Assembly (NCBI GenBank): GCA_014381825.1
Contig: JACNKX010000072.1
Span: 1-64,000 of the forward strand
Direction of reading: 5' to 3'
Length of the DNA: 64,000 nucleotides
Origin: Planctomycetota bacterium
Lineage (GTDB): Bacteria; Planctomycetota; Planctomycetia; Pirellulales; Pirellulaceae
Below, one piece after another: positions 1 to 64,000 of this stretch. A model generated the notes under the pieces. The model saw only the letters and a list, made by a program, of their open reading frames with translations. It was not told the DNA's origin and searched no databases. The translations under genes were made by a program, and so were the position numbers. The stretch's first letter is position 1; every line of letters begins with the position of its first letter.

Positions 1-157
1 GGCAGTTCGCGATGTGGCCGGTGAGTAAATCTGGTCATCGGTTCCTCGCATCGGTCGACCACGGGTGGACGTTTCGCGCGTCTCCTCGCACCCTGGACAG
101 ATGCTCGGCCACATTTGGCACTCGTGGTCAGATCGAATTGTCAAAGATCGGTCGGGC

Positions 158-1285
158 TCACATCGAGCCAAGGTATCGGTACTCGTTTGCTTTGCGTTGT
201 GCACGGTTGCCACTGCTGAGCTTCTTCAGGAGTCCCATGTTGCAGAAGTCTTGCAACCAGCGCCACGCCTGTACGTGAGTTACCCCAATGAGTTGGCCAG
301 CTTCCCTAACTGCCAAGAAGAATTCGCCGCTGTCTCGCGCCAACTCTCGGCATAGTGATGCCAACAGCACGTATTTCTCCTTTGACGAGAATGATACTTC
401 CGGTGGTGGTGGTCTCCGTTGTGCTGCCTCGAACGCAAGTGTCACGCGATTAGTGTCGGCACCATGTATCACAACTGACCACTGGCGGCAAAAGTCTCCC
501 CACGTCACCTCGAAGTCCCTTGTACCGATGTAAGGCAGGGAGATTGTGTGCCACTCCTGAACGACTTCGAGCAACGCCATCGCTGGCAAGTCCCGGGTAT
601 CGGGAATCGACTTCAACTCTCGAGCCAGCGCGAATAGCTTCTGGTTGCGGTGACCCGGTTTTGGAGGAATCGTTCGCCTGATCGCCAGCTTCACGCTAGG
701 CATGTAACACAGACACCTACGTCTAGCGTTGTCTTGTGTTGTCTGAGTTGTCTGCGCTGTCTGTGTTACATTGTTGCCAGAATCGGAATTCCAACTGTGA
801 CCAAGACCCGATTCGGGAAGGTCTATCACGGGAAAATCGCCCGGAATACCGTTGTGCCAGGAGTAGATTACGCCGGACTCGTGAACGGATTCGGGAGCAA
901 TCACGATTGCCTTGTCGCCGCGCAACTCGCCGTCGTCGAACGCGCGGGTCTTGATTGCGTCAGTTGATCGAGAGTAGACGTGATGCCCCCGGCTCGTGAT
1001 TGACGTAGGAAGCCGTTTCGCGAGTCCAGGGTGTCGACTGGCCCACTGGCGATATGAGCTCGCATCGTCGAAGTCACGAACCACAAGACCATCCGACGCA
1101 CTGCCACAAACGATGGCGATATTCTCGTGCTTTGGATCAGTGAACCACTCACGAACCTGCTGCTCACTCGGTCGTTGATCTTGATACTCGCGCCAACCGA
1201 CGGCTGGTTTCTTTGATCTGCTTCGCGCTGGCAACACGCATAGGCCGGCCTCGTGGTACGCGATAGCAGTTTCTAGTTGGTTCAT
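158..1285 (-). CDS. Bifunctional DNA primase/polymerase (prim-pol) of the integrative element
   Basis: The 375-residue product resembles prim-pol (AEP superfamily) replication proteins of plasmids and phages. The first ~170 residues carry the family pattern: an N-terminal AIAYHEAGLCVLP segment, a basic KKPAVGW, the acidic RDFDD expected to bind metal, then a glycine/histidine SRGHH motif and LRGDKAIVIAP. The C-terminal half (about 200-375) has no helicase Walker motif and looks like a helical DNA-binding region, so the protein probably needs a separate helicase. The ATG at 1285 has only a weak upstream AGGG. A TQT-rich hinge (about residues 173-184) separates the halves. The gene is the last of the minus-strand set seen here. 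Its likely role is to initiate replication of the excised element, or to prime for it. Confidence 0.75.
   Translation of the reverse strand: MNQLETAIAYHEAGLCVLPARSRSKKPAVGWREYQDQRPSEQQVREWFTDPKHENIAIVCGSASDGLVVRDFDDASSYRQWASRHPGLAKRLPTSITSRGHHVYSRSTDAIKTRAFDDGELRGDKAIVIAPESVHESGVIYSWHNGIPGDFPVIDLPESGLGHSWNSDSGNNVTQTAQTTQTTQDNARRRCLCYMPSVKLAIRRTIPPKPGHRNQKLFALARELKSIPDTRDLPAMALLEVVQEWHTISLPYIGTRDFEVTWGDFCRQWSVVIHGADTNRVTLAFEAAQRRPPPPEVSFSSKEKYVLLASLCRELARDSGEFFLAVREAGQLIGVTHVQAWRWLQDFCNMGLLKKLSSGNRAQRKANEYRYLGSM
731..766 (-). repeat. Four 9-bp repeats coding a Thr/Gln hinge in the prim-pol gene
   Basis: Four imperfect 9-base units (type TGTCTGNGN on the plus strand) lie head to tail in frame. 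They encode a run of Thr-Gln-Thr-like triplets between the prim-pol domain and the C-terminal part. Because the unit is a multiple of three, copy number could change without a frameshift. It is likely a flexible linker. Confidence 0.7.
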
Positions 1286-1400
1286 GACAGAGTGGTTTCC
1301 CTAGTTCGTGTTCTTGACGAACGTGCTCGACGTCGCTGCGAACACGTCGGATAGTCGCCCAGTGAGAACGAAGCGGGTAGTGTGAAGTACGGCGCGGATG

Positions 1401-2834
1401 TCATTCGCCCTGCTCCCAGTCCATCGACTTCAGTGCCTCATGCACTGTATTGCGAACGCCATCCAAGAACGCCGCGTCGTTCGCCTCAGCTTCGACTTCG
1501 GCGTTGTAGAGATCGATATCGATGACCGATTCAATCGCCTCGGTCAGAATAGTCTGCAAGTCGCTTGGATCGAGAGCCTCCAGCTCAAACACGGTGTCAT
1601 CGCCGTGCTGCTCAACAAATCGGTCGTAGTTCACCGACGTGGTTTTCGCCGTCATCATCGGAGGCAGCTCATGCTCGGCAACCTGTTCCGCAGTGAGCGC
1701 TGCTTTGATCGGGTGGATGTTATCGATACCGAAATCGTCGCGCATCGATCTCGCGAACGAATGTGCAATTTGATCACCATCAGGATCAAAGTCGGATGCG
1801 ATCAGCAAAATTAGCTTGTTTTTGCCGCTGCGACGATAACGCTGTGCGATCTCGTATCGAGGCGGCAGGCTGCAATACCCTCTACCGCTCGTGAGTGGCA
1901 ATGTAAACTCTCCCGCGATCGGTCGGAGGATTGGCTCGACGGTATTCTTCTCGCAAATGATCTCAATGTGATGCGGCTGCGATTGCATCAGGTCGCGATA
2001 GTAGCCCTTCAAGAACGTGTCAATTTCTTGACGAATGAACCGCCGGGGATCTGGATAGACTTTCCAGGTGGTAACCGGGCGTGTTACATCAGCTATCGCA
2101 TTCCATGGGATCTGTCCTGTCAGTCGTGCCCGCGTCAACAGGTCTACGAGAGACTTGTAGCTCTTTGTTGTGTTGTTATATCGCGAGTTGGGCTTGCTCG
2201 CGTGCTTCAACGGCGGATCGTTCAACAACCCGTAGTGAATTCCGCGATCAGACAGCGGCCAAAATTGTCGCCGATCGTTGATGACTTTTAGGACGGCTTC
2301 GAGCATTGGCAGTTTTGCCCCGCTGATCTGGCAGCGATGCTTGTAGCCGTCGATCACGAACGCGGCCGTATCGACGATTGAGAGGTCATCACGATACTGG
2401 CTCAACGCACGGTGAGATTCAGTTGGGTTCGCGTTGACCAACTCTTCACGTAGCTTGACGGATAGGCTCTTGTCACGCTGTCGGTTGTATTCGCGCAAAA
2501 GCAAAACAAATCGGTCGATGTCATCGGTTCTTCGGATCGACTCAACTCGACACGGAACATTATTCAGCCCCAACCGCGTCGCGGCTGCATAGCGACGATG
2601 TCCGGACAGAATGTACCCATCCTCGCTCACGACAATGGGCTCGCGTAGGCCATGTTCGGTGATGCTCTCGGCGAGTGCAATGATCTCGGGATCATCGGGA
2701 TCGATAACGCCATAGATGTCGTCGTTTTCTGGTGCAGGGCGGATTTCGGAGAGCTTCTTCTCAAGAACTGGGACATGACCCGGTTTTGACTTTCGTCGTT
2801 GCGATTTTGGTCTCTTCGAGGTGGCTCTAGCCAT
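1401..2834 (-). CDS. ParB-like nuclease fused to a Spo11/TopoVI-A-like TOPRIM region
   Basis: The protein has 477 residues. Residues ~20-105 are a ParB/Srx-type domain with the signature GHRRYAAATRLGL, after ALAESITEHGLREPIVV. The second half is not a normal ParB C-terminus. PLSDRGIHYGLL and LLTRARLTGQIPW resemble the winged-helix region with a Tyr found in TopoVI-A/Spo11-like proteins. It is followed by EIICEKNTVEPIL, TSGRGYCSLPP and the acidic ASDFDPDGD, which fit a TOPRIM fold (Glu, then Asp-x-Asp). I therefore read it as a fused DNA-binding or nucleotide-hydrolysing ParB-like domain plus a topoisomerase-like DNA cleavage or nicking module. An alternative is partitioning or relaxation of the element's DNA without cleavage. 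The ATG at 2834 overlaps the upstream small gene by 8 bases, suggesting coupled translation. ParB is sure; TOPRIM is likely; activity is inferred. Confidence 0.75.
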   Translation of the reverse strand: MARATSKRPKSQRRKSKPGHVPVLEKKLSEIRPAPENDDIYGVIDPDDPEIIALAESITEHGLREPIVVSEDGYILSGHRRYAAATRLGLNNVPCRVESIRRTDDIDRFVLLLREYNRQRDKSLSVKLREELVNANPTESHRALSQYRDDLSIVDTAAFVIDGYKHRCQISGAKLPMLEAVLKVINDRRQFWPLSDRGIHYGLLNDPPLKHASKPNSRYNNTTKSYKSLVDLLTRARLTGQIPWNAIADVTRPVTTWKVYPDPRRFIRQEIDTFLKGYYRDLMQSQPHHIEIICEKNTVEPILRPIAGEFTLPLTSGRGYCSLPPRYEIAQRYRRSGKNKLILLIASDFDPDGDQIAHSFARSMRDDFGIDNIHPIKAALTAEQVAEHELPPMMTAKTTSVNYDRFVEQHGDDTVFELEALDPSDLQTILTEAIESVIDIDLYNAEVEAEANDAAFLDGVRNTVHEALKSMDWEQGE

Positions 2835-3138
2835 TACCGCACCGCCTTTTTTGCTCGGCGTTGCGGGTGTCTATTCCCGGCAAACTATCGAGATATTGGT
2901 GAACGACCCACAAGTCAGCGTCCGACGCTTTGCGGCTGGAGAGCATCCAGCGGAGATGGGAAATCGGAACGTCACATACGGCACGGCCTGCGTATCTGCC
3001 TCCAGCGAGCGGAAATGATGCGAGAGATGAGCGGCGACGTTGTTTCTGCCGCTGCCGCCGCCCTTTGTTTTTCTTTAGCTTGCCTTGCGAAGTTGAACGA
3101 GGGTTGCTTGATGGCACTTCTGAATTGATAATAATCAT
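2827..3138 (-). CDS. Small basic protein with DUF3820-like segment
   Basis: The 103-residue product has a very basic N-terminal stretch (about 18-36, rich in Lys/Arg/Gln), then GGRYAGRAVCDVPISHLRWM followed by a Leu/His helix. That second part resembles the DUF3820 pattern (G-K-Y-K-G...P..YL.W) found in small phage and replication accessory proteins. The gene overlaps the start of the ParB-like gene by 8 bases and lies on the same strand, which supports it being real. Its function is unknown; nucleic acid binding is a guess from the charge. The basic segment is of low complexity, so the start could lie further in. Confidence 0.55.
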   Translation of the reverse strand: MIIINSEVPSSNPRSTSQGKLKKNKGRRQRQKQRRRSSLASFPLAGGRYAGRAVCDVPISHLRWMLSSRKASDADLWVVHQYLDSLPGIDTRNAEQKRRCGNG

Positions 3139-3262
3139 GGATCTCCGATCTACTCCCCCTTTGTCCCCAGACGAGGAGGAGCATCAGAACTTGATTGATG
3201 CCCGGTGACGCTGGTGATGTTGCCGGGCATTTCTCATGCGCCGACCGAGTTGGTGAGGGGAT

Positions 3263-3463
3263 TCATTCCGAGAACGCGCGAGCGATTGCCTCGAGCGAGG
3301 TGCGTCGCGAATTGCCCACCTTGATTGATGCGACCCGACCGGAAAGCAGCCAGCGCCAGACGGTAGGCGCACTTACGCCGTAATGTGTCGCGGCTTGCTT
3401 GACGTTTACGATCGTGTCGTTGATGGGGTCGATGTTAGACTTCGACTCGATGGTAGCTGACAT
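3263..3463 (-). CDS. Excisionase-like helix-turn-helix protein
   Basis: The 66-residue product has the MerR/excisionase-type winged helix. The line VKQAATHYGVSAPTVWRWL is a clear helix-turn-helix, followed by the wing SGRVASIKVGNSRRTSLEAI. Proteins of this type next to an integrase usually direct excision and bend the attachment DNA, and often repress the integrase. The ATG at 3463 is chosen over an upstream start because AGGAG lies 9 bases before it. The upstream extension would also run through a terminator hairpin. Between it and the integrase gene lies that terminator, so it probably has its own promoter in the short gap or relies on readthrough. Confidence 0.8.
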   Translation of the reverse strand: MSATIESKSNIDPINDTIVNVKQAATHYGVSAPTVWRWLLSGRVASIKVGNSRRTSLEAIARAFSE

Positions 3464-3502
3464 TTTGCGCTCTCCTAGGGTTTGAAAAACCTGTGAGAGC
3501 AC

Positions 3503-3536
3503 AAAAAAAGAGCTACACACAGGATGTGTGTAGCTC
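3503..3536 (-). terminator. Rho-independent terminator after the integrase gene
   Basis: An 11-bp perfect stem (GAGCTACACAC pairing with GTGTGTAGCTC, 5-base loop, 3510-3536) is followed on the minus strand by seven T residues (3509-3503). It would stop the integrase transcript 85 bases after its stop codon, before the excisionase gene. The stem shares the half-site TGTGTAG with the palindrome in the integrase leader at 4719-4735. Confidence 0.85.
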
Positions 3537-3620
3537 CCGTTTAAGCTACATGAGAAAAACGCAAATGGTGATCAGTTCATCGCGCGTCGACCGACAATTT
3601 ATGACATTCGTCAAATACTG

Positions 3621-4688
3621 TCAACCAATTTCGCGTGCGATCATCGCTCCTTTGGCGTTATCAACTTCGGCGTAGACTTGTGTGACGTCTGCATGACTGT
3701 GACCGAGTAGCGTTTGAGCACCGTCTAACCCGAATCGCTTACGGACCTCGGTGCCTGCTGAATGCCTTAGCTGATTCGGGTTGAACTTCTCAACTTTTGC
3801 GTACTTACAGGCCAAGTGCACGGCCTCACGGTAGGCGTGACGGTCCCACGGTTTCCCACTTGGACGACGGAAGCAAAGTTCGTCCGCTGCTCGCAACAAA
3901 TATGGCAAAAGCAACCGCTGCGCCTTCGGGCCAATCCAAATTACGCGCCGCTTACCGTGATGCTGTGTTTTGTGTGCTCGTGGCACGTACGTCCAAACGT
4001 CGCCGCTACGATCAATGTCACCGGGATGCATGATCCACAGTTCGCCAGGACGTGCGCCAGTTAAGCGTTGAATCCTTAGCATTGCCGCCAGGTCATTAGG
4101 CATGTGTTCCACGGCTGCGTCGACCACGGCATCTTCGACCGGCTGTATCGGATCGGGATCTCTTGCGTTTGTCCGACCAGCTTTCAAACCAGATATGGCA
4201 GTCAGTTTCTGCCAGACCTGCGGACTGACGAGTTCCTTCTCGACTCCCCACTTATACATGCGGGTGATTCGACCAGCGCTCTTGTTAATGAACTTGCGGG
4301 AGTTGCCAATGGCGATCCACTTCTGGCGCAACCCGTCAATGGCGGACGGCGTGAGTTTATCTGCTGGCAGGTTCGCGATGCTGCTGATCTTATTCCGTAA
4401 ATAGACGTGAGACTGATACTCCTGCGTCGGCTCGCCGTTGCGTCGATAGTAGTTCTTGCAGTGCTCCAAGTAGCACGCAAACAACTGGTCGACGGTTAGA
4501 GTTGTCCCCGGTTTGGTGTCTTCCTCTTCCGAAAGTTGCCGATCATTAGCGAGCCAAGCACCGATTACCCTTTCATACTTCGCTCGGCTTTCGTCCGTGC
4601 CATACTTTCCAAGATAGACGAACTTACCGTTTAGTCGGACGTAGGCTTGGCCGGTGGCCTTGTGGTGAGAATACGACGGAAGTTTCAT
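3621..4688 (-). CDS. Tyrosine site-specific integrase
   Basis: The 355-residue protein is a tyrosine recombinase. It has an N-terminal arm-binding part (VRLNGKFVYLGKYGTDESRAKYE), a SAM-like core-binding domain (about 60-170) and a catalytic domain. Visible active-site residues are Arg in LTGARPGELW, Lys in HGKRRVIW, the His/Arg box in NPNQLRHSAGTEVRKR, His in LLGHSHADVT and the nucleophile in VYAEV. It should catalyse integration into and excision from the adjacent tRNA-Leu. The start at 4688 is preceded by AGGAG at good spacing, whereas the longer reading frame to 4778 has none. The leader contains a strong inverted repeat that could control its expression. The gene appears intact. Confidence 0.93.
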   Translation of the reverse strand: MKLPSYSHHKATGQAYVRLNGKFVYLGKYGTDESRAKYERVIGAWLANDRQLSEEEDTKPGTTLTVDQLFACYLEHCKNYYRRNGEPTQEYQSHVYLRNKISSIANLPADKLTPSAIDGLRQKWIAIGNSRKFINKSAGRITRMYKWGVEKELVSPQVWQKLTAISGLKAGRTNARDPDPIQPVEDAVVDAAVEHMPNDLAAMLRIQRLTGARPGELWIMHPGDIDRSGDVWTYVPRAHKTQHHGKRRVIWIGPKAQRLLLPYLLRAADELCFRRPSGKPWDRHAYREAVHLACKYAKVEKFNPNQLRHSAGTEVRKRFGLDGAQTLLGHSHADVTQVYAEVDNAKGAMIAREIG

Positions 4689-4754
4689 GGCGGTTGCTCC
4701 TATTTCCTGAAAGTCGGATGTGTAGTGACTACACACAAATTTCAGGCAACCGCC
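4689..4754. promoter_or_regulatory. Nested inverted repeats in the integrase leader
   Basis: A 17-base palindrome TGTGTAGTGACTACACA (4719-4735) sits inside a larger inverted repeat. The right arm TTTCAGGCAACCGCC (4740-4754) matches the left side GGCGGTTGC (4689-4697) plus CTGAAA (4707-4712), with nine unpaired bases holding the ribosome-binding AGGA. The palindrome fits a protein operator, and the transcript could fold into a hairpin next to the start codon. Both roles are inferred. Confidence 0.6.
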
Positions 4755-4769
4755 GCTCGTCGTGAGCAG

Positions 4770-4798
4770 GTTAAACACCGTAAGTGCTTATGCCTCAA
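4770..4798 (-). promoter_or_regulatory. Possible sigma-70-like promoter of the integrase gene
   Basis: Read on the minus strand, TTGAGG (4798-4793) and TTTAAC (4775-4770) are 17 bases apart, four of six matches each to the consensus boxes. The location between the tRNA end and the leader repeats is sensible. Such weak matches also occur by chance. Confidence 0.3.
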
Positions 4799-4802
4799 TA
4801 AG

Positions 4803-4886
<84 letters not shown>

Positions 4887-5215
4887 TAATCGTTAACACC
4901 AAAGAGTTTAAGTGTGATAGCTACTCCATTCAAGGTCACCCCCGAACCAAAATTGGGCACAATTTGGCCACAGTCCAGGCTTTGCTTGGCGCTAGTACGC
5001 TGTGCTCAGAGTTTGTCGAAGGTATACGATTCAGCATGCCTCAATCAAACATTCTCATCTCGCGAGAGACCGGTGGCAAGCCTCTACAAGAACCCAAAGT
5101 CCTCACGATAACACTTGCGGTTTCGCTACGGCGGTGAGGGCGACCGAAAGCAGCTGGGAGGCGACGCGTCTTTTGGCCAGTCGTACAACGCTGCGGTGGG
5201 AGTCCTTGTATGGGC
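4887..5215. other. Intergenic region without recognised feature
   Basis: This 329-base stretch lies upstream of tRNA-Leu and beyond the 3' end of the kinase gene. It should hold the tRNA promoter. Reading frames across it are short and unlike known families, and I see no convincing terminator. Confidence 0.5.
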
Positions 5216-8200
5216 TTACCTGCACGAACTTCTTGCCGCATCAACTCGCTCACGGACAGCGTCGGCTTCATCCGCTCGCAATTCCTCCTCCAGCCAACGG
5301 ACCAGATTCTCGTAGTTCCCTGCCATGTCTTTAATGGTGGCTGTTGCCGTTCGATTGTCTTCGTGAATCGCCAATGCCTTTTGCATATGTTCAATCGCCA
5401 GTTTGCGATTGTCGTTTTGCGCAAGGGCAACGGCGAAGTTGCGGTGCGACCAGAATTGCGATTGCTGGTCAACCATCGCGAAGGGCCGCGTGGAGTCTTC
5501 GAGCAGACGGAGCGCCGCATGTGAGGCTTGAAACGCGCTGATGCCATCGGTCAGTCGATCCTTCAGCGAAAACGTAAACAGGTTGCCGAGGTGCCCATTC
5601 GCGTAATAGAGCACTGTCACGATGGTCGTGTCCTGGGGAGCAACTTCGTTGCCAATCGCAACAACGCCCTTGAGCAGATCCTCCGCCGCTTGATACTGGC
5701 CTTCCTCTCGGAGCCGGTAGCCGACCTCGGACAGCAATTGCAATCGTCGTCCAATGGGCTCTTGGGCAACCATGGAGAAAGGCACACCGATTGGGTGGAC
5801 GTGCGTTAACAGCCACCTTGCTTCCGATGACTCATCGTTTGTCGCCGCTTGACCGGTGCTGAGTCGGGCCAACAGGGCATCGCAGCGTGGACGCCAGTCG
5901 TTGTACGCGTCGCGCGATGAATCTCTGCTTAGCGTGATCAGCTGTCTCACGGATTCGAGCGGCTCCAACTTGTGAAACTCGTTTGACTGCCAATCCAAGT
6001 CGATGCTTGACAAACGTGCGTGTACCTGTTCGAGATCCCATACGACGACATCGCCGGCGTTTTGTGCAAACGCAATTGACTTTCCGTCGGGACTCCAATC
6101 GACCGACCAAAACTCGACGGCCCAAATTGGAAGACTGAAGACTTCCTGCATGTCGTCAATTCGAAATATCTTTTCGCGGCAAAGTAAAAATTCTTTGTTC
6201 GGTGAAAGCGTGACAGGGACACTCACAGGCGACTCGCTAACTCGATCGCAGCGGCGCTGCTCAAGGTCCCAGACTTCAAAGTGACCGTCAGCAATTCCAA
6301 GCCTCTCTTCCGAAAGAAAGACCACACTTCGGTAGCTGGCGGGCGTTGTAACGTCGATCAAGAAATCGTCATTCGGTTTATCGAAGTCGTGAACGCAAAT
6401 CCTCGAACCCGACCGGTAAGCAAGTTGGCGTCCCGATGGGCTCCACGTTGCAACAACCGACCCAACTTCGTCGGCCAGGAGCAATCGAGCCGAAACGTTC
6501 GCAGGGGAACGGCCATGCGGCGTTGGCGGCCTCTTACGATCTAGTTGCCAGACCCAAAACTTCCCTCGATTCCAACCTGTCACCACCACCATGTCCGACT
6601 GCGGACTGAAACGAATCAAGTTAGGGAACTCGCAAGGATCCGTCTGGCCGACGAAGGATCCAGTCGCGACGTCCCAAAACTGGACACACCCCAAATCGTA
6701 GACCGCGAGCAGACTGCCGTCCGGACTCAAGTCGCCTTCAGAGCCAGGAATCTCCAACAATCGTTCCAACGTGCGCGCGTTCCACAAGCGAATCGTGTTG
6801 TCGCCCCCGCTGGACATGATTAGCTGTCCGTCTGGACTGAAGCGGACCGCCTTGGCAACATTGCGATGGGCAACGATGGCTCGGCGTGCGGTCCCGCGGA
6901 CATTCGAGCAACGCAACTTGTCGGTCCCTAACCACAAAGCGTGATTGCCCGGCGTCGATACTTGTAGATATGCTCCATCATCACGTTTCTTGAAGCGAGC
7001 AAGCGACTGCCTTTGTCGGACGGAGTACCAGATGTACTCGCTCTCATTGCTTAGAATGACGTCGCTTGAGCCGACAAACGACTCAACACCACAACTTCCA
7101 ATGTTATCGAGACGAACAACTAGTTCGCCTGAAGTGCGATCGATAATCGTAGCACCGATGTGGCCCGCACAGGCAATGAGCCGCCCATCTTGACTGAAGA
7201 GAACACTATTGAGCGCACCACAACTCGGATTGATGCTTGTTTCAAGTTCGCCCGTGTGAATGTCGTAGATTGAAATGGTATTACTCTGCGCCCCATGCTT
7301 CTCCCAGACTTCCCGATCCAACCAAGAATAGGCAACGACCAAATGGCTATTGGAGATATCAAACCGCATCGAAAACGGGATGTTAGCTAACGGAGCCATC
7401 AGTGCTTTCGCCGGATCGCCAGATCCGGTGGCGTCGATGGGACGGATGGAAAACCGAGTTGCCTCTGAGGTATCATCGTTCTTGAGCAGAGCGACCATGC
7501 CAGTCAGCGCCGGAGGCCCACTGGTCGTCCTCCACTCGGCATTCTCGATGACGGCTTCCGGCAACCCGGTGACACCAAGCATGATTGAGCCGTCTGGTGT
7601 CGACCGCAGGCCAAGAAAGTCGCGAGGCTCCGGCAGCTTCACTTGGGAAACTTGCGACAACGTGTCTTCCGCGAAATTCCAAATATTGAACGAGCGGCAG
7701 AATGGTCCGTGTGTTTGCACGCGGTCATGATCCAATTGCTGAATGGCAACAATCGCGTCGTCCTGGACTTTCCGGCGCAGCAGTTCCTGGTGCTTTTCCA
7801 GGTCGAAAATAATCAACTGTCCGTCACTGAACCCCGCAAACAAGAATCGTCCATCCGCGGTAACGTTCGCGGCCGTGACGATTGCACCACCCGTTGCCAA
7901 AATCATTGGGTCGCGTGCAGCCAAATGCCCCAAGCTGCTGACCGCCAGCTGGCGAAGACGAGACGGATCTCGTAACGGCGTGTCGAGGTCACGTGCCTGC
8001 TCAAGTGCCTGCCAAACTCGAGGCCCGTAGCCTTCTGGGCGTGTTTGATTCAGGTAATCTGCTTCGCCGGTCAACGATGTATAAAGTATGTTGGCGACTT
8101 CTTTTCGTGCTAGTTCTGTTGTATCGAGCGCCGCTGCTAACCTCATCTGATACCAGATTCCGCCTGCCAGCAGTGTGACGACTGCGATTGCCACAGACGC

Positions 8201-9484
8201 GGATAAAGTGGCGACCAGCGGACGACGTCGCGACCATTTCGCGAGACGTTCGACACGCCCAACAGGCCGAGCTTGGATTGGCTCGTTGTTGATGAAGCGT
8301 TTCAAGTCAGCGGCAAGATCCATGGCGCTCGTGTAGCGGCGCTGAGGATCCTTGTGGAGGCACTTCAGGCAGATCGTTGCAAGATCCACAGGAATCGTCG
8401 GGTTCAATTGTTGCGGTGAAACCGGTTCTTGCTCGATCACTAGACGGAGTGTGTCGATCGCATTCGCGGCTTGGAATGGTGGGCGACCGGTGAGCATGGA
8501 GTACAACGTCGCGCCCACGGCATACACATCGGCAATCGAACCGACACTCGTTGAATCGCCGACAGCTTGTTCGGGCGCCATGTAGCTTGGCGTGCCAAGG
8601 ATCTGGCCGGTTCCAGTGAGTTCGCTACCGGTGTCGGTCCGCCGCGCGAGACCAAAGTCCGTGATGCGAGGCTGCCCCGTTCTGTCGATCAACACATTTA
8701 GAGGCTTGATGTCACGGTGGACGACGCCACGATCGTGGGCGTAGGCCAAAGCTTCGCACATGTGAGTTGTGATCTCGGCAGCGTCGAGTGGCTCGAGTGG
8801 CTTGCGTTGAATGCGAGCCCACAGACTTTCGCCATCCACGAAGCCCATTGTAAAATACGGCAAACTTTGGTACTCAGCTACATCGTAGACAGGCACGATG
8901 CCTGGATGATCAAGCTGTGCGGCGGCCTCTGCCTCGATTCGGAATCGTTCGCGCTCTTCTTTCTGTGCAAATGGTCCTGCCAACATCATCTTCAGTGCTA
9001 CAACGCGGTCCAGTTTTTCATGCCGCGCACGAAAAACGATGCCCATGCCGCCACGGGCAATCTCTTCGAGGATTTCATAATCGTCGATGCGAGCAAGCGA
9101 GAGAGCATCGGGCAATGCACTGTTGCCGTGACTCGTATTACCAGCAGACGAGGATGCACCAGAGAGGTGAAGGGATTTGGCACGCGCGACGTTTTCATTG
9201 CGATCAGATGCGCCGACGCTTGCTTCAGCCCTTTGCCCTCCTGTCGTCTCTTGGTCCATTGCCTCTGGCAATCGTCGCACGCGCTCAAGCAATTCCAACG
9301 CCCGCTTCGCGCGGACAAGTTGAAGATCGTTCGATCGGTCATCGAGGACGGCTTCATCGGCTACGGAACCATCAACGAGGGCTTCGTGCATCGCCGCCAA
9401 ACGCGAGGCAAACTCGTCACTGGGAAGATTGTGCATCGATTCCGAATTCGCTTCACGCTTACTCACTGCATCTTTCCAGTTCAT
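5216..9484 (-). CDS. Membrane Ser/Thr protein kinase with WD40 propeller and TPR-like tail
   Basis: The 1422-residue protein begins with ~130 flexible residues, then a Hanks-type kinase domain (~135-400). Key parts are the glycine loop ARGGMGIVFRA, catalytic Lys in VALKMM, HRDIKPLN, DFGLA and MAPEQ, so it should be active. A single membrane span follows (about 419-447, after a basic RLAKWSRRR). The rest holds WD40 repeats (clear examples FSPDGQLIMSSGGDNTIRLW near 880 and WSPDGKSIAFAQ near 1130) and TPR-like helices (~1255-1422). The kinase faces the cytoplasm in such proteins. The start at 9484 overlaps the end of the sigma factor gene by 26 bases, so the two are likely co-translated and may act together, with the kinase controlling the sigma factor. 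That link is known as a genomic pattern in planctomycetes; the mechanism here is inferred. Confidence 0.9.
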   Translation of the reverse strand: MNWKDAVSKREANSESMHNLPSDEFASRLAAMHEALVDGSVADEAVLDDRSNDLQLVRAKRALELLERVRRLPEAMDQETTGGQRAEASVGASDRNENVARAKSLHLSGASSSAGNTSHGNSALPDALSLARIDDYEILEEIARGGMGIVFRARHEKLDRVVALKMMLAGPFAQKEERERFRIEAEAAAQLDHPGIVPVYDVAEYQSLPYFTMGFVDGESLWARIQRKPLEPLDAAEITTHMCEALAYAHDRGVVHRDIKPLNVLIDRTGQPRITDFGLARRTDTGSELTGTGQILGTPSYMAPEQAVGDSTSVGSIADVYAVGATLYSMLTGRPPFQAANAIDTLRLVIEQEPVSPQQLNPTIPVDLATICLKCLHKDPQRRYTSAMDLAADLKRFINNEPIQARPVGRVERLAKWSRRRPLVATLSASVAIAVVTLLAGGIWYQMRLAAALDTTELARKEVANILYTSLTGEADYLNQTRPEGYGPRVWQALEQARDLDTPLRDPSRLRQLAVSSLGHLAARDPMILATGGAIVTAANVTADGRFLFAGFSDGQLIIFDLEKHQELLRRKVQDDAIVAIQQLDHDRVQTHGPFCRSFNIWNFAEDTLSQVSQVKLPEPRDFLGLRSTPDGSIMLGVTGLPEAVIENAEWRTTSGPPALTGMVALLKNDDTSEATRFSIRPIDATGSGDPAKALMAPLANIPFSMRFDISNSHLVVAYSWLDREVWEKHGAQSNTISIYDIHTGELETSINPSCGALNSVLFSQDGRLIACAGHIGATIIDRTSGELVVRLDNIGSCGVESFVGSSDVILSNESEYIWYSVRQRQSLARFKKRDDGAYLQVSTPGNHALWLGTDKLRCSNVRGTARRAIVAHRNVAKAVRFSPDGQLIMSSGGDNTIRLWNARTLERLLEIPGSEGDLSPDGSLLAVYDLGCVQFWDVATGSFVGQTDPCEFPNLIRFSPQSDMVVVTGWNRGKFWVWQLDRKRPPTPHGRSPANVSARLLLADEVGSVVATWSPSGRQLAYRSGSRICVHDFDKPNDDFLIDVTTPASYRSVVFLSEERLGIADGHFEVWDLEQRRCDRVSESPVSVPVTLSPNKEFLLCREKIFRIDDMQEVFSLPIWAVEFWSVDWSPDGKSIAFAQNAGDVVVWDLEQVHARLSSIDLDWQSNEFHKLEPLESVRQLITLSRDSSRDAYNDWRPRCDALLARLSTGQAATNDESSEARWLLTHVHPIGVPFSMVAQEPIGRRLQLLSEVGYRLREEGQYQAAEDLLKGVVAIGNEVAPQDTTIVTVLYYANGHLGNLFTFSLKDRLTDGISAFQASHAALRLLEDSTRPFAMVDQQSQFWSHRNFAVALAQNDNRKLAIEHMQKALAIHEDNRTATATIKDMAGNYENLVRWLEEELRADEADAVRERVDAARSSCR

Positions 9485-10088
9485 CCTGGAGTCGAATAAT
9501 GGCTCGCGACCACAGCTTTCTGGCGGCCTCTGTCGATCGCCCCATTCGTTTACCGATGTCGACAAATGAAAGCTGTTGCCAGTTCCTTAGCATGATTACT
9601 TCGCGGTCATCTGACGCCAAGCAATCCAATGCTGCTTGCAAGCGATCGGCCTCTTCATGAGCGATTGCATCGGTTGCTGGTGTTGCGTGTGCCGCGGCGA
9701 CTTGTTCCGCTCGCAGCCGCACACTGCCTACATCGATCCCCTGTTCACGGAATACGTCACGGCCCGCGGTGCGAAATCGCCGCCGAGTCTCCTTGATGTC
9801 GTTGAGCAAGATGCCGCGCAGCCAAGCCAGCAACTCATCTCGGCTCTTGCCTCGAAAGTCGCCGATGCAACGTTGGGCCGAAAGCATCGATTCTTGAACA
9901 AGATCCGACGCCCCTGCCTTTGGTACGAGTCCCGACTCCAATTCCTGATTGGCGATGAGCAGCAAATAAGCGCGACAGTCCTGCAACAACTTACCCACCG
10001 CTTCTGCCGAGCCATCCTGGGCCTCAACGAGCAACACCTCAAACCAGTCGTGGTGTTGTTTATCTCGTTCAGACGCATTCGAGTCCAT
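9459..10088 (-). CDS. ECF-type RNA polymerase sigma factor linked to kinase
   Basis: The 209-residue product has sigma region 2 (about 40-100, including ASDLVQESMLSAQR and FRGKSRDELLAWLRGIL) and region 4 with a helix-turn-helix (LSFVDIGKRMGRSTEAARKL near the C-terminus). It lacks regions 1 and 3, so it belongs to the ECF group. In planctomycetes these are often encoded beside kinases, as here. The ATG at 10088 with GAGGA upstream is preferred to a TTG 33 bases earlier. No anti-sigma factor gene is next to it. Divergent transcription from the giant dockerin gene, 178 bases away, makes that gene a candidate target; this is inference only. Confidence 0.9.
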   Translation of the reverse strand: MDSNASERDKQHHDWFEVLLVEAQDGSAEAVGKLLQDCRAYLLLIANQELESGLVPKAGASDLVQESMLSAQRCIGDFRGKSRDELLAWLRGILLNDIKETRRRFRTAGRDVFREQGIDVGSVRLRAEQVAAAHATPATDAIAHEEADRLQAALDCLASDDREVIMLRNWQQLSFVDIGKRMGRSTEAARKLWSRAIIRLQDELERCSE

Positions 10089-10266
10089 CGATGTCTGATC
10101 CTCAAGGCGCGACCCGGCCAAAAAAGTGGCTAGCTATTATCAATGCTGTCTCAGAAATCTTCAAGTTGCGTCCGCTTTTCTGCCTGTTTGGCACATAGCG
10201 GTGTAGCCAGTTCCGCGCAGGCCAATTGCTCGGTATGCGCCTTCCAACTTGGAGGAATCAACAAAC

Positions 10267-13200
10267 ATGTTCAAACGCATGCGTTTCAAGCCTTTGCGAC
10301 CAAAACACAGACGCAAACGACGGCTCGTCGGTGAGAAGCTGGAAGATCGCCGCCTGTTGACCACTTTCGTCTTTGACAACGACAACCAGAACAACGCATG
10401 GATCCAGGCAGAAAACTGGAGTATTCGCGAAGCAGATGGCACGATCAGCAATCCGAATAACGCAGTACCTGGCTTGAACGATCAGGCAATCGTTCCAGCT
10501 GGCTTCACGGCATCGATGTGGTACCTACACACTGCCAAGCAGCATGTTGACACGCTCATCGTCGAAGATGGTGCACACTTGTCAATTAACGATTCAACGC
10601 TTGCTGTGGGGACGAACGCCACGATCGACGGCCGCTTTGATTTAGGCGTTCCATCACTGAATAACCCAGATTCGAGCAGGATCGAAGGGACCGGAACACT
10701 TTCAATTAACAACGAAATGCGATGGCGCGGTGGAAACCTCGCCATCACTACCGCTGTTAGCATCTCAGGAACGCTCGCTATCGACACGTTGGGAGACCGT
10801 GTGGGGTCGCTCAACAGCATCAGTCATACCCCAATCTTGACGGGAGAGATCAATAACTATGGCGTCATCAATGTAGTGGGACCAGAGATATTAACGGAGG
10901 CCGAAAGCCAGCAGTTCGAAGGGCGTGGTGTCGTCTATCACAACGCCGGTGGAACGATTTCCAATTATGGCGAGCTGCGCATCCCCGGCGAAGTGAATGT
11001 CTTAGGATTCGAGAGTTCCCAAGGTGTGCTGAATATGCCAGGCGGAGTTCTAACGAAGCACGGATCGGGTAATTCGTACATCGGAGTCAAATTCGAAAAT
11101 GATGGTCTGCTCGATGTTCAGCAGGGCCAACTCGCTCTTGGCGTGGGTAGCGGCGGCATCGACGACGGAATCAGTTCCGGTGAGTTTCATGTTGGTGATG
11201 GCGGCAACTTAGCTTCCTATTACAGCTTGACCACGGATGTGAACTCGCAGTTCACTGGGGCCTCCAACAGCAGCGTTTCGATCGTGGGTGGTGACAATCG
11301 TATCGGCGGTGCTTACAACATCCCAACGACTTACATCGGCGCGAGCGGAGGCCAAGTCGGACGGCTGCTATTCGTCGGTGATGGATCCAACGTCCGAGTC
11401 AACGATGTGATTCTGGATGGAGGTGCGTTGGGAGGCACGGGCGTCACGCACGTTTACGGCGACTTTGAATGGCGTCGCGGTAACCTCGGCTATGCCGACA
11501 CTCTTCAGATCGCTGGCACGATCAACCTTCATGGAAACACGACAATCGTTGGCGATGACTTCAAGGGACTCGGTAGCGGCAACTCCGGCGGTAACGTGGT
11601 TATCAACCACGGCACAATGACTTGGACGGGAGCAGGCGAGCTTCGGTCGGACCCAGGGGGCGAGTGGATCAACGAAGGCACAATTCACATTCAAACCGAT
11701 GCTCAGCTCGGGCAATACGATGGCTTGCTCACATTACGCAACCGGGGCGAAATCATTAAGGAAGCCGATCCTGATGACCCTACACAAGGAATAGGCGCGC
11801 AGAACTTGTCTGTCGAGTACATCGAAAATGCTGGGACAATCGAACTCCGGTCCGGCGAGTTGCGTCACTCGACGCGTTTCGGGTGCACGAACAATCAATG
11901 TGGCCTGGCGGTCGAGGAAGGCGGACTCGTCAACCTCGCTGGCGGCAACCTTCGTTCGACTCGGCGGATCTTGCTCGACGGCGGCACTTTGGCAGGATCG
12001 GGTGACGTCTCTGCACAGGTCAATGCCAGCAGCGGCACCATCAGTCCGGGATCCTCGCCCGGAAATCTAGCGATCAACGGAAACCTCAATGCGACAGGAG
12101 GCTCTTTATTGATCGAAGTCGCCGGTCCACCGCGCGACAACGGCATCGATGCGGCGGGAGTCAACTTCGACCAGATTGTCGTGAGCGGTAACGCAGCGAT
12201 TGCCGACCTGGACGTCGAGATCTTGGGTGACTACGAACCAATACTGGGCGATCAGTACACCGTGCTGACCGGAAGTTCGGTCAGTGGTCCTACGACCGAT
12301 GATGCCGATTCGGTGGGCATGACCGTAACGTCTAGTGCAACGTCGATTGATCTAGAGGTTACATCGCTGTTGAACGCGCCGCCGAACGCAGATGCGGGTG
12401 GTCCATACTCGGCAACCGAAGGGGCTGACATCACGTTTGACGCGTCGGGCAGCAGCGATCCTGATCACGTGTTGTTGTCTCCGGAAGACGCGGAGTTTGC
12501 GAATCTGATCAATCAATTTCGCAATAGTAACGGGCTGCCGTCAATTCCCATTTCGGCGTCACTTACTCAGGTGGCTCAAATGCACGTACGCGACCTGCAC
12601 GACCACCAGCCGAATACTGGTGAGTGCAACCTCCACAGTTGGTCCGCTAATGGTATTTGGACACCGGTGTGTTATACCGCTGACCATGCACAGGCCTCAG
12701 GAATGTGGGACAAGCCTCGCGAGATAACCAATGGTGTTTACGCATCAGCTGGCTATGAGATCGCATCACAGGGCTATGCCACGTCCCACGATGCGGTTCA
12801 AGCGTTGGCAAACAACCCCAGCCATAACGCCGTCATGCTTAATCAAGGAGGCTGGAGCAACCGCAGCTGGGAGGCGATCGGCGCAGCCAGTTATCAAGGA
12901 TATCGAGTGGTCTGGTTCGGTGAATTAGTCGATCCGCAAGGGGAAGCAAGCACGCCTGACGTGCTCACGTACGAATGGGATTTTGACTACGACGGAACGA
13001 CTTTCGATTCCAACGCGACTGGCATCGACCATACACAGTCATTCCTCAACCAGCTTGGTCCGCGAACCATGGCGCTACGCGTCACCGACGAGCGCGGTGC
13101 GTCTGACATTGCCACGACAGTGTTGCAGGTCGACAACGTGGCTCCCACGTTCGTGACAAGCGGCGGCAATGCGTTGGCGGTTGCACTCGACGAGAATGTT

Positions 13201-16200
13201 GCCACGGTGACCGGTAGTTTCGTTGATCCGGGTTTGGAAGATGTCCATTCGCTACAAATCGATTGGGGCGACGGATCGGACTTCACAAACCTCAGTCTTG
13301 CCGTCGGTGCGCGGACGCTTACGTCGTCGCACTCCTACGGAGAGAACATCACAGGCGCGGATCGAACATTTCAAATAGAGATTACCGTTCTGGATGACGG
13401 CAACGGCAGCGATACACAAACACTCACGCTGGTTCAACCGCCCGCTCATACTGCTGACGCCGGTGGACCATACGTCACAACCGAAGGTGCGTCGATTGAA
13501 CTCGACGGCTCAGGCAGTTCCCCTGTGAGTCCCGCCTTATTCTACGAGTGGGATCTCGATTACGACGGACAGCAGTTTGATGTCGACGTCGTCGGTGTTC
13601 GGCCCACCGTGGTGTTTACTGATGATTTCGACGGCCAAGTGGCGCTTCGGATAACGTCCGATGCTGGCGAAGACATCGACGTCGCAAACGTAACAGTGAA
13701 CAATGTTGCGCCTGCTCACACCATGGACGTCTCCATCGAGCAGCTTACCAGCAACACATCGGCATCCCTGGCACCACTTCATCCAACCATGACGCTCGAC
13801 GGACGCCGTGTAGCCTACCGTAGCGCAGCCGAGGAGGTCTCGATCATCGATGAAGACTCCGGAATCACGACGCAAAGCGTACTGTCAGCGACCACGCAGC
13901 CGCTGTTGAGCGGAGACGGCACTCGACTATTCTACGAACGATTTTTTACGACATGCGTGTTGCCGAATATTTGTTCGGAACGCATTGATCACACGGGGAT
14001 TTATTTAGCCGACAGCAGTGATCCTAACTCGCATCCGCGAGTGGATTTGGCAGAGTTTGCGCCATCGGGACGCGAGGTCGACGGATTTGGGGCATCCACG
14101 TCGGCGGATGGCACACGGATCGTCTATCAGGACGATTTTCGTGATGGTACGCGAATCGTTCTGGGCGATGTAACAGATCCCGCAAATATCGTGGCGACGC
14201 CGATCACGGCATTTTCGGATGCGGATCTGGAAGCCGGGCGTCGCAGCATTGAGCCAGCGATCTCCCACGACGGATTGTGGGTTGTCTTCGCTTCCAATCA
14301 AGACCTGACTGGATCGAACGCTGACCACAACGACGAGATCTTTATCTACGACGTCTCAAATGCTTTGCTGTCGCAAGTCACAGACACCAGCAACGCGGAC
14401 AATCGGACTCCATCGATTAGTGAAGACGGCTCGCGGATCGTCTTTCGCTCGAACGGGGACTTTTCCGACGGCAATACGGACGGCAGCGACGAACTTTTTC
14501 TGTTTGAAGTGGACACTGCATCGTTTTCACAGTTGACCGATACGGCCGGTGAACTGTTTGACGCCCCACGAATCAGCGCCAACGGCGAGCGGATTGTCTT
14601 CTCATCAACTGCAGATCTAACCGGAGGTAATGATGACGGCAATCGCGAGCTGTTTCTGATCGATATCGACACACATGCAATAGCGCAAATCACGGACACA
14701 GCCGCAGTCGATCACCGCCACTATGCGATTGGCAGCGATGGAACGAGGTTGGCTTTCGAATCGACGGCAAATCTGACGGGGGAAAACTCAGGACTCGTCC
14801 AACAGGTTTTCGTCGCGGAAGTGCCATTCATAACACAATTGATAGCCACACGAATGAGCGACTTGGACGTAGAACTCCGCGGCGTGTTCGTTGACCCCGG
14901 AGTCATCGACTCGCATACCATCCAGATCGCTTGGGGAGATGGTTCGGATCCTGTAACCATCGTGCCCGACGTGGGCGCGCGAGGCTACGAGACGGTTCAC
15001 CGTTACCCTACGAATGCAACGAACGAAACTGTTACCTACACGATCGCGGTGACAGTAACCGACAAAGACGGCGGGGTGGCGCATGCGACGACAACTGTCG
15101 ACATCTTTCCCACGCCGACCGTGATCGAGGGCGTCAAGTTCAACGACATAAATGGGAACGGTGCCCGGGATGCGGGAGAACCAGGGCTCGCCGGTTGGGC
15201 GATCACTATTCAGAGAATGGGCCCCTACGCTCCCTTCACCGTCATCACGGACGAAAACGGCGAATATCGTGTGACCGTCGACTCCGCCACGTACCGCGTG
15301 TTCGAACAACCTCAGGTAGGCTGGTCACAGACATTGCCAGGACCATCGACCGAACGCGTCTCCGTCGCGTCGGACGGTACGGCAGGCGACCATCACAGTA
15401 CGTCACCGTCCATCAGCGAGGATGGACGCTTCGTCGTCTTCGCTTCCTTGGCGAGTAATCTCGTCGATGAAGACAGTAACGGCGTCAGCGATGTCTTTCT
15501 GCACGATCGATGGCTGGGCGAAACAATTCGCGTCAGCAGTGATCCGACAGCGAGAGAGGGCGCGCTTCCCAGCTACGATCCCGTGATTAGTTCCGATGGC
15601 CGCTGGGTCGCATTCGTGTCGGAAGCGGACCTGATTCCCGATCGCCCCGCTCACGGCATCCCGCAGGTTTATCTGTACGATCGCTTTTCTCGCGACCTGA
15701 CGTTGGCAAGCGTCGGTGCCGGCTGGAATCCCGCCAACGCCGCCGCCACCGCTCCTGCCATCTCAGCCGACAACCTCGACGTTGTGGTGGCCTTTCAATC
15801 TGCCGCGAATAACCTTGTGGCGAACGATCGCAATGAGGTCACTGACATCTTCTGGTACTCACACGCACGTGATCGCGTTCGCCGGGCGAGTGTCGACAAC
15901 AACGGCAACGAAGCGAACGGCCCCAGTGCCGATCCTTCGATCTTGCTGACCCGCGGCGGCTTGGTTTCGGATGTGAAGGTCGCGTTCGAGTCGTTGGCAA
16001 GCAATTTGGTGGGCGGTGACACCAATCAAGCGACCGATGTTTTCATTCGGCATGCCCAAGCCTTCTCGGGGTCCACCGTTGAGTTCACCCGAACCGTCCA
16101 AGTTAGCCTCAACTCAGCCACGGGTGAGTTTGGGAACGGCCCGAGCTATGATCCGAGCCTTGAATTCGGCGGCGTGTCGTACGTTACAGCTGCAAACAAC

Positions 16201-19200
16201 TTGACACTCGAAGGAGGAAACGGGACGAAGATTCTTCATCACGATTTCAGCATCCAAGGGTCTTTGGCTCTCTCTCTCCCAACATTGGTTGCCGACAATT
16301 CCGGATCGCCTGACACACGGCAAGGCCGTACCGTTTATCGAGCCCCGAGGATCTTTGTTGCCGGTGGATCGCGAAGTGCCGACGACGTTCTGCTGCACGA
16401 TCCGGTGGCCGTTGCCACAACGGTGGTGAGCGTCGCCCACGACGGTGGGAAGGCGAATCGTGATTCATTTCAACCTCAGGTATCGGACGAAGGGGTATCC
16501 GTTGTGTTTGGGTCGTACGCCGACAATCTGCTCGACAACGATGATAACAACGCGGCCGACATCTTCGTTCGAGATCTAGGCACGCCGTACACGCTCTCGC
16601 TTGCCGAGGGCGACCAAGCATCTAACATCGACTTTGGTAATTACACAACGAACCCGCCACCTAGGATTGATCCGATTGACGATGTCACGCTGCCTGATAC
16701 ATCACTGGGCACGACCATTACGATGAGCGGAATTACAGATGGAGGCGACGGTGGCCAAAACATTTCGATCTCGATCGAGCATCCAACGCAATTGGACTTT
16801 GGCCCACCGTCCTACGACCCAACTGACGGAACGGCTGCCGTTTCCGTACGTCCTTACGTCAATTTGCCAGGAGACTTTGAAGTTTCAGTAACGCTGACTG
16901 ACGATGGGTCACCCGGTCGCTCGACGACAACCGCATTCACGATACATGTCACAAGTGTTAATGATCCGCCCCAATTGAATCCAAATGGTGAGTTTCGACT
17001 TGACCAAATAACGCCTGGCGAAGTTGACAATGACGGTACGCTGATCGCAGACCTGCTGGGCAGCGCCGGCACGAACGCAGTTAGCGATCCGGACCCAGAC
17101 GCTCTGCAAGGAATCGCAATCGTTTCGACCGATGGCGAAGATTGGCAGTACTCGGTCGACGATGGAACGAGCTGGTCGCCGGTTGGTTCATTATGTGGTT
17201 CACCCCCAATCGCAGGTACTTGCCTCTCGCCGCGCGTACGGCTGCTCGCCGCCGATTTAACAACACGGGTTCGTGTGATTCCAACTGGAAACGGAGCCGC
17301 TTCGTTCACCTTTACTGCCTGGGATCATACGCAAGGCACCAACGGTGAAAATGCGGACCCTGACAATCTCGGCAATTCGCGCAGCATCAACTCGGCCGCA
17401 GCTGTTCAATTCATCAGCGATCTCCCTGTCGCGACGAATCAACGCCCAATCCTCGACAACAGCGGCAACGTACTTGTGGAAATTGATGGCGGCTCGTCAG
17501 TCGCTGACCTGATTGCTAGTGCCCTCATCACCGATCCTGATCTCAATGCCAAGAAAGGTGTTGCAATCAACGAGCTCACTTTTCCCAGCTACACGACTAT
17601 CGCTAGTGGCTCGAGCACGACTCGGCGTCTTGGAAATTGGCAATTCTCTACAAACGCTGGCGCGACCTGGAAAGATGTCTTCACGTGCGGAGACAGCCAG
17701 ATCATGTGTGCCACAACACAACCGCGATTACTCGCCGCTGAATCGTCGAATTGGATTCGCTATGTTGGAGAGAACGTCTCTGTCGGCGTGGTGGGATCGA
17801 CTTCAAGCACCATATCAGGTACGCCCTCTTTGCGATTCCGAGCATGGGACCGAGTACTTGGAAACGACGGTGCGACATTGCCGCTGGAGTTACTAGATCT
17901 TGCTAACTCGATCAGCCTGGAATCGGAAGACGCGGCACTCGCTGGTACGAGCCACCGTCCCGTGCTCGACGACTCGGAAGAGCTCAAGGTCGCTCCCGTG
18001 CTGCGCAATGAACAAGACGGTACGGGTACTCTAATTACAGACCTCCTAAACAGCGTTCTCGGATTTGACCCCATCATGGACGCAGACGAAGAAGCCGACG
18101 AGGGCATCGCTGTTGCAAGTTACGACGATGCAAACGGCAAATGGCAATACTCGCTGAACAGTGGTAACAGCTGGGATTTACTTGGCCCACCGACCGGCTC
18201 ACCCTCTTCGCGTTTGCATTTACTTGCCGCTGATACAGCTACTCGCATTCGATTTACACCAAATTCGGGCTTTAAGGGTGAATCGACGATCAAGTTTCAC
18301 GCGTGGGACCAAACGGTTGGCGTCAATGGCGACAACGTTCCAGCATCGTCGCTCTTTACAACAACAGCCATTAGCCATGATCTAGGATTGGCTCGCGTCG
18401 TAGTTAACAACAATCGGCCCGTTCTTGATTCCACCGGCGACATGATGCTGGATTCGATCTTTCAGAACGAGGCTGACAACGATGGCACTTCGGTCCACGA
18501 TCTACTGGCCAGCGTTGCACCATTGGATCCGATTACAGATGTGGACGGGCCCCTTGAAGGCATCGCGATCGAAACGTTTGACGAATCCAACGGTACTTGG
18601 CAGTACTCTCTGAGCAATGGTTCCATCTGGCAACCACTCGGCCCCCTCGACTCGACAACGATTCTGGGACAAGTCGTCGATCAGGAAGCACGGCTTTTGA
18701 AGTCGAACGGTCCTTCGACGCGAGTTCGCTTCGTACCCAACGTTGACTTTGTGGGTACCGCGTCAATCACGTTTCGCGCGTGGGATCAAGAATCAGGCGT
18801 CAACGGCGGCACAACCTTCTCATCCAGTTACGACGGCGCCAGTTCTAGCCTGAGTGAAAACGTTGAAATGGCGATTATCGTCATTGAGCCAAGGGACACG
18901 GATGGCATCGCTCCTGACGTGGAGGACGGTGCACCGAACAGTGGGGATGGCAACAACGACGGGATTCCTGACAGCCAACAGCCGCACGTAGCTTCGTTAC
19001 CAAACGCTTCCGATGGGACTTATGTGACGATTGTCGCCGAGGAGGGCACGACACTACACAACGTCCAAGCAGTCACCTCACCAGACCCTCGGAGACCCTC
19101 CGGCGGACGCAACTTCCCGGTCGGTTTTTTCGAGTACGAAGTTCATGGTGTGCCTTCGGGAGGCACAACAGAAGTCCGCCTCATCGGGTCAGGCGTCGAG

Positions 19201-19905
19201 GATCTGTTTACCTATTGGAAGTACGGTCCTGAACCTAACTTCACTAGGGATCACTACTACGTTTTCTATTGGGACGGCCAGATTGGAGCCAGGAATATTG
19301 GCGGTGAACTGGTCCTAAGTTTCGAAGATGGCAGGCGTGGCGATGACGATCTAACGAAGAACGGCATCATTGTCGATCCAGGCGGGCCGTTGAGCCATGA
19401 CGTTTCGCCCTGGCAGAACCCGCTGCTCCCCTGGGATGTCAACAATGATGGCTTCGTGTCCCCGAAAGACGCTCTGACGATCATCAACGAATTAGGTGCC
19501 ACGGGAACTTACAAACTGGGGACTGCCCCGACCGTCACTAGTCCACCGAGTCTGTTCGATGTAAACGGCGATAAGTATGTGGCCCCCAGCGATGCGTTGG
19601 CAGTGATCAACTACCTGAATGAAGCCCACATTAGCAGCACGGAGGGCGAAGCGCCCGCGTCTGCTTTCGCAATGTCCAGGTCGCCGAGTGGTTCAACCGG
19701 CGCGATTGCGATGCCAGAGGACGAGTCTGCAGCGATACACACGATTGCAATTTGGCGGCACCACCGAAAACTCCAAGAGCCTGACCAGGGCGCAGTTGCG
19801 GGGTCATCACGTTCTCGTTCTCTGCCCAGGCCAGAGCTTGAGGACATCTTGGATCTGCTAGCGGATGACCTTGCGAATAGTGCACTGGTCGACACCAAAC
19901 CCTGA
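10267..19905 (+). CDS. Giant secreted multidomain dockerin type I protein
   Basis: The product has 3212 residues. The ATG at 10267 follows GGAGG by 11 bases. The basic N-terminus with LEDRRLL (25-31) is a planctomycete export signal. Order: adhesin-like beta-helix (~40-690, ending GTISPGSSPGNLAI); PKD half; CAP/SCP domain (~739-892, with HVRDLHDH and YRVVWFGE); the PKD remainder (~897-957); two PKD domains; a TolB-like propeller (~1157-1518); PKD remainder with DPGVIDSHTIQIAWGDGS; SdrD B-like start VKFNDINGNGARDAGEPG (~1619); second propeller (~1696-2104); SdrD B-like end (DFGNY, ~2125); cadherin-like domain; four ~155-residue repeats (~2237-2875); a Ca-binding acidic segment; choice-of-anchor U-like domain (~2905-3042); dockerin with two F-hands (DVNNDGFVSPKDAL and DVNGDKYVAPSDAL). 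It is probably a surface or extracellular scaffold. Its partners are unknown. Confidence 0.88.
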   Translation: MFKRMRFKPLRPKHRRKRRLVGEKLEDRRLLTTFVFDNDNQNNAWIQAENWSIREADGTISNPNNAVPGLNDQAIVPAGFTASMWYLHTAKQHVDTLIVEDGAHLSINDSTLAVGTNATIDGRFDLGVPSLNNPDSSRIEGTGTLSINNEMRWRGGNLAITTAVSISGTLAIDTLGDRVGSLNSISHTPILTGEINNYGVINVVGPEILTEAESQQFEGRGVVYHNAGGTISNYGELRIPGEVNVLGFESSQGVLNMPGGVLTKHGSGNSYIGVKFENDGLLDVQQGQLALGVGSGGIDDGISSGEFHVGDGGNLASYYSLTTDVNSQFTGASNSSVSIVGGDNRIGGAYNIPTTYIGASGGQVGRLLFVGDGSNVRVNDVILDGGALGGTGVTHVYGDFEWRRGNLGYADTLQIAGTINLHGNTTIVGDDFKGLGSGNSGGNVVINHGTMTWTGAGELRSDPGGEWINEGTIHIQTDAQLGQYDGLLTLRNRGEIIKEADPDDPTQGIGAQNLSVEYIENAGTIELRSGELRHSTRFGCTNNQCGLAVEEGGLVNLAGGNLRSTRRILLDGGTLAGSGDVSAQVNASSGTISPGSSPGNLAINGNLNATGGSLLIEVAGPPRDNGIDAAGVNFDQIVVSGNAAIADLDVEILGDYEPILGDQYTVLTGSSVSGPTTDDADSVGMTVTSSATSIDLEVTSLLNAPPNADAGGPYSATEGADITFDASGSSDPDHVLLSPEDAEFANLINQFRNSNGLPSIPISASLTQVAQMHVRDLHDHQPNTGECNLHSWSANGIWTPVCYTADHAQASGMWDKPREITNGVYASAGYEIASQGYATSHDAVQALANNPSHNAVMLNQGGWSNRSWEAIGAASYQGYRVVWFGELVDPQGEASTPDVLTYEWDFDYDGTTFDSNATGIDHTQSFLNQLGPRTMALRVTDERGASDIATTVLQVDNVAPTFVTSGGNALAVALDENVATVTGSFVDPGLEDVHSLQIDWGDGSDFTNLSLAVGARTLTSSHSYGENITGADRTFQIEITVLDDGNGSDTQTLTLVQPPAHTADAGGPYVTTEGASIELDGSGSSPVSPALFYEWDLDYDGQQFDVDVVGVRPTVVFTDDFDGQVALRITSDAGEDIDVANVTVNNVAPAHTMDVSIEQLTSNTSASLAPLHPTMTLDGRRVAYRSAAEEVSIIDEDSGITTQSVLSATTQPLLSGDGTRLFYERFFTTCVLPNICSERIDHTGIYLADSSDPNSHPRVDLAEFAPSGREVDGFGASTSADGTRIVYQDDFRDGTRIVLGDVTDPANIVATPITAFSDADLEAGRRSIEPAISHDGLWVVFASNQDLTGSNADHNDEIFIYDVSNALLSQVTDTSNADNRTPSISEDGSRIVFRSNGDFSDGNTDGSDELFLFEVDTASFSQLTDTAGELFDAPRISANGERIVFSSTADLTGGNDDGNRELFLIDIDTHAIAQITDTAAVDHRHYAIGSDGTRLAFESTANLTGENSGLVQQVFVAEVPFITQLIATRMSDLDVELRGVFVDPGVIDSHTIQIAWGDGSDPVTIVPDVGARGYETVHRYPTNATNETVTYTIAVTVTDKDGGVAHATTTVDIFPTPTVIEGVKFNDINGNGARDAGEPGLAGWAITIQRMGPYAPFTVITDENGEYRVTVDSATYRVFEQPQVGWSQTLPGPSTERVSVASDGTAGDHHSTSPSISEDGRFVVFASLASNLVDEDSNGVSDVFLHDRWLGETIRVSSDPTAREGALPSYDPVISSDGRWVAFVSEADLIPDRPAHGIPQVYLYDRFSRDLTLASVGAGWNPANAAATAPAISADNLDVVVAFQSAANNLVANDRNEVTDIFWYSHARDRVRRASVDNNGNEANGPSADPSILLTRGGLVSDVKVAFESLASNLVGGDTNQATDVFIRHAQAFSGSTVEFTRTVQVSLNSATGEFGNGPSYDPSLEFGGVSYVTAANNLTLEGGNGTKILHHDFSIQGSLALSLPTLVADNSGSPDTRQGRTVYRAPRIFVAGGSRSADDVLLHDPVAVATTVVSVAHDGGKANRDSFQPQVSDEGVSVVFGSYADNLLDNDDNNAADIFVRDLGTPYTLSLAEGDQASNIDFGNYTTNPPPRIDPIDDVTLPDTSLGTTITMSGITDGGDGGQNISISIEHPTQLDFGPPSYDPTDGTAAVSVRPYVNLPGDFEVSVTLTDDGSPGRSTTTAFTIHVTSVNDPPQLNPNGEFRLDQITPGEVDNDGTLIADLLGSAGTNAVSDPDPDALQGIAIVSTDGEDWQYSVDDGTSWSPVGSLCGSPPIAGTCLSPRVRLLAADLTTRVRVIPTGNGAASFTFTAWDHTQGTNGENADPDNLGNSRSINSAAAVQFISDLPVATNQRPILDNSGNVLVEIDGGSSVADLIASALITDPDLNAKKGVAINELTFPSYTTIASGSSTTRRLGNWQFSTNAGATWKDVFTCGDSQIMCATTQPRLLAAESSNWIRYVGENVSVGVVGSTSSTISGTPSLRFRAWDRVLGNDGATLPLELLDLANSISLESEDAALAGTSHRPVLDDSEELKVAPVLRNEQDGTGTLITDLLNSVLGFDPIMDADEEADEGIAVASYDDANGKWQYSLNSGNSWDLLGPPTGSPSSRLHLLAADTATRIRFTPNSGFKGESTIKFHAWDQTVGVNGDNVPASSLFTTTAISHDLGLARVVVNNNRPVLDSTGDMMLDSIFQNEADNDGTSVHDLLASVAPLDPITDVDGPLEGIAIETFDESNGTWQYSLSNGSIWQPLGPLDSTTILGQVVDQEARLLKSNGPSTRVRFVPNVDFVGTASITFRAWDQESGVNGGTTFSSSYDGASSSLSENVEMAIIVIEPRDTDGIAPDVEDGAPNSGDGNNDGIPDSQQPHVASLPNASDGTYVTIVAEEGTTLHNVQAVTSPDPRRPSGGRNFPVGFFEYEVHGVPSGGTTEVRLIGSGVEDLFTYWKYGPEPNFTRDHYYVFYWDGQIGARNIGGELVLSFEDGRRGDDDLTKNGIIVDPGGPLSHDVSPWQNPLLPWDVNNDGFVSPKDALTIINELGATGTYKLGTAPTVTSPPSLFDVNGDKYVAPSDALAVINYLNEAHISSTEGEAPASAFAMSRSPSGSTGAIAMPEDESAAIHTIAIWRHHRKLQEPDQGAVAGSSRSRSLPRPELEDILDLLADDLANSALVDTKP
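16975..18885 (+). repeat. Four long in-frame repeats within the dockerin protein gene
   Basis: The protein repeats a unit of about 155 residues four times (starting near 16975, 17440, 17950 and 18411). Each starts with RPVLD-like residues, has a WQYS(L/V) strand around an N-G/S-G-x-x-W turn, then RLLAAD and TRVRF.P, and ends with FRAWD. Units are diverged, so the duplication is old. I do not know a named domain for it; the unit resembles Ig-like beta-sandwich repeats of adhesins. Confidence 0.7.
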
Positions 19906-20354
19906 ACTACGTCTCACTCAATCAGTACGAGCAAGGGTACAATTACCAGTTAGCTACCTGAAAGCACAACTCAGGAGTCCGATACAAGTGGGCCATCGCA
20001 AGGAGTGTCAGTTCGTGCACTCGCAGCATTCCTGTGTAAGCACTAAACGACGCACACAATTCGCGGCCGATCTGCCACTGGGATTACTGATGTTGACGCT
20101 CAGTTCGAACGTTACTAACATCCGCCCCCATTCGGGTCGAGGGATTTCGTGACGAAAGCTCGGTAAAGTTTTCGGATTAGCTGGACTTGTTCGGCGACTC
20201 AGGACGAATAATCCTCACAACGAACATTACTGCGCGCAGGCACGATTGCTTGCGTGATCCGTTTCAACAGTCTCAGGGAAGAGACTCGTCTGGCCGCGTT
20301 CGCGTTTTTGGCCATAACACTCTTCCCCGAACACGCGTAGAGGGCGATAGTGCC
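19906..20354 (+). other. Intergenic region before the lipoprotein gene
   Basis: The stretch separates the dockerin gene from the lipoprotein gene on the same strand. A long open frame starts at 20187, but its first 56 codons resemble no known sequence and precede a clear lipoprotein start, so I treat it as untranslated. It probably carries the lipoprotein promoter; no boxes are convincing. Confidence 0.5.
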
Positions 20355-21374
20355 ATGGGTGCGAATCACTCACGTTGGTCTTGGGTTGGAGTTACTGGTT
20401 GTTGTCTGGCATTGACTGCTTTGACCGGCTGCAAGAGCGGCTTCAAAGCTCCAAGTGCTGATTGGTTGAGCTGGACAAAACCAAAGCCGGCCGCAAATTC
20501 TCTGACAAGCGCGCCTAGGAAACCGTCTGTAGGCGCTTTACCGAATCCTTCAGCCACAACGGCAGGTGCTGCCTCGCCCTACGGCCAGACGGGATTCGCC
20601 CAAAACGCAACGGGTCAAAGTGGCTACGGCGGCCGTGGCACGACCGGTTACCAAACTGGGCCATATAATACGGGTTCCGCGGGAGGGTATCCTTCTGCGT
20701 CTTCGGGTATCGCTGGCGCGCAAGGCGCTGGTGCTGCCGGTCCTTACCGTTCGCCATATCAAGCGGCTCAGGACACATCACCCAGGTACAACACGGGAGC
20801 AGGCTACGGTGTGGCTGACACGCGTGGCGCGGCAGGCTATCAAGCAAGCCCGGCAGCCAGTGGCAGTGGCAACCAGTCTTGGAACTCCGACGCATACCGG
20901 CGTGGCGGTGATACCTACGGCGGTGGCCAAGCCGCAGCCTCGCCTTACGGTTCGACGCAAGCCACCAGCAGCGGCCAGACGTCGGGCAACACTGCAAACA
21001 TGAGTTATCCGCAGGCGCGGGCCCCATACGCGTCCAGCGGCTATGATGCCAATGTCCAAAGCGGATATCAGCAACCAGCCGCGTATCAGCAAGCTCCTCA
21101 AGGTAGCAGTTCGACCGCAACTCATGCTTATGCCAGCGACACGGGGGATTCGGCTTACCCGACCACTTCGCCAAGCTCTTATGAATCTAGCTCGACGGGC
21201 ACGTATCGCCCTGGCAGCACGAGCCGCGACACCGGGGCTCTATCCAGCCCGACTTCAGCTTCATCATCGGCCAACGCCTACCCAACGGCAGGCGGCGCAG
21301 CACCAGCGACCGCGAATCAATCGTGGAGCTATGGAGACGGAGGACAGTATCAGCCGACCGGTGGTCAATACTAA
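20355..21374 (+). CDS. Low-complexity Gly/Ser/Gln/Tyr-rich lipoprotein
   Basis: The 339-residue product starts with a type II signal peptide: MGANHSRWSWVG, a hydrophobic stretch and the lipobox LTGC followed by Lys, so it should be lipid-anchored. The mature part has no predicted fold. It is built of Gly, Ala, Ser, Thr, Gln, Pro and Tyr with recurring SPYG, GYQ, GAGY and SSGY patterns and few charged residues, resembling disordered, phase-separating or adhesive proteins. The ATG at 20355 is chosen because it places the signal peptide at the N-terminus. No functional family is recognised. It ends before a strong hairpin terminator. Confidence 0.8.
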   Translation: MGANHSRWSWVGVTGCCLALTALTGCKSGFKAPSADWLSWTKPKPAANSLTSAPRKPSVGALPNPSATTAGAASPYGQTGFAQNATGQSGYGGRGTTGYQTGPYNTGSAGGYPSASSGIAGAQGAGAAGPYRSPYQAAQDTSPRYNTGAGYGVADTRGAAGYQASPAASGSGNQSWNSDAYRRGGDTYGGGQAAASPYGSTQATSSGQTSGNTANMSYPQARAPYASSGYDANVQSGYQQPAAYQQAPQGSSSTATHAYASDTGDSAYPTTSPSSYESSSTGTYRPGSTSRDTGALSSPTSASSSANAYPTAGGAAPATANQSWSYGDGGQYQPTGGQY

Positions 21375-21405
21375 GCTGAGAGCTGTATCACAGACGAAAC
21401 AACGC

Positions 21406-21438
21406 GAACGGGCGAGCAGCAATGCTCGCCCGTTCTTC
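21406..21438. terminator. Bidirectional terminator hairpin with GCAA tetraloop
   Basis: A 13-bp stem (21406-21418 with 21423-21435, core AACGGGCGAGCA) closes a GCAA loop. A short T-rich run follows on the plus strand, while the minus strand is less T-rich. It lies between the convergent lipoprotein and cyclase genes and probably serves both. Confidence 0.8.
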
Positions 21439-21460
21439 GTTTCTTGATCGTCTGCAAACA

Positions 21461-22468
21461 CTAAAACGAAGCGATCGGGTTCAGCGGCGAACCAGTTCCA
21501 CCTTCAACGGGAATCGGCGCTGCCGTGATCAGAAAGTCCCAACGCTTGAGTTGCGCGCACGTCTGGCCCACTGATTCCAAGTCGCAATTGTCAAAGATAT
21601 GAACTCCCATCGAGTTTAACGTCAGCAGGTGAATAGGATGCGTCATTCCGGGGATTCCCGACGGCATCACGTCCATCGCCGCATCGCTGCCAACCATCGC
21701 GACATCCCTCTGACGAATCCACTTTGCACACGAAGCGTGCAGCCCCGCAGCTCCCATGTCAGCGACGCTCCACGGACCTTTCGCGGCTCGCCTTGCCCAG
21801 CGACCGGTTCGAAAGAAAACCACATCCCCGCTGCTAACTTTCACTCCGGCTCGGTTCTCCCAAGCAGTGAGTTCTTCTGGATAGATCGGTGTGCCGGGTT
21901 CCAAGTACTCGACTCCACGAAGCGCAGGAATGTCGATCAACACACCGCGAGTGAAGACCCCGTTCTTGGCATTGTGGATACTCAGCTTCGCCGTTCCTTG
22001 CGCGGTAATCTCCGTCTTGGAGAAACCGTTAAACATCTTTCCTTGATAGAGAAGATGGCAAAGTGAATCCATGTGTGTGTGAGCGAATCCGTGGTACAAG
22101 ACGCTGTAGTTGTCCACCGCCCATTGGTTACCTGGCTCGTTACCAGTCTTCAGCATCACTTGGATGAACGGATCAGGGTTGTCCGCCGCTTCAACTTCCT
22201 CGGCATTGCGTGCTAACGAAACAGAGATACCTTCTCTCACGAGCCTAGCCGCCTGCTTACGCTTCATTGGAGTAATCAAGTTCAAAGCTCCGAGCTGATC
22301 ATCTTTGCCCCACCGACCCCAGTTCGATAGCTCCGAATGTAATCGCTCAACATCGGCCTTGGTCATCTCACGCGGTGATTGCGCGTAAAGAGTTCTCTGA
22401 CACGCGGAGGCGGCTAAACTCGCGAGCAACAAGCACGGAACCATTGTGTTATAGATCTGACGTACCAT
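21461..22468 (-). CDS. Secreted cyclase-family (kynurenine formamidase-like) hydrolase
   Basis: The 335-residue product belongs to the putative cyclase / arylformamidase family of metal-dependent hydrolases. The metal-binding motif appears as HGFAHTHMDSLCH (family form HxGTHxDxxxH), with a later SGDVVFFRTG and DAAMD. An N-terminal signal sequence (LLLASLAASACQRTLYAQS) indicates export. The start at 22468 is preceded by AAGGA; a GTG 21 bases earlier is possible. The substrate cannot be told from sequence: family members open cyclic amides, esters or formyl groups. It is divergent from the phosphodiesterase gene, 145 bases away. Confidence 0.82.
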   Translation of the reverse strand: MVRQIYNTMVPCLLLASLAASACQRTLYAQSPREMTKADVERLHSELSNWGRWGKDDQLGALNLITPMKRKQAARLVREGISVSLARNAEEVEAADNPDPFIQVMLKTGNEPGNQWAVDNYSVLYHGFAHTHMDSLCHLLYQGKMFNGFSKTEITAQGTAKLSIHNAKNGVFTRGVLIDIPALRGVEYLEPGTPIYPEELTAWENRAGVKVSSGDVVFFRTGRWARRAAKGPWSVADMGAAGLHASCAKWIRQRDVAMVGSDAAMDVMPSGIPGMTHPIHLLTLNSMGVHIFDNCDLESVGQTCAQLKRWDFLITAAPIPVEGGTGSPLNPIASF

Positions 22469-22613
22469 TTGGCTTGGTCCTTTTCTCACTTGTACCGCTG
22501 AAACTCAGTTCGCGATCAGTCTAAACTGACGGACGACTGTAAACAACGGTTGACGCTGTCGGTAACACCAAGCCAGAATGCTCGGAGGTATCCGACGCAC
22601 AACTAGAGAACAA

Positions 22614-23666
22614 ATGATGCAGCTTACAAGACTCCTGCTTGCCCTACTCTTGGCGACGAGTACGCCAATAGTAGATGCTAAAGCTCCGATCGTGATCGCG
22701 CACCGTGGCGCTTCCGGATACTTGCCCGAGCATACCCTCGCGGCGAAAGCTCTCGCGCATGGCATGGGCGCTGATTATCTCGAACAAGACGTGGTTCTCA
22801 CCAAAGACAGCATTCCAATCGTCTTGCACGACATTCATTTGGATACCGTGACGAATGTTACGGAACTATTCCCTGATCGACAGCGCGACGACGGACGATA
22901 TTACGCGATTGACTTTACGGTTGCGGAAGTGAAACGGCTCCGAGCTACCGAGCGAGTCGATGCGAAAACCAACAAGACGGTCTTCCCACGACGGTTTCCG
23001 CCCCATGCGTCACATTTCACCGTGCCAACACTCGCAGAAGAGTTAGAGTTGATCCAGGGTTTAAACAAATCCTCCGGTCGCCAAGCTGGCATCTATACGG
23101 AGATCAAATCCCCGGCTTGGCATCGAAGCGAAGGCAAGGACATCAGCAAGATCGTACTCGAGGTACTAGGACGTTACGGCTATCGTGAAGCGAGCGACGC
23201 GGCGTATCTCCAGTGCTTCGATGTTGTCGAAACGAAACGACTTCGACAGGAGCTAAACTGTCGCCTGAAGCTCGTACAGCTGCTTGGTGCCAATAATTGG
23301 AAAGAAGTTGATTCTGACTTCGATCTCGAGGAATTAGCAAGGTCCATGCGCGAGATCGCGAAATACGCCGAGGGGATTGGGCCTCGCATGTCTGACGTCG
23401 TTCGTGGCCGGGGGACAGACGGCAACCTCATCGTCACTTCTCTAGTGGCTGTAGCTCACCAACATGGGCTCGTCGTCCATCCTTACACGCTACGTGCAGA
23501 TGCGTTGCCAGGCTACAGCGAGAGTTTCGACGAACTTGTGAAACACTTTTCCGTGGATGCAAAAGTTGACGGACTCTTCACCGACTTCCCCGATCAAGCT
23601 TTGCGCGCCCGCAATCACCATTTGCCGGAGTCGAAAGCGACCGAAGACACGTCGGCCCCTAGATAA
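22614..23666 (+). CDS. glpQ: Secreted glycerophosphodiester phosphodiesterase
   Basis: The 350-residue enzyme matches the GlpQ family, which hydrolyses deacylated phospholipids to glycerol 3-phosphate and an alcohol. The sequence shows HRGASGYLPEHT near the mature N-terminus, then YLEQDVVLTKD, PIVLHD and YTEIKSP, the usual acid/base and Ca-binding elements. A signal peptide (LLLALLLATSTPIVDA) precedes it. The ATG at 22614 is chosen to begin at this signal; an upstream ATG at 22578 gives 12 extra polar residues. Length is close to that of periplasmic GlpQ. Its 3' end overlaps the convergent U32 peptidase gene by 8 bases. Confidence 0.88.
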   Translation: MMQLTRLLLALLLATSTPIVDAKAPIVIAHRGASGYLPEHTLAAKALAHGMGADYLEQDVVLTKDSIPIVLHDIHLDTVTNVTELFPDRQRDDGRYYAIDFTVAEVKRLRATERVDAKTNKTVFPRRFPPHASHFTVPTLAEELELIQGLNKSSGRQAGIYTEIKSPAWHRSEGKDISKIVLEVLGRYGYREASDAAYLQCFDVVETKRLRQELNCRLKLVQLLGANNWKEVDSDFDLEELARSMREIAKYAEGIGPRMSDVVRGRGTDGNLIVTSLVAVAHQHGLVVHPYTLRADALPGYSESFDELVKHFSVDAKVDGLFTDFPDQALRARNHHLPESKATEDTSAPR

Positions 23667-26199
23667 TCGCCAGCGGATTGCGTCGTTCTTCAAGCGTGCC
23701 GCGAGTAACTCCAACGCGGTTGCTGGCTTGCAATTGCTTCCAGACATCTCCGGCCTTGACTCGATCGGCAAGTAGATCGCGGTATAGCGTAAAGATCTGA
23801 CTAATTTGCTCCTCGTTATCGCTAAGTAGCTCGATGCGGAAGTCACGAATGCCCTTGGCAAGCAAAGTCGGCACAGCCTCAGCAGCACTCTGAGGTGTCG
23901 CGTTGAACAAGGTATTCCGACATCCGACATCCGCCGTGAGAAGATGTTCCTTGCCGATCCTGTCGCGCAGTTTTACTTCATGAAAATCGCAAGGTCTGCC
24001 GCAGTTCGTCTTGTTGGTTCCCGGAGACATCACCGCGCAGAAGACACAATGCTCCATGTGGAACATCGGCATATGTTGGTGGATGACAACCTCCAGCCAT
24101 TGCGATGGTACCGCAGCCACGAGGTCCAGCAATTGGTCTCGATTCAGATCGTATGACGCAGTGAGACGTTGCGCACCGCGGTCAACCAAGAAATGTGCCG
24201 TTAACTCGTTCGCCACATTGAGCGAGGAGTCTGCGACAAACGGGACGCCTTGCTGTCGGTAGAACTCCATCCCCGCCAAATTTCGGACCAGAATGCCATC
24301 CGCGTCATGACGCATCAACACACGAAAGATACCTAGCTCGTCGGGCTTCTGAATGCGCGGCGTGGCCACATAAATCACGGTATTCGATGTGTGCGCGATC
24401 GATACTGCTTCGCCGTACTCACGAATATCTTGAAAATCGACGTAGACCTCGGCAACGTCATGTTTCAACACGCTTCTTAACTGATCGAGCGATCGACAGA
24501 GGACTCGCAATCGTGGCTCCGTATCGACCACGTTTTCGGACGCGCGAACGATGGCCAACTGCGGCAGCACATCTTCCGTCGCGATCTGATGAGTCGGCAT
24601 CATCTCGGTCGTATCGAGCTGCTCAATCAGTTCGCGGCGCAGTTTGCCAAGCACGCTGAGGGGCACCATTGGGCTGCCCGCGATCTTGGCATCGAGCTGT
24701 CGCAGCTCATAGACCGTTCCGCCGAGCCGACTCAGTTGTTTCTGTAGAACCTCTTCCGTCAATGGATGACGCGTTGCGAGTTCGAGTGGCTCGGCAGAGA
24801 CGACCTGACATTTCAAGCCGTTCGTCGTTCGACCTTGAATTCGAAGTGGTTGCCCGGCGCGGGCCGTTACTTGCAAATCCAAATCCACGCGTCGCACGGC
24901 ATCTGCTTGCGTGTACGTTGCACGCAACCGCTTGGTAAGTTTGGGGTCATCCGTTTTCCAAACGCGCTGTCCGACATGAACTCGGCGAAGATCCATCGCT
25001 TCCCAATCGAACGTCAACTCCACGACGCCCGTGGTGACCGGATCATTTTGTTTCTGGCCATCCGCATAAACTTGATAGACTCGCCCACCTTGCTCGTCAT
25101 TGTTTTCTCGGTCACCTTCGAACACGATTCCGTCGCCGCGCGAAATCGAACACTCAAGCTCAATACTCACACGATCGCCGTCGAGGCTCTGGACTGTTCC
25201 AAGCGGCACTCCGCGTTTCGCCGAACTCAGTCCTGGCACCAACATCTTATGATCGCAGCCCTGCAGCCATCCGGGCGAGAAGCCTCGGGAGAATGACAGC
25301 TCCATCTCTTGCACTTGTCGCATTGAAAAATGTACCGGTGTTCCTTCCATCGCATCATCAATGGCTTGCCGATAATGCCGGGTGATGTTCGCGACGTACT
25401 CCGGCGTTTTCAATCGCCCCTCGATCTTGAACGAACAAACGCCAGCATCGATCAACTCGGGAGTCAGCTCATACGCAGCGAGGTCTTGAGGACTGAGTAA
25501 GTAACGAACACGTTCGAGATCCACGTCCTCACCATCGCAAATCAGATCGTACGCCAACCGGCAGGCCTGAGCACACTGGCCGCGGTTCGCGCTTCGACCA
25601 CCAAGCGATTCGCTCGTCAAGCATTGCCCAGAGTAAGCGACGCACAAAGCTCCATGGACAAAGACCTCCAGCGGCATCTCTGTCTGCGCATGAATCTTGC
25701 TAATCTCCTCGATCGAGAGCTCGCGGGCCAACACAACTCGCTCGATGCCAAGTTCCTCGGCAACCTGAATGCATTCCGAACTCGTGAGCGTCATTTGTGT
25801 CGAAGCATGGATGCCTAGGTCTGGACTGATACCACGCACCAGACGAGCAACTCCAACGTCCTGGACCAAAACCGCGTCCACACCCGCTGCGGCGATCTTA
25901 CGGACTAGACCTTCCACTTCCGCAAGCTCACTGGGAAATGCCAAGGTGTTCAGCGTCACATAAGCCTTCACCCCCCTGCGATGAACGAATTCCATCAACT
26001 CGGGCAGATCGCCGATGGCGATATTCTTGGCTCGCTCGCGGGCGTTGAAGCCACAATCGAGTCCAAAATAGATGGCATCCGCCCCATTCTCGACCGCGGC
26101 ACGGACACAGTCCCAATCGCCTGCTGGCGCAAGAAGTTCGGGAGGCTGCTGTAAAGGAGCCATGTCTTGATGCTCATGGATCGGTGAACGCGAATTCAT
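23659..26199 (-). CDS. U32 family peptidase, RlhA-like
   Basis: The 846-residue protein has a U32 domain (PELLAPAGDWDCVRAAVENG at the start) with the conserved cysteine cluster in YSGQC...NRGQCAQACR, a middle DUF3656-like collagenase region (~370-520), and a second Cys-rich part near the C-terminus (HCVFCAVMSPGTNKTNCGRPC). E. coli RlhA of this family introduces hydroxycytidine in 23S rRNA and needs iron and prephenate-related cofactors; RlhA itself is shorter (about 650 residues), so rRNA hydroxylation is the best guess and not certain. A start at 26163, which begins MAPLQQPPELLAP, is equally possible. Convergent with glpQ. Confidence 0.85.
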   Translation of the reverse strand: MNSRSPIHEHQDMAPLQQPPELLAPAGDWDCVRAAVENGADAIYFGLDCGFNARERAKNIAIGDLPELMEFVHRRGVKAYVTLNTLAFPSELAEVEGLVRKIAAAGVDAVLVQDVGVARLVRGISPDLGIHASTQMTLTSSECIQVAEELGIERVVLARELSIEEISKIHAQTEMPLEVFVHGALCVAYSGQCLTSESLGGRSANRGQCAQACRLAYDLICDGEDVDLERVRYLLSPQDLAAYELTPELIDAGVCSFKIEGRLKTPEYVANITRHYRQAIDDAMEGTPVHFSMRQVQEMELSFSRGFSPGWLQGCDHKMLVPGLSSAKRGVPLGTVQSLDGDRVSIELECSISRGDGIVFEGDRENNDEQGGRVYQVYADGQKQNDPVTTGVVELTFDWEAMDLRRVHVGQRVWKTDDPKLTKRLRATYTQADAVRRVDLDLQVTARAGQPLRIQGRTTNGLKCQVVSAEPLELATRHPLTEEVLQKQLSRLGGTVYELRQLDAKIAGSPMVPLSVLGKLRRELIEQLDTTEMMPTHQIATEDVLPQLAIVRASENVVDTEPRLRVLCRSLDQLRSVLKHDVAEVYVDFQDIREYGEAVSIAHTSNTVIYVATPRIQKPDELGIFRVLMRHDADGILVRNLAGMEFYRQQGVPFVADSSLNVANELTAHFLVDRGAQRLTASYDLNRDQLLDLVAAVPSQWLEVVIHQHMPMFHMEHCVFCAVMSPGTNKTNCGRPCDFHEVKLRDRIGKEHLLTADVGCRNTLFNATPQSAAEAVPTLLAKGIRDFRIELLSDNEEQISQIFTLYRDLLADRVKAGDVWKQLQASNRVGVTRGTLEERRNPLAII

Positions 26200-26828
26200 C
26201 GAGTGTACCGCGAACCCGCGTTGGCGGGCAGTGGCGGCTAACTTGGTTCGAGACTAGCAGCAGTATGCGCAAGGGTGCGTCGTCGGTTGAATTCTCTCCG
26301 CGTTTGTCACATGCCAAGTAGCGATGTAGATGTTTTGGACGCTGAGGTGGCTGCCGACGGGTGTTTTCGGGTGATGAACCTAGGAGTTCTTGATTGTGTC
26401 ACCAGCGGCACACTTGGGCAGCCATCGCCGCGCAGTCGTCTCATCTCCAACGCAGACCGAGGAAGTCTCACTCGGCTTCTCAGTGACCGCATCAAGTCAC
26501 ATTGAAATTGGGCCGCTCCCGCCATGACCGCCTCCGGCGCACCAACTCAACGACGATCATGCGACAGCCGGGCGACAGGGCGGTGAGCTGGTGCAAAACG
26601 AAGTGACGCTGCATACGAAAGGGTTGGTTAGGGTGCCTCCCAGTTTCCGGGATGGCGGCGAACATTGCTCACCATCTCATATTCGAGTTGAGCATCGTCG
26701 ACCGCCAACCAATTTCCTTATCCACGCTTCGGGCCGCCAACTGGTCTCGAAATAGCAAGCATATCTCGCAGTCTCGTAATTGCGTCGTTTGATGACACAG
26801 CAACAGCAAAACCGATGTCAGATGGTGT
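26200..26828. other. Intergenic region without recognised feature
   Basis: This 629-base stretch lies between the U32 peptidase and DUF5690 genes. Short frames on both strands have no plausible protein features. Nothing repetitive, no tRNA and no clear terminator was found. Confidence 0.5.
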
Positions 26829-28160
26829 TTAGACGGACCGATTTCCGGACTGCAGTGTTTCCAACGCACGATTTGTCTTCGGCAAAAAATAGATACAGCT
26901 TGCCACGAGCAAACCAGCGCCCAACAACGAAAACGCATAGGTGAAGCCATGAAAGAAGTCGAATCGGTTGATGTCGGATTGAAAGAGATCCTTGTAGACC
27001 TGTAAGGCGATTGAACCGGTGTAGCCAACTGAGTCGGCAATGTAGATCGCAAACACCGCGTTTCCACGAAAATGAGTTGAGGCGAGCAGTCGCTCAAACA
27101 GGGCCGTCCCGAAGGGAACGTACGCAAGGTACGAACCCAGCCCAACCAACACCATCCACCATAGCTCTCGTCCTCGAAGCAAACCAGCGTCAAGCGCGAG
27201 CGTGGCACCGGCCATCAACATTAAGCCGCACGTCATCACTGCGAAAACAGCGATGAGTCCGTGACGATGATTCCGGAATACGTTTAACACAGCAAGCGAC
27301 AGCACGACTCCGATTGCAACCGGAAACTCGGTTCGTGTGAAAACTGCAGGCGTATCGGCATAGCCCAGTGTCTGGAAAATCTCGATCCCGTAGTTATCTC
27401 GAAAGTCCCGATACGCGGTCAAGAAGAAATAGACCATGAACAAGAGCAGCAAGCCTACCCAGAAGTGTCCCACGAACTTGGCGCGATCCGCACCGTTCAT
27501 TCTCGGTCGTTCTGTTCTCGAATCCATGTCCGCCACAGAAGGTTCAGGGACCTGATTCAGTAGCCACACGGAGACAAGATATAATGGCAGAAAACAGAGC
27601 CCCGTCACTGCAGGCATCCAGACGTCCGACACTCCTGCGTCCATCCATATCCGACCAACGTCTTTAACGACGCCGCTCGCTATTATGTACGAACAACTCA
27701 GCCCCGCCAGCACCAACTCTGAAAGTCTTCTACCCTCCAAATACCGGACGACAAGCCCCCAGATCATGCCCAACGGCAAGCCGTTCAGCAGGATTGCGAG
27801 CACTCTCCATCCTGCTGGCCAACTCGATGGAACGACCGCGAAGACAATCAACGCTGATTGCGCCCAGATGATGAGAAGCACCAGGACCAATGCTCGATTG
27901 GCTCGGCCCAATTCCGAGCAGACTCTCATGCCGATTACCTTGGAGAGCGTGTAGCCGACAATCTGGCTAATGACGAGCGCCGTTTTCAGGTCCAGTCCAG
28001 CGAATGTCCCAAGCTCGTCGTATGTCGCAGCCGCAAACGGCTTGCGAAATGCGTACATACAGAAGTAGGTCGAGAAGGACGCAGCAATCGCGTAAGCGGC
28101 GAACAGCCAGTCCGGTGCGGTGGTGAGCCACCGAGTCACTAAGCTGTTTCGATTGGGCAT
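26829..28160 (-). CDS. DUF5690 family MFS-like membrane transporter
   Basis: The 443-residue protein has about twelve hydrophobic segments with the layout of the major facilitator superfamily. The N-terminal line YAFRKPFAAATY and the loops GRANRALV and NGLPLGMIWGLVVRYLEGRR fit the DUF5690 family, found in planctomycetes and Bacteroidetes. The substrate is unknown. The ATG at 28160 follows the methyltransferase on the same strand by only 57 bases, so they may form an operon. Confidence 0.85.
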   Translation of the reverse strand: MPNRNSLVTRWLTTAPDWLFAAYAIAASFSTYFCMYAFRKPFAAATYDELGTFAGLDLKTALVISQIVGYTLSKVIGMRVCSELGRANRALVLVLLIIWAQSALIVFAVVPSSWPAGWRVLAILLNGLPLGMIWGLVVRYLEGRRLSELVLAGLSCSYIIASGVVKDVGRIWMDAGVSDVWMPAVTGLCFLPLYLVSVWLLNQVPEPSVADMDSRTERPRMNGADRAKFVGHFWVGLLLLFMVYFFLTAYRDFRDNYGIEIFQTLGYADTPAVFTRTEFPVAIGVVLSLAVLNVFRNHRHGLIAVFAVMTCGLMLMAGATLALDAGLLRGRELWWMVLVGLGSYLAYVPFGTALFERLLASTHFRGNAVFAIYIADSVGYTGSIALQVYKDLFQSDINRFDFFHGFTYAFSLLGAGLLVASCIYFLPKTNRALETLQSGNRSV

Positions 28161-28217
28161 CGCTTAGGCGATTCTCTCCGTAGCAACTTCCGAGATGCGA
28201 CTGCTCGCCAGGGCGGC

Positions 28218-29063
28218 CTATTTGCGACCACAGACAAAGGTCGTTTGCCCGATGTTCGACCGCTTGCTCTCGCGTTCGTCGAGATAGGATTGCATCGTGC
28301 CTTCAGCATTCATTCGTCTGACTCGCTGCTGTGCTTCGGCAAGTTCCGCGTCGGAGGTCAATGACCAAGTCGAGTCTCCTGCTCGCCATGCTTCGCTAAG
28401 GGGTCCCTGGGGATCCAAATAGGATGGCCCTTGAAGTATTCCGTCTAGGTCCGCCGAAACTGCTTCGATGTCAAATCCCGCTGCCGTGAGGATCTGCCTC
28501 AGTTGATCGAGGTCAGGCATTCGGCAACTCAGCCGTGCAACGGCGACCGGAATCAAATCGGCCCACCAATAACCATCACGGAACTGTTTGTGTGATGTTG
28601 CGTTGATGACGAACGCGCCGCCCGGTTTCAAGACTCGATATGCCTCTTGAAAGAACTGTGTCACACTTGGAAAGCTGCACGGCTTCCAGGCCGCTGGATC
28701 ATCCGACGCGCCCGGCCCTTCTTCGAGATGATGAATCACTTGATTGCAGGTGATGCCATCGAATCGCTCGTCTTCGTAGGGCATGTCGAGAATGCTGCCA
28801 CAGGTCAACTCAACATCCTCACTGAGTTTGGTCCGAGCTTGTGCCAACATACCTTCGCTGAAGTCCATACCGGCAAGACATCCCAGGTGGGGACGCAATG
28901 CTTCCAAGTAGTTCCCCGTGCCGCAGCCGGCCTCTAGCACAGTCTGGTCGTCGAGCAGAACACCGGTTCGCGAAAGACAGCCCAAAATGCTTTCTACGCC
29001 AACGGCTGCGCGCGTTTTGTCGTAGTCTTCTGATGCAACGGTATAGTTGGCGTATTGTGACAT
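28218..29063 (-). CDS. Class I SAM-dependent methyltransferase
   Basis: The 281-residue enzyme has the SAM-binding motif VLEAGCGTGNYLEAL, acidic post-motif GMDFSEGMLAQA and IDG/motif region YEDERFDGITCNQVIHHLEE, with motif III YRVLKPGGAFVINATSH. These place it in the methyltransferase type 11/25 group acting on small molecules. The substrate is unknown. The ATG at 29063 gives a normal length; the long frame to 29150 adds residues unlike the family. It is followed by the DUF5690 transporter, so it may modify a transported compound (inference). Confidence 0.85.
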   Translation of the reverse strand: MSQYANYTVASEDYDKTRAAVGVESILGCLSRTGVLLDDQTVLEAGCGTGNYLEALRPHLGCLAGMDFSEGMLAQARTKLSEDVELTCGSILDMPYEDERFDGITCNQVIHHLEEGPGASDDPAAWKPCSFPSVTQFFQEAYRVLKPGGAFVINATSHKQFRDGYWWADLIPVAVARLSCRMPDLDQLRQILTAAGFDIEAVSADLDGILQGPSYLDPQGPLSEAWRAGDSTWSLTSDAELAEAQQRVRRMNAEGTMQSYLDERESKRSNIGQTTFVCGRK

Positions 29064-29452
29064 CGCGTGTTTTTTCTCCAGCCATTCAAGACGTCCGCTC
29101 TGTTCGAGACAATCCACTTCCCAAACCAAGAATGCCACCCAGTGTCGCACATCGTGTCTTCCGGTGACAGAGTGTCGACTGTTGGCCTGCTATTGCAACC
29201 TCTCACTGCGCATCCGCTCGACGAAATAAGCCATGGTCGACGGGCTTGACGCCACTCCTTTCGTGATTCAGGAATCGTTCGACTCCTGCGACGAGGTGTT
29301 CGTTTTCCTGACTCGAGCAACAATTTCGACCGAGCACACCGAAGAAAGGCGTTTACCGCGTTGGAGTATTTCTGACCCTCCTACGCACACACCCGATTGC
29401 ACGACTTGAAAGGCGCACTCGACGCCCTCTCAAACTTGACAGGTTACGTGCT
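29064..29452. other. Intergenic region beside the integrase remnant
   Basis: This 389-base stretch between the methyltransferase start and the remnant integrase contains no supported gene. It could hold the methyltransferase promoter and eroded parts of the old element. Confidence 0.45.
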
Positions 29453-30112
29453 TCAAGACGCCGAGCAGCAACGACAATCAACTGGGTAAAACGACAGAAA
29501 GCGTGGGCGCAATTTGGGGCGCAGTTGACAGGCTTCGGGTGCCCGGTAGCTATGCCCCGTGAGATTGGATGCCGAGAGTCCCGCGTCACGGACGCGGCGT
29601 TTGAACATGCGTAGCACCGTCTCACATCGCAGCGGTCTGTCACCGAGTAATCCGGTCTTGCCGTTGCTGGCACGGAAGAGGGGAGTGTCACTGTCCGCGT
29701 TTCTGATGCCGCTGGCATTCAGGTAGGCATCGATGGACTCTTGCAAATCGTGACGGACCGGAATGTGCCGCACCTTGCCATTTTTCTCCCGGAGTCGCAG
29801 CAAACATCGCGAGCCATCAGAGTAGAAATCACGGAGCCGGAGCTTGGCAACGGCACCGCTCCGGGCACCCGTGTACGCCAGCACGCCCAAGATTGCATTG
29901 TCACGAAGCCCGATGATGTTCGGCGATGTCTCTGTCCCCACGTTGATCGCCGCAAACACTCGTTGCACATCGACCGCAGTAATCGCGAGCGTTGCTCCTT
30001 CGGTCTCGCTGAGTCGCGGTCCCTTCTTCGTCTTGAGTGACCGCTTGAACTTCTGACCGCCGAACCGAAAGCTGATGTGATAGTTGCCCTTGATCTCTTG
30101 CAACCAAGCCAT
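29453..30112 (-). pseudogene. Decayed tyrosine integrase next to tRNA-Glu
   Basis: The frame encodes 219 residues. The N-terminus (WLQEIKGNYHISFRFGGQKF) matches the start of planctomycete integrases, but the core-binding domain between SLKT and the catalytic domain is missing. The catalytic part keeps TGARSGAVAKLR (Arg), LREKNGKVRHIPV (Lys) and LTGHSYRA (the His-x-x-Arg box). It ends in an unrelated tail without the second His and the Tyr nucleophile. So it has both an internal deletion and a C-terminal truncation and cannot be active. The ATG at 30112 has an excellent AAGGAG 7 bases upstream, inherited from the working gene. It lies 206 bases from the 3' end of tRNA-Glu in the same orientation. 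Confidence 0.82.
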
Positions 30113-30267
30113 GACGTGCTCCTTGAATCGCTGTCGTGCGACGGAATCGTATTCCCCGCACTGGGATTTTGACCAGCGATGCAACCACAACGCAGGAGCA
30201 ACGATGCCACCAATTTGCCACCAATAGCGATTGCAGCAACGTGTCAGAGCACGGCCCTTAATACTCT

Positions 30268-30311
30268 CAACTCCTTACGATAAAGGAGTTGCGGCGGGAA
30301 AGCGTCCCGCC
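30268..30311. other. Pair of hairpins just past tRNA-Glu
   Basis: Two adjacent inverted repeats: CAACTCCTT with AAGGAGTTG (30268-30291, 6-base loop) and GGCGGG with CCCGCC (30293-30311, 7-base loop). They lie 7 bases past the tRNA 3' end on the minus strand, a position fit for tRNA end processing or termination, but no T-run follows. Confidence 0.45.
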
Positions 30312-30318
30312 TAGAAAG

Positions 30319-30391
30319 TACCCCCTAGGGGAGTCGAACCCCTGTTACCGGCGTGAGAGGCCAGCGTCCTAGGCCACTAGACGAAGGGGGC
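30319..30391 (-). tRNA. tRNA-Glu (anticodon CTC)
   Basis: On the minus strand the gene starts GCCCCCT and ends AGGGGGT plus A, closing the acceptor stem with one G-U pair. The anticodon stem CTGGC/GCCGG (one G-U pair) carries the loop CTCTCAC, anticodon CTC, codon GAG. The T arm AGGGGTTCGACTCCCCT is normal. No CCA is encoded. The decayed integrase downstream shows that the tRNA served as an insertion site. Confidence 0.96.
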
Positions 30392-30557
30392 GTAGCCTTG
30401 ATTGTCTTGGACGATCAACAAGCAACTAGTTTTGCCACGCCTTCGAATGTTGTCAACTCCCGGTCGACCTCGTACCGGTTGAAGTGCCTCGTTTATGCAG
30501 CTTCTGGCATCTAAAGCTGAAACTACAAACCTCATACCGCCAAATGACAAGTTACCA

Positions 30558-32126
30558 CTACGAGTCGCGAAGTTGGAGGCGGAAATTGGCGAGGAGTTGG
30601 GGAGCGAGTGTGGTTTGGGCCTCGGTGCGAAGCGTCTGGCGTTGCCTGGGGGTTAGATTCTCGGTATCTTCGATCAGTTCGGCGAGGGCAAACGTCTTTT
30701 GGCTGGCTTCTGCAATCTGGCTGCGTTGGGCATGGATGTTGGCTTGCCGAATGAGACTCATTGCTCGCAGTTGCAGATCGGTCTGCTGATCGGACAACTC
30801 GGCAAGTAAACGCATCGCTTCATCGGTTCGCTCTTGATCTGAGTAGAGATAAGCGAGTTGTAGCTTGGCCTTGTTGACGTACGATTCGCTCGCTGCTGCT
30901 GCGTCTTCGCCAAAGTAGTCGAAGACACTTTGGAAGGCCGATTCGGTGCCATCTTGCATTGCATGGCTGAACTGTTCCGCGGCCGTGTCAAACCGTTCGA
31001 CGCTAGGCACTTCACCATGAGCCAGCAGCGAATCGGGACGATTGATCCACGCCACCGCACACCCCAACAAAAACGCACCGAACGCCGCGACTGTGATCCA
31101 AAACGAAATCGGACGAGATTTCGTTGCTGCGGCTTCCGCGATCATCACGGTTTGCAACTGTTGAGTCGCCGCTGTCCTCGCGGCGGTCAGCGCCAACAGC
31201 TGCTGCGTTGTCCATTCACCAAGCTCAGTCGGCCACTCTTCGTGCGATGACTCGACTTGTAGTTCACGCAATTCTCGCAACAACTCCGCTGCGTTCTGAT
31301 ACCGATCATCGACCGACTTCGCAAGCAGCTTGCAAATTATGCGACCAAGTTCAGCGGGCAAGTCGGATCGCAACTCGCCGATCGGTCGCGGATCATTCTT
31401 CAAATGTTGAACGGCCACACTCAAGGCCGTGTCGCCTCGAAAGGGCGGATGACCAGTCAGCATCTGATAGCAACTGATGCCGAATGAATAGAGATCGCTG
31501 CGATGATCGATCTCATGACCTTCGACTTGCTCGGGACTCATGTAGAGCGGCGTTCCCATCGTGATACCGACTTGCGTGATGCCGACGCTAGTGTCATTGG
31601 TTAGATCAGCGATTCGAGCGAGTCCGAAGTCGGCGACTTTCGCCTCGCCGGTCGCGTTGAGCAAGATGTTCTCCGGCTTGATGTCTCGATGGACGATTCC
31701 GCGATCACTTGCTTTTTGAAGTGCTGCTGCGACTTGCCGCATTAGGTTGACTACTATCGCGATGCTGAGCGTGCCACGTTTCGATAGCAATTGCTGCAGG
31801 TTCTGGCCGGGCACGTATTCTTGAGCAATGAAATGAACTCCATCAATACAATCAACTCCATAGATTTGGACGATGTTTGCATGAACGAGCGCGGCAACGG
31901 CCTGTGCCTCGTTATGAAAGCGACGAACGTATATGTCGTCGTCGGCAAGTCGGGCGTGCAGGGCTTTAAAGGCGACTTGGCGATGCAGCGATTTCTGCTC
32001 GGCAAGATAAACGTCTGCCATCCCGCCACTCCCGAGACGGCGAAGTACGAGGTAGTCGCCAAACTGGCGTCCCGACAGATCAGTGTCGGGGGAAGGAGTT
32101 GCAGATGACGGAATCGAGGGCGACAC
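30558..32126 (-). CDS. Membrane Ser/Thr protein kinase
   Basis: The 522-residue protein has a Hanks-type kinase domain (about 24-290): glycine loop RRLGSGGMADVYLAE, Lys in VAFKAL, HRDIKPEN, DFGLARI, the activation-segment end YMSPEQVEG and DLYSFGISCYQML. All catalytic residues are present. A transmembrane segment (FWITVAAFGAFLLGCAVAWI, about 340-360) separates it from a C-terminal helical region of ~160 residues with a weak TPR-like pattern that probably faces outward. No WD40 propeller is present. The gene stands alone between tRNA-Glu and the pyrK-like gene; targets are unknown. Confidence 0.88.
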   Translation of the reverse strand: MSPSIPSSATPSPDTDLSGRQFGDYLVLRRLGSGGMADVYLAEQKSLHRQVAFKALHARLADDDIYVRRFHNEAQAVAALVHANIVQIYGVDCIDGVHFIAQEYVPGQNLQQLLSKRGTLSIAIVVNLMRQVAAALQKASDRGIVHRDIKPENILLNATGEAKVADFGLARIADLTNDTSVGITQVGITMGTPLYMSPEQVEGHEIDHRSDLYSFGISCYQMLTGHPPFRGDTALSVAVQHLKNDPRPIGELRSDLPAELGRIICKLLAKSVDDRYQNAAELLRELRELQVESSHEEWPTELGEWTTQQLLALTAARTAATQQLQTVMIAEAAATKSRPISFWITVAAFGAFLLGCAVAWINRPDSLLAHGEVPSVERFDTAAEQFSHAMQDGTESAFQSVFDYFGEDAAAASESYVNKAKLQLAYLYSDQERTDEAMRLLAELSDQQTDLQLRAMSLIRQANIHAQRSQIAEASQKTFALAELIEDTENLTPRQRQTLRTEAQTTLAPQLLANFRLQLRDS

Positions 32127-32207
32127 AAGTTCGCTCCTTGCAGGTTGTTCGTGCTCGACTCAGCTCCAAAATCGTTCCTTTGAGGTGAGCAACGTCACTC
32201 CCCCTGG

Positions 32208-33080
32208 CTACCACTCGATCAGTTCCGCGTCAAAGACCGGGCCATCCACGCAAGTTCGCTTATAGTCCCATTCACCCGAATCGTCGCGGACCTTGGCAAC
32301 GCACGTGAAGCAGATGCCGATGCCGCAGGCCATCGGAGTTTCTAACGAGACGCGACATGGTACATCGGCATTCGCCGTGACCTTGGCAACGGCTTCCATC
32401 ATCGGTTCGGGGCCGCAGCAGACAACTTGACACTCTTGCTCAGACTCAGCCAGCACTCGAGATAATACATCCGTTACGAGGCCGTGGTGGCCGAGCGATC
32501 CATCGTCGGTTGCAATGCGAACGTCTACACCGAGTTGCTTGAAGTCCTCGACGCCCGCCAGCAATTCCGCTGAGCGACCGCCGTAGCACAAAGTTACTCG
32601 TTTACTTCGAGCCGGTTCGCGAGCCGGAGTGCCGAAGCTTTGCAGCCCCAGATACTCTTTCGCTAAGCAGACAAATGGCGTTTGGCCGATGCCGCCTGCG
32701 ACCATCACTAGATGACTGGTAGCAATCGGTTCAAACCCGTTTCCGAGCGGACCCCAAACGTCGAGTCGCTGTCCCGGTTGAAAATTTACAAGCCGCGTCG
32801 TTAGCTTGCCTTTGACGAGGTATAGGACGTCAATCGATTCTGGTTCACCGGCTTGCGATTGGAGGACATCATAAACGGCTAACGGTCGACCGATCAGCGG
32901 GTCGTCGTAGTTGGCCAGTCGCAGCATGACAAACTGGCCGGGCAATGCTCTCGCCGCGATCTCCGGACATCGGAAACGCACACGGTATGTGTCGCGAGCC
33001 ATCTCGAGGTTTTCGACAACTTCGACGGACGACTGAGTTGCTTGGTCAGCATAGAACTTTGCGTGGAGCGGATTGCTCAT
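32208..33080 (-). CDS. pyrK: Dihydroorotate dehydrogenase electron transfer subunit-like flavoprotein
   Basis: The 290-residue protein is a ferredoxin-NADP reductase-type flavoprotein with a C-terminal [2Fe-2S] site. FAD binding is shown by LIGRPLAVYDV and the GPLGNGF loop; NAD(P) binding by MVAGGIGQTPFVCLAKEYL. The cluster cysteines lie in ACGIGICFTC and the later KRTC, the arrangement of PyrK. PyrK passes electrons from class 1B dihydroorotate dehydrogenase to NAD+ in pyrimidine synthesis. No pyrD is next to it, so the partner is not shown here. It overlaps the pseudouridine synthase gene by 4 bases (ATGA). Confidence 0.85.
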   Translation of the reverse strand: MSNPLHAKFYADQATQSSVEVVENLEMARDTYRVRFRCPEIAARALPGQFVMLRLANYDDPLIGRPLAVYDVLQSQAGEPESIDVLYLVKGKLTTRLVNFQPGQRLDVWGPLGNGFEPIATSHLVMVAGGIGQTPFVCLAKEYLGLQSFGTPAREPARSKRVTLCYGGRSAELLAGVEDFKQLGVDVRIATDDGSLGHHGLVTDVLSRVLAESEQECQVVCCGPEPMMEAVAKVTANADVPCRVSLETPMACGIGICFTCVAKVRDDSGEWDYKRTCVDGPVFDAELIEW

Positions 33081-34273
33081 CGGCGTCCTTTCTTCGCTGG
33101 CTTGCTTCTAGTCGACTTCCTACCTCCCGGCTTATTGGCACTAGCTACTCTTGTGCTCGGCTTCTTCTTTCGCAGCTTCGCCGACGCCTTTTTCTGCTTT
33201 GGAGCTTCATCACCGCCAAGGATGGCGCCAGGCGTCGGTCGGTCCGACAGCGATAAGTCGCGACGCTTTGCCTTAGCCCGAGTTGCCGTAGCGGCAGACG
33301 ATCCTAATGTCTTGGTATTTGGCTTGGATTTCGGCTTTGAGCTTGGTTTCGCTGCGGCGCGAGGCGACTTGCCGTATGCACTTGTGCGTTTCCGAGCCAT
33401 CGGACGTTTAGGTGCTTCACTCGGCGATAGTACCGCGCTACGAAGTGATTTGACTTCTTCTCGGGTCAACGAGCGATGGGCACCACTCGGCAAGTCCGAA
33501 AGCCGCAACGGTCCCATCGCAATTCGCGTGAGGCTGAGGACTTTGTGCCCGATGCGAGCGAGCAACCGGCGAATCTCGCGGTTACGTCCTTCGTTCAGCA
33601 CGATCTCCAAGTCAGTACTTTGCTTCAGCCGACTCTTAATTCGCACGTCCGATACCTTGGCAAACCCTTCGGCGAAATGAATCCCTCGCTTCAGCTTGCC
33701 GAGGACAGCCGCGTCGGGTTTGCCAGCAACACGAACGCGATATACCTTTTCAATTCCATAGCGGGGATGGGTTAGTTTATTGGAAAGTTCACCATCATTG
33801 GTGAGGATGATCAGCCCTTCGCTCGCTTGGTCAAGTCGCCCGACGGTGAATAGTCGTTCGTTGCTGCGAATCAAGTCGATCGCTAGAGACCGCCCACTTG
33901 GATCGTTGGCAGTACATAAGACGCCAGACGGCTTGTTGAGCATATAGTAAACGCGGCGCGGCGCGGGGAGCGTTGTTCCGTCGACTCGAATCCGTTGCGT
34001 CACTGGATCAACTCGCGTGCCGAGTGCCTGAATGATCTTGCCGTCAACTTCGACACGCCCCTCAAGGATCAACTCTTCGCAGTCTCGACGACTTCCGATG
34101 CCAGCGGCAGCAAGAACCTTTTGCAACCGCTCGACTCCAGCCGACTCGCTGTCCGTGGGTTTAGAACGACGACTTTTGGAACTGGCTTTCCCTTTGGAAG
34201 TGGTGTTCCCCTTGGAGACGCTGCTCGCTTTGGAAGCCGCGTTAGCTTTGGAGGGAGGACGACGAGCAGGCAC
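33077..34273 (-). CDS. Pseudouridine synthase, RsuA/RluB family
   Basis: The 398-residue enzyme has an S4 RNA-binding domain (about 47-105, RLQKVLAAAGIGSRRDCEELI) and the RsuA/RluB catalytic domain with the Asp nucleophile in GRLDQASEGLIILTNDG. It should make pseudouridine in ribosomal RNA; RluB (23S) is the closest by layout but the exact base cannot be given. It carries unusual tails: a Ser/Lys-rich N-terminal 40 residues and a ~110-residue Lys/Ser/Ala/Arg-rich C-terminus, probably RNA-contacting and disordered. Translation starts at GTG (34273) with a weak ribosome site. The stop overlaps the pyrK-like start. Confidence 0.87.
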   Translation of the reverse strand: MPARRPPSKANAASKASSVSKGNTTSKGKASSKSRRSKPTDSESAGVERLQKVLAAAGIGSRRDCEELILEGRVEVDGKIIQALGTRVDPVTQRIRVDGTTLPAPRRVYYMLNKPSGVLCTANDPSGRSLAIDLIRSNERLFTVGRLDQASEGLIILTNDGELSNKLTHPRYGIEKVYRVRVAGKPDAAVLGKLKRGIHFAEGFAKVSDVRIKSRLKQSTDLEIVLNEGRNREIRRLLARIGHKVLSLTRIAMGPLRLSDLPSGAHRSLTREEVKSLRSAVLSPSEAPKRPMARKRTSAYGKSPRAAAKPSSKPKSKPNTKTLGSSAATATRAKAKRRDLSLSDRPTPGAILGGDEAPKQKKASAKLRKKKPSTRVASANKPGGRKSTRSKPAKKGRR

Positions 34274-34413
34274 GGGAATTCACCGACGGTGAGAGATTCG
34301 GACGTGTAAACGCCTTATCATAGCAGACGGCTATGGGGTGCAGCAGGCGGCTCGATCCACGTCCGCTGCATAGGAAGGCTCAGGCATCCGATTCGGGAGA
34401 GCCAAGACGTTGG

Positions 34414-34665
34414 CTACGGACCGTATAAGCTGTCGGCGTAGACGCGGTTGCGGACCGGCTCGGCGTTCGGCTTCTGAAAGTCGCGAGGTCGAGCCCCAAC
34501 TACCTCGGGCCCTAGGTCTGCGTCTGCGTAAGGGTCATGATACGAGGCATTGTTCTGCTGGTAGCGGACTGGTCCAGGTGGGGCTAGTAACGGACGCGGC
34601 GTGTTACAGCCAGCCGAAATGACGACGAAACAACCGGCGATGGCTAGTTTGATGCAGTTCGTCAC
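34414..34665 (-). CDS. Small predicted lipoprotein
   Basis: The 83-residue product begins with a lipoprotein signal peptide (KLAIAGCFVVISAGC, with lipobox SAGC). The mature ~60 residues are rich in Pro, Asn and Tyr (PRPLLAPPGPVRYQQNNASY) and probably lack a fold. GTG at 34665 is the start. Such small proteins are common in planctomycete genomes and have no known function. It is expressed alone, as far as can be seen. Confidence 0.65.
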   Translation of the reverse strand: MTNCIKLAIAGCFVVISAGCNTPRPLLAPPGPVRYQQNNASYHDPYADADLGPEVVGARPRDFQKPNAEPVRNRVYADSLYGP

Positions 34666-34933
34666 GTGCTTAGTCCGTTTGTTAGAGATCCAGTTCGGTA
34701 CAGCGGGCCGCGGATTATAGAGACGTCGGCGAAGTTATTAAACGTCAATCTTTGGGGTATTCTCGCCTTACAGGTAACACATCGGCGCTTCGCGCCACTG
34801 CCTTGAGCCGCCACAACTCATTTAGACCTAGCCTCTTACGGTATTTCTGACTGTGAGGACTTTGTCTGACGACGACGACGGACGGGCAAGCTATTCCAGC
34901 TACGCCGAAGCCGTCAACAAGACGAATCAAACT

Positions 34934-35914
34934 CTATGGCAGGTACATATCGAGCATGATCGTCGGGTCTTTTGCGACGATGTCCCGTACACCAGCCGAT
35001 GCGGGTAAGATCATCGTCTGTCCTCGCACTAGTGGTTCGCCCATTGGGTCGCCCGCAACGTGAACCGCCCCTTCGAGAACGGCGAGGATGTGAAAGCGAT
35101 CGTCGCCGCCAAGCTTCTGAGAAGTATCAAACTCACAGCGATCGAGTACAAACTTGTCGCACGAGACGAGACGATGCACGTCGGTGACTTCAGTCGGTTG
35201 CGGAATTTGAACTGCGATCGGACCGGTGTCGTAATCGATGACGTCCAACGCCTGGTCGATGTGCAATGGACGAGGCTGGCCATTCGGTTCGACGCGATTC
35301 CAATCTGATACACGGAACGTCGTATCGCTCGCTTGCTGAATCTCGGCGATGATCAATCCCTCGCCAAGCGCGTGAATGGTCCCGGCCGGAATGAAGATAC
35401 AGTCGCCGACTCGCGGCTCGAAGCGATGCAGGCATAACTCCGTCGTCCCGCGTCTTACTTCCCGCTCAAACGCCTGTCGATCAAAGCCTCGCTTGAGGCC
35501 TGCGTAGACCAAGCTGCCAGGCGCGGCATGCAACACCACCCAAGCTTCCGTCTTACCCAAGTCGGGCGAATCAAGGAGTCGCGCCTGCTCGTCGTTCGGA
35601 TGAACTTGCACCGAGAGGCTGCGGTGCGCGTCCAGAAACTTAAACAAGAGCGGAAACTGCGGCTGGGGGTGATGGCGTCCGAACAGCTCTCTCCCGTGCT
35701 GCGTCACGAGATCGTGTAGTGTTTTACCTGCCATCTCTCCTGCGGAGACAACGCTTTGATCGGTGCCGTGATCGACGACCTCCCAACTCTCGGCATAGTC
35801 ACTCCCTTTACCGATGGGCTTACCTAGGATTGCCTCAAGTCGGCGGCCACCCCAAAGATAACGGCGAAATAGTGGCTCGAAACGAAGCGGATAATCGGCT
35901 GGCATCGGGGGCAT
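34934..35914 (-). CDS. manA: Type I mannose-6-phosphate isomerase
   Basis: The 326-residue enzyme interconverts fructose 6-phosphate and mannose 6-phosphate for mannose-containing glycans. It belongs to the short bacterial type I group: FRRYLWGGRRLEAILGKPIG at the start, then zinc ligands in LSVQVHPND and LGKTEAWVVL and the catalytic PAGTIHALGEG. The C-terminal cupin part is complete. The ATG at 35914 is chosen over a longer frame; 35905 is possible. Divergent from tatC, 258 bases away. Mannose for surface polysaccharide may connect it with the glycosyltransferase cluster at the window end, but there is no direct link. Confidence 0.9.
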   Translation of the reverse strand: MPPMPADYPLRFEPLFRRYLWGGRRLEAILGKPIGKGSDYAESWEVVDHGTDQSVVSAGEMAGKTLHDLVTQHGRELFGRHHPQPQFPLLFKFLDAHRSLSVQVHPNDEQARLLDSPDLGKTEAWVVLHAAPGSLVYAGLKRGFDRQAFEREVRRGTTELCLHRFEPRVGDCIFIPAGTIHALGEGLIIAEIQQASDTTFRVSDWNRVEPNGQPRPLHIDQALDVIDYDTGPIAVQIPQPTEVTDVHRLVSCDKFVLDRCEFDTSQKLGGDDRFHILAVLEGAVHVAGDPMGEPLVRGQTMILPASAGVRDIVAKDPTIMLDMYLP

Positions 35915-36172
35915 TCTTGCGTACTGAAATGGGAGCGTGCGATCGCGTATTTGCACGCTCGAAACGTTCTGCTATCATAGAAACCGGTCGTGTAACGCAC
36001 TACCACCCTCCCCTGCTGGTACGGCAGCTTCAATCCGTACACGTTCGTCTCTTACCAAACAATCCGTCGTTGCGATCCGCGAAGGCATCGTTAGCGGCGT
36101 CTGTGCTTTGGCTTGCGAGAAGGCGAGTTCCTTAACAGCGTTCACACAATTTGATTGCGCGGGAGCACAGCC

Positions 36173-37201
36173 ATGGCAAAGCATTCTAACGAAGACCTCT
36201 TCGAAGGCACCAAGATGACGTTCGGCGAACACCTGGAGGAACTCCGGGTCGTTCTTGTCCGAGGATTAACGGCACTCGTGGTCGGTGTTCTTGTCGGAAT
36301 GTTGATCGCAAATTCAGTGGTCAAATTCGTTGAAGGACCACTCGTCGAAGCCTTGAAGAAACATTTTGGAGAAGTCGCGAAGGAAGAGTTGCACAGAGAC
36401 TATCCGGGTGAAGTGCCAAAGGATTTGGATACCTTTGCGACGGAGCATGGCTTTATCTACGAAGAGATTTTTCTCGAACGAAACGAAATCCGACGAATTG
36501 GGGCTGCCATCGACGACACGGATGCGCCCGTTCAGGAGCTTGAAGCACTCCTGAAAAAGAAACTACCAGCCCCTTCCATTGATCTCGTCAAAACACGTAT
36601 CTGGAGACCGGCGACAGCACGTCTGACGACGCTCAGTCCGCACGAGGCATTCATGATCTGGCTGAAGGCAGGCTTTGTCTCCGGCTTGCTCTTTGCCAGT
36701 CCGTACATCTTCTATCAGATCTGGGCCTTCGTTGCTGCTGGTTTATATCCACACGAACAAAAGTACGTCTATATATTCTTACCATTCAGCCTCGCTTTGT
36801 TCTTGGCCGGAGCAGCCTTGGCGTTCTTCTTTGTGTTTGGGCCGGTACTCGATTTCCTATTCAGCTTTAGCCGCTCCATGGGCATCGACCCTGACTTGCG
36901 AATTAGCGAAGTCATCAGCTTCGTGTTGTTCCTACCGCTAGGTTTCGGTATCGCATTTCAACTGCCGCTCGTCATGCTGCTGGTCAACCGCATCGGCATC
37001 GTCAGCATCGAAACGTATCTTGAGAAGTGGCGGATCGCGATCCTGGGAATCTTTGTCATTTCGATGTTGCTGACTCCCGCCGATCCGATCAGCATGATGT
37101 TAATGGCCGGACCGCTGACCGCGCTTTACTTCCTCGGCGTCGGGCTCTGCAAATGGATGCCGCGCGGGCGGAATCCATTTGACGAAGCCTATGAACCTTA
37201 A
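36173..37201 (+). CDS. tatC: Sec-independent protein translocase subunit TatC with large insertion
   Basis: The 342-residue protein is TatC, the signal-binding subunit of the twin-arginine export system. N-terminal TFGEHLEELR, the line SPYIFYQIWAFVAAGLYPHE and later membrane segments (six in total) are conserved. Between the first membrane span and the second it has about 85 extra residues (about 65-150), charged and helical, which normal TatC lacks. The ATG at 36173 follows GGGAG. The Rieske protein encoded in this window carries an RR motif and may need this pathway. mobB follows after 35 bases, so the pair is probably co-transcribed. Confidence 0.92.
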   Translation: MAKHSNEDLFEGTKMTFGEHLEELRVVLVRGLTALVVGVLVGMLIANSVVKFVEGPLVEALKKHFGEVAKEELHRDYPGEVPKDLDTFATEHGFIYEEIFLERNEIRRIGAAIDDTDAPVQELEALLKKKLPAPSIDLVKTRIWRPATARLTTLSPHEAFMIWLKAGFVSGLLFASPYIFYQIWAFVAAGLYPHEQKYVYIFLPFSLALFLAGAALAFFFVFGPVLDFLFSFSRSMGIDPDLRISEVISFVLFLPLGFGIAFQLPLVMLLVNRIGIVSIETYLEKWRIAILGIFVISMLLTPADPISMMLMAGPLTALYFLGVGLCKWMPRGRNPFDEAYEP

Positions 37202-37236
37202 TTAAGACGTGACCGAAGTCATTACAGGGAGCCATT

Positions 37237-37734
37237 TTGAACCGCGTTCACATCGTTGGTCGAAAGAACAGCGGCAAGACGACGCTGATCGTTGATCTCG
37301 TCAAGCAATTGACCGCCAGCGGTTACCGAGTTGGTACGATTAAGCACACGCATCACCACCACGAGTTGGACACGCCCGGCAAGGATTCGCACCGACATCG
37401 TGAAGCGGGAGCTGCAGCGGTGGGGATCCTCTCACCTGGCATGACGGCGGCTTTTCGCCCGACTGACGATCTAACGCGAGATGCGACCGATCGGTATGAA
37501 GATCTTGCACCGATGTTTGCGGACTGTGATATCGTCTTGGTAGAAGGCAATCTGCAAACGACCGCGTTCAAAGTAGAGGTATGGCGAGCCGCGATATCGG
37601 AGGGGCCAATCGCCCATCAAGATGCTTCGATCTCGGCACTGGTCACCGACGATACGACCGACGCGGAAATTCCAATATGGAGTCGATCGGACGTGAGCGG
37701 CATCGTGCGGCAACTGCTAGATGCAGCCGACTAA
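37237..37734 (+). CDS. mobB: Molybdopterin-guanine dinucleotide biosynthesis protein B
   Basis: The 165-residue protein is the MobB GTP-binding adaptor that aids MobA in making the Mo-bis-MGD cofactor. It has a P-loop (GRKNSGKTTL), the line VGTIKHTHHHHELDTPGKDS and the later DIVLVEGNLQT. TTG at 37237 follows GGGAG; this start is needed because the P-loop begins at residue 8. The pairing with tatC is sensible because Mo-enzymes are major Tat cargo. The end converges on SCO1. Confidence 0.9.
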   Translation: MNRVHIVGRKNSGKTTLIVDLVKQLTASGYRVGTIKHTHHHHELDTPGKDSHRHREAGAAAVGILSPGMTAAFRPTDDLTRDATDRYEDLAPMFADCDIVLVEGNLQTTAFKVEVWRAAISEGPIAHQDASISALVTDDTTDAEIPIWSRSDVSGIVRQLLDAAD

Positions 37735-37811
37735 CCATGTCGCAACATCTGACTCCCCGACCGCCCATGCCGAGCCATCAATAGCGAGTGGAATAACGAG
37801 TACTCCGACCA

Positions 37812-38552
37812 CTAGTTCTGCGCGTCAGCCTTCTCGCCACTCGCTCCCTCGACAACCGCCGGCGCATCAATCTCTTCGTCTAAGTCGTCTTCGGTCCGCG
37901 CTACGGCTGGTGATGCTTCCGGTGGCGGCTCTGTCTCGGAGAGAAGCGCGGTTAGTAGCTCCTTCATCTCGCCAATTTGCTCGGAATTATTCCACGGGAA
38001 ACTGCCTCGCGCTTTTCCCCACTTGTCGACGACGACAAAATCTTCACGATGGCCGCGTTCTGATAAGGGCGACCAATAAACCTCGGCCGCCACGCGACGG
38101 ATATAGGCAAAATCGCCGGTAAGAAACAGCCAACGAACCGGATCGGCGTTGTACTTTTTTGCGTACTGTTGAAGCACAACCGGCGTGTCCGTATCGGGAT
38201 CGCATGTAATGCTAAGGAAGTGAACGCCACGAGGGCCGAACTCGCGGTCGATCTCTCGTACTTTCTGGGTTTGAAGCGGACATGCAGTCGGACAAGCCGT
38301 AAAGAAAAAGTTGACGACCTGCACTTTACCGACAAGCGTTTCCGAATCGAACTTCTTTCCGCTGCGCTCGGTTAGCGTGTATCGAGTCAACCATTCCGCC
38401 GACGGCTGAAACGACGCATCTTTCTCGATGCGGAGTGTCTTTGTTTCTAAGGGGCGAACCGCTCGGTGCCGATCAGCGAGTCGCGGCCCAAGCAACAGTA
38501 GACCGCCGGCCAGGAGTAAGACCACCAATGCAAATAACTTTGTCCTGCTCAC
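37812..38552 (-). CDS. SCO1/SenC family copper chaperone
   Basis: The 246-residue protein has an N-terminal membrane anchor (LFALVVLLLAGGLLLLG) and a thioredoxin-like domain with the copper-binding CPTAC pair and a downstream His (SERGHREDF). SCO proteins load CuA in oxidase subunit II, made from the same superoperon. A C-terminal acidic extension (DDLDEEIDAPAVVEG) is unusual. The start GTG (38552) overlaps the permease stop as GTGA, so translation is coupled. It is the last gene of the superoperon and faces mobB. Confidence 0.9.
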   Translation of the reverse strand: MSRTKLFALVVLLLAGGLLLLGPRLADRHRAVRPLETKTLRIEKDASFQPSAEWLTRYTLTERSGKKFDSETLVGKVQVVNFFFTACPTACPLQTQKVREIDREFGPRGVHFLSITCDPDTDTPVVLQQYAKKYNADPVRWLFLTGDFAYIRRVAAEVYWSPLSERGHREDFVVVDKWGKARGSFPWNNSEQIGEMKELLTALLSETEPPPEASPAVARTEDDLDEEIDAPAVVEGASGEKADAQN

Positions 38553-39394
38553 AACAGATCTCCAGTAGTTCGTTTGCCGGCAATCCAACACGCCGCGGCA
38601 AACATGATGCCAGCAAAGCACCCCGTCACCAACCAACACGTTTCAAGCTGCGGCGTCCAAATCCCTTGTAGCGCAACGTCGTCATAAACTAAACGTCGCA
38701 CACCGGCGACACAGTACGTCACGGGATTTATACGCATACACCAGTGTAAAGCAACCTGACTCCACGCGATTGTCCCATCCAGCGGTGGCACAGGAAAGAA
38801 GGCTCCCGACAGAAGCCACATCGGCATTAACAACAGATTCATGATCGCATGAAACCCTTGTGTCGACTCCATCCGCCAGGCCAGCACAAAACCAAGCGAA
38901 GTTAGCGCCAATGCGGACACAAACAACAGCAACACAAGAAGCAATGCCGTCTGCACACCGATCGTCAATTGGAAGATCGCCGCAAGCAGTAGAAAGACGA
39001 TCCCCTGCATCAAGGCAATCAACGAGCCGCCCATCACTTTGCCCAACACCATCGACCAGCGCGGTACTGGAGCAACGAGCACGGATTGCAGGAAGCCCTC
39101 GCGCCGGTCCTCGATGATCGAGATCGTTGCAAAGATCGCCGTAAAGAGCAGGATCAGAACAAGTGTTCCGGGGAAGTAGTACTCGAGAAATGACTGTCCA
39201 CCCTCAGCATCGGGCGACATTCTGAACGAACGAGACAGCCCCATTCCGAAAAGAAGCCAGAATAGAATCGGCTGGCCCAACGCACCAATCACGCGATTCC
39301 GCTGGCGAAAGAAGCGAACGATCTCACGCCAGCAAAGCGTTTTGGCGGCAAGCCAAGGAGAGGTCGCAGTCGCACAGCCGTCTGCGTCGGTCAT
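38549..39394 (-). CDS. ABC-2 type transporter permease
   Basis: The 281-residue protein has about six membrane spans and the ABC-2 pattern (GQPILFWLLFGMGLS, FFTAIFATISIIEDRREGFLQSVLVAP-like core and PLDGTIAWSQ near the C-terminus). With the adjacent ATPase it forms an export pump. The ATG at 39394 overlaps the ATPase stop by 4 bases (ATGA). Being between oxidase genes and SCO1 suggests a role in copper or haem delivery or protein assembly, but the substrate is unproven; similar pairs also serve in drug export. Confidence 0.87.
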   Translation of the reverse strand: MTDADGCATATSPWLAAKTLCWREIVRFFRQRNRVIGALGQPILFWLLFGMGLSRSFRMSPDAEGGQSFLEYYFPGTLVLILLFTAIFATISIIEDRREGFLQSVLVAPVPRWSMVLGKVMGGSLIALMQGIVFLLLAAIFQLTIGVQTALLLVLLLFVSALALTSLGFVLAWRMESTQGFHAIMNLLLMPMWLLSGAFFPVPPLDGTIAWSQVALHWCMRINPVTYCVAGVRRLVYDDVALQGIWTPQLETCWLVTGCFAGIMFAAACWIAGKRTTGDLL

Positions 39395-40350
39395 GCCACT
39401 TTCTCCTTCTCGTGCCAGAAACGATGGCCCGTCTTTCGGATGAATACATCCTCTAGCGTAGGTTTGGCTAACGTGACCGATTGAATCTGATCGGAGAACT
39501 GTTCGACAAGTGTCGCAACCCAAGTACCCGCCTCGGGCAGCTCCAAACGAATCCGCCCTGCAACCACGGCCGCCTTGATACTGAAATGCTGCTGAATCGC
39601 GAACGCAAGCGCGTCAGCATCCTCGGCTTCGATCGTGATCATGTCGCCTCCGATCGAAGCTCGCAGTTCGTCTGGCTGGCCCAGCGCAACGATCGTCCCT
39701 TCGTCGAGAATCGCAATCCGATCCGCTCGTTCCGCCTCGTCCAAGAGATGCGTGGTCAAAATAATCGTGACGCCCGATTCGTCGCGCAGCCGCACGAGGT
39801 ACTGCCACAAGTCGGCCCGCGCGCCGGGATCAAGCCCCGTGCTTGGCTCGTCCAGAAGCAGCAGGCGCGGTTGGTGAATCATTCCCTTCGCCAACTCGAC
39901 ACGCCGACGCAAGCCACCGGACAGAGTTTCCGTCAACTCGTTCGCGCGATCAGTAATTCCTAGCTGTTCCATCATCGCGCGCTGACGATCGCGTAGCTGT
40001 TTACCGGTCACGCCGTACAGCGCCGCTTGGTGCCGGATGTTCTCGGCAACGGTCAGCTTCTTGTCGAGGCTGGGGGCTTGGAACACAACGCCGATACGCC
40101 GTCGCACCTCAGGCGCTTGCGTTCGCAAGTCGAATCCGAGAAGTTTCACATCGCCCTGTTGGCACGGAATCAACGTCGACAACACTCGAAACAGTGTTGT
40201 CTTTCCTCCACCGTTCGGGCCGAGCAGCGCGAACACTTCGCCTTCACGAATCTGAAAATCGAGATCACGCACCGCCTGCCGTTCGCCATAGAAATGCGAA
40301 AGTCCCGAGACGCGAATGGCGTACGGAACATCGGTGGTTGCTTCGGTCAT
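39391..40350 (-). CDS. ABC transporter ATP-binding protein
   Basis: The 319-residue ATPase has Walker A (GPNGGGKTT), Q-loop, signature LSGGLRRRVELAKGM, Walker B (RLLLLDEPSTGLDPG) and the H-loop LTTHLLDEAE. It resembles CcmA/NatA-type subunits for ABC-2 exporters. It overlaps the permease gene (ATGA) and follows subunit IV after 49 bases, so it is part of the same operon. It probably powers transport linked to oxidase assembly; this is inferred only from position. Confidence 0.9.
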   Translation of the reverse strand: MTEATTDVPYAIRVSGLSHFYGERQAVRDLDFQIREGEVFALLGPNGGGKTTLFRVLSTLIPCQQGDVKLLGFDLRTQAPEVRRRIGVVFQAPSLDKKLTVAENIRHQAALYGVTGKQLRDRQRAMMEQLGITDRANELTETLSGGLRRRVELAKGMIHQPRLLLLDEPSTGLDPGARADLWQYLVRLRDESGVTIILTTHLLDEAERADRIAILDEGTIVALGQPDELRASIGGDMITIEAEDADALAFAIQQHFSIKAAVVAGRIRLELPEAGTWVATLVEQFSDQIQSVTLAKPTLEDVFIRKTGHRFWHEKEKVA

Positions 40351-40399
40351 TGCTGCAACTCTCTGTCGTTTGCTCGACAGGGAGCAAGCTTGGAAGAAA

Positions 40400-40831
40400 C
40401 TAATCGTGCTTCATTGGATCGACCTGCGCGTCGTCGTCGTCCACCGCAACTTGCTCCAGCGGTGATTGAGAATCTGGACCATCTGCGGCCCGCAGCAATC
40501 GCTCTTCAGAGTAATTGCGAGTTCGCAAGCCAATATCGGGCACTAACATCAACATCAGGAACAGGCTCATGATACTGGCAGGAACCGTTAGCACATACTT
40601 CCAATTGGCCTCCCAGATTAAGTGCATAAAGACCAGCATGACCAGCATCGCTTTTGCGCAGGAGACAGCGATCATGATCGTCCAGCCGAGTTGAGGTGTG
40701 CTCATAATCGTCTGGCTACTTCCCGCCGCGAACGAGATTGCCGTGAGTACGGCTAGCGCGGCACCAACGGCGAGATACTTTCCCAGGCCGCCGTGGTCGT
40801 GATCTGAGTTAGCGTCTTTATCATGCGACAT
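40400..40831 (-). CDS. Cytochrome c oxidase subunit IV family protein
   Basis: The 143-residue protein has three hydrophobic segments (about 19-37, 50-72 and 77-97) with the middle line CAKAMLVMLVFMHLIWEANWKY, typical of caa3/bo-type subunit IV (COX4_pro). It helps assemble and stabilise the oxidase. N-terminal His/Asp residues and an acidic C-terminal tail are species-specific. It follows subunit III after 81 bases. Confidence 0.85.
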   Translation of the reverse strand: MSHDKDANSDHDHGGLGKYLAVGAALAVLTAISFAAGSSQTIMSTPQLGWTIMIAVSCAKAMLVMLVFMHLIWEANWKYVLTVPASIMSLFLMLMLVPDIGLRTRNYSEERLLRAADGPDSQSPLEQVAVDDDDAQVDPMKHD

Positions 40832-40912
40832 TCGATGACTCCGAAGCCGATGTAGTTACAAGGGCCGATGGTGCGGCTTATGCCAACACTCTACAGTTGG
40901 ATTGGGCGTGTC

Positions 40913-42382
40913 TTAAAACAAGTACAGCAGCGGAAACAGGAAAATCCACACGAGGTCAACAAAGTGCCAGTACAGCCCCGTATTCTCGATCATGTTTGCA
41001 CGGGACGAGTCGAGCTTTAAAGGCATGATACAAGCAAACACAATCAAGCCGACGACCACATGTAAGGCGTGGAAGCCCGTGAGCAAGAAGTAGGTGCTGG
41101 CCCACATGTTCCCGCTGGGAATCTTCATCGGCAACTTGAGCCAGTCGTGGTTATCATTCAGTCCATGCCATTTGCCAGCATGACCATCGTGGCCTGTGTG
41201 CATGAAGCTATGGTCGGCGTCATTATATTCAACCGCAAAGAAATCCTCGAGCGCGTCTTCGCGGCCCGTGATCTGATCCATCCGAGCATTGATCGCGAGG
41301 ACACGTTCAAAGGCGACCAGTTCATCGGGCGACAGGTTTGCAGGTGGTGGCAACGGCGCGCCGTCCTCTGATGTGTTACTTGTATCTACCGCGTCGATAG
41401 CTTCGTCAATTGATGGGAACGTGGCCTTCAACTCGGCACGTTCTGCGGCGAGTGAGACTGTCTCAGCATCTCGATCTTTCTTCTCCCAGCGAAGGTATTC
41501 GTGAACGGCATGGGCATCACGGTGCAGTGGATAGATCTGATATGCCAAAATCTCCATCGCTGCCTGCCGCTTCGGCCAGTCATCGGTCTTCGCAGCAGTG
41601 AGTTCCGTCCACGTCACGAAATCGTTCAGAATGCGTTCCGCGGTTGGGAGTCGAACTTTGCGATCAGCGCTGCCTGCCTCAAGACTCTTCGTTTTTGAAG
41701 CGAGATCGCGGAGTTCGACTTTGATATCCGCGAGACGTTCTTTTAGCTGCAGAAGTTCGCCGTCCTCTTCTTCCGAGCGAGCAGAGGTTCCCTTCAGCAC
41801 ATCGAGCCGGGTATTAGCTGTTTGCTGCTCTTCCTCTAACTGGGTCTTGGTATTCGGTGCCGTTGCCAATTCGGCCTCTTCTGTTTGCCACTTGGTCACC
41901 TGCGCATTCAGCTGAGTTCGTACGTCAGCAACGTAGTAAATATCCGCCTTGTCGTAGATCAGGCTGTGTGGCTTTTGCGGATAGATTCCATGATCAAACT
42001 TAGATTTATATTCGTACGCCTTGATACCAAGAAAGACACAAGCCAGTCCAAATGTAAGAGTAAACCATCCCTTTGCCAGCGACGGCTTGTTCGACCGAGC
42101 GGCTTCCATCGCCAGCACAATCGACAAGCTCGAACAGATAAGAACGAACGTGTTGAACGCTCCCAAAAATTCTACGACATGCACGTCGTGAGGCCCTGGC
42201 CAAGTTCCACCCGGCGCACCGAAACGCAACACAATATAGGTTCCGATCAAGCCAGCAAAGAACATGATTTCTGTCGAAAGGAATAACCACAGAATCACTT
42301 TGCCGTTGTTAATTGGCAACGCGGGTTGATACTCGAGTTGGATATGGCCATGGTCATCGTGGCCGCTGTCGTGTTCCGCCAT
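40913..42382 (-). CDS. Cytochrome c oxidase subunit III with a 270-residue insertion
   Basis: Subunit III of haem-copper oxidases normally has ~200-270 residues; this one has 489. Membrane spans lie at about 28-50, 70-93, 104-122, 427-452 and 465-487, matching the five-helix bacterial form. Between helices 3 and 4, residues ~138-410 form an extra hydrophilic region: Glu/Lys/Leu-rich heptad-like coiled coils (~152-245), then helices and a His-rich end ([12 protein letters not shown]). The start is ATG 42382. It follows haem O synthase, so all oxidase parts and cofactor enzymes are co-transcribed. The insert should extend out of the membrane and could bind another complex. Confidence 0.92.
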
Positions 42383-42454
42383 GATCGCGAAAAATCCTTC
42401 TTATTCTTTATGAGCCCGCGTTTGTCGCGAGCCTTCGTGTCCACTCAATTAAGC

Positions 42455-43369
42455 TCAAACCCAAAGAACAATTAATGCAAGCATCAGCACCGTCGGGAGG
42501 TAAACCAACGAAGCTTTCAATAGTCGTCGAGCGGCAACTTCGCTGAGGCTCGTGCAAAACGCAACCGCGAACGCCAGCTGCATTACGCCCAGCAGAAATG
42601 CCGCAACTAGATAAACGGAACCGCCAAGACCCGGCGTAAAGAGACCAGGCAGTAGACTAACGGGAAGCAAAGCCAACGCGCCACAAACGGCCTGAACACC
42701 GGCCCGACGACCTGTCGGATCAACCACGGAAAGCATCTGCATGCCGGCCTGGCCATACTGCTTTCGATACATCCAGGCGATTGCCATAAAGTGTGGAAAT
42801 TGCCACAGAAATACGATCATGAACAACGAGCTTGCTCGCAGATGATCGCTCCAAACTCCACCGGCCGCCGACCAACCAATAAACACAGGCAACGCGCCGG
42901 AGATCGCGCCGATCGCAGTGTTCAACGGCGTGCGTGTCTTGAGTGGTGTATAGATCCAAACGTAGATCGCCCAGGTCAGCAGTCCCCAAAAGGCAGCTTC
43001 GATATTTACCAGGAGCGCAAGGTACGCCTCGCCAGCGACGATCGTGATGATGGCGAACAGAATCACCGCCGACTCGGAAAGACGTTCGGCGGGAAGCGGG
43101 CGATCCGCTGTCCGATCCATTCGCAAATCAAGGCGACGCTCAAGATATTGATTCAAAGCGCTGGCACTACTAGCGACCAGCAGCGTTCCGAGCATTGCGT
43201 GAATCATCGACCAAGGCTCTGGCTGTCCCCAACGAGCACAACAATAGGAGATCGCTACCGTGATCAAAACCAACACGCCGATCCGCGGCTTCGTCAGTTC
43301 CACATAATCGGCAACGCGTGCCAAACGATGAGTTCGAACCGGCTCGATGCTGAGAGTCGTCGTGCTCAT
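42455..43369 (-). CDS. ctaB: Protoheme IX farnesyltransferase (haem O synthase)
   Basis: The 304-residue membrane enzyme attaches a farnesyl group to haem B, making haem O. It has the UbiA-family fold: DYVELTKPRIGVLVL at the start, the prenyl diphosphate/Mg site NQYLERRLDLRMDRT (Asn and Asp pair) and the line LPVFIGWSAAGG. About nine spans. It overlaps the haem A synthase gene by 4 bases (ATGA), so the two are coupled. The product feeds haem A synthase and then subunit I. Confidence 0.95.
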   Translation of the reverse strand: MSTTTLSIEPVRTHRLARVADYVELTKPRIGVLVLITVAISYCCARWGQPEPWSMIHAMLGTLLVASSASALNQYLERRLDLRMDRTADRPLPAERLSESAVILFAIITIVAGEAYLALLVNIEAAFWGLLTWAIYVWIYTPLKTRTPLNTAIGAISGALPVFIGWSAAGGVWSDHLRASSLFMIVFLWQFPHFMAIAWMYRKQYGQAGMQMLSVVDPTGRRAGVQAVCGALALLPVSLLPGLFTPGLGGSVYLVAAFLLGVMQLAFAVAFCTSLSEVAARRLLKASLVYLPTVLMLALIVLWV

Positions 43370-44379
43370 GTCGCCAACTCCATCATCAGAGCACTCGATC
43401 CCAATGCAACGGTCGGCACGCGATTGAGCCGAACCGACCGGGCAAACGCCATCACACTCGTCGCCAGGATCAGCGAGCCGGTCGCGACATGGGAAGTCAC
43501 GATCAAGGATTGAAACAGGCTCTTTGCTTGAATCGTATAGGGAGCGGCGAAAGTATGCTGAGCTAAGAACTCAGGCCAACCGTACTTGACGACCCACGTG
43601 GCACCGCCTAATGCGAGTTGAATTAGAACGAGTGCTGCCAGGAGCGTGGTTGGAAACCGTAACGCAGCGACTGACGCGTTCTGCTGCTTTGCAAGAAACA
43701 GGAGTTGGAACACGTGAATGGTCACGACCGCAGCCATCACAAGATGAAAGAGTGCGGCTCCACGAAAAAAACCGGGAGTCGCCATTACGGATATGTGTCG
43801 AAGCTGCGCACCAATCACCAGTTGGAGATAAGCGAAAACAACCGTTAACAACGAGATACGTTGCAAACGCGGCAGATTCGCACTCGCCAAGTCGTCTTCG
43901 ACTGGCTTCCATTTACCCGATGTAAATACGGCAAGAGCAATACAGTAGGCAAAGAAGGCCGGTCCAACACAGCCGTGAACCATCGCAAGCTGACGCTCGT
44001 CAAACAACACGCGAGCTCCGCCCAATCCACCTTGAATGATGACCAGCCCAAGAGCCGCCAGTGCAGCAACCCGCACGCCGAATCGCTGATCATTTCGCCA
44101 GACTGACCAAACAAACGTAATCGCAATGAAGCCGACCAACGCCCCCAGCAGTCGATGCCCGTGCTCGATTAACAAGTCCCAGGGACCGAACAACCAAGTC
44201 TGCCAAGGATAAGCAAACAGGTTATATCCGTACGTCGAGGGCCAATCGGGAACGGCCATGCCGGCGTCGTAAGTCGTCACTAAACCGCCGACCCAAATCA
44301 ACGGAAACGTAGCGCACACCAACAACACCGCCAGACGGTGCGGCCAAGGTGATTCGATACTGGTCCGATGTGTTGTCAC
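43366..44379 (-). CDS. ctaA: Haem A synthase, COX15/CtaA family
   Basis: The 337-residue enzyme oxidises haem O to haem A. Key features are VCATFPLIWVGGLVTTYDAG, MAVPDWPSTYG, the haem-ligand His in LIEHGHRLLGALVG and later VHGCVGPAFFAYC and FHLVMAAVVTIHV. About eight membrane spans. Translation starts at GTG 44379. It follows subunit I after 113 bases and overlaps ctaB; together they supply the oxidase with haem A. Confidence 0.93.
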   Translation of the reverse strand: MTTHRTSIESPWPHRLAVLLVCATFPLIWVGGLVTTYDAGMAVPDWPSTYGYNLFAYPWQTWLFGPWDLLIEHGHRLLGALVGFIAITFVWSVWRNDQRFGVRVAALAALGLVIIQGGLGGARVLFDERQLAMVHGCVGPAFFAYCIALAVFTSGKWKPVEDDLASANLPRLQRISLLTVVFAYLQLVIGAQLRHISVMATPGFFRGAALFHLVMAAVVTIHVFQLLFLAKQQNASVAALRFPTTLLAALVLIQLALGGATWVVKYGWPEFLAQHTFAAPYTIQAKSLFQSLIVTSHVATGSLILATSVMAFARSVRLNRVPTVALGSSALMMELAT

Positions 44380-44492
44380 GGTAATGCTGAGAAAGGAATG
44401 TTATAACGCGACCCGAAGCATAAGCGACGTTCTAACGCGGCGCTTCCACTGCTCGCTTATGCTCGGGGTTACATCAGGTAGTTTTGGTATTG

Positions 44493-46292
44493 CTAGTGAT
44501 CGGACTTGCCGGTTTGTTCGACACCGTCCGGTGGTGGTTGCGTCTGGGGATAAAAATCTGCATCAACTTCTGGCGAGCCATACTCGTAGGGCCCGCGATA
44601 GACGATCGGCTGAAAATCAAAGTTACCGTGTCCTGGCGGGCTCGGTGCTGTCCATTCGAGTCCATTCGCTCGCCACGGATTTCGACCGACGGTCGGTCCC
44701 CAGAACATGCTGTAGATGAAGTTCCCCGCGAAGATCACTTGTGAAGCTACCATGCCAATTGCACAAATCGTCATGAACTGATTCATCGGTTGCAAATTCG
44801 AGAACGTCTCGTAGTCATAAGGATCCGCGAGCCGACGTGGAAAGCCGCGGGCACCTAATATGTGCATCAGGTAGAACGTGCCGTTCATGAACACGAATGT
44901 GAGGAAGAAATGCACTTTTCCCAACTGATCGTTCATCATGCGACCGAACATCTTCGGGAACCAGAAATAGATGGCTCCAAAGACAGCCATGGCCGTTCCT
45001 GTGAACAGAACGTAATGAAAGTGAGCCACGATAAAGTACGTATCGTGAATAAATATGTCGACGGGCGTTGCCGCCATGAAGATTCCCGACAACCCTCCGA
45101 TGATAAACATCGAAACGAATGACAGAGAGAACAACATTGGTGTCGTATAATACAGTCGCCCACCCCAGATCGTGCCAAGCCAGTTAAAGACTTTCACAGC
45201 ACTTGGCAACGCGATCATCATGGTTGCCACCATGAACGTCATGCCGAGAACGGGATTCATCCCCGACACGAACATGTGGTGCCCCCACACGATGAAACCG
45301 AGCCCGGCAATACCGGAAATCGAGTACACCATCGGCTTGTAACCAAACAGTGGTTTGCGGGCGAAGCACGAGATGATGTCAGAAACCATACCCATCGCAG
45401 GCAGGATCATGATGTATACAGCGGGGTGCGAGTAGAACCAAAATAAGTGCTGCCATAGAAGTGGCTGACCACCCCCACTGGCGGCGACCGAGTTATTAAC
45501 GACCAAACCTTCCGGAACAAAGAAGCCCGTTCCGATCATGCGATCCAGAAGCTGCATAAAACCGGCGGCGGTCAGCACGGGCAAAGCAAATGCCTGAAGA
45601 ATTGCCGTGATGAACATTGCCCAGATCGTCATTGGCAGACGAAACATCGTCATGCCAGGGGCTCGCATTTGAATAATGGTGGTCATGTAGTTGACCGAAC
45701 CAAGCATCGACGAAATACCGACGCAAGTCACACCGAGCAGCCACAATGTCTGTGGCCAATGACTGCCAGGCGCCGCTTCCCACACGGCAGAGAGTGGCGG
45801 ATACGACGTCCAGCCTCCTCCGGCTCCGTATGGCGGAAAGAAGAAGCTCATGCCGATCAGACCGAACGCGGGCCACATGAACCAGTAGCTCAACATGTTC
45901 AACGTCGGAAACGCCATATCGTCGGCACCGATCATCAGGGGGATCAAGTAATTCCCGAAGGCTCCAGCAAGAATCGGAATGATCACAAAGAAGATCATCA
46001 CCGTGGCATGCATCGTAAACAGCGTCGTATAGAACTCGGGCGAGATCTGGCCACCCTCACCGGAGAACAGCATCGGGCCAATGACCGGCATACCTTCCCA
46101 GGGCCAAGCAAGCTGGACGCGAATTCCCAAAGCCAAGAGGCCACCGATCAAGAACCACAGCAACGTCGAGAACAGGAATTGCAATCCGATAATCTTGTGA
46201 TCTTTTGAGAACACGTACTTCGAAATGAATTCGCTGACCCCACCACTTTGTGTGTGCTCGTCGGCGTGTGAGTCGACCGTCGTACTACTCAT
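44493..46292 (-). CDS. ctaD: Cytochrome c oxidase subunit I (A2-type)
   Basis: The 599-residue catalytic subunit has haem a His (MHATVMIFF), the CuB His and cross-linked Tyr in YSHPAVYIMILP, HHMFVSGMNP, the K-channel Lys in SAVKVFNWLG, and the haem a3/a pair in IVAHFHYVLFTG. YSHP in place of an HPEVY-type Glu marks the A2 (caa3-like) subfamily. It reduces oxygen and pumps protons. Start 46292 overlaps the subunit II stop by 8 bases; the longer frame to 46382 is rejected because it runs inside subunit II. C-terminal residues are acidic and poorly conserved. Confidence 0.97.
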   Translation of the reverse strand: MSSTTVDSHADEHTQSGGVSEFISKYVFSKDHKIIGLQFLFSTLLWFLIGGLLALGIRVQLAWPWEGMPVIGPMLFSGEGGQISPEFYTTLFTMHATVMIFFVIIPILAGAFGNYLIPLMIGADDMAFPTLNMLSYWFMWPAFGLIGMSFFFPPYGAGGGWTSYPPLSAVWEAAPGSHWPQTLWLLGVTCVGISSMLGSVNYMTTIIQMRAPGMTMFRLPMTIWAMFITAILQAFALPVLTAAGFMQLLDRMIGTGFFVPEGLVVNNSVAASGGGQPLLWQHLFWFYSHPAVYIMILPAMGMVSDIISCFARKPLFGYKPMVYSISGIAGLGFIVWGHHMFVSGMNPVLGMTFMVATMMIALPSAVKVFNWLGTIWGGRLYYTTPMLFSLSFVSMFIIGGLSGIFMAATPVDIFIHDTYFIVAHFHYVLFTGTAMAVFGAIYFWFPKMFGRMMNDQLGKVHFFLTFVFMNGTFYLMHILGARGFPRRLADPYDYETFSNLQPMNQFMTICAIGMVASQVIFAGNFIYSMFWGPTVGRNPWRANGLEWTAPSPPGHGNFDFQPIVYRGPYEYGSPEVDADFYPQTQPPPDGVEQTGKSDH

Positions 46293-47151
46293 CTTCGTCT
46301 CCTGCCTTCGGCGTAAACTCCGAACGCTCTTGTTCTTCGATCTGCTCTTCAAGCCAGGTGTCGAACTTCTCTCGACTTTCAATCGTCAGTCGGCCACGCA
46401 TTTTGTAATGTCCCCAGCCACAAAGCTCGGCACAAACGACGTCAAAGATTCCAGTCTGATTGGCTCGGAACCAAACAAACTGCTTCATGCCGGGAACGAT
46501 GTCCTGTTTGATTCGCAAATTCGGCAAGAAGAAACTGTGCAGGACGTCTTCGCTTTTGATCGCAATCACAACGTCTTCGTCGACCGGGATATGTAGATCA
46601 TTGACGGAGTAAAGATCATCGGTCGTGCCGATTTCGCCGTCTTTGCCGGCATAGCGAAGTCGCCATTCGAATTGTCGACCGGTGACTTCGACGAGTGGGC
46701 GTTTCGGAATGTCATCGTCTGTATCCTCAATGCCGTCAGCACCAACGGACTCAGTAGGCCGCCGCATCTTGGCGTCTGCCCAGGCGTTCATCTGATAGAT
46801 CGCGATGAACAGCAAAGTTGCCGCCGGAAGGATCGACCAAACGATCTCCAAGGCGTGACTGCCGTGAGTGAATCTTACAGGCTCGTCGTTCTTCTCGGCG
46901 TCGTATTTCCAAAGGAACAAGAACAATGCGACGCTGGTCCCGACAAATATCACGCCCGTCAGACCAAGAATGAACATGAACAAGCGATCAATCACCGGAC
47001 CATCTTCGCTCACGTTCAAGGGCAGCCAATTGTCTGCGGGAAATGAGAACGGTCCGCCGCTCATGGGCCAGATATTGCCCATGGCGCAGACGAATGTCAG
47101 CACTCCGATTATCGGAACCGACAAGAACAATAAACTCCAAAACCGTCCCAC
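46285..47151 (-). CDS. ctaC: Cytochrome c oxidase subunit II
   Basis: The 288-residue protein has two N-terminal membrane spans and a cupredoxin domain with the binuclear CuA site: EDVLHSFFLP (His) and CAELCGWGHYKMRG (Cys-x3-Cys, His, Met). It accepts electrons from cytochrome or copper carriers and gives them to subunit I. A GTG start (47151) lies after GGGAG, itself near the end of the dihaem cytochrome gene. No fused cytochrome c domain is present, unlike classical caa3 enzymes. The dihaem cytochrome encoded just upstream may take that place. Confidence 0.96.
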   Translation of the reverse strand: MGRFWSLLFLSVPIIGVLTFVCAMGNIWPMSGGPFSFPADNWLPLNVSEDGPVIDRLFMFILGLTGVIFVGTSVALFLFLWKYDAEKNDEPVRFTHGSHALEIVWSILPAATLLFIAIYQMNAWADAKMRRPTESVGADGIEDTDDDIPKRPLVEVTGRQFEWRLRYAGKDGEIGTTDDLYSVNDLHIPVDEDVVIAIKSEDVLHSFFLPNLRIKQDIVPGMKQFVWFRANQTGIFDVVCAELCGWGHYKMRGRLTIESREKFDTWLEEQIEEQERSEFTPKAGDEDE

Positions 47152-47165
47152 GTTCGTCTCCCGGT

Positions 47166-48422
47166 TTACAGACGTTCTCTCTGATAGCCTTGTTCGATCA
47201 CCGGCGGAAGGCTGATCGATTCATAGGGCAGATTTCGGACGTAATCGACCAACGACCAGATGTCGTCTTTAGTCAGACCTTTCGTTCCCGCTGCAGCATC
47301 GTCTCCAATAACCAACGTCGCTGGCATCGGCGTTCCATCGATACCATTGTGGATTCGCCGGTATAAATCGATTGGACGTCGACCGCCACGATACACTCCC
47401 TGACGCAAATTACGCGGGTGAATGTTGCGCGGTGGCAGAACGAAATTACCAAGTCCGAGGAACTGTTCGAGCGCTTCTTCGTTGATCGGCTCAAGCTCCT
47501 TCGTCCAATCGTCATAGTCCGTCTTTTGGCCGTCGCCCAACGCAGAATCACCGTGGCACTTCACACAATTGGCGATAGGGCCATAAAACAATTCACGTCC
47601 ATGCTTAATGGAGGCAACCAAGTCACGCTCTGGATCCGGTGCCTCGATCGGCGTGGCCTGCGATTCAGCATCGACCCATTTCTGGACTACCCTAGCAGCT
47701 GTCTCGCGAATGGAGGCAGCCTGTTCGGATCTGTCTTCTCGCGATCCGGTCACATCTAGCAGCCGCTCTCCCTCCACCAAGTCAGCGGTAAGATATGCGA
47801 GTTCGCGCTCGACCTCGCCTCGTATGCTGAGGTAGCGGACGTAACTGATCAATGCTTCGATTTCGTTATTCGGCAATACCTTAAACGATGGCATTGCCGT
47901 ACCGGGAATCCCATTCGCGAGAATGTCTCTCAGGTCTTCGTGGGTCGGCTTCCCCGCCTTCGGGGTCGATTTGAACTTGAAAACGCCCATGCGGTAATCA
48001 CGCGGATAAGGATTCAGAAAAGCAGCGGTTGGTCCAGCACCATCACCAGTGACGCCATGACAATGGGCACAATGTTCTCGATACAAACCACGAGCGCGGC
48101 CTCGTTCGTCACTACTAACAGGGCCTGATGCGACGTGAAGTTGCGTGGCATCGAGAACATTCGCGATATCGATACCACCAAGTTTCGGAACATTAGGTTT
48201 GTCCGGTGTACCGAACATACCCGCCAGGACTTCGGCGATGTCGCGCCTTTGCTGCGGCGAAATCTCGACGTTCAAATCGCGCTCTTGCTTTAGGATATAG
48301 ACCGCATTTTCGCTGAACTTTGCTTTCGTCGTGCAACCGACGAAGGAGCTGACCAACAGCACCAATACAACGCAACCGACGAAGGAACGCGACGAAACGG
48401 AATTTGAGAGATAACGAGACAT
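47166..48422 (-). CDS. Dihaem cytochrome c lipoprotein
   Basis: The 418-residue protein has a lipobox (VSSFVGC) and two cytochrome c domains, with haem sites CAHCHG and CVKCHG. Met-bearing lines such as NGIPGTAMPSFKVLPNNEIEA (first domain) and GIDGTPMPATL (second) offer the sixth ligand. It should be a membrane-anchored electron carrier to CuA. The start at 48422 places the lipobox near residue 26; an upstream GTG is possible. It ends 14 bases before subunit II, so coupled translation is likely. The two haem domains are separated by a charged helix of ~60 residues. Confidence 0.9.
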   Translation of the reverse strand: MSRYLSNSVSSRSFVGCVVLVLLVSSFVGCTTKAKFSENAVYILKQERDLNVEISPQQRRDIAEVLAGMFGTPDKPNVPKLGGIDIANVLDATQLHVASGPVSSDERGRARGLYREHCAHCHGVTGDGAGPTAAFLNPYPRDYRMGVFKFKSTPKAGKPTHEDLRDILANGIPGTAMPSFKVLPNNEIEALISYVRYLSIRGEVERELAYLTADLVEGERLLDVTGSREDRSEQAASIRETAARVVQKWVDAESQATPIEAPDPERDLVASIKHGRELFYGPIANCVKCHGDSALGDGQKTDYDDWTKELEPINEEALEQFLGLGNFVLPPRNIHPRNLRQGVYRGGRRPIDLYRRIHNGIDGTPMPATLVIGDDAAAGTKGLTKDDIWSLVDYVRNLPYESISLPPVIEQGYQRERL

Positions 48423-48480
48423 ATTCTTTATCGCAAGTACGGGAAATCCTTTGTCCACCAACAGACAAATCTACTGACTA

Positions 48481-49392
48481 CTAAAATGCACTGGCACCTA
48501 TCTCGATACTCATCCCAACTCCGTCGCCATCGGCCAGCGTGCGAGTGAATTTGCCCTTCGGCCACTTTTCACTCACATTGTTGACAGTCACGGCTTGGAT
48601 ATACCCCGCCTTCTCGTGCCACACTCGAAACTCTAATTCGACTCCTGCCGGCACGTTCGAAATGCTAAATGCGCCGCTGGCATCTGACACTGCAAAGTAA
48701 GGATTGTCACAGACCATCATCGAGGCCTTCATCCACGGATGAATGGAACACGATACCGGGAACGGCGACGGCGAGGAGGACCCGGGTACATAAGGGGCAA
48801 AGCCGTTGGCCGGCACCGAAATATTCGCAGCCGCCGCACCACGCACAGACGCCAGATTCGTGTTGTGCCCGACGGGATCGCTATTGAGGACTTTCATGGT
48901 TTGCGTTGACCACATGACTCCCAAGCGACTCAGAAAAACACACTCCTTCTGATCGAAGATGACTTCCGCATCGCGAGCCGCCTCGTAGGACTCATGAATC
49001 CAAGCTGGATTGTCCGACGGGATCTTGCTGGAAACATAGATCAGCACATTCTGCAGCGTTCCGCCTTCCCCCACCATGACAACATTATCAAGAACCTGCC
49101 TCCCACCCGGTGCGCATACATTCGTGTCCTTGTCGACTTTGAGTGCCGGATTCGGTGGCACCGCGCCATTGATCTTGAACGTCCCGGACAGCGTCGCCCA
49201 GCCGGTAGGATCAGCCAATACCTCAGCTGCTCCGCTGCCTTCAGAGGAAACTCCGTCTTCCAAAGCACTTCGCACCGTGTTAATGGTGTCATCGGTCACC
49301 GATACCGACGGAGGCAGCACGCGTGGACAACCGCACAACGAGACCGCAATGCAAGCAGCCCAAACGATGAAAGCGTTTCTTGTCGACAACAT
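48481..49392 (-). CDS. Blue-copper-like (cupredoxin) lipoprotein
   Basis: The 303-residue protein starts with a lipoprotein signal (VWAACIAVSLCGC). It carries the cupredoxin-like domain seen three times in this operon: Cys in NVCAPGGRQVLD, the His of PVGHNTN, then CSIHPWMKAS, where Cys, His and Met fit a type 1 copper site. A C-terminal beta-sandwich (SISNVPAGVELEFRVWHEK) follows, as in carboxypeptidase regulatory domains. It is likely a periplasm-side electron carrier, or a copper store. It is the most diverged of the three. Start ATG 49392. Confidence 0.78.
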   Translation of the reverse strand: MLSTRNAFIVWAACIAVSLCGCPRVLPPSVSVTDDTINTVRSALEDGVSSEGSGAAEVLADPTGWATLSGTFKINGAVPPNPALKVDKDTNVCAPGGRQVLDNVVMVGEGGTLQNVLIYVSSKIPSDNPAWIHESYEAARDAEVIFDQKECVFLSRLGVMWSTQTMKVLNSDPVGHNTNLASVRGAAAANISVPANGFAPYVPGSSSPSPFPVSCSIHPWMKASMMVCDNPYFAVSDASGAFSISNVPAGVELEFRVWHEKAGYIQAVTVNNVSEKWPKGKFTRTLADGDGVGMSIEIGASAF

Positions 49393-49469
49393 TGACTTCT
49401 CTCACTCACAAAACACCGCAACATGGGCCAGCACTATGTGAGGCTGGTCAACGTCCGGGTCGTGTTTCC

Positions 49470-50237
49470 CTACGGTTTGTACTTGATCTCGCCAAGGTCG
49501 TTCATACCCGGCTCAATCGTGATTTCGACGCGGCCTCGTTTCCACTCCGTCGCCTTGCCATCCTGCTTCACGCTCGCAACATAACCACCAGATTCCTGCC
49601 AAAACTGAAACGTCCATTTGCCGACCGGCAGGTTCTTTATCACAAGCTCTCCGTTCTTGTTACTCACAGCTGCATACGGCGTATCCTGGACCACTAGCCA
49701 TGCCGTCATCCATGGGTGGATGTTGCAAGCAACCTTCGCCGGTAAGCGTTCGGCTAGCGTCAGCTTTTTCTCGACCTGACCGCTGGATGGAATCAAGATG
49801 TTTTGCGGCGGATTGCTGAACGTCGAATAGTTAGTGTTGTGGCCAACGGCGTCGGTGTTCTTCAAGACGAGCGTCTGCGATGTTCGCAAAAGGGCCACGT
49901 GCGGCTCAAATCGACACTTTTTGTTATCGAGAACTACTTTTGCATTCGCCGTTGCTGCGTAGTCCGGATGGACGGCAGGTTTTGGACCAGTACGTGTGTA
50001 GATATAGGCGATGACATTGGCGATGCCACCGTTCTCCTTGTTCACGACAAGCTGCTCATCAACTAGACCAAATGGGCCGCAGTATTGAGGATCCTTGTTC
50101 ACGCTGATCGACGTCGCGACAGGTGCCGTTCCGTCGTAGACGAACGTCAATTTCAAGTCACCCCACTCGGCAGCGTATCCGAAACTGCCACTCAAAAGGG
50201 AGACAACTAACAGGCCGAGTGCAAATACAATTCTCAT
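49470..50237 (-). CDS. Secreted blue-copper-like protein
   Basis: The 255-residue protein has a cleavable signal peptide (ending SFGYAAEWG) and the same two-part domain. Residues WGDLKLTFVYDGTAP, CGPFGLVDEQLVV, CRFEP, AVGHNTNYSTF and CNIHPWMTAWLVV match the C-terminus of the giant cytochrome closely, showing duplication. The His-Cys-His-Met set fits a type 1 copper site. As a free protein it could shuttle electrons between the giant cytochrome and the oxidase. 276 bases separate it from the cytochrome gene. Confidence 0.8.
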   Translation of the reverse strand: MRIVFALGLLVVSLLSGSFGYAAEWGDLKLTFVYDGTAPVATSISVNKDPQYCGPFGLVDEQLVVNKENGGIANVIAYIYTRTGPKPAVHPDYAATANAKVVLDNKKCRFEPHVALLRTSQTLVLKNTDAVGHNTNYSTFSNPPQNILIPSSGQVEKKLTLAERLPAKVACNIHPWMTAWLVVQDTPYAAVSNKNGELVIKNLPVGKWTFQFWQESGGYVASVKQDGKATEWKRGRVEITIEPGMNDLGEIKYKP

Positions 50238-50513
50238 GATGCTTCATTTCCTTCCTCGGACTCACTGGGCTCCGCCAGTCACCGAGTCAATGTCGCAAGT
50301 CACCGGATCCGACGACTGCGAGGCGTACCCACAGTTCCGTGGGCAGTTTCAGGTGGGACCAATATCAAACAAACATTGGCCAAACAGGTGGGACTAACGG
50401 AAACTCATTATAAGCGACTCGATTCGCTAGATCTACGAGCCGCTATCCCGCCGTCCGCCACCACAAACTGCCTATCTAAATTAGCGTTCTCCTAAAATGA
50501 CTTATGCGTTAAA

Positions 50514-53500
50514 TCACGGCTTGGGCGCGAATTGAACCGAACCAATGTCCGTAATCTTTCCATCCTCGATCTTCACTTCGACAAGGCCCTTCTTCCACTC
50601 GGACTTCTTGCCGTTGACTTTCACATCCTGCACGTAGCCTTGTACTTCTTGCCAGAATTGAATCGTCCAATCACCCTCTGGCAGATTCTTGACTTCCAAA
50701 TTGCCATCTTTATCGCTCACGGCTGCGTAGGGATCGTCGCGCACAACTAGCCAAGCGGTCATCCAAGGGTGAATGCTGCACGCAACCCCTGCCGCACGCC
50801 GCTCAGCTCGCGGGAACAATTTATTCGCCGTTGCGCCGGCGGGAATAATATCGTTGATTGCCGGATTGGCGAACGTCTCAATCTTCGTGTTGTGCCCCAC
50901 CGTGTCGGAGTTCTTTAACACCAGCGTTTGTGGGGTCCACAGAACTGTCACTCGCGGCTCGAACCGGCATTTGTTGTTATCTAGCACGATCTCATCGCGA
51001 ACATGCTCAAGATACGATTCATGGATCGGAATCGGTGAGTTATTGCGACCGCGATATAGAGTCGCGACAATGTTTTGAATTCCACCATTCTCGGCGTTTA
51101 CAACCACCTTCTCATCAACCAGACCAAACTTGCCGCAGAATTCTTGATCTTTCGTAACGTTCGTCGGAAGCGGCGAAGGGGCTGTTCCGTCGTAAGTGAA
51201 CCGGACTTTCAAATCCCCCCACCCAGTCGCCTTTGGAAGATTCTTCAAAAAGTCGGGCAGTGGCTTTGCGCTTGCTACTGGTGCGGGCTTAGGCTGGGGT
51301 GACGGCACGACCGGCTTTGGCACAGGCGTCGATGGCTTCGGAGTTGGCGAGGGCTGGTCGGGACGGGCCACCGGGGAAGGAACTACGGCGGTAGATGCCG
51401 TAGGTTCACCGGTAATTAGTTCCGCGACAGAGCTGCGCTGCTTTGAGTACTTGTCGTAGTTCAACAACAAGTCGACCAATGCATCGACCTGCTCAACACT
51501 CGTACCATGATAAAGATCCTGACTCACGCCACCCATATGCTCAAGATCTGGATCGTAGGGAACATTCACTGGCATACTTGTGTACGGTAAGACCGTCTTC
51601 GGATTGGCGATCCAATTCCGCAAGAACCCAGGCCGAAGTCGGTTGTAGACCACCGCCAGATTCGGAGCCTTGGCTCGGTCAGCACCCTTGGGCTCGAAGT
51701 CACCGACTAAATGGCACTTCACACAATAGTTATTGTTAGTAACAACCTTCATGGCGTCGCCGAAGCGATTCCCCGCACCTCCACTCGCCTGCTGGTAGGC
51801 AGCCGCCAGGGAACTGAGATGGTTATCTTGCTGGCGTTCGCTCGAATCGTAGGGATAGTCAACGTTGTCGATCGCAGCGAAGTAGTTAACCAGTTTCGTC
51901 GCTTCTTCCGGCGACATGTTGAATCGCGGCATTCTCAGGACGACAGCAGGTCGAATCGGATACGGGTTCAACAGGAAGTCGTGTAGCCAGCTTGATTGAA
52001 CCTTGGAACCTTCACCAACCAACGGGGGCGGCAACCAACCCCAAGCTTCCGTGCCTTTGGCGGCTGGGTTCACTTGCTTTTCACGCTGAACGACTGGCTG
52101 CAATAAGTATTTCGCCAGGAACCCGCCGCGCGTCGAATACTTCTTCTCAATCTGCGGCGCACGAACGTTTAGCGGAAGAACACCTACTTCAAACACATTT
52201 CCACCAACCGTCGTTGGCCGCCAAAGATCAAATGGGAACTCAAGCGAACTCGGCGAGTAATCATCCTCGTCCTCGATCGGATCACCGTAATCGTCATAGA
52301 TCAACGGGCGAACTCCACCTGGACGATCTTCTAACGCCGGCATTCCCTTCAAGATTGAATGCATTAGTCCACTGGGATCGACCTTCGCGGATGCCTGAAG
52401 TTGCTCCGGCGTAAAGTGCGTCTTCAAGAAGGGATAAGCTTTACCAGCAGGCTGCTCGCCAAATGCATCGGGCGTGTGAGCAATGGACCAAGCCTCTGGC
52501 TCCAACATGTGACAGCCGGCGCAATTGTACTTGTCGAGAATCTGGCGTCCCTCAGCAATCGCCTTCTGCCGTTCGTCGGGTTGGTAGATGTATTTCTCAG
52601 TTGGAGGATCCGCGACCAAACCGAGCACAAAGGTGATGACGGCCTCTCGCTCCTGGGCAGAAAACGGGAACTTAGGCATCCGAAGACGCTCGTTGTACTT
52701 TTTGTTCTCCGTCTTGTGATAGTCGTAACTACGTGGCTCGGTGAGCTTCTGATAGATGAAGCCAGCACGGTGATGACTTTCGATTTGGCCGTGATAAAAA
52801 TCACGCATCTCCTCGGTTTCGCCATCGTCGCTTGCGTGAGCTTCGTCAGCGTGGAAATCGTCTGCATGAGCGCCGTCGGCATGGGCGTCGTGTCCGCCAT
52901 GTCCGTGGCCTTCGAGATAATGCGTGATATGCTCGAACGCCAACTTGCTCGACTCCTTGCGTCCCCAATCCGCCAACGCCGTACCGATCGGCTTCGCATC
53001 CTCGAAGCCGGGAACGTCGTGGCAACCATAGCAGCCGTATTTTGCGACCGACTTTCTGCCGAGGTACAGTAGCTTGGCATCCGTCGTCAACAGTGCGTTG
53101 ACGACCGCGCCCTCAGCATCAGTGAGCAACTCGATCTCCGCGCCCTTCAGCTCATCGCGCAACCGAGCGGGAATGCCTTCTACGGCATAACGACTCGCAG
53201 CCGCTTCCGCGAAAGCGTCCTTCAGGTTCTCCAGGACCAGTCGATCAAGCGTCGTGGCATCGACGTCTGCACCGCCGGTCAAGGTTCCCTCCGCTGGATG
53301 CCAATCGACCGTCGAGCTTTCGAGTAGATAGGCTACGATATCTGCGGCTGGGTCTGTTGGCTCTAATTCAGCGTCCGTTGTTTCTGCCGCCGGATTTGCT
53401 GCATCCGCCGTCGGGTCTGCCGCTGTGACGACCGGTGGCTCGATGGGAGTCAAGAACAAGTCAGGCATAACGGTTCGAGCGTGATAGCGCGAGGGCTGCT

Positions 53501-56015
53501 TAATCCAGCTGTATAACCATTTGGCTCCGTTAGGATTTCGTTCGGCGTTAAACTTTGTGCCAAGACCCGACAGGTCAGGCCCTTGCACGATTTCCTTCTC
53601 ACCGCGGAACGTCGCTGTGTTTGGAAAGTCCTTGTGATTATGACACGCCAGGCAACCGCGTTCCTCGAACTGTACTTTGCCGCGTTCGGCGGAAGCCGCC
53701 GCAACGCCCTCGGGTGCTTCTAGATACTCGAAATTCTGCGAACGACCACTCAGATAGGTAACGATTCCCAGAATCTCAAGTGGCTCGAAAGCGGACGCAT
53801 CAGCATCGTGACCATCCGTAAAATGACTCCACAAACCAAACAGTTGCGGCATTCTTGAACTTGGCCTGAAATTCTTTGGCTCGCGAATCCAATCAAACAT
53901 GAATTCGGCGTCGAGCTTCTGCTTCGCATATCGTAAGCTTGGACCCGGCTTGCGAATGACGCCTGCGTTCTCAACATCCTTGAACAACGGAACGAGCGTC
54001 GAGTGAGTTCGCACAGATAACGCAGGCTCTTCAGCGACGGCATCAGCTAGTAACGCTTCGTAGATCCGATGCCGAACGGCGTCTCGTTCAGGATGCTCCG
54101 CAAGCTCAGTCGTCCACGCCTTCACTTCATCAGCGAGGATGTCGAACCCAGCTTCCGCCTGCAACTGCAAAGCCGCCGCAAAGTAGTTGGGCTCCAATCG
54201 CAAATCCGGTCCAATCCGTTCGCCGCGATCATAGCCATTGATTTCATGACAGCCGTAGCAGCCGTATTTGCGAATCAAATTATAGCCACGGACCACCGTC
54301 GGCGCTGGCGGATCGGGAAACCGCTCACTCGGCTCCAACTCCGTGACCTCGTGATGACACTTCAAACAAGACGCCTCGGCAAATCGATCAGGATACATCG
54401 GATAAATCCAATGCGGATTATCAAACCAACCGAGTTCTCGCGACCACTCTTTCGATTGAAGCTTGCTGTTCGGGGTGTGCGATGCCCACTCGAAAGCCGT
54501 CGCACTTCCCTGCCCATCGTGACAGATTGTGCAGGCAAAATCAGACAACTTGTGAGGGCTCAACGAGCCGATAAACAAGTCCAGTCTCGGGTGCGAAGTA
54601 TACGGACTTGGCAATCCGCGACGGACCGTGAGGACCAATGTCTCGTTTGATTCCGCCGCATCGAGCAGCCGGAACACGACCTTTCGAGGATCACGAACGG
54701 GATCACCATCAATCTGCGCGATCACATCACCCAACTTCAATCCAGTGCCGCCGATCGCCCCATCGCCTCGCCCGCCGGACAGCAATTGCTGACGAATATC
54801 GGACCCCGAGGCAGAATTAGGCTGACCATCGATAATCGCAGTTGCCTGGGACGCTAGAGACTCAGGCCTTACAAACTGAACAGTGACATCGTTAACGTCA
54901 AGCAATCCTTCGTTAGCCAGCCGCAACCCGTAGTACCGGGAAAGCAAAGCATCGGGCTTGTTCTCACCATCTCCTGCGGGCGACTCGGGAGGCAGCAGAA
55001 CAAAGTCGATCACGTTTTCGTTTTCATACGCCGGATCGATCGCAGAACCGGGATTCGTCTTCTGAATCGATTGATGACAGGTCGTACAGCGATCGAAACG
55101 ACGAACCTTGCTGAAGTTGTAATCGATCTGAAGGCCTTCGCTCCACAAATTGTCGATCTTACGAGGCGAATTGAAAGCATCGAGGATTGGCAATTCAAGC
55201 CATCGTTTTCCGGGCAGAGGAATCCATCCGTACCAAGTGATATAGGTTGAACGCCGGTCGGCCTCGACGGTTTCCAATTGCATCAGCCCAGCTTGGTTCT
55301 TCGCTAGTGCTTCCTGCGCAACGTCTTCGGCATCCGTGATCTTCTTGATGATCGCCAGCAAATCGGTTCGTTGTGTCTTCGCTTGATCGTAAGCGATCTG
55401 CAAGCCATTGACTCTTGCGAGCTCTTCATCAACCTTAAGTTGCTGTTCAGCCATCTCTTCGTCGGACTTATTATCGCGAACTTGCAACCCAAGAGTCGCA
55501 ACCGCTGCATCTCGATCAGCCCTGGCAAACTTCAAATTCCCAAGCCGAGTTTCCTCGGTGACCCGAAGAGTTTCGATGATCGCGCGCATTCGCCCGATAA
55601 CATCGTCTCGAATCGGCTCCGCTGCTGACGTGCCCCCGGCGGCCGTTAACTTCTCTTTAAAGTGCGATTCGATCGCTTCCGCCGCGTCGACACTGCCCGC
55701 GGTGACATCAACTGCCTTAATCTGCTCAACGAAGTCCTCCAACAACGACCACTCGATTGCCTCACGGCGAACGTCATCCAACCGCTTAACCAAAGCCGTG
55801 TGTTCGCGAACTGCGACTTCGGTATCAAACTGAAGCTTGCGCCAATCGGTCAGCGTTAGCTCGACCCTATTAGCCGTTCGCTGATACGGCTTCCACGGGC
55901 GCGCGTGATCCTTCGCGAGCAACCAGATCGTTGTTACGAGCAAAGCGACGCCCGAGACCGCGAAGATCTTGTGCAGCAGCTTTGTGTTACGCCAGGATTG
56001 TTCCGTTGCTGGCAT
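50514..56015 (-). CDS. Giant octahaem cytochrome c with PDZ and cupredoxin-like domains
   Basis: The 1833-residue protein is anchored by an N-terminal span (about 14-35). A coiled coil (~60-250) follows, then eight CxxCH sites near residues 310 (CTTCH), 495 (CTICH), 549 (CLKCH), 586 (CYGCH), 787 (CLACH), 994 (CYGCH), 1165 (CAGCH) and 1431 (CVKCH). A PDZ-like domain (about 371-464, with GLKLGDVIAQIDGDPV) lies between the first two. There is a His/Asp-rich loop (~1036-1067), a Pro-rich linker (~1536-1586), and a C-terminal copper-like domain (~1596-1833, GHNTK and CSIHPWMTAW). It follows the cytochrome b genes by 32 bases and replaces the usual cytochrome c1/f. It should move electrons from Rieske to carriers. 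Copper binding and the electron path are inferred. Confidence 0.9.
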   Translation of the reverse strand: MPATEQSWRNTKLLHKIFAVSGVALLVTTIWLLAKDHARPWKPYQRTANRVELTLTDWRKLQFDTEVAVREHTALVKRLDDVRREAIEWSLLEDFVEQIKAVDVTAGSVDAAEAIESHFKEKLTAAGGTSAAEPIRDDVIGRMRAIIETLRVTEETRLGNLKFARADRDAAVATLGLQVRDNKSDEEMAEQQLKVDEELARVNGLQIAYDQAKTQRTDLLAIIKKITDAEDVAQEALAKNQAGLMQLETVEADRRSTYITWYGWIPLPGKRWLELPILDAFNSPRKIDNLWSEGLQIDYNFSKVRRFDRCTTCHQSIQKTNPGSAIDPAYENENVIDFVLLPPESPAGDGENKPDALLSRYYGLRLANEGLLDVNDVTVQFVRPESLASQATAIIDGQPNSASGSDIRQQLLSGGRGDGAIGGTGLKLGDVIAQIDGDPVRDPRKVVFRLLDAAESNETLVLTVRRGLPSPYTSHPRLDLFIGSLSPHKLSDFACTICHDGQGSATAFEWASHTPNSKLQSKEWSRELGWFDNPHWIYPMYPDRFAEASCLKCHHEVTELEPSERFPDPPAPTVVRGYNLIRKYGCYGCHEINGYDRGERIGPDLRLEPNYFAAALQLQAEAGFDILADEVKAWTTELAEHPERDAVRHRIYEALLADAVAEEPALSVRTHSTLVPLFKDVENAGVIRKPGPSLRYAKQKLDAEFMFDWIREPKNFRPSSRMPQLFGLWSHFTDGHDADASAFEPLEILGIVTYLSGRSQNFEYLEAPEGVAAASAERGKVQFEERGCLACHNHKDFPNTATFRGEKEIVQGPDLSGLGTKFNAERNPNGAKWLYSWIKQPSRYHARTVMPDLFLTPIEPPVVTAADPTADAANPAAETTDAELEPTDPAADIVAYLLESSTVDWHPAEGTLTGGADVDATTLDRLVLENLKDAFAEAAASRYAVEGIPARLRDELKGAEIELLTDAEGAVVNALLTTDAKLLYLGRKSVAKYGCYGCHDVPGFEDAKPIGTALADWGRKESSKLAFEHITHYLEGHGHGGHDAHADGAHADDFHADEAHASDDGETEEMRDFYHGQIESHHRAGFIYQKLTEPRSYDYHKTENKKYNERLRMPKFPFSAQEREAVITFVLGLVADPPTEKYIYQPDERQKAIAEGRQILDKYNCAGCHMLEPEAWSIAHTPDAFGEQPAGKAYPFLKTHFTPEQLQASAKVDPSGLMHSILKGMPALEDRPGGVRPLIYDDYGDPIEDEDDYSPSSLEFPFDLWRPTTVGGNVFEVGVLPLNVRAPQIEKKYSTRGGFLAKYLLQPVVQREKQVNPAAKGTEAWGWLPPPLVGEGSKVQSSWLHDFLLNPYPIRPAVVLRMPRFNMSPEEATKLVNYFAAIDNVDYPYDSSERQQDNHLSSLAAAYQQASGGAGNRFGDAMKVVTNNNYCVKCHLVGDFEPKGADRAKAPNLAVVYNRLRPGFLRNWIANPKTVLPYTSMPVNVPYDPDLEHMGGVSQDLYHGTSVEQVDALVDLLLNYDKYSKQRSSVAELITGEPTASTAVVPSPVARPDQPSPTPKPSTPVPKPVVPSPQPKPAPVASAKPLPDFLKNLPKATGWGDLKVRFTYDGTAPSPLPTNVTKDQEFCGKFGLVDEKVVVNAENGGIQNIVATLYRGRNNSPIPIHESYLEHVRDEIVLDNNKCRFEPRVTVLWTPQTLVLKNSDTVGHNTKIETFANPAINDIIPAGATANKLFPRAERRAAGVACSIHPWMTAWLVVRDDPYAAVSDKDGNLEVKNLPEGDWTIQFWQEVQGYVQDVKVNGKKSEWKKGLVEVKIEDGKITDIGSVQFAPKP

Positions 56016-56047
56016 CTTTCCATCCCCGCCCTATGTGGCGGCGTCAG

Positions 56048-57421
56048 TTAGAAGTTCAGGAAGTACTCGGGAATCGATATGAAGTATTTCATCTGCACGA
56101 CCCAACGAGCGAGCATCTTAATGGGCAATAATGCCATCAAGAGAATCAAGTTCGACAAGACCATATAACGAACAAACCCCATCCGCATAAACATCTCGCG
56201 GAAGAACTTGCTATAGATCACCATCGCTGGCGGACCGCCACCGAAGTAAAACGCCAGTGCCATAATGCCAGGTGATTCTCGAACCAATATGTATCCGATC
56301 TTCACGGCCATCGAGGCATCATCGGCCGCTTTCGGACGCCCCATCTGAAGCAGGTCGACCCAGAAATACTGAGACAAGTCAACATTGTTTAACGCTTCGA
56401 CTTTGTGCGCATCCCAAGTCTCATAGAACCCGAAGAAGTTCCAATTCGGACCTCGCAAAAACGTCCCCATGACGATCAACGTGACCCAAAGCACGAGAAA
56501 GCCGAATTGAAAAGTGCAGTAGGCAAACTTACGTTCATTGATCGTGTAATAACCGTTGCCACGCTTATTGAAATCGATAAACGGGATCGCCATCAAGCCG
56601 CCAACGACAACTCCAGGTAGCACAACCCCCGCCATCCACGGATCGTAATAGACCAACATCTCCTGAAGGCCGAGAAAATACCAAGGAGCCTTCGAAGGAT
56701 TCGGCGTCTTCACGGTACTTGCAGGCTCTTCAAGCGGTGCTTGAAGCATAATCGCCCAGATGAAAAGAACCGCGGTCAGTGCGATCATGCAGATCAACTC
56801 GGTATAGACTAAGTCAGGCCACACCAAAACCTTCTCATCATCCAGCTTCTCGAGCGGAACTTCACCACGTGCAATTCGCGCGTCGTTCTCAACTGCCCGA
56901 TGGGCTGACAGCCAAGTAAAGAAGCCGAGCAGATAAATCATCGCAACGATCGGCACGTTGTCTGGCTTCATCACAATGGACGCGAAGTCCATATCGGTCA
57001 TCGATAGCCCCATCAGCAGCAACGACAGATTTAACCCCGTCCAAGCGACCGTCGGCTTAACAAAGAAACTACGCCCAAGGTAAAGCCCGCCCATCAAGAC
57101 GAGACTGCCTACGGAATAAACCACAGGCCCCATAATCCAGTCAGCGCCATCGCGAATCAGTGGAGACAGCGACAACGCCGCCGCACCGCCATTGGTGGCG
57201 TAAGCACTCAGGATCGTGAACACGCCAGCGACCAGCAGCCACACATGAACTGTCGTCACCGCCAGACCAGAGCCGGGCAACCGAAATAACGCCTTGGCGC
57301 GCCCAGACTGCCACAAGTAATAAGCAGCGAACGCGTTCATGATGGCGACGAAGAGATAGTAGGCCGTCAGGAAACCTGCGACCTGCATAATAAAATCTTC
57401 GTAACTAACGTGACCGTGCAT
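56048..57421 (-). CDS. Cytochrome b/b6 C-terminal (subunit IV-like) protein, enlarged
   Basis: The 457-residue membrane protein has an N-terminal part of about five spans that is not in normal subunit IV, and a C-terminal part (about 210-330) like cytochrome b6f subunit IV. This carries the line NPSKAPWYFLGLQE, the position of the usual PEWY quinol motif, in which Glu is replaced by Pro. Later spans complete ~10 in total. It contributes to the quinol oxidation site together with cytochrome b6. Start ATG 57421; 32 bases before the giant cytochrome gene. Confidence 0.88.
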   Translation of the reverse strand: MHGHVSYEDFIMQVAGFLTAYYLFVAIMNAFAAYYLWQSGRAKALFRLPGSGLAVTTVHVWLLVAGVFTILSAYATNGGAAALSLSPLIRDGADWIMGPVVYSVGSLVLMGGLYLGRSFFVKPTVAWTGLNLSLLLMGLSMTDMDFASIVMKPDNVPIVAMIYLLGFFTWLSAHRAVENDARIARGEVPLEKLDDEKVLVWPDLVYTELICMIALTAVLFIWAIMLQAPLEEPASTVKTPNPSKAPWYFLGLQEMLVYYDPWMAGVVLPGVVVGGLMAIPFIDFNKRGNGYYTINERKFAYCTFQFGFLVLWVTLIVMGTFLRGPNWNFFGFYETWDAHKVEALNNVDLSQYFWVDLLQMGRPKAADDASMAVKIGYILVRESPGIMALAFYFGGGPPAMVIYSKFFREMFMRMGFVRYMVLSNLILLMALLPIKMLARWVVQMKYFISIPEYFLNF

Positions 57422-57543
57422 GGCCTAAATGAGTCCTATTTTTTTTGAGCGGTCACACGCTGGCTTAACAACCGTACTGATTTAACAACACTGCGACCTG
57501 ACGACACTCCATCGACCTACAAACAATCAACAAGCCACGAGAA

Positions 57544-58320
57544 TTACAACGGACCGCTGATCCCACCGTCTTTACGAACTCGCCAGAAGTGGATCGCCAT
57601 CAATAACGCCGCTCCTAAAGGAATTGCCACACAGTGCAAAACATAGAAGCGGTTAAGCGTTTCTTCACCGACAAATCGCGCGCCGAGCAAACCAAACCTA
57701 GCGTCGGACGCGTTAGTAATCATGTCGATCCCATCCAAAGTCAACAGCGCAGAACCAGGGCCTTCATGCCCCAGAAAGGGATGCGCGCGAGCCATATTCG
57801 ATCCGACAGTAATCGCCCAGATTGCCAACTGATCCCAGGGCAACAGATAACCTGTGAACGAGAGCAACAGCGTCAGCAACAACAAAATAACGCCGATCAC
57901 CCAGTTGAACTCACGAGGTGGCTTGTAGCTGCCGGTCAAGAACACACGATACATGTGCAGCCAAACCGTGATCACCATCGCGTGAGCGGCCCACCGATGA
58001 ATCTCTCGCAAAATGCCTAGCGACGCGACATCCCGCAACGCAAGCATATCGTTGTAAGCCCACTCCAGCGTCGGTCGGTAATAGAACATCAACAGCACGC
58101 CCGTGACTGTTTCCACTAGAAACAGAAAGAACGTCACTCCGCCCATGCACCACGTATAGCTAAGCGAAATCCCCTGCTTTTTGATCGACACGGGATGAAG
58201 ATGCAAAAAGAAGTTCGTCAGCATTACTACGACGCGGTTGCGACGATCAACAGGCGCAGGATGCCGAAAGACGCTCTTCCAGATCTGCGAACCGCGAATA
58301 ATTTCATCAAGAGGTGGCAT
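57544..58320 (-). CDS. petB: Cytochrome b6-type protein (cytochrome b N-terminal half)
   Basis: The 258-residue protein has four membrane spans and the four haem b ligands: [15 protein letters not shown] (spaced 14) and [17 protein letters not shown] (spaced 15). The 15-residue spacing and the end [12 protein letters not shown] match b6 rather than mitochondrial cytochrome b. A Cys at WCMGG aligns with the Cys that binds haem ci in b6. It takes electrons from quinol and passes them across the membrane. ATG 58320 is chosen; a longer frame to 58356 is less like the family. It precedes the subunit IV-like gene by 122 bases. Confidence 0.95.
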
Positions 58321-58400
58321 ATCTATCCCAGCTGAACTGGTCCACTCACACTGCAATCAAAAGAAACGTCCGTCCCAAATAAACACAGCGCGAGAATCAA

Positions 58401-59549
58401 TCAAACAGAAACAAACGAAGCCGGGTCTTTCCACTGCCCAACCTCTTCCTTGAACTTCCGACTCTTATCAACTTCCAACTGGCCATCATCCGCGACGCGA
58501 ATTGCGAATCGCTCCAAAGGTCGCGGGGCAGGCCCTTCAAAGTTAATTCCGTCCTTATAAAAACCACTGCCGTGACAAGGACACTTAAACTTCTGCTCCC
58601 CCTCCAGCCAGTTAGGCGTACAACCCAAGTGCGTGCAAACCGATTGAAGAGCATAAATCTGAGCCTGACCGTTGTACTCGTCACGTGCGACCCAAACACC
58701 AAACTGAGCCTTGAACTTTGTCGCGACTTGACCAGGACCATAGTCATCCGGAAAGCCAACCTTAAACTTTGTTGGCGGTTCGGTGAGAATATTTGGGAAC
58801 ATAAAGCGAGCAGTACCCAGCACCCACAGGAGCATCGTTACTGCGAGCGAACTGAACCCAATCGCGAGCGATGACGTCATGAAAAACGTCCCGGCAAAGA
58901 TTGCTGTCGCAGCAACGAGAAAACCACGTCGCTCGGATGCACCAGCTCGGACGGGAGCAGACTTCGCATACTCCGGCTTGGTCGGCATTGGCGGGGCAAC
59001 CGCCTTCTTTTTCGCTGGGGTCGCACCTGTCTCCTTGGCTCGAGCCGCGGCTTCAGCCTTCGAGATCGGCCCTGGTTTTGCAGTGCCACTTCGTGCCGCA
59101 GCCAAAATGCTCGCTGTGTCTTTCGGGCCAGTCGACTTCGCAGCGACAGGCTCCTTCGCAGCGGGCGCTGCTTTCGCAGCAGCCTTCTTTTTGGGAGGAG
59201 CGGCCTTTGCCTTTTCGGCACCACTCGACTTGTCGCCGCGAGCTGCCGCCAACATTTCAGCCACGGACATCTCGCCGGGCTTCATTGCAGGGGTGGCTGG
59301 CTTGTCTGCGACTGGAGTCGCGCCCTCACTCTCAGATGCACCGCCGCCAGAATCTCCCGACCGAGCTGCGGCGAGCATATCGGCGACACTCATCTTGCCT
59401 GGCTTCGCTGGCGCAGCAGTCTTTGCCGCCGGCTTCGGCGTTTCGGGATGCGCAGCTTCCGGTGCGGGTGTCGAGTCGCCGCCGCCACCATCCTGCTTTC
59501 GGGCCGCAGCCAGAATCTCTTCGATAGAGAGGTTATCGTTATCAGCCAT
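58401..59549 (-). CDS. Rieske iron-sulfur protein with LAAAR-repeat N-terminus
   Basis: The 382-residue protein ends in a Rieske [2Fe-2S] domain with CTHLGC (305-310) and CPCHGSGF (323-330). Residues 208-250 hold an RRGF motif and hydrophobic spans, so Tat export is plausible. The first ~200 residues are a disordered Ala/Pro/Lys-rich cytoplasmic region with four copies of a short motif (S/D/T)x(E/D/S)(I/M)LAAAR at about 9-17, 54-63, 95-104 and 145-153. Rieske proteins normally lack this. The ATG at 59549 is used; the frame to 59678 adds an unrelated stretch. It is the first gene of the superoperon; its promoter should be within 59550-59825, shared divergently with purD. Confidence 0.94.
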   Translation of the reverse strand: MADNDNLSIEEILAAARKQDGGGGDSTPAPEAAHPETPKPAAKTAAPAKPGKMSVADMLAAARSGDSGGGASESEGATPVADKPATPAMKPGEMSVAEMLAAARGDKSSGAEKAKAAPPKKKAAAKAAPAAKEPVAAKSTGPKDTASILAAARSGTAKPGPISKAEAAARAKETGATPAKKKAVAPPMPTKPEYAKSAPVRAGASERRGFLVAATAIFAGTFFMTSSLAIGFSSLAVTMLLWVLGTARFMFPNILTEPPTKFKVGFPDDYGPGQVATKFKAQFGVWVARDEYNGQAQIYALQSVCTHLGCTPNWLEGEQKFKCPCHGSGFYKDGINFEGPAPRPLERFAIRVADDGQLEVDKSRKFKEEVGQWKDPASFVSV

Positions 59550-59825
59550 GAAGATTGAACCACTACAAACGGTTGTCAGCAAAGGGCTTGAATGCGGGAA
59601 GGCGCTTCGCGAGCCCTGCTTGTGAAGTTTTTCACGGAACCGAGCCCAAATTTGTATCTCACCAGCGCTAATTGTCAACCACCCCGCCTCTGCGACAATA
59701 AGTCACATCTCCATGGCCGCACTGGTTTTCGTGAGGACGTCGGCGTCCTAGAATCAGCGGCTTAACCTCTGATGTGAGCTCAGGTGAGATCGTCGATCGA
59801 TCGGGCACGGAAACGGTTGCAAGAT

Positions 59826-61115
59826 ATGAATGTCTTAGTCGTCGGCAATGGTGGACGAGAACATGCGCTAGCTTGGAAAATTGGGAAGAGCCCACGCGTG
59901 GAGCGAGTCTTCGTGGCACCGGGTAACGCGGGAACGGCAGAAGATGCCGAGAACATCGACATCAAGGCGGATGATTTCCCGCGACTGATCCGATTCGCCA
60001 AGGAAAATCAAGTCGAACTGACGATCATCGGGCCGGAAGCTCCGCTGACGGCAGGAATCGTTGATGCCTTCGAGCAGACGAAGCTCCGCGTCTTCGGACC
60101 AAGCGAGGCCGCGGCCCAATTGGAGGGAAGCAAGGTATTCTGCAAGGATCTGTTGCACCATGCCAACATCCCGACGGCTGATTACAAGGTCTTCACCGAT
60201 GGCGATCGTGCTGCCAAGTACATCATCGACCGATATCCGGAAGAAAAGCAAAACGTTCCGGTGGTCGTCAAAGCTGACGGATTGGCGGCAGGCAAAGGTG
60301 TGATCGTGTGTGCGACGAGAGCAGAAGCTCTGGATGCCATCAATCGAGTTGCTCGTGATCGCGAATTCGGCGCTGCCGGCAGTCGGCTGATCGTTGAAGA
60401 GCGGCTCGATGGTCAAGAGGCCAGCGTCCTGGCCATCACCGATGGCCGAACTATCGTTACTTTGCCGCCGGCCCAAGACCATAAACCGGCTAACGATGGC
60501 GACACGGGCCCGAACACGGGTGGCATGGGAGCTTACTCCCCTGCCCCGCTGGTCGACGACGAGATGCTTCGCTGGATCGAAGAACACGTCCTGGTTCCCA
60601 CGGTCCACGCCATGAAGCGATCGCGAAATCCGTTCAAGGGGATTCTGTACGCTGGCCTGATGATGACGAACCAAGGTCCGAAGGTGCTGGAGTACAACGT
60701 CCGCTTCGGTGACCCCGAATGCCAACCGCTGCTGATGCGACTGAAGACCGACATTGTCGATGTGATCGATGCAACACTTTCGGGGGAACTCGACAAATTC
60801 GCTGGCCTCGAATGGGACCCGCGTCCTGCGGTCTGTGTCGTCATGGCAAGCGAAGGCTATCCAGGCTCGTACGAACGCGGCAGACCAATTCGCGGCCTCG
60901 CCGACGCAGCAAAGCTCCCGGACGTTAAAGTGTTTCATGCAGGAACGGCGACGCTGGACGGCGAAGTCGTTACGAACGGAGGCCGCGTCCTTGGAGTGAC
61001 CGCGATGGGAGAATCGATTTCAGACGCGAAACGCCGCGCGTACGAAGCCGTCAAGTGTATTCGCTGGGACGGCGCATGGTGCCGCAAGGACATTTCCGAC
61101 AAGGCCGTCCAGTAG
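59826..61115 (+). CDS. purD: Phosphoribosylamine-glycine ligase
   Basis: The 429-residue ATP-grasp enzyme makes glycinamide ribonucleotide in purine synthesis. It begins MNVLVVGNGGREHALAWKI, then FGPSEAAAQLEGSK, VVVKADGLAAGKGV and PNTGGMGAYSPAP, and the metal-binding EYNVRFGDPECQ. Length equals that of E. coli PurD. The ATG at 59826 fits the family start; an upstream GTG frame adds 14 residues unlike it. rlmN follows 20 bases later, so the two are an operon. Confidence 0.96.
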   Translation: MNVLVVGNGGREHALAWKIGKSPRVERVFVAPGNAGTAEDAENIDIKADDFPRLIRFAKENQVELTIIGPEAPLTAGIVDAFEQTKLRVFGPSEAAAQLEGSKVFCKDLLHHANIPTADYKVFTDGDRAAKYIIDRYPEEKQNVPVVVKADGLAAGKGVIVCATRAEALDAINRVARDREFGAAGSRLIVEERLDGQEASVLAITDGRTIVTLPPAQDHKPANDGDTGPNTGGMGAYSPAPLVDDEMLRWIEEHVLVPTVHAMKRSRNPFKGILYAGLMMTNQGPKVLEYNVRFGDPECQPLLMRLKTDIVDVIDATLSGELDKFAGLEWDPRPAVCVVMASEGYPGSYERGRPIRGLADAAKLPDVKVFHAGTATLDGEVVTNGGRVLGVTAMGESISDAKRRAYEAVKCIRWDGAWCRKDISDKAVQ

Positions 61116-61135
61116 ATTCACGTCAGCCGCAACTT

Positions 61136-62212
61136 ATGTCGACGCTTCCGTCAATCAGCCCTTTCGATCAGCAGGCCATCGAACAACTCAGGCGCGAACT
61201 GCGACTCGACCCGCAACACATTCGCGATCTCCGAAACGCATTACTGAAGCGATTCAAGGCAGACGAAGATGCACTCTCTGAGTTCACTGCGCCACATCGA
61301 TTGGCGCTACATTCACTATCGCTATTCCAACGGTGTGATTCGTCGCTAGACGGTGCAACGAAGTTGCTAATGCGCACCCGCGCGGGCATGTTGATCGAGA
61401 CAGTAATCTTGAGGATCGCGACGGGCCGGACAACTCTCTGCGTGTCGAGCCAGGTTGGATGCGCGGCGGCCTGCGAGTTCTGTGCGACGGGGAAAATGGG
61501 GATCGCTCGCAATCTGTCCTACGAAGAGATCCTCGATCAAGTGCTTCAAGCCGGCCAGTTACTGGCAACCGAAGACCGTAGGCTTCGCAACATCGTCTTC
61601 ATGGGAATGGGCGAGCCGTTTCATAACGAAGACAATCTGTATCGTGCTATCGAGTTCCTGACTTCGCCCGAGTTTTTCAACATCTCGCCCACGAAAATTC
61701 TCGTTTCGACGGTGGGCGTTACCGACGCAATGCTTCGCTGCGTCGATCGATTCCCGCAGGTCAACCTAGCGCTCAGCCTACACAGTGTTCGACAAGAAGT
61801 CCGCGAACAACTCATTCCACTTGCAACGAAGTATTCGCTCGACGAGTTGCACAACACGGTTACTGAAATCAATCGCCGCCAGCCGACGACCGTAATGATC
61901 GAATACCTGATGCTTGCCGGTACGAACGACTCGCACGACGATGCTCGCGAGCTTGCGCAATGGCTCAGGGGGCTCGACGTCCATGTCAATTTGATTCCCT
62001 ACAACCCGATCGACGATGCTCCGCAATTGTCCGGTAGCGACAACGTAGCAATCGATGCCTTCTCCTACACAATGCGCGAGGCTGGATTCAAAACGACCGT
62101 CCGCTACTCGCTCGGCAACGACATTGCCGCTGCCTGTGGCCAACTCGTGCGCCGCGAGAATCGTGAAATCGCGAAAGGCATGGATGTTGTCGGGATAGTT
62201 TCGCAAGACTGA
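61136..62212 (+). CDS. rlmN: 23S rRNA (adenine-C2)-methyltransferase RlmN
   Basis: The 358-residue radical SAM enzyme methylates A2503 of 23S rRNA and A37 of tRNA. It has the cluster motif CAACEFCATGKMG and FMGMGEP, ends with the catalytic Cys in AACGQL, and has LSLHSV and LIPYNP. Start ATG 61136 is chosen because the longer frame overlaps purD. It belongs with purD by proximity. Nothing odd. Confidence 0.95.
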   Translation: MSTLPSISPFDQQAIEQLRRELRLDPQHIRDLRNALLKRFKADEDALSEFTAPHRLALHSLSLFQRCDSSLDGATKLLMRTRAGMLIETVILRIATGRTTLCVSSQVGCAAACEFCATGKMGIARNLSYEEILDQVLQAGQLLATEDRRLRNIVFMGMGEPFHNEDNLYRAIEFLTSPEFFNISPTKILVSTVGVTDAMLRCVDRFPQVNLALSLHSVRQEVREQLIPLATKYSLDELHNTVTEINRRQPTTVMIEYLMLAGTNDSHDDARELAQWLRGLDVHVNLIPYNPIDDAPQLSGSDNVAIDAFSYTMREAGFKTTVRYSLGNDIAAACGQLVRRENREIAKGMDVVGIVSQD

Positions 62213-62271
62213 TGGGTCGTTAATCTTGCTGGACAGTCACGAGCACACAACTGCATCGGCTCAGCTTAGCG

Positions 62272-63531
62272 TTATGCTTCGATGGCTGGAGAGACAACGA
62301 CATCAGCGCTGGCCGTACCATTGCCAAAATCTGAAACTGCCAGCGGTTGCGCAGAATCGAGTACAACAGGATTCCCCATCGCTCTTTGATACAGCGACAT
62401 CAGCGCCGTGAAATTCGCGTCGGCCGTGTACTTCTCCTCGAATTCCGAACGAGCACGACTCCGCATTTCCGTCGCGAGCGCCACATTCACAAAAAGTCGT
62501 TGCACCTTGTCCGCTAGGTCGCTCGCACTGCCAGGATCGAAGTGTAATCCCGTTCGCCCATCGATTACGTACTCCTGCATCGCACCGTGACGAGAAACGA
62601 TCGCAGGTGTTCCCTTGCTGTACGCCTCGAGAATGGTTTTCGGGCAGTTTTCGTAGCAAATCGAAGGCAGCACTAAAAACGATGCGTCTCCGATCAACTC
62701 GTAGACCTCGTCTATCGGCTTCATGCCCAGCCATTCGATGCGTTGATCTTGATTCGCCGCTTGCTTGACGCGTTCAGAGAGAGGTCCGTCGCCGACGATC
62801 TTCAAGCGAATCGGGTAGGGACACTTAGACCACGCATCGAGAAGGACATCGAGCCCTTTTTCCTCTGACAATCGTCCCACGAAAATCGCGTAGTCGCCCG
62901 AGCCATCACCAGGACCCGGATCGGAACTCACGAAGTTCGACTTGACGACGACTCGTTCGGAAGGAAAGCCAGCCCGAATAAATCGTGTCCGCGAGAATTC
63001 GGAGAGTGCCACGTACAGGCTGACTGGATCGGAGGATTTCCGTTTGGCGCGCTGCAGAGCAATTGTACCGGCAAGCACGGTCGACGCGACGTGACTGTCG
63101 CGATAACATCCGTGGGCAATCCCCGGCCAGGGCACTGCGCAGCCAATGCACTTTTCACACGGACTACCATCTCGCATCAGCAATCCATTCACGCAGATAG
63201 CTCGGAAGTTATGGAGGGACTGAACGACAGGTACGCCCTCGACTCGCGCCGCGTCATAGGCGGCCGGAGAAATCAAAGGGAAGATATTAGTGCAGTGCAT
63301 CACGTCGGGGCGTTCTTTGCAGAGGATGTCACGAATATCGTCAAACGCCTCTCGATTCCACAGAGTTCGCTTTACGGTCTCGATCCTGCCCAGGTGTTTT
63401 GTCTCTTGGCTGTCGCGAACGTATCGCAACACGTCGCAGCCACGCCGCTGAAGTAGCTCCGTTTCGTCGGCGAAGACTTGATCTTCGCCGCCGCGTTGTA
63501 GGTAGTGATTGTGACACAGGAGTATCTTCAT
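62272..63531 (-). CDS. Family 4 glycosyltransferase
   Basis: The 419-residue enzyme starts with MKILLCHNHYLQRGGEDQVF and has the two Rossmann-like domains of GT-B. The C-terminal domain includes AIFVGRLSEEKGLDVLL, LKIVGDGPL and the Glu-x7-Glu (SICYENCPKTILEAYSKGTP). It should transfer sugar from a nucleotide sugar to a glycan or lipid. A Cys-rich loop (GSPCEKCIGC... CYRDS) is shared with other members of this subfamily and may bind metal. It overlaps the O-antigen ligase-like gene by 4 bases (ATGA), so it belongs to a polysaccharide cluster running off the window. Confidence 0.9.
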   Translation of the reverse strand: MKILLCHNHYLQRGGEDQVFADETELLQRRGCDVLRYVRDSQETKHLGRIETVKRTLWNREAFDDIRDILCKERPDVMHCTNIFPLISPAAYDAARVEGVPVVQSLHNFRAICVNGLLMRDGSPCEKCIGCAVPWPGIAHGCYRDSHVASTVLAGTIALQRAKRKSSDPVSLYVALSEFSRTRFIRAGFPSERVVVKSNFVSSDPGPGDGSGDYAIFVGRLSEEKGLDVLLDAWSKCPYPIRLKIVGDGPLSERVKQAANQDQRIEWLGMKPIDEVYELIGDASFLVLPSICYENCPKTILEAYSKGTPAIVSRHGAMQEYVIDGRTGLHFDPGSASDLADKVQRLFVNVALATEMRSRARSEFEEKYTADANFTALMSLYQRAMGNPVVLDSAQPLAVSDFGNGTASADVVVSPAIEA

Positions 63532-64000
63532 CCGAGCATTTCGCTTTCTGTTGATCCGCAGGTTGAAAGGACATCAGAGGCTTCGCGGCTCGTTGAGCGC
63601 TGCCGTTGATGGACGCCATAGGCGCCGCCCAGCAGCGCGAACATCGGGTTCATATAGGCCGCACAATAGATCAGAGTGTTGTCGGTCAGCGACGTGAAAA
63701 GGAACATCAGCCATGCCAGCCAAACCGCCGAGAAAGCATGCCTGACGACACCATCGCTCGACCGTATCCGCAGTAACAAGTCACGCGATTGCCATAGCAC
63801 GACGGCGATGAAGAGCCCGAATCCGACGAAGCCAACTTCAAAGACGACTCGCAGATAATCGTTGTGGGGATGCCCGCCCAAGTTACAAACTAGATCGGTG
63901 AAAGGTCCACTGGTGCCAACGCCCGCTCCAAGTACAGGTCGCTTCATCGCCTCGCGCCAGATCAGCGGCCAAGCTTCCCCTCGACCCGAGGTGTTGATGT
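63528..64000 (-). CDS. O-antigen ligase/polymerase family protein (5' part outside window)
   Basis: The frame stays open to the window edge, so only the C-terminal ~157 residues are seen. An internal ATG at 63947 is not the start: the residues before it (SGRGEAWPLIWREAMKRP) belong to the same conserved region. The line LGAGVGTSGP, then GGHPHNDYLRVVFEVGFVG and two membrane spans, is the Wzy/WaaL-type pattern (Wzy_C). It probably joins or polymerises surface polysaccharide units in the membrane. It is followed by the glycosyltransferase gene with an ATGA overlap. Confidence 0.85.
   Translation of the reverse strand, partial: INTSGRGEAWPLIWREAMKRPVLGAGVGTSGPFTDLVCNLGGHPHNDYLRVVFEVGFVGFGLFIAVVLWQSRDLLLRIRSSDGVVRHAFSAVWLAWLMFLFTSLTDNTLIYCAAYMNPMFALLGGAYGVHQRQRSTSREASDVLSTCGSTESEMLG

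Follow-up and report, generated by a model that had tools for sequence, protein, structure and literature searches.

In DNA topoisomerase VI the catalytic motifs lie in the A subunit and the B subunit is a separate protein; in one host locus (L148) the genes for the two adjoin (420-2549 and 2613-3764). Single-chain DNA topoisomerase VIII has a B-A order, with the GHKL gate first. Passages of PMC7614492 and PMC8185306 describe it as an enzyme of plasmids and integrated elements whose nucleotide domain and A-type core belong to one protein. Mini-A proteins, exemplified by phage NP1 in the Figure 4A legend of PMC7614492, are of unknown function according to a passage of PMC8084294, and the relevant passage of PMC8185306 states that neither a Topo VIII nor a Mini-A of archaea had been characterised. 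A second group to which the present protein invites comparison is that of the ParB, Noc and KorB CTPases and PadC, and a third is represented by MksG, a nuclease with a TOPRIM-containing DNA-cleaving core. MksG is part of an SMC-like system.

Here we describe a protein encoded in a window of 64,000 nucleotides from a Planctomycetota bacterium (contig JACNKX010000072.1) that shares features with each of these systems. Its core of about 310 residues resembles Mini-A in its Tyr/Glu/Asp-x-Asp residues, in having no B subunit and by direct sequence similarity to the protein of phage NP1, but the eight stand-alone examples that we compared (277-313 aa) have no ParB domain. Like Topo VIII, it combines a nucleotide domain with an A-type core in one chain, although its nucleotide domain is of the ParB/sulfiredoxin (Srx) type and not GHKL; like Topo VI, it carries the A-subunit catalytic motifs, yet the host enzyme consists of two subunits. 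The N-terminal domain has the predicted fold and most of the CTP-contacting residues of ParB, Noc, KorB and PadC, in contrast to which the fused protein has neither the parS-binding nor the C-terminal domain, carries His in place of a hydrolysis Glu and was not found with ParA. The modelled core also resembles that of MksG, but no SMC-like partners are among the neighbour families listed. Both halves are known already, and the fusion between them appears to be the new part. We found no description of a ParB and Mini-A fusion in the literature searched, the reach of which stopped short of the papers that first defined Mini-A and Topo VIII; PMC5862659, on element primases, contains no occurrence of ParB or Spo11, and no model in Pfam, NCBIfam or PADLOC covers the fusion. 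A first-pass annotation had likewise known of no described system with this exact layout; its C-terminal module, at least, belongs to the known Mini-A family.

A ParB-type domain and a Mini-A module in one protein

The fused gene and its features are as follows.

1401-2834, minus strand: fused ParB_N - Mini-A protein, 477 aa, single ORF (ORF list, Pfam, PHROG, 57-member alignment)
2466-2771, minus strand: ParB/sulfiredoxin-type N-terminal domain, residues ~22-123 (Pfam, PDB sequence matches to Spo0J/ParB, Foldseek matches to ParB/Noc)
2592-2603, minus strand: GHRR, residues 78-81, corresponding to ParB P-motif 2 with the Glu of GERR replaced by His
2469-2486, minus strand: N-x-Q-R-x-K, residues 117-122, corresponding to ParB P-motif 3, ENxxR-like without the Glu
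1404-2342, minus strand: Mini-A (Topo VI-A/Spo11-like) module, residues ~165-477 (tblastn, hhalign, AlphaFold2 model)
2232-2234, minus strand: candidate catalytic Tyr201 in R-x-x-H-Y, invariant and aligned with Topo VI-A R-G-x-Y-Y
1947-1952, minus strand: TOPRIM Glu295-Lys296, invariant in 57/57
1785-1793, minus strand: TOPRIM Asp348-x-Asp350, invariant in 57/57

That a ParB-type domain is joined to a Topo VI-A/Spo11-like module in one protein, as the first-pass annotation had proposed from GHRRY (residues 78-82), an EK box (295-296) and ASDFDPDGD (346-354), is confirmed. Pfam detects ParB_N at residues 50-103 of the window protein (E 5.5e-7), and PHROG matches residues 220-452 to phrog_6247, 'DNA topoisomerase' (E 1e-36); the Pfam Topo VI-A/Spo11 and Toprim models give no match to it at E<=1. 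The Mini-A half, the C-terminal ~310 aa, makes up about two thirds of the protein.

Relatives were sought in 98 related genomes, 392 genomes of the phylum and the collections genome_contigs and viral_contigs. Eight of the 392 phylum genomes gave matches at E<=1e-30, four of which (own genome included) matched both parts, genome_contigs yielded 58 loci, and viral_contigs, searched with the alignment, 12. A single-sequence scan of viral_contigs had returned nothing, a limit of the query, since the alignment found 12 loci there. At 90% identity, 67 full-length candidates collapsed to 56, which together with the window protein gave 57 non-redundant full-length fused proteins that were aligned; the full-length filter drops members without the ParB part, and partial or split copies (e.g. 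L045, L046, L053, L086, L087, L111, L113, L122 and L126) and fragments in L047/L115 were left out. The record titles of the relatives name mostly Planctomycetota, the others including Syntrophales/Syntrophorhabdus, a Verrucomicrobia, a Victivallales and a Deltaproteobacteria; most are MAGs, in which a small contig can be misbinned.

Tyr201, Glu295, Asp348 and Asp350 are invariant in all 57 fused proteins, so that the Glu and the two Asp residues whose loss in homologues had been named beforehand as evidence against the proposal are kept throughout. Positions invariant in 57/57 also include, among others, N37, Y41, G78, R81, A84, N117 and K122 in the ParB half and R197, Y201, R237, D249, E295, K296, G319, D348, D350, G353 and E417 in the core, and these eleven core residues remain invariant in a 65-row core alignment of 56 fused proteins (L062 left out) and nine hand-picked stand-alone Mini-A rows. 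A chance fusion is ruled out because 57 non-redundant relatives share the invariant catalytic residues. In a maximum-likelihood phylogeny of the core, built from 56 fused rows and 17 hand-picked stand-alone rows, several of them on long branches, a branch with support 98/97 separates all the fused rows from the stand-alone ones, and this split was recovered in 100% of 200 bootstrap trees. The single fused branch, in a sample from which the full-length filter removes any member that has lost ParB, suggests one fusion event and long conservation of both halves.

Judged from its sequence, the core is almost certainly a Mini-A, because it matches the PHROG family, resembles NP1 and a gene annotated 'Topo Mini-A', and matches Topo VI-A at profile level. 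With tblastn, 91 phage records matched, all at <60% identity and none across 80% of the fused protein; the 40 phage matches listed all cover the Mini-A core, and Pseudomonas phage NP1 was matched at E 3e-20. None of the 32 matching plasmid records extends across 80% of the query either, three of them matching the ParB part only, and the archaeal plasmid LC711082 was matched (E 2e-10) in the gene annotated 'Topo Mini-A'; annotated regions were inspected for 6 of the 123 phage and plasmid records. A C-terminal motif ascribed to Takahashi et al. 2020 is reportedly diagnostic for Topo VI versus Topo VIII versus Mini-A. The core combines A-subunit homology and the Tyr/Glu/Asp-x-Asp residues with a named relative, no B subunit and carriage by a mobile element, all of them features expected of a Mini-A.

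Aligned with hhalign, 73 Mini-A rows matched 32 host-phylum Topo VI-A rows over 205 columns (E 1e-4, prob 57.5), against prob 0.07-0.32 for a reversed and two unrelated control profiles; an earlier profile-profile run with four Topo VI-A rows alone had given prob 1.4 and E 0.037. The alignment pairs R-x-I-H-Y of Mini-A with R-G-x-Y-Y of Topo VI-A, E-K-N-T-V with E-K-D-T-V, and D-F-D-P-D-G with D-N-D-P-W-G. Of the paired Tyr residues, Spo11 and Topo VI-A use the second for catalysis. Sequence and domain libraries detect the relationship less readily: searched against the PDB at E<=10, a profile of the 65-row core alignment retrieved no chain of Topo VI-A, a general Toprim model matched 4/57 fused proteins (best E 0.0067), and the Pfam Topo VI-A/Spo11 Toprim model matched one of eight stand-alone Mini-As below cut-off (E 0.009); the Mini-A of phage PaMx25 gave a weak DUF2399 match (E 1.6e-4). 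Capture of the host's own Topo VI-A was considered as an origin and rejected, as a whole-genome search with the fused protein misses that gene and the kinship is at profile level only.

The full-length AlphaFold2 model (57-row alignment; mean pLDDT 90.6, pTM 0.71) consists of a ParB-like domain to about residue 120, helices at 124-133 and 137-151, and then the core, which when modelled alone reaches pLDDT 93.2 and pTM 0.84. The two helices (124-151) alone separate the ParB_N domain from the Mini-A core, and the parS-binding HTH and the C-terminal ParB dimerisation domain are absent from the model. Searched against the PDB with Foldseek, the full-length model has ParB, Noc and KorB structures on top, with MksG nuclease 8b7f (rank 27, E 1.3e-3) and the M. 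mazei Topo VI-A (rank 29, E 2.7e-3) further down; when only the core is used as the query, Topo VI-A comes at rank 2 (E 0.014, prob 0.99, TM 0.32), below an unrelated protein (prob 0.63). In a viral structure library, ParB-type proteins lead for the fused model, the best two matches, both unnamed, cover the whole query at rmsd 23-28, and none of the best 50 matches is a topoisomerase by name. The suggested TOPRIM/Topo VI-A fold thus finds a match in the PDB, but a weak one in TM score and in full-length rank; the predicted fold agrees with Topo VI-A kinship but adds little weight to it, and the case rests mainly on sequence.

The ParB half and its nucleotide-contacting residues

ParB_N is detected in 56/57 fused proteins at E<=0.1. 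Within P-motif 2, G78 and R81 are conserved in 57/57, H79 in 56/57 and R80 in 52/57, and within P-motif 3, N117 and K122 in 57/57, R120 in 56/57 and Q119 in 53/57. In Caulobacter ParB, according to PMC8367383, mutants of R60, R103, R104, R139, N136, G79 and S74 bind CTP weakly or not at all, those of Q58 and E135 bind CTP but are defective in hydrolysis, and E102A is clamp-locked. By alignment, R103 corresponds to R80 (52/57), R104 to R81 (57/57), N136 to N117 (57/57), R139 to R120 (56/57), G79 to G62 (56/57) and S74 to S57 (42/57), whereas R60 has no conserved Arg counterpart, the E102 position is His79 in 56/57 and the E135 position is residue 116, mostly Tyr, His, Cys or Phe. GERR and ENxxR are thus not intact in the fused family, which has GHRR and mostly Tyr/His/Cys/Phe-N-x-Q-R; the host chromosomal ParB has GERR and ENLQR, and in five proteins of the ParB-methyltransferase type the first motif reads GHTR and N-x-x-R is missing.

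Because the CTP contacts are mostly kept and the hydrolysis Glu residues are replaced, nucleotide binding by the ParB half is plausible and ParB-like hydrolysis doubtful; with Glu102 and Glu135 replaced and Arg60 not kept, binding may also differ from that of ParB or be lost. The earlier label 'ParB-like nuclease' is apt as regards the ParB domain, but 'nuclease' is a family name, and the conserved residues are nucleotide-contacting by alignment. A phmmer search of the 57 loci with a single planctomycete ParA as query, run without a positive control, gave no match at 1e-5; a divergent ParA could escape such a search.

Element context and neighbouring genes

The fused gene lies beside the following features.

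158-1285, minus strand: prim-pol (AEP-type primase-polymerase), 375 aa (Pfam Prim-Pol, E 1e-19)
2827-3138, minus strand: possible small ORF, its end overlapping the start of the fused gene (ORF; sub-threshold PF12843, E 0.0044)
3263-3520, minus strand: small HTH_17 (excisionase-like) gene (Pfam HTH_17, E 1.4e-6)
3621-4778, minus strand: tyrosine integrase, 385 aa (Pfam Phage_integrase, E 5.7e-15)
4801-4829, minus strand: candidate att repeat, 29 bp, at the 3' end of tRNA-Leu (second copy at G000:C213:3324-3352)
4802-4886, minus strand: tRNA-Leu(CAA), the probable integration site (ARAGORN)

Read along the minus strand, the order is tRNA-Leu, integrase, HTH_17 gene, small ORF, fused gene and prim-pol. 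The window starts at the end of its contig (C104), and the far end of the element is missing. An exact second copy of the 29-bp tRNA-Leu 3' end, preceded by diverged tRNA-like sequence, occurs at C213:3324-3352; it is a candidate att partner only, because C213 up to this copy is filled by part of a very long ORF, surface-protein-like by eye. Six relatives are bounded on one contig by att repeats of 25-50 bp, span 6.1-9.9 kb and use five kinds of tRNA.

L043: 7.9 kb, tRNA-Ala, 45-bp repeat
L062: 6.1 kb, tRNA-Met, 25-bp repeat
L067: 9.4 kb, tRNA-Asp, 50-bp repeat
L088: 7.9 kb, tRNA-Cys, 50-bp repeat
L095: 9.9 kb, tRNA-Cys, 46-bp repeat
L097: 7.5 kb, tRNA-Glu, 49-bp repeat

A domain scan of 45 ORFs from these complete elements (best 25 of 46 families) found integrase domains in six. 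In a further genome (G432), a primase gene and the genes for both terminase subunits occur within a few kb of the fused gene, a prophage-like arrangement. The earlier suggestion that the fused protein is element-encoded and has a prim-pol neighbour is borne out.

Within 4 kb of the 57 fused genes, several of which lie on short contigs, an integrase occurs at 30, a prim-pol at 16 and any primase type tried at 22. L062 is the only complete element with a prim-pol within 4 kb, and the other five (L043, L067, L088, L095 and L097) have neither a prim-pol nor another primase type tried within that distance. Integration genes are thus the commonest company of the fused gene; a primase is often present too, but can be replaced or missing. 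The prim-pol neighbour, for which the first-pass annotation had proposed to search among homologues, is accordingly a recurrent association and not an obligatory one, and we rejected prim-pol as an obligate partner. A scan of those 101 of the 121 near neighbours that lie on the same strand listed integrase, primase and HTH families and no SMC-like loaders (best 25 of 33 and best 25 of 92 families). In L043, the fused gene is preceded, at a distance of 300-400 bp, by an 11-bp tandem array (L043:8690-8765).

Among fused genes with sufficient flanking sequence, 25/52 have an HTH_17-type gene within 600 bp upstream and 1/53 have one downstream. The profile used had eight seeds, two from upstream of fused genes, the window HTH_17 gene being one seed, and six from upstream of stand-alone genes, and was retrained on its own matches; with seeds excluded, the upstream counts are 23/50 for fused and 1/11 for stand-alone genes. 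With seeds, stand-alone Mini-A genes have an HTH gene upstream in 7/17 and downstream in 1/17, so their HTH link rests mostly on the seeds. In Listeria phage LWP01 a gene annotated excisionase directly precedes Mini-A. Six of the 57 fused proteins, forming one branch (100/100), carry an N-terminal HTH segment in cis, and none of them is on the upstream-HTH list, for which one, L105, had too little flank. An HTH segment in cis in one branch and in trans in others is what a targeting partner would be expected to show. The cis and trans HTH types differ, and an excisionase is expected in an integrated element anyway.

A host-based Topo VI-B profile gave no match at E<=0.1 in the 57 loci (783,925 bases); it found two added host control loci, both of which were also training rows. 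Chromosomal Topo VI-B is present in 11 of 14 genomes that bear a fused gene (the own genome and 10 of 13 others), and none was found in G475, G479 and G482 at E<=0.001. A general dependence of the fused protein on Topo VI-B is therefore unlikely. Where it is present, host Topo VI-B could act in trans.

Proposed mechanism and alternatives

The identity of the family, its invariant motifs and its element context are established here, and from them we infer dimerisation, DNA breakage, CTP control, HTH targeting and a role in the element. We tentatively favour, as a finely balanced judgement, the reading that the fused protein is an element-encoded, nucleotide-regulated DNA-breaking enzyme of an excision/replication module. 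By analogy, the Mini-A core would work as a dimer in which Tyr201 attacks each DNA strand and Glu295, Asp348 and Asp350 hold Mg2+, and the product would be resealable 5'-phosphotyrosyl breaks. The ParB/Srx-type domain would bind nucleotide, most likely CTP, and thereby control dimerisation or DNA loading, and a small HTH protein, encoded upstream or fused in cis, probably guides the enzyme to element DNA. Its setting would be small tRNA-integrated elements and some phage-like elements, its partners in the excision/replication phase the integrase and, where present, the primase, and most likely it would relax the circle, or unlink it, during replication. The part in replication is the more tentative, because in five of six complete elements none of the primase types tried was recognised within 4 kb.

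A bolder version of this mechanism, which we regard as rather unlikely, would have a CTP-closed ParB clamp replace the GHKL ATP gate of Topo VI and Topo VIII in a type IIB-like enzyme. Once loaded, the clamp would enclose the element DNA and permit the Mini-A core to cut both strands, and the natural Glu-to-His replacement at the Caulobacter Glu102 position might make it long-lived. This gate is attractive because the ParB domain sits where Topo VIII has its GHKL gate.

The main rival, doubtful but with a real claim to attention, is initiation of replication by cleavage, in which an HTH-recruited nuclease would cut the element origin and the 3'-OH or opened duplex would feed the primase or a host polymerase, with no strand passage and with the ParB half positioning the enzyme only. 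The strand shared by the fused gene with the xis-like and prim-pol genes, the HTH gene upstream (25/52) or segment in cis (6/57) and the tandem array in L043 all accord with such a role, as does Spo11, in which, according to a passage of PMC11302465, the same fold is used without strand passage; against this, no origin or cut site was identified, and the Mini-A of phage PaMx25 lies within a full replisome module, in which there is no obvious need for an initiator nuclease.

The remaining alternatives are less likely. Defence or inter-element warfare, a possibility raised in the first-pass annotation and in our view very improbable, would make the protein a nucleotide-triggered TOPRIM nuclease that destroys competing DNA in the manner of MksG or JetD. 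The Foldseek match to MksG and the DUF2399 match of the PaMx25 Mini-A lean this way, but the sole PADLOC match (PDLC03229) is methyltransferase-type and falls on residues 44-98, in the ParB half and not in the effector core, which leaves the defence suggestion without support, and integrase, primase and HTH rather than SMC-like loaders are the neighbour families listed. The near-universal ParB_N domain (56/57) would suit a protein for partition or stability whose working part is the ParB half, the Mini-A half being a relic that binds DNA; the Mini-A catalytic residues are nevertheless invariant in 57/57, and the lack of a ParA match to the one query used in the 57 loci, together with a model that contains no canonical parS-binding or C-terminal ParB domain, disfavours the partition function proposed earlier and leaves this reading a slender chance. 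Slightest of all is the prospect of an alternative A subunit that borrows host Topo VI-B in trans: most fused-bearing genomes do have a chromosomal copy, but three do not at the threshold used, the fused protein is related to host Topo VI-A only at profile level, and its core carries a ParB domain instead.

Under the preferred reading, a ParB domain together with a Spo11-like DNA-cutting enzyme in mobile elements suggests a new on/off switch for DNA cutting. We know of no topoisomerase-like or Spo11-like enzyme that is switched by a nucleotide other than ATP, and if the ParB clamp gate is true, the fused protein would be the first such enzyme with a non-ATP nucleotide switch. In this family, a Topo VI-A core without its ATPase subunit comes permanently coupled to a nucleotide-binding domain of another kind. 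Found in records of several phyla, ParB-Mini-A proteins therefore offer a direct way to ask whether a Topo VI-A core needs a nucleotide gate, and they allow one to ask whether ParB-type CTP switching serves outside chromosome segregation and gene regulation.

Extended and stand-alone forms of the Mini-A protein

Six fused proteins, all members of one clade (loci L044, L105, L106, L124, L125 and L133), possess an extra N-terminal HTH segment, giving the three-part domain order HTH, ParB_N and then the Topo VI-A/Spo11-like Mini-A core. One stand-alone Mini-A, which lacks the ParB domain, also resides within a repeat-bounded element, one of approximately 10 kb (L052:4569-14701, genome G025) that lies at a tRNA-Ser gene and is bounded by a 44-bp repeat. 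The complete chromosome of Limnoglobus roseus (NZ_CP042425.1) carries two copies of the fused gene (L101 and L102), separated by approximately 76 kb.

Repeats and reading frames near the fused and prim-pol genes

A tandem array of an 11-bp unit, with five copies in register, is found at L043:8690-8765, inside the complete 7.9-kb element at this locus. The array precedes the fused gene by approximately 300-400 bp and may represent iterons. In the window, the prim-pol gene contains, past the Prim-Pol domain, an inverted repeat whose 14-nt arms match perfectly and are separated by 42 nt. This repeat and two reading frames of the window are as follows:

702-715 and 758-771, arms of the inverted repeat
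2827-3138, minus strand, 103-aa ORF that runs into the beginning of the fused gene, with a weak, sub-threshold similarity to PF12843 (E 0.0044)
5216-9565, minus strand, 1449-aa ORF adjoining tRNA-Leu on its chromosomal side, which on visual reading resembles a Ser/Thr protein kinase containing WD-type repeats

Topoisomerase VI of the host

The host genome encodes a true Topo VI, the B and A subunit genes of which adjoin one another (G000:C37:160500-166000), with the following positions within this region:

L148:420-2549, Topo VI B subunit
L148:2613-3764, Topo VI A subunit

Bacterial Topo VI in Pirellulales has been reported previously (PMC11302465). Across the host’s phylum, the TP6A_N domain is present in 134 of 294 genomes.
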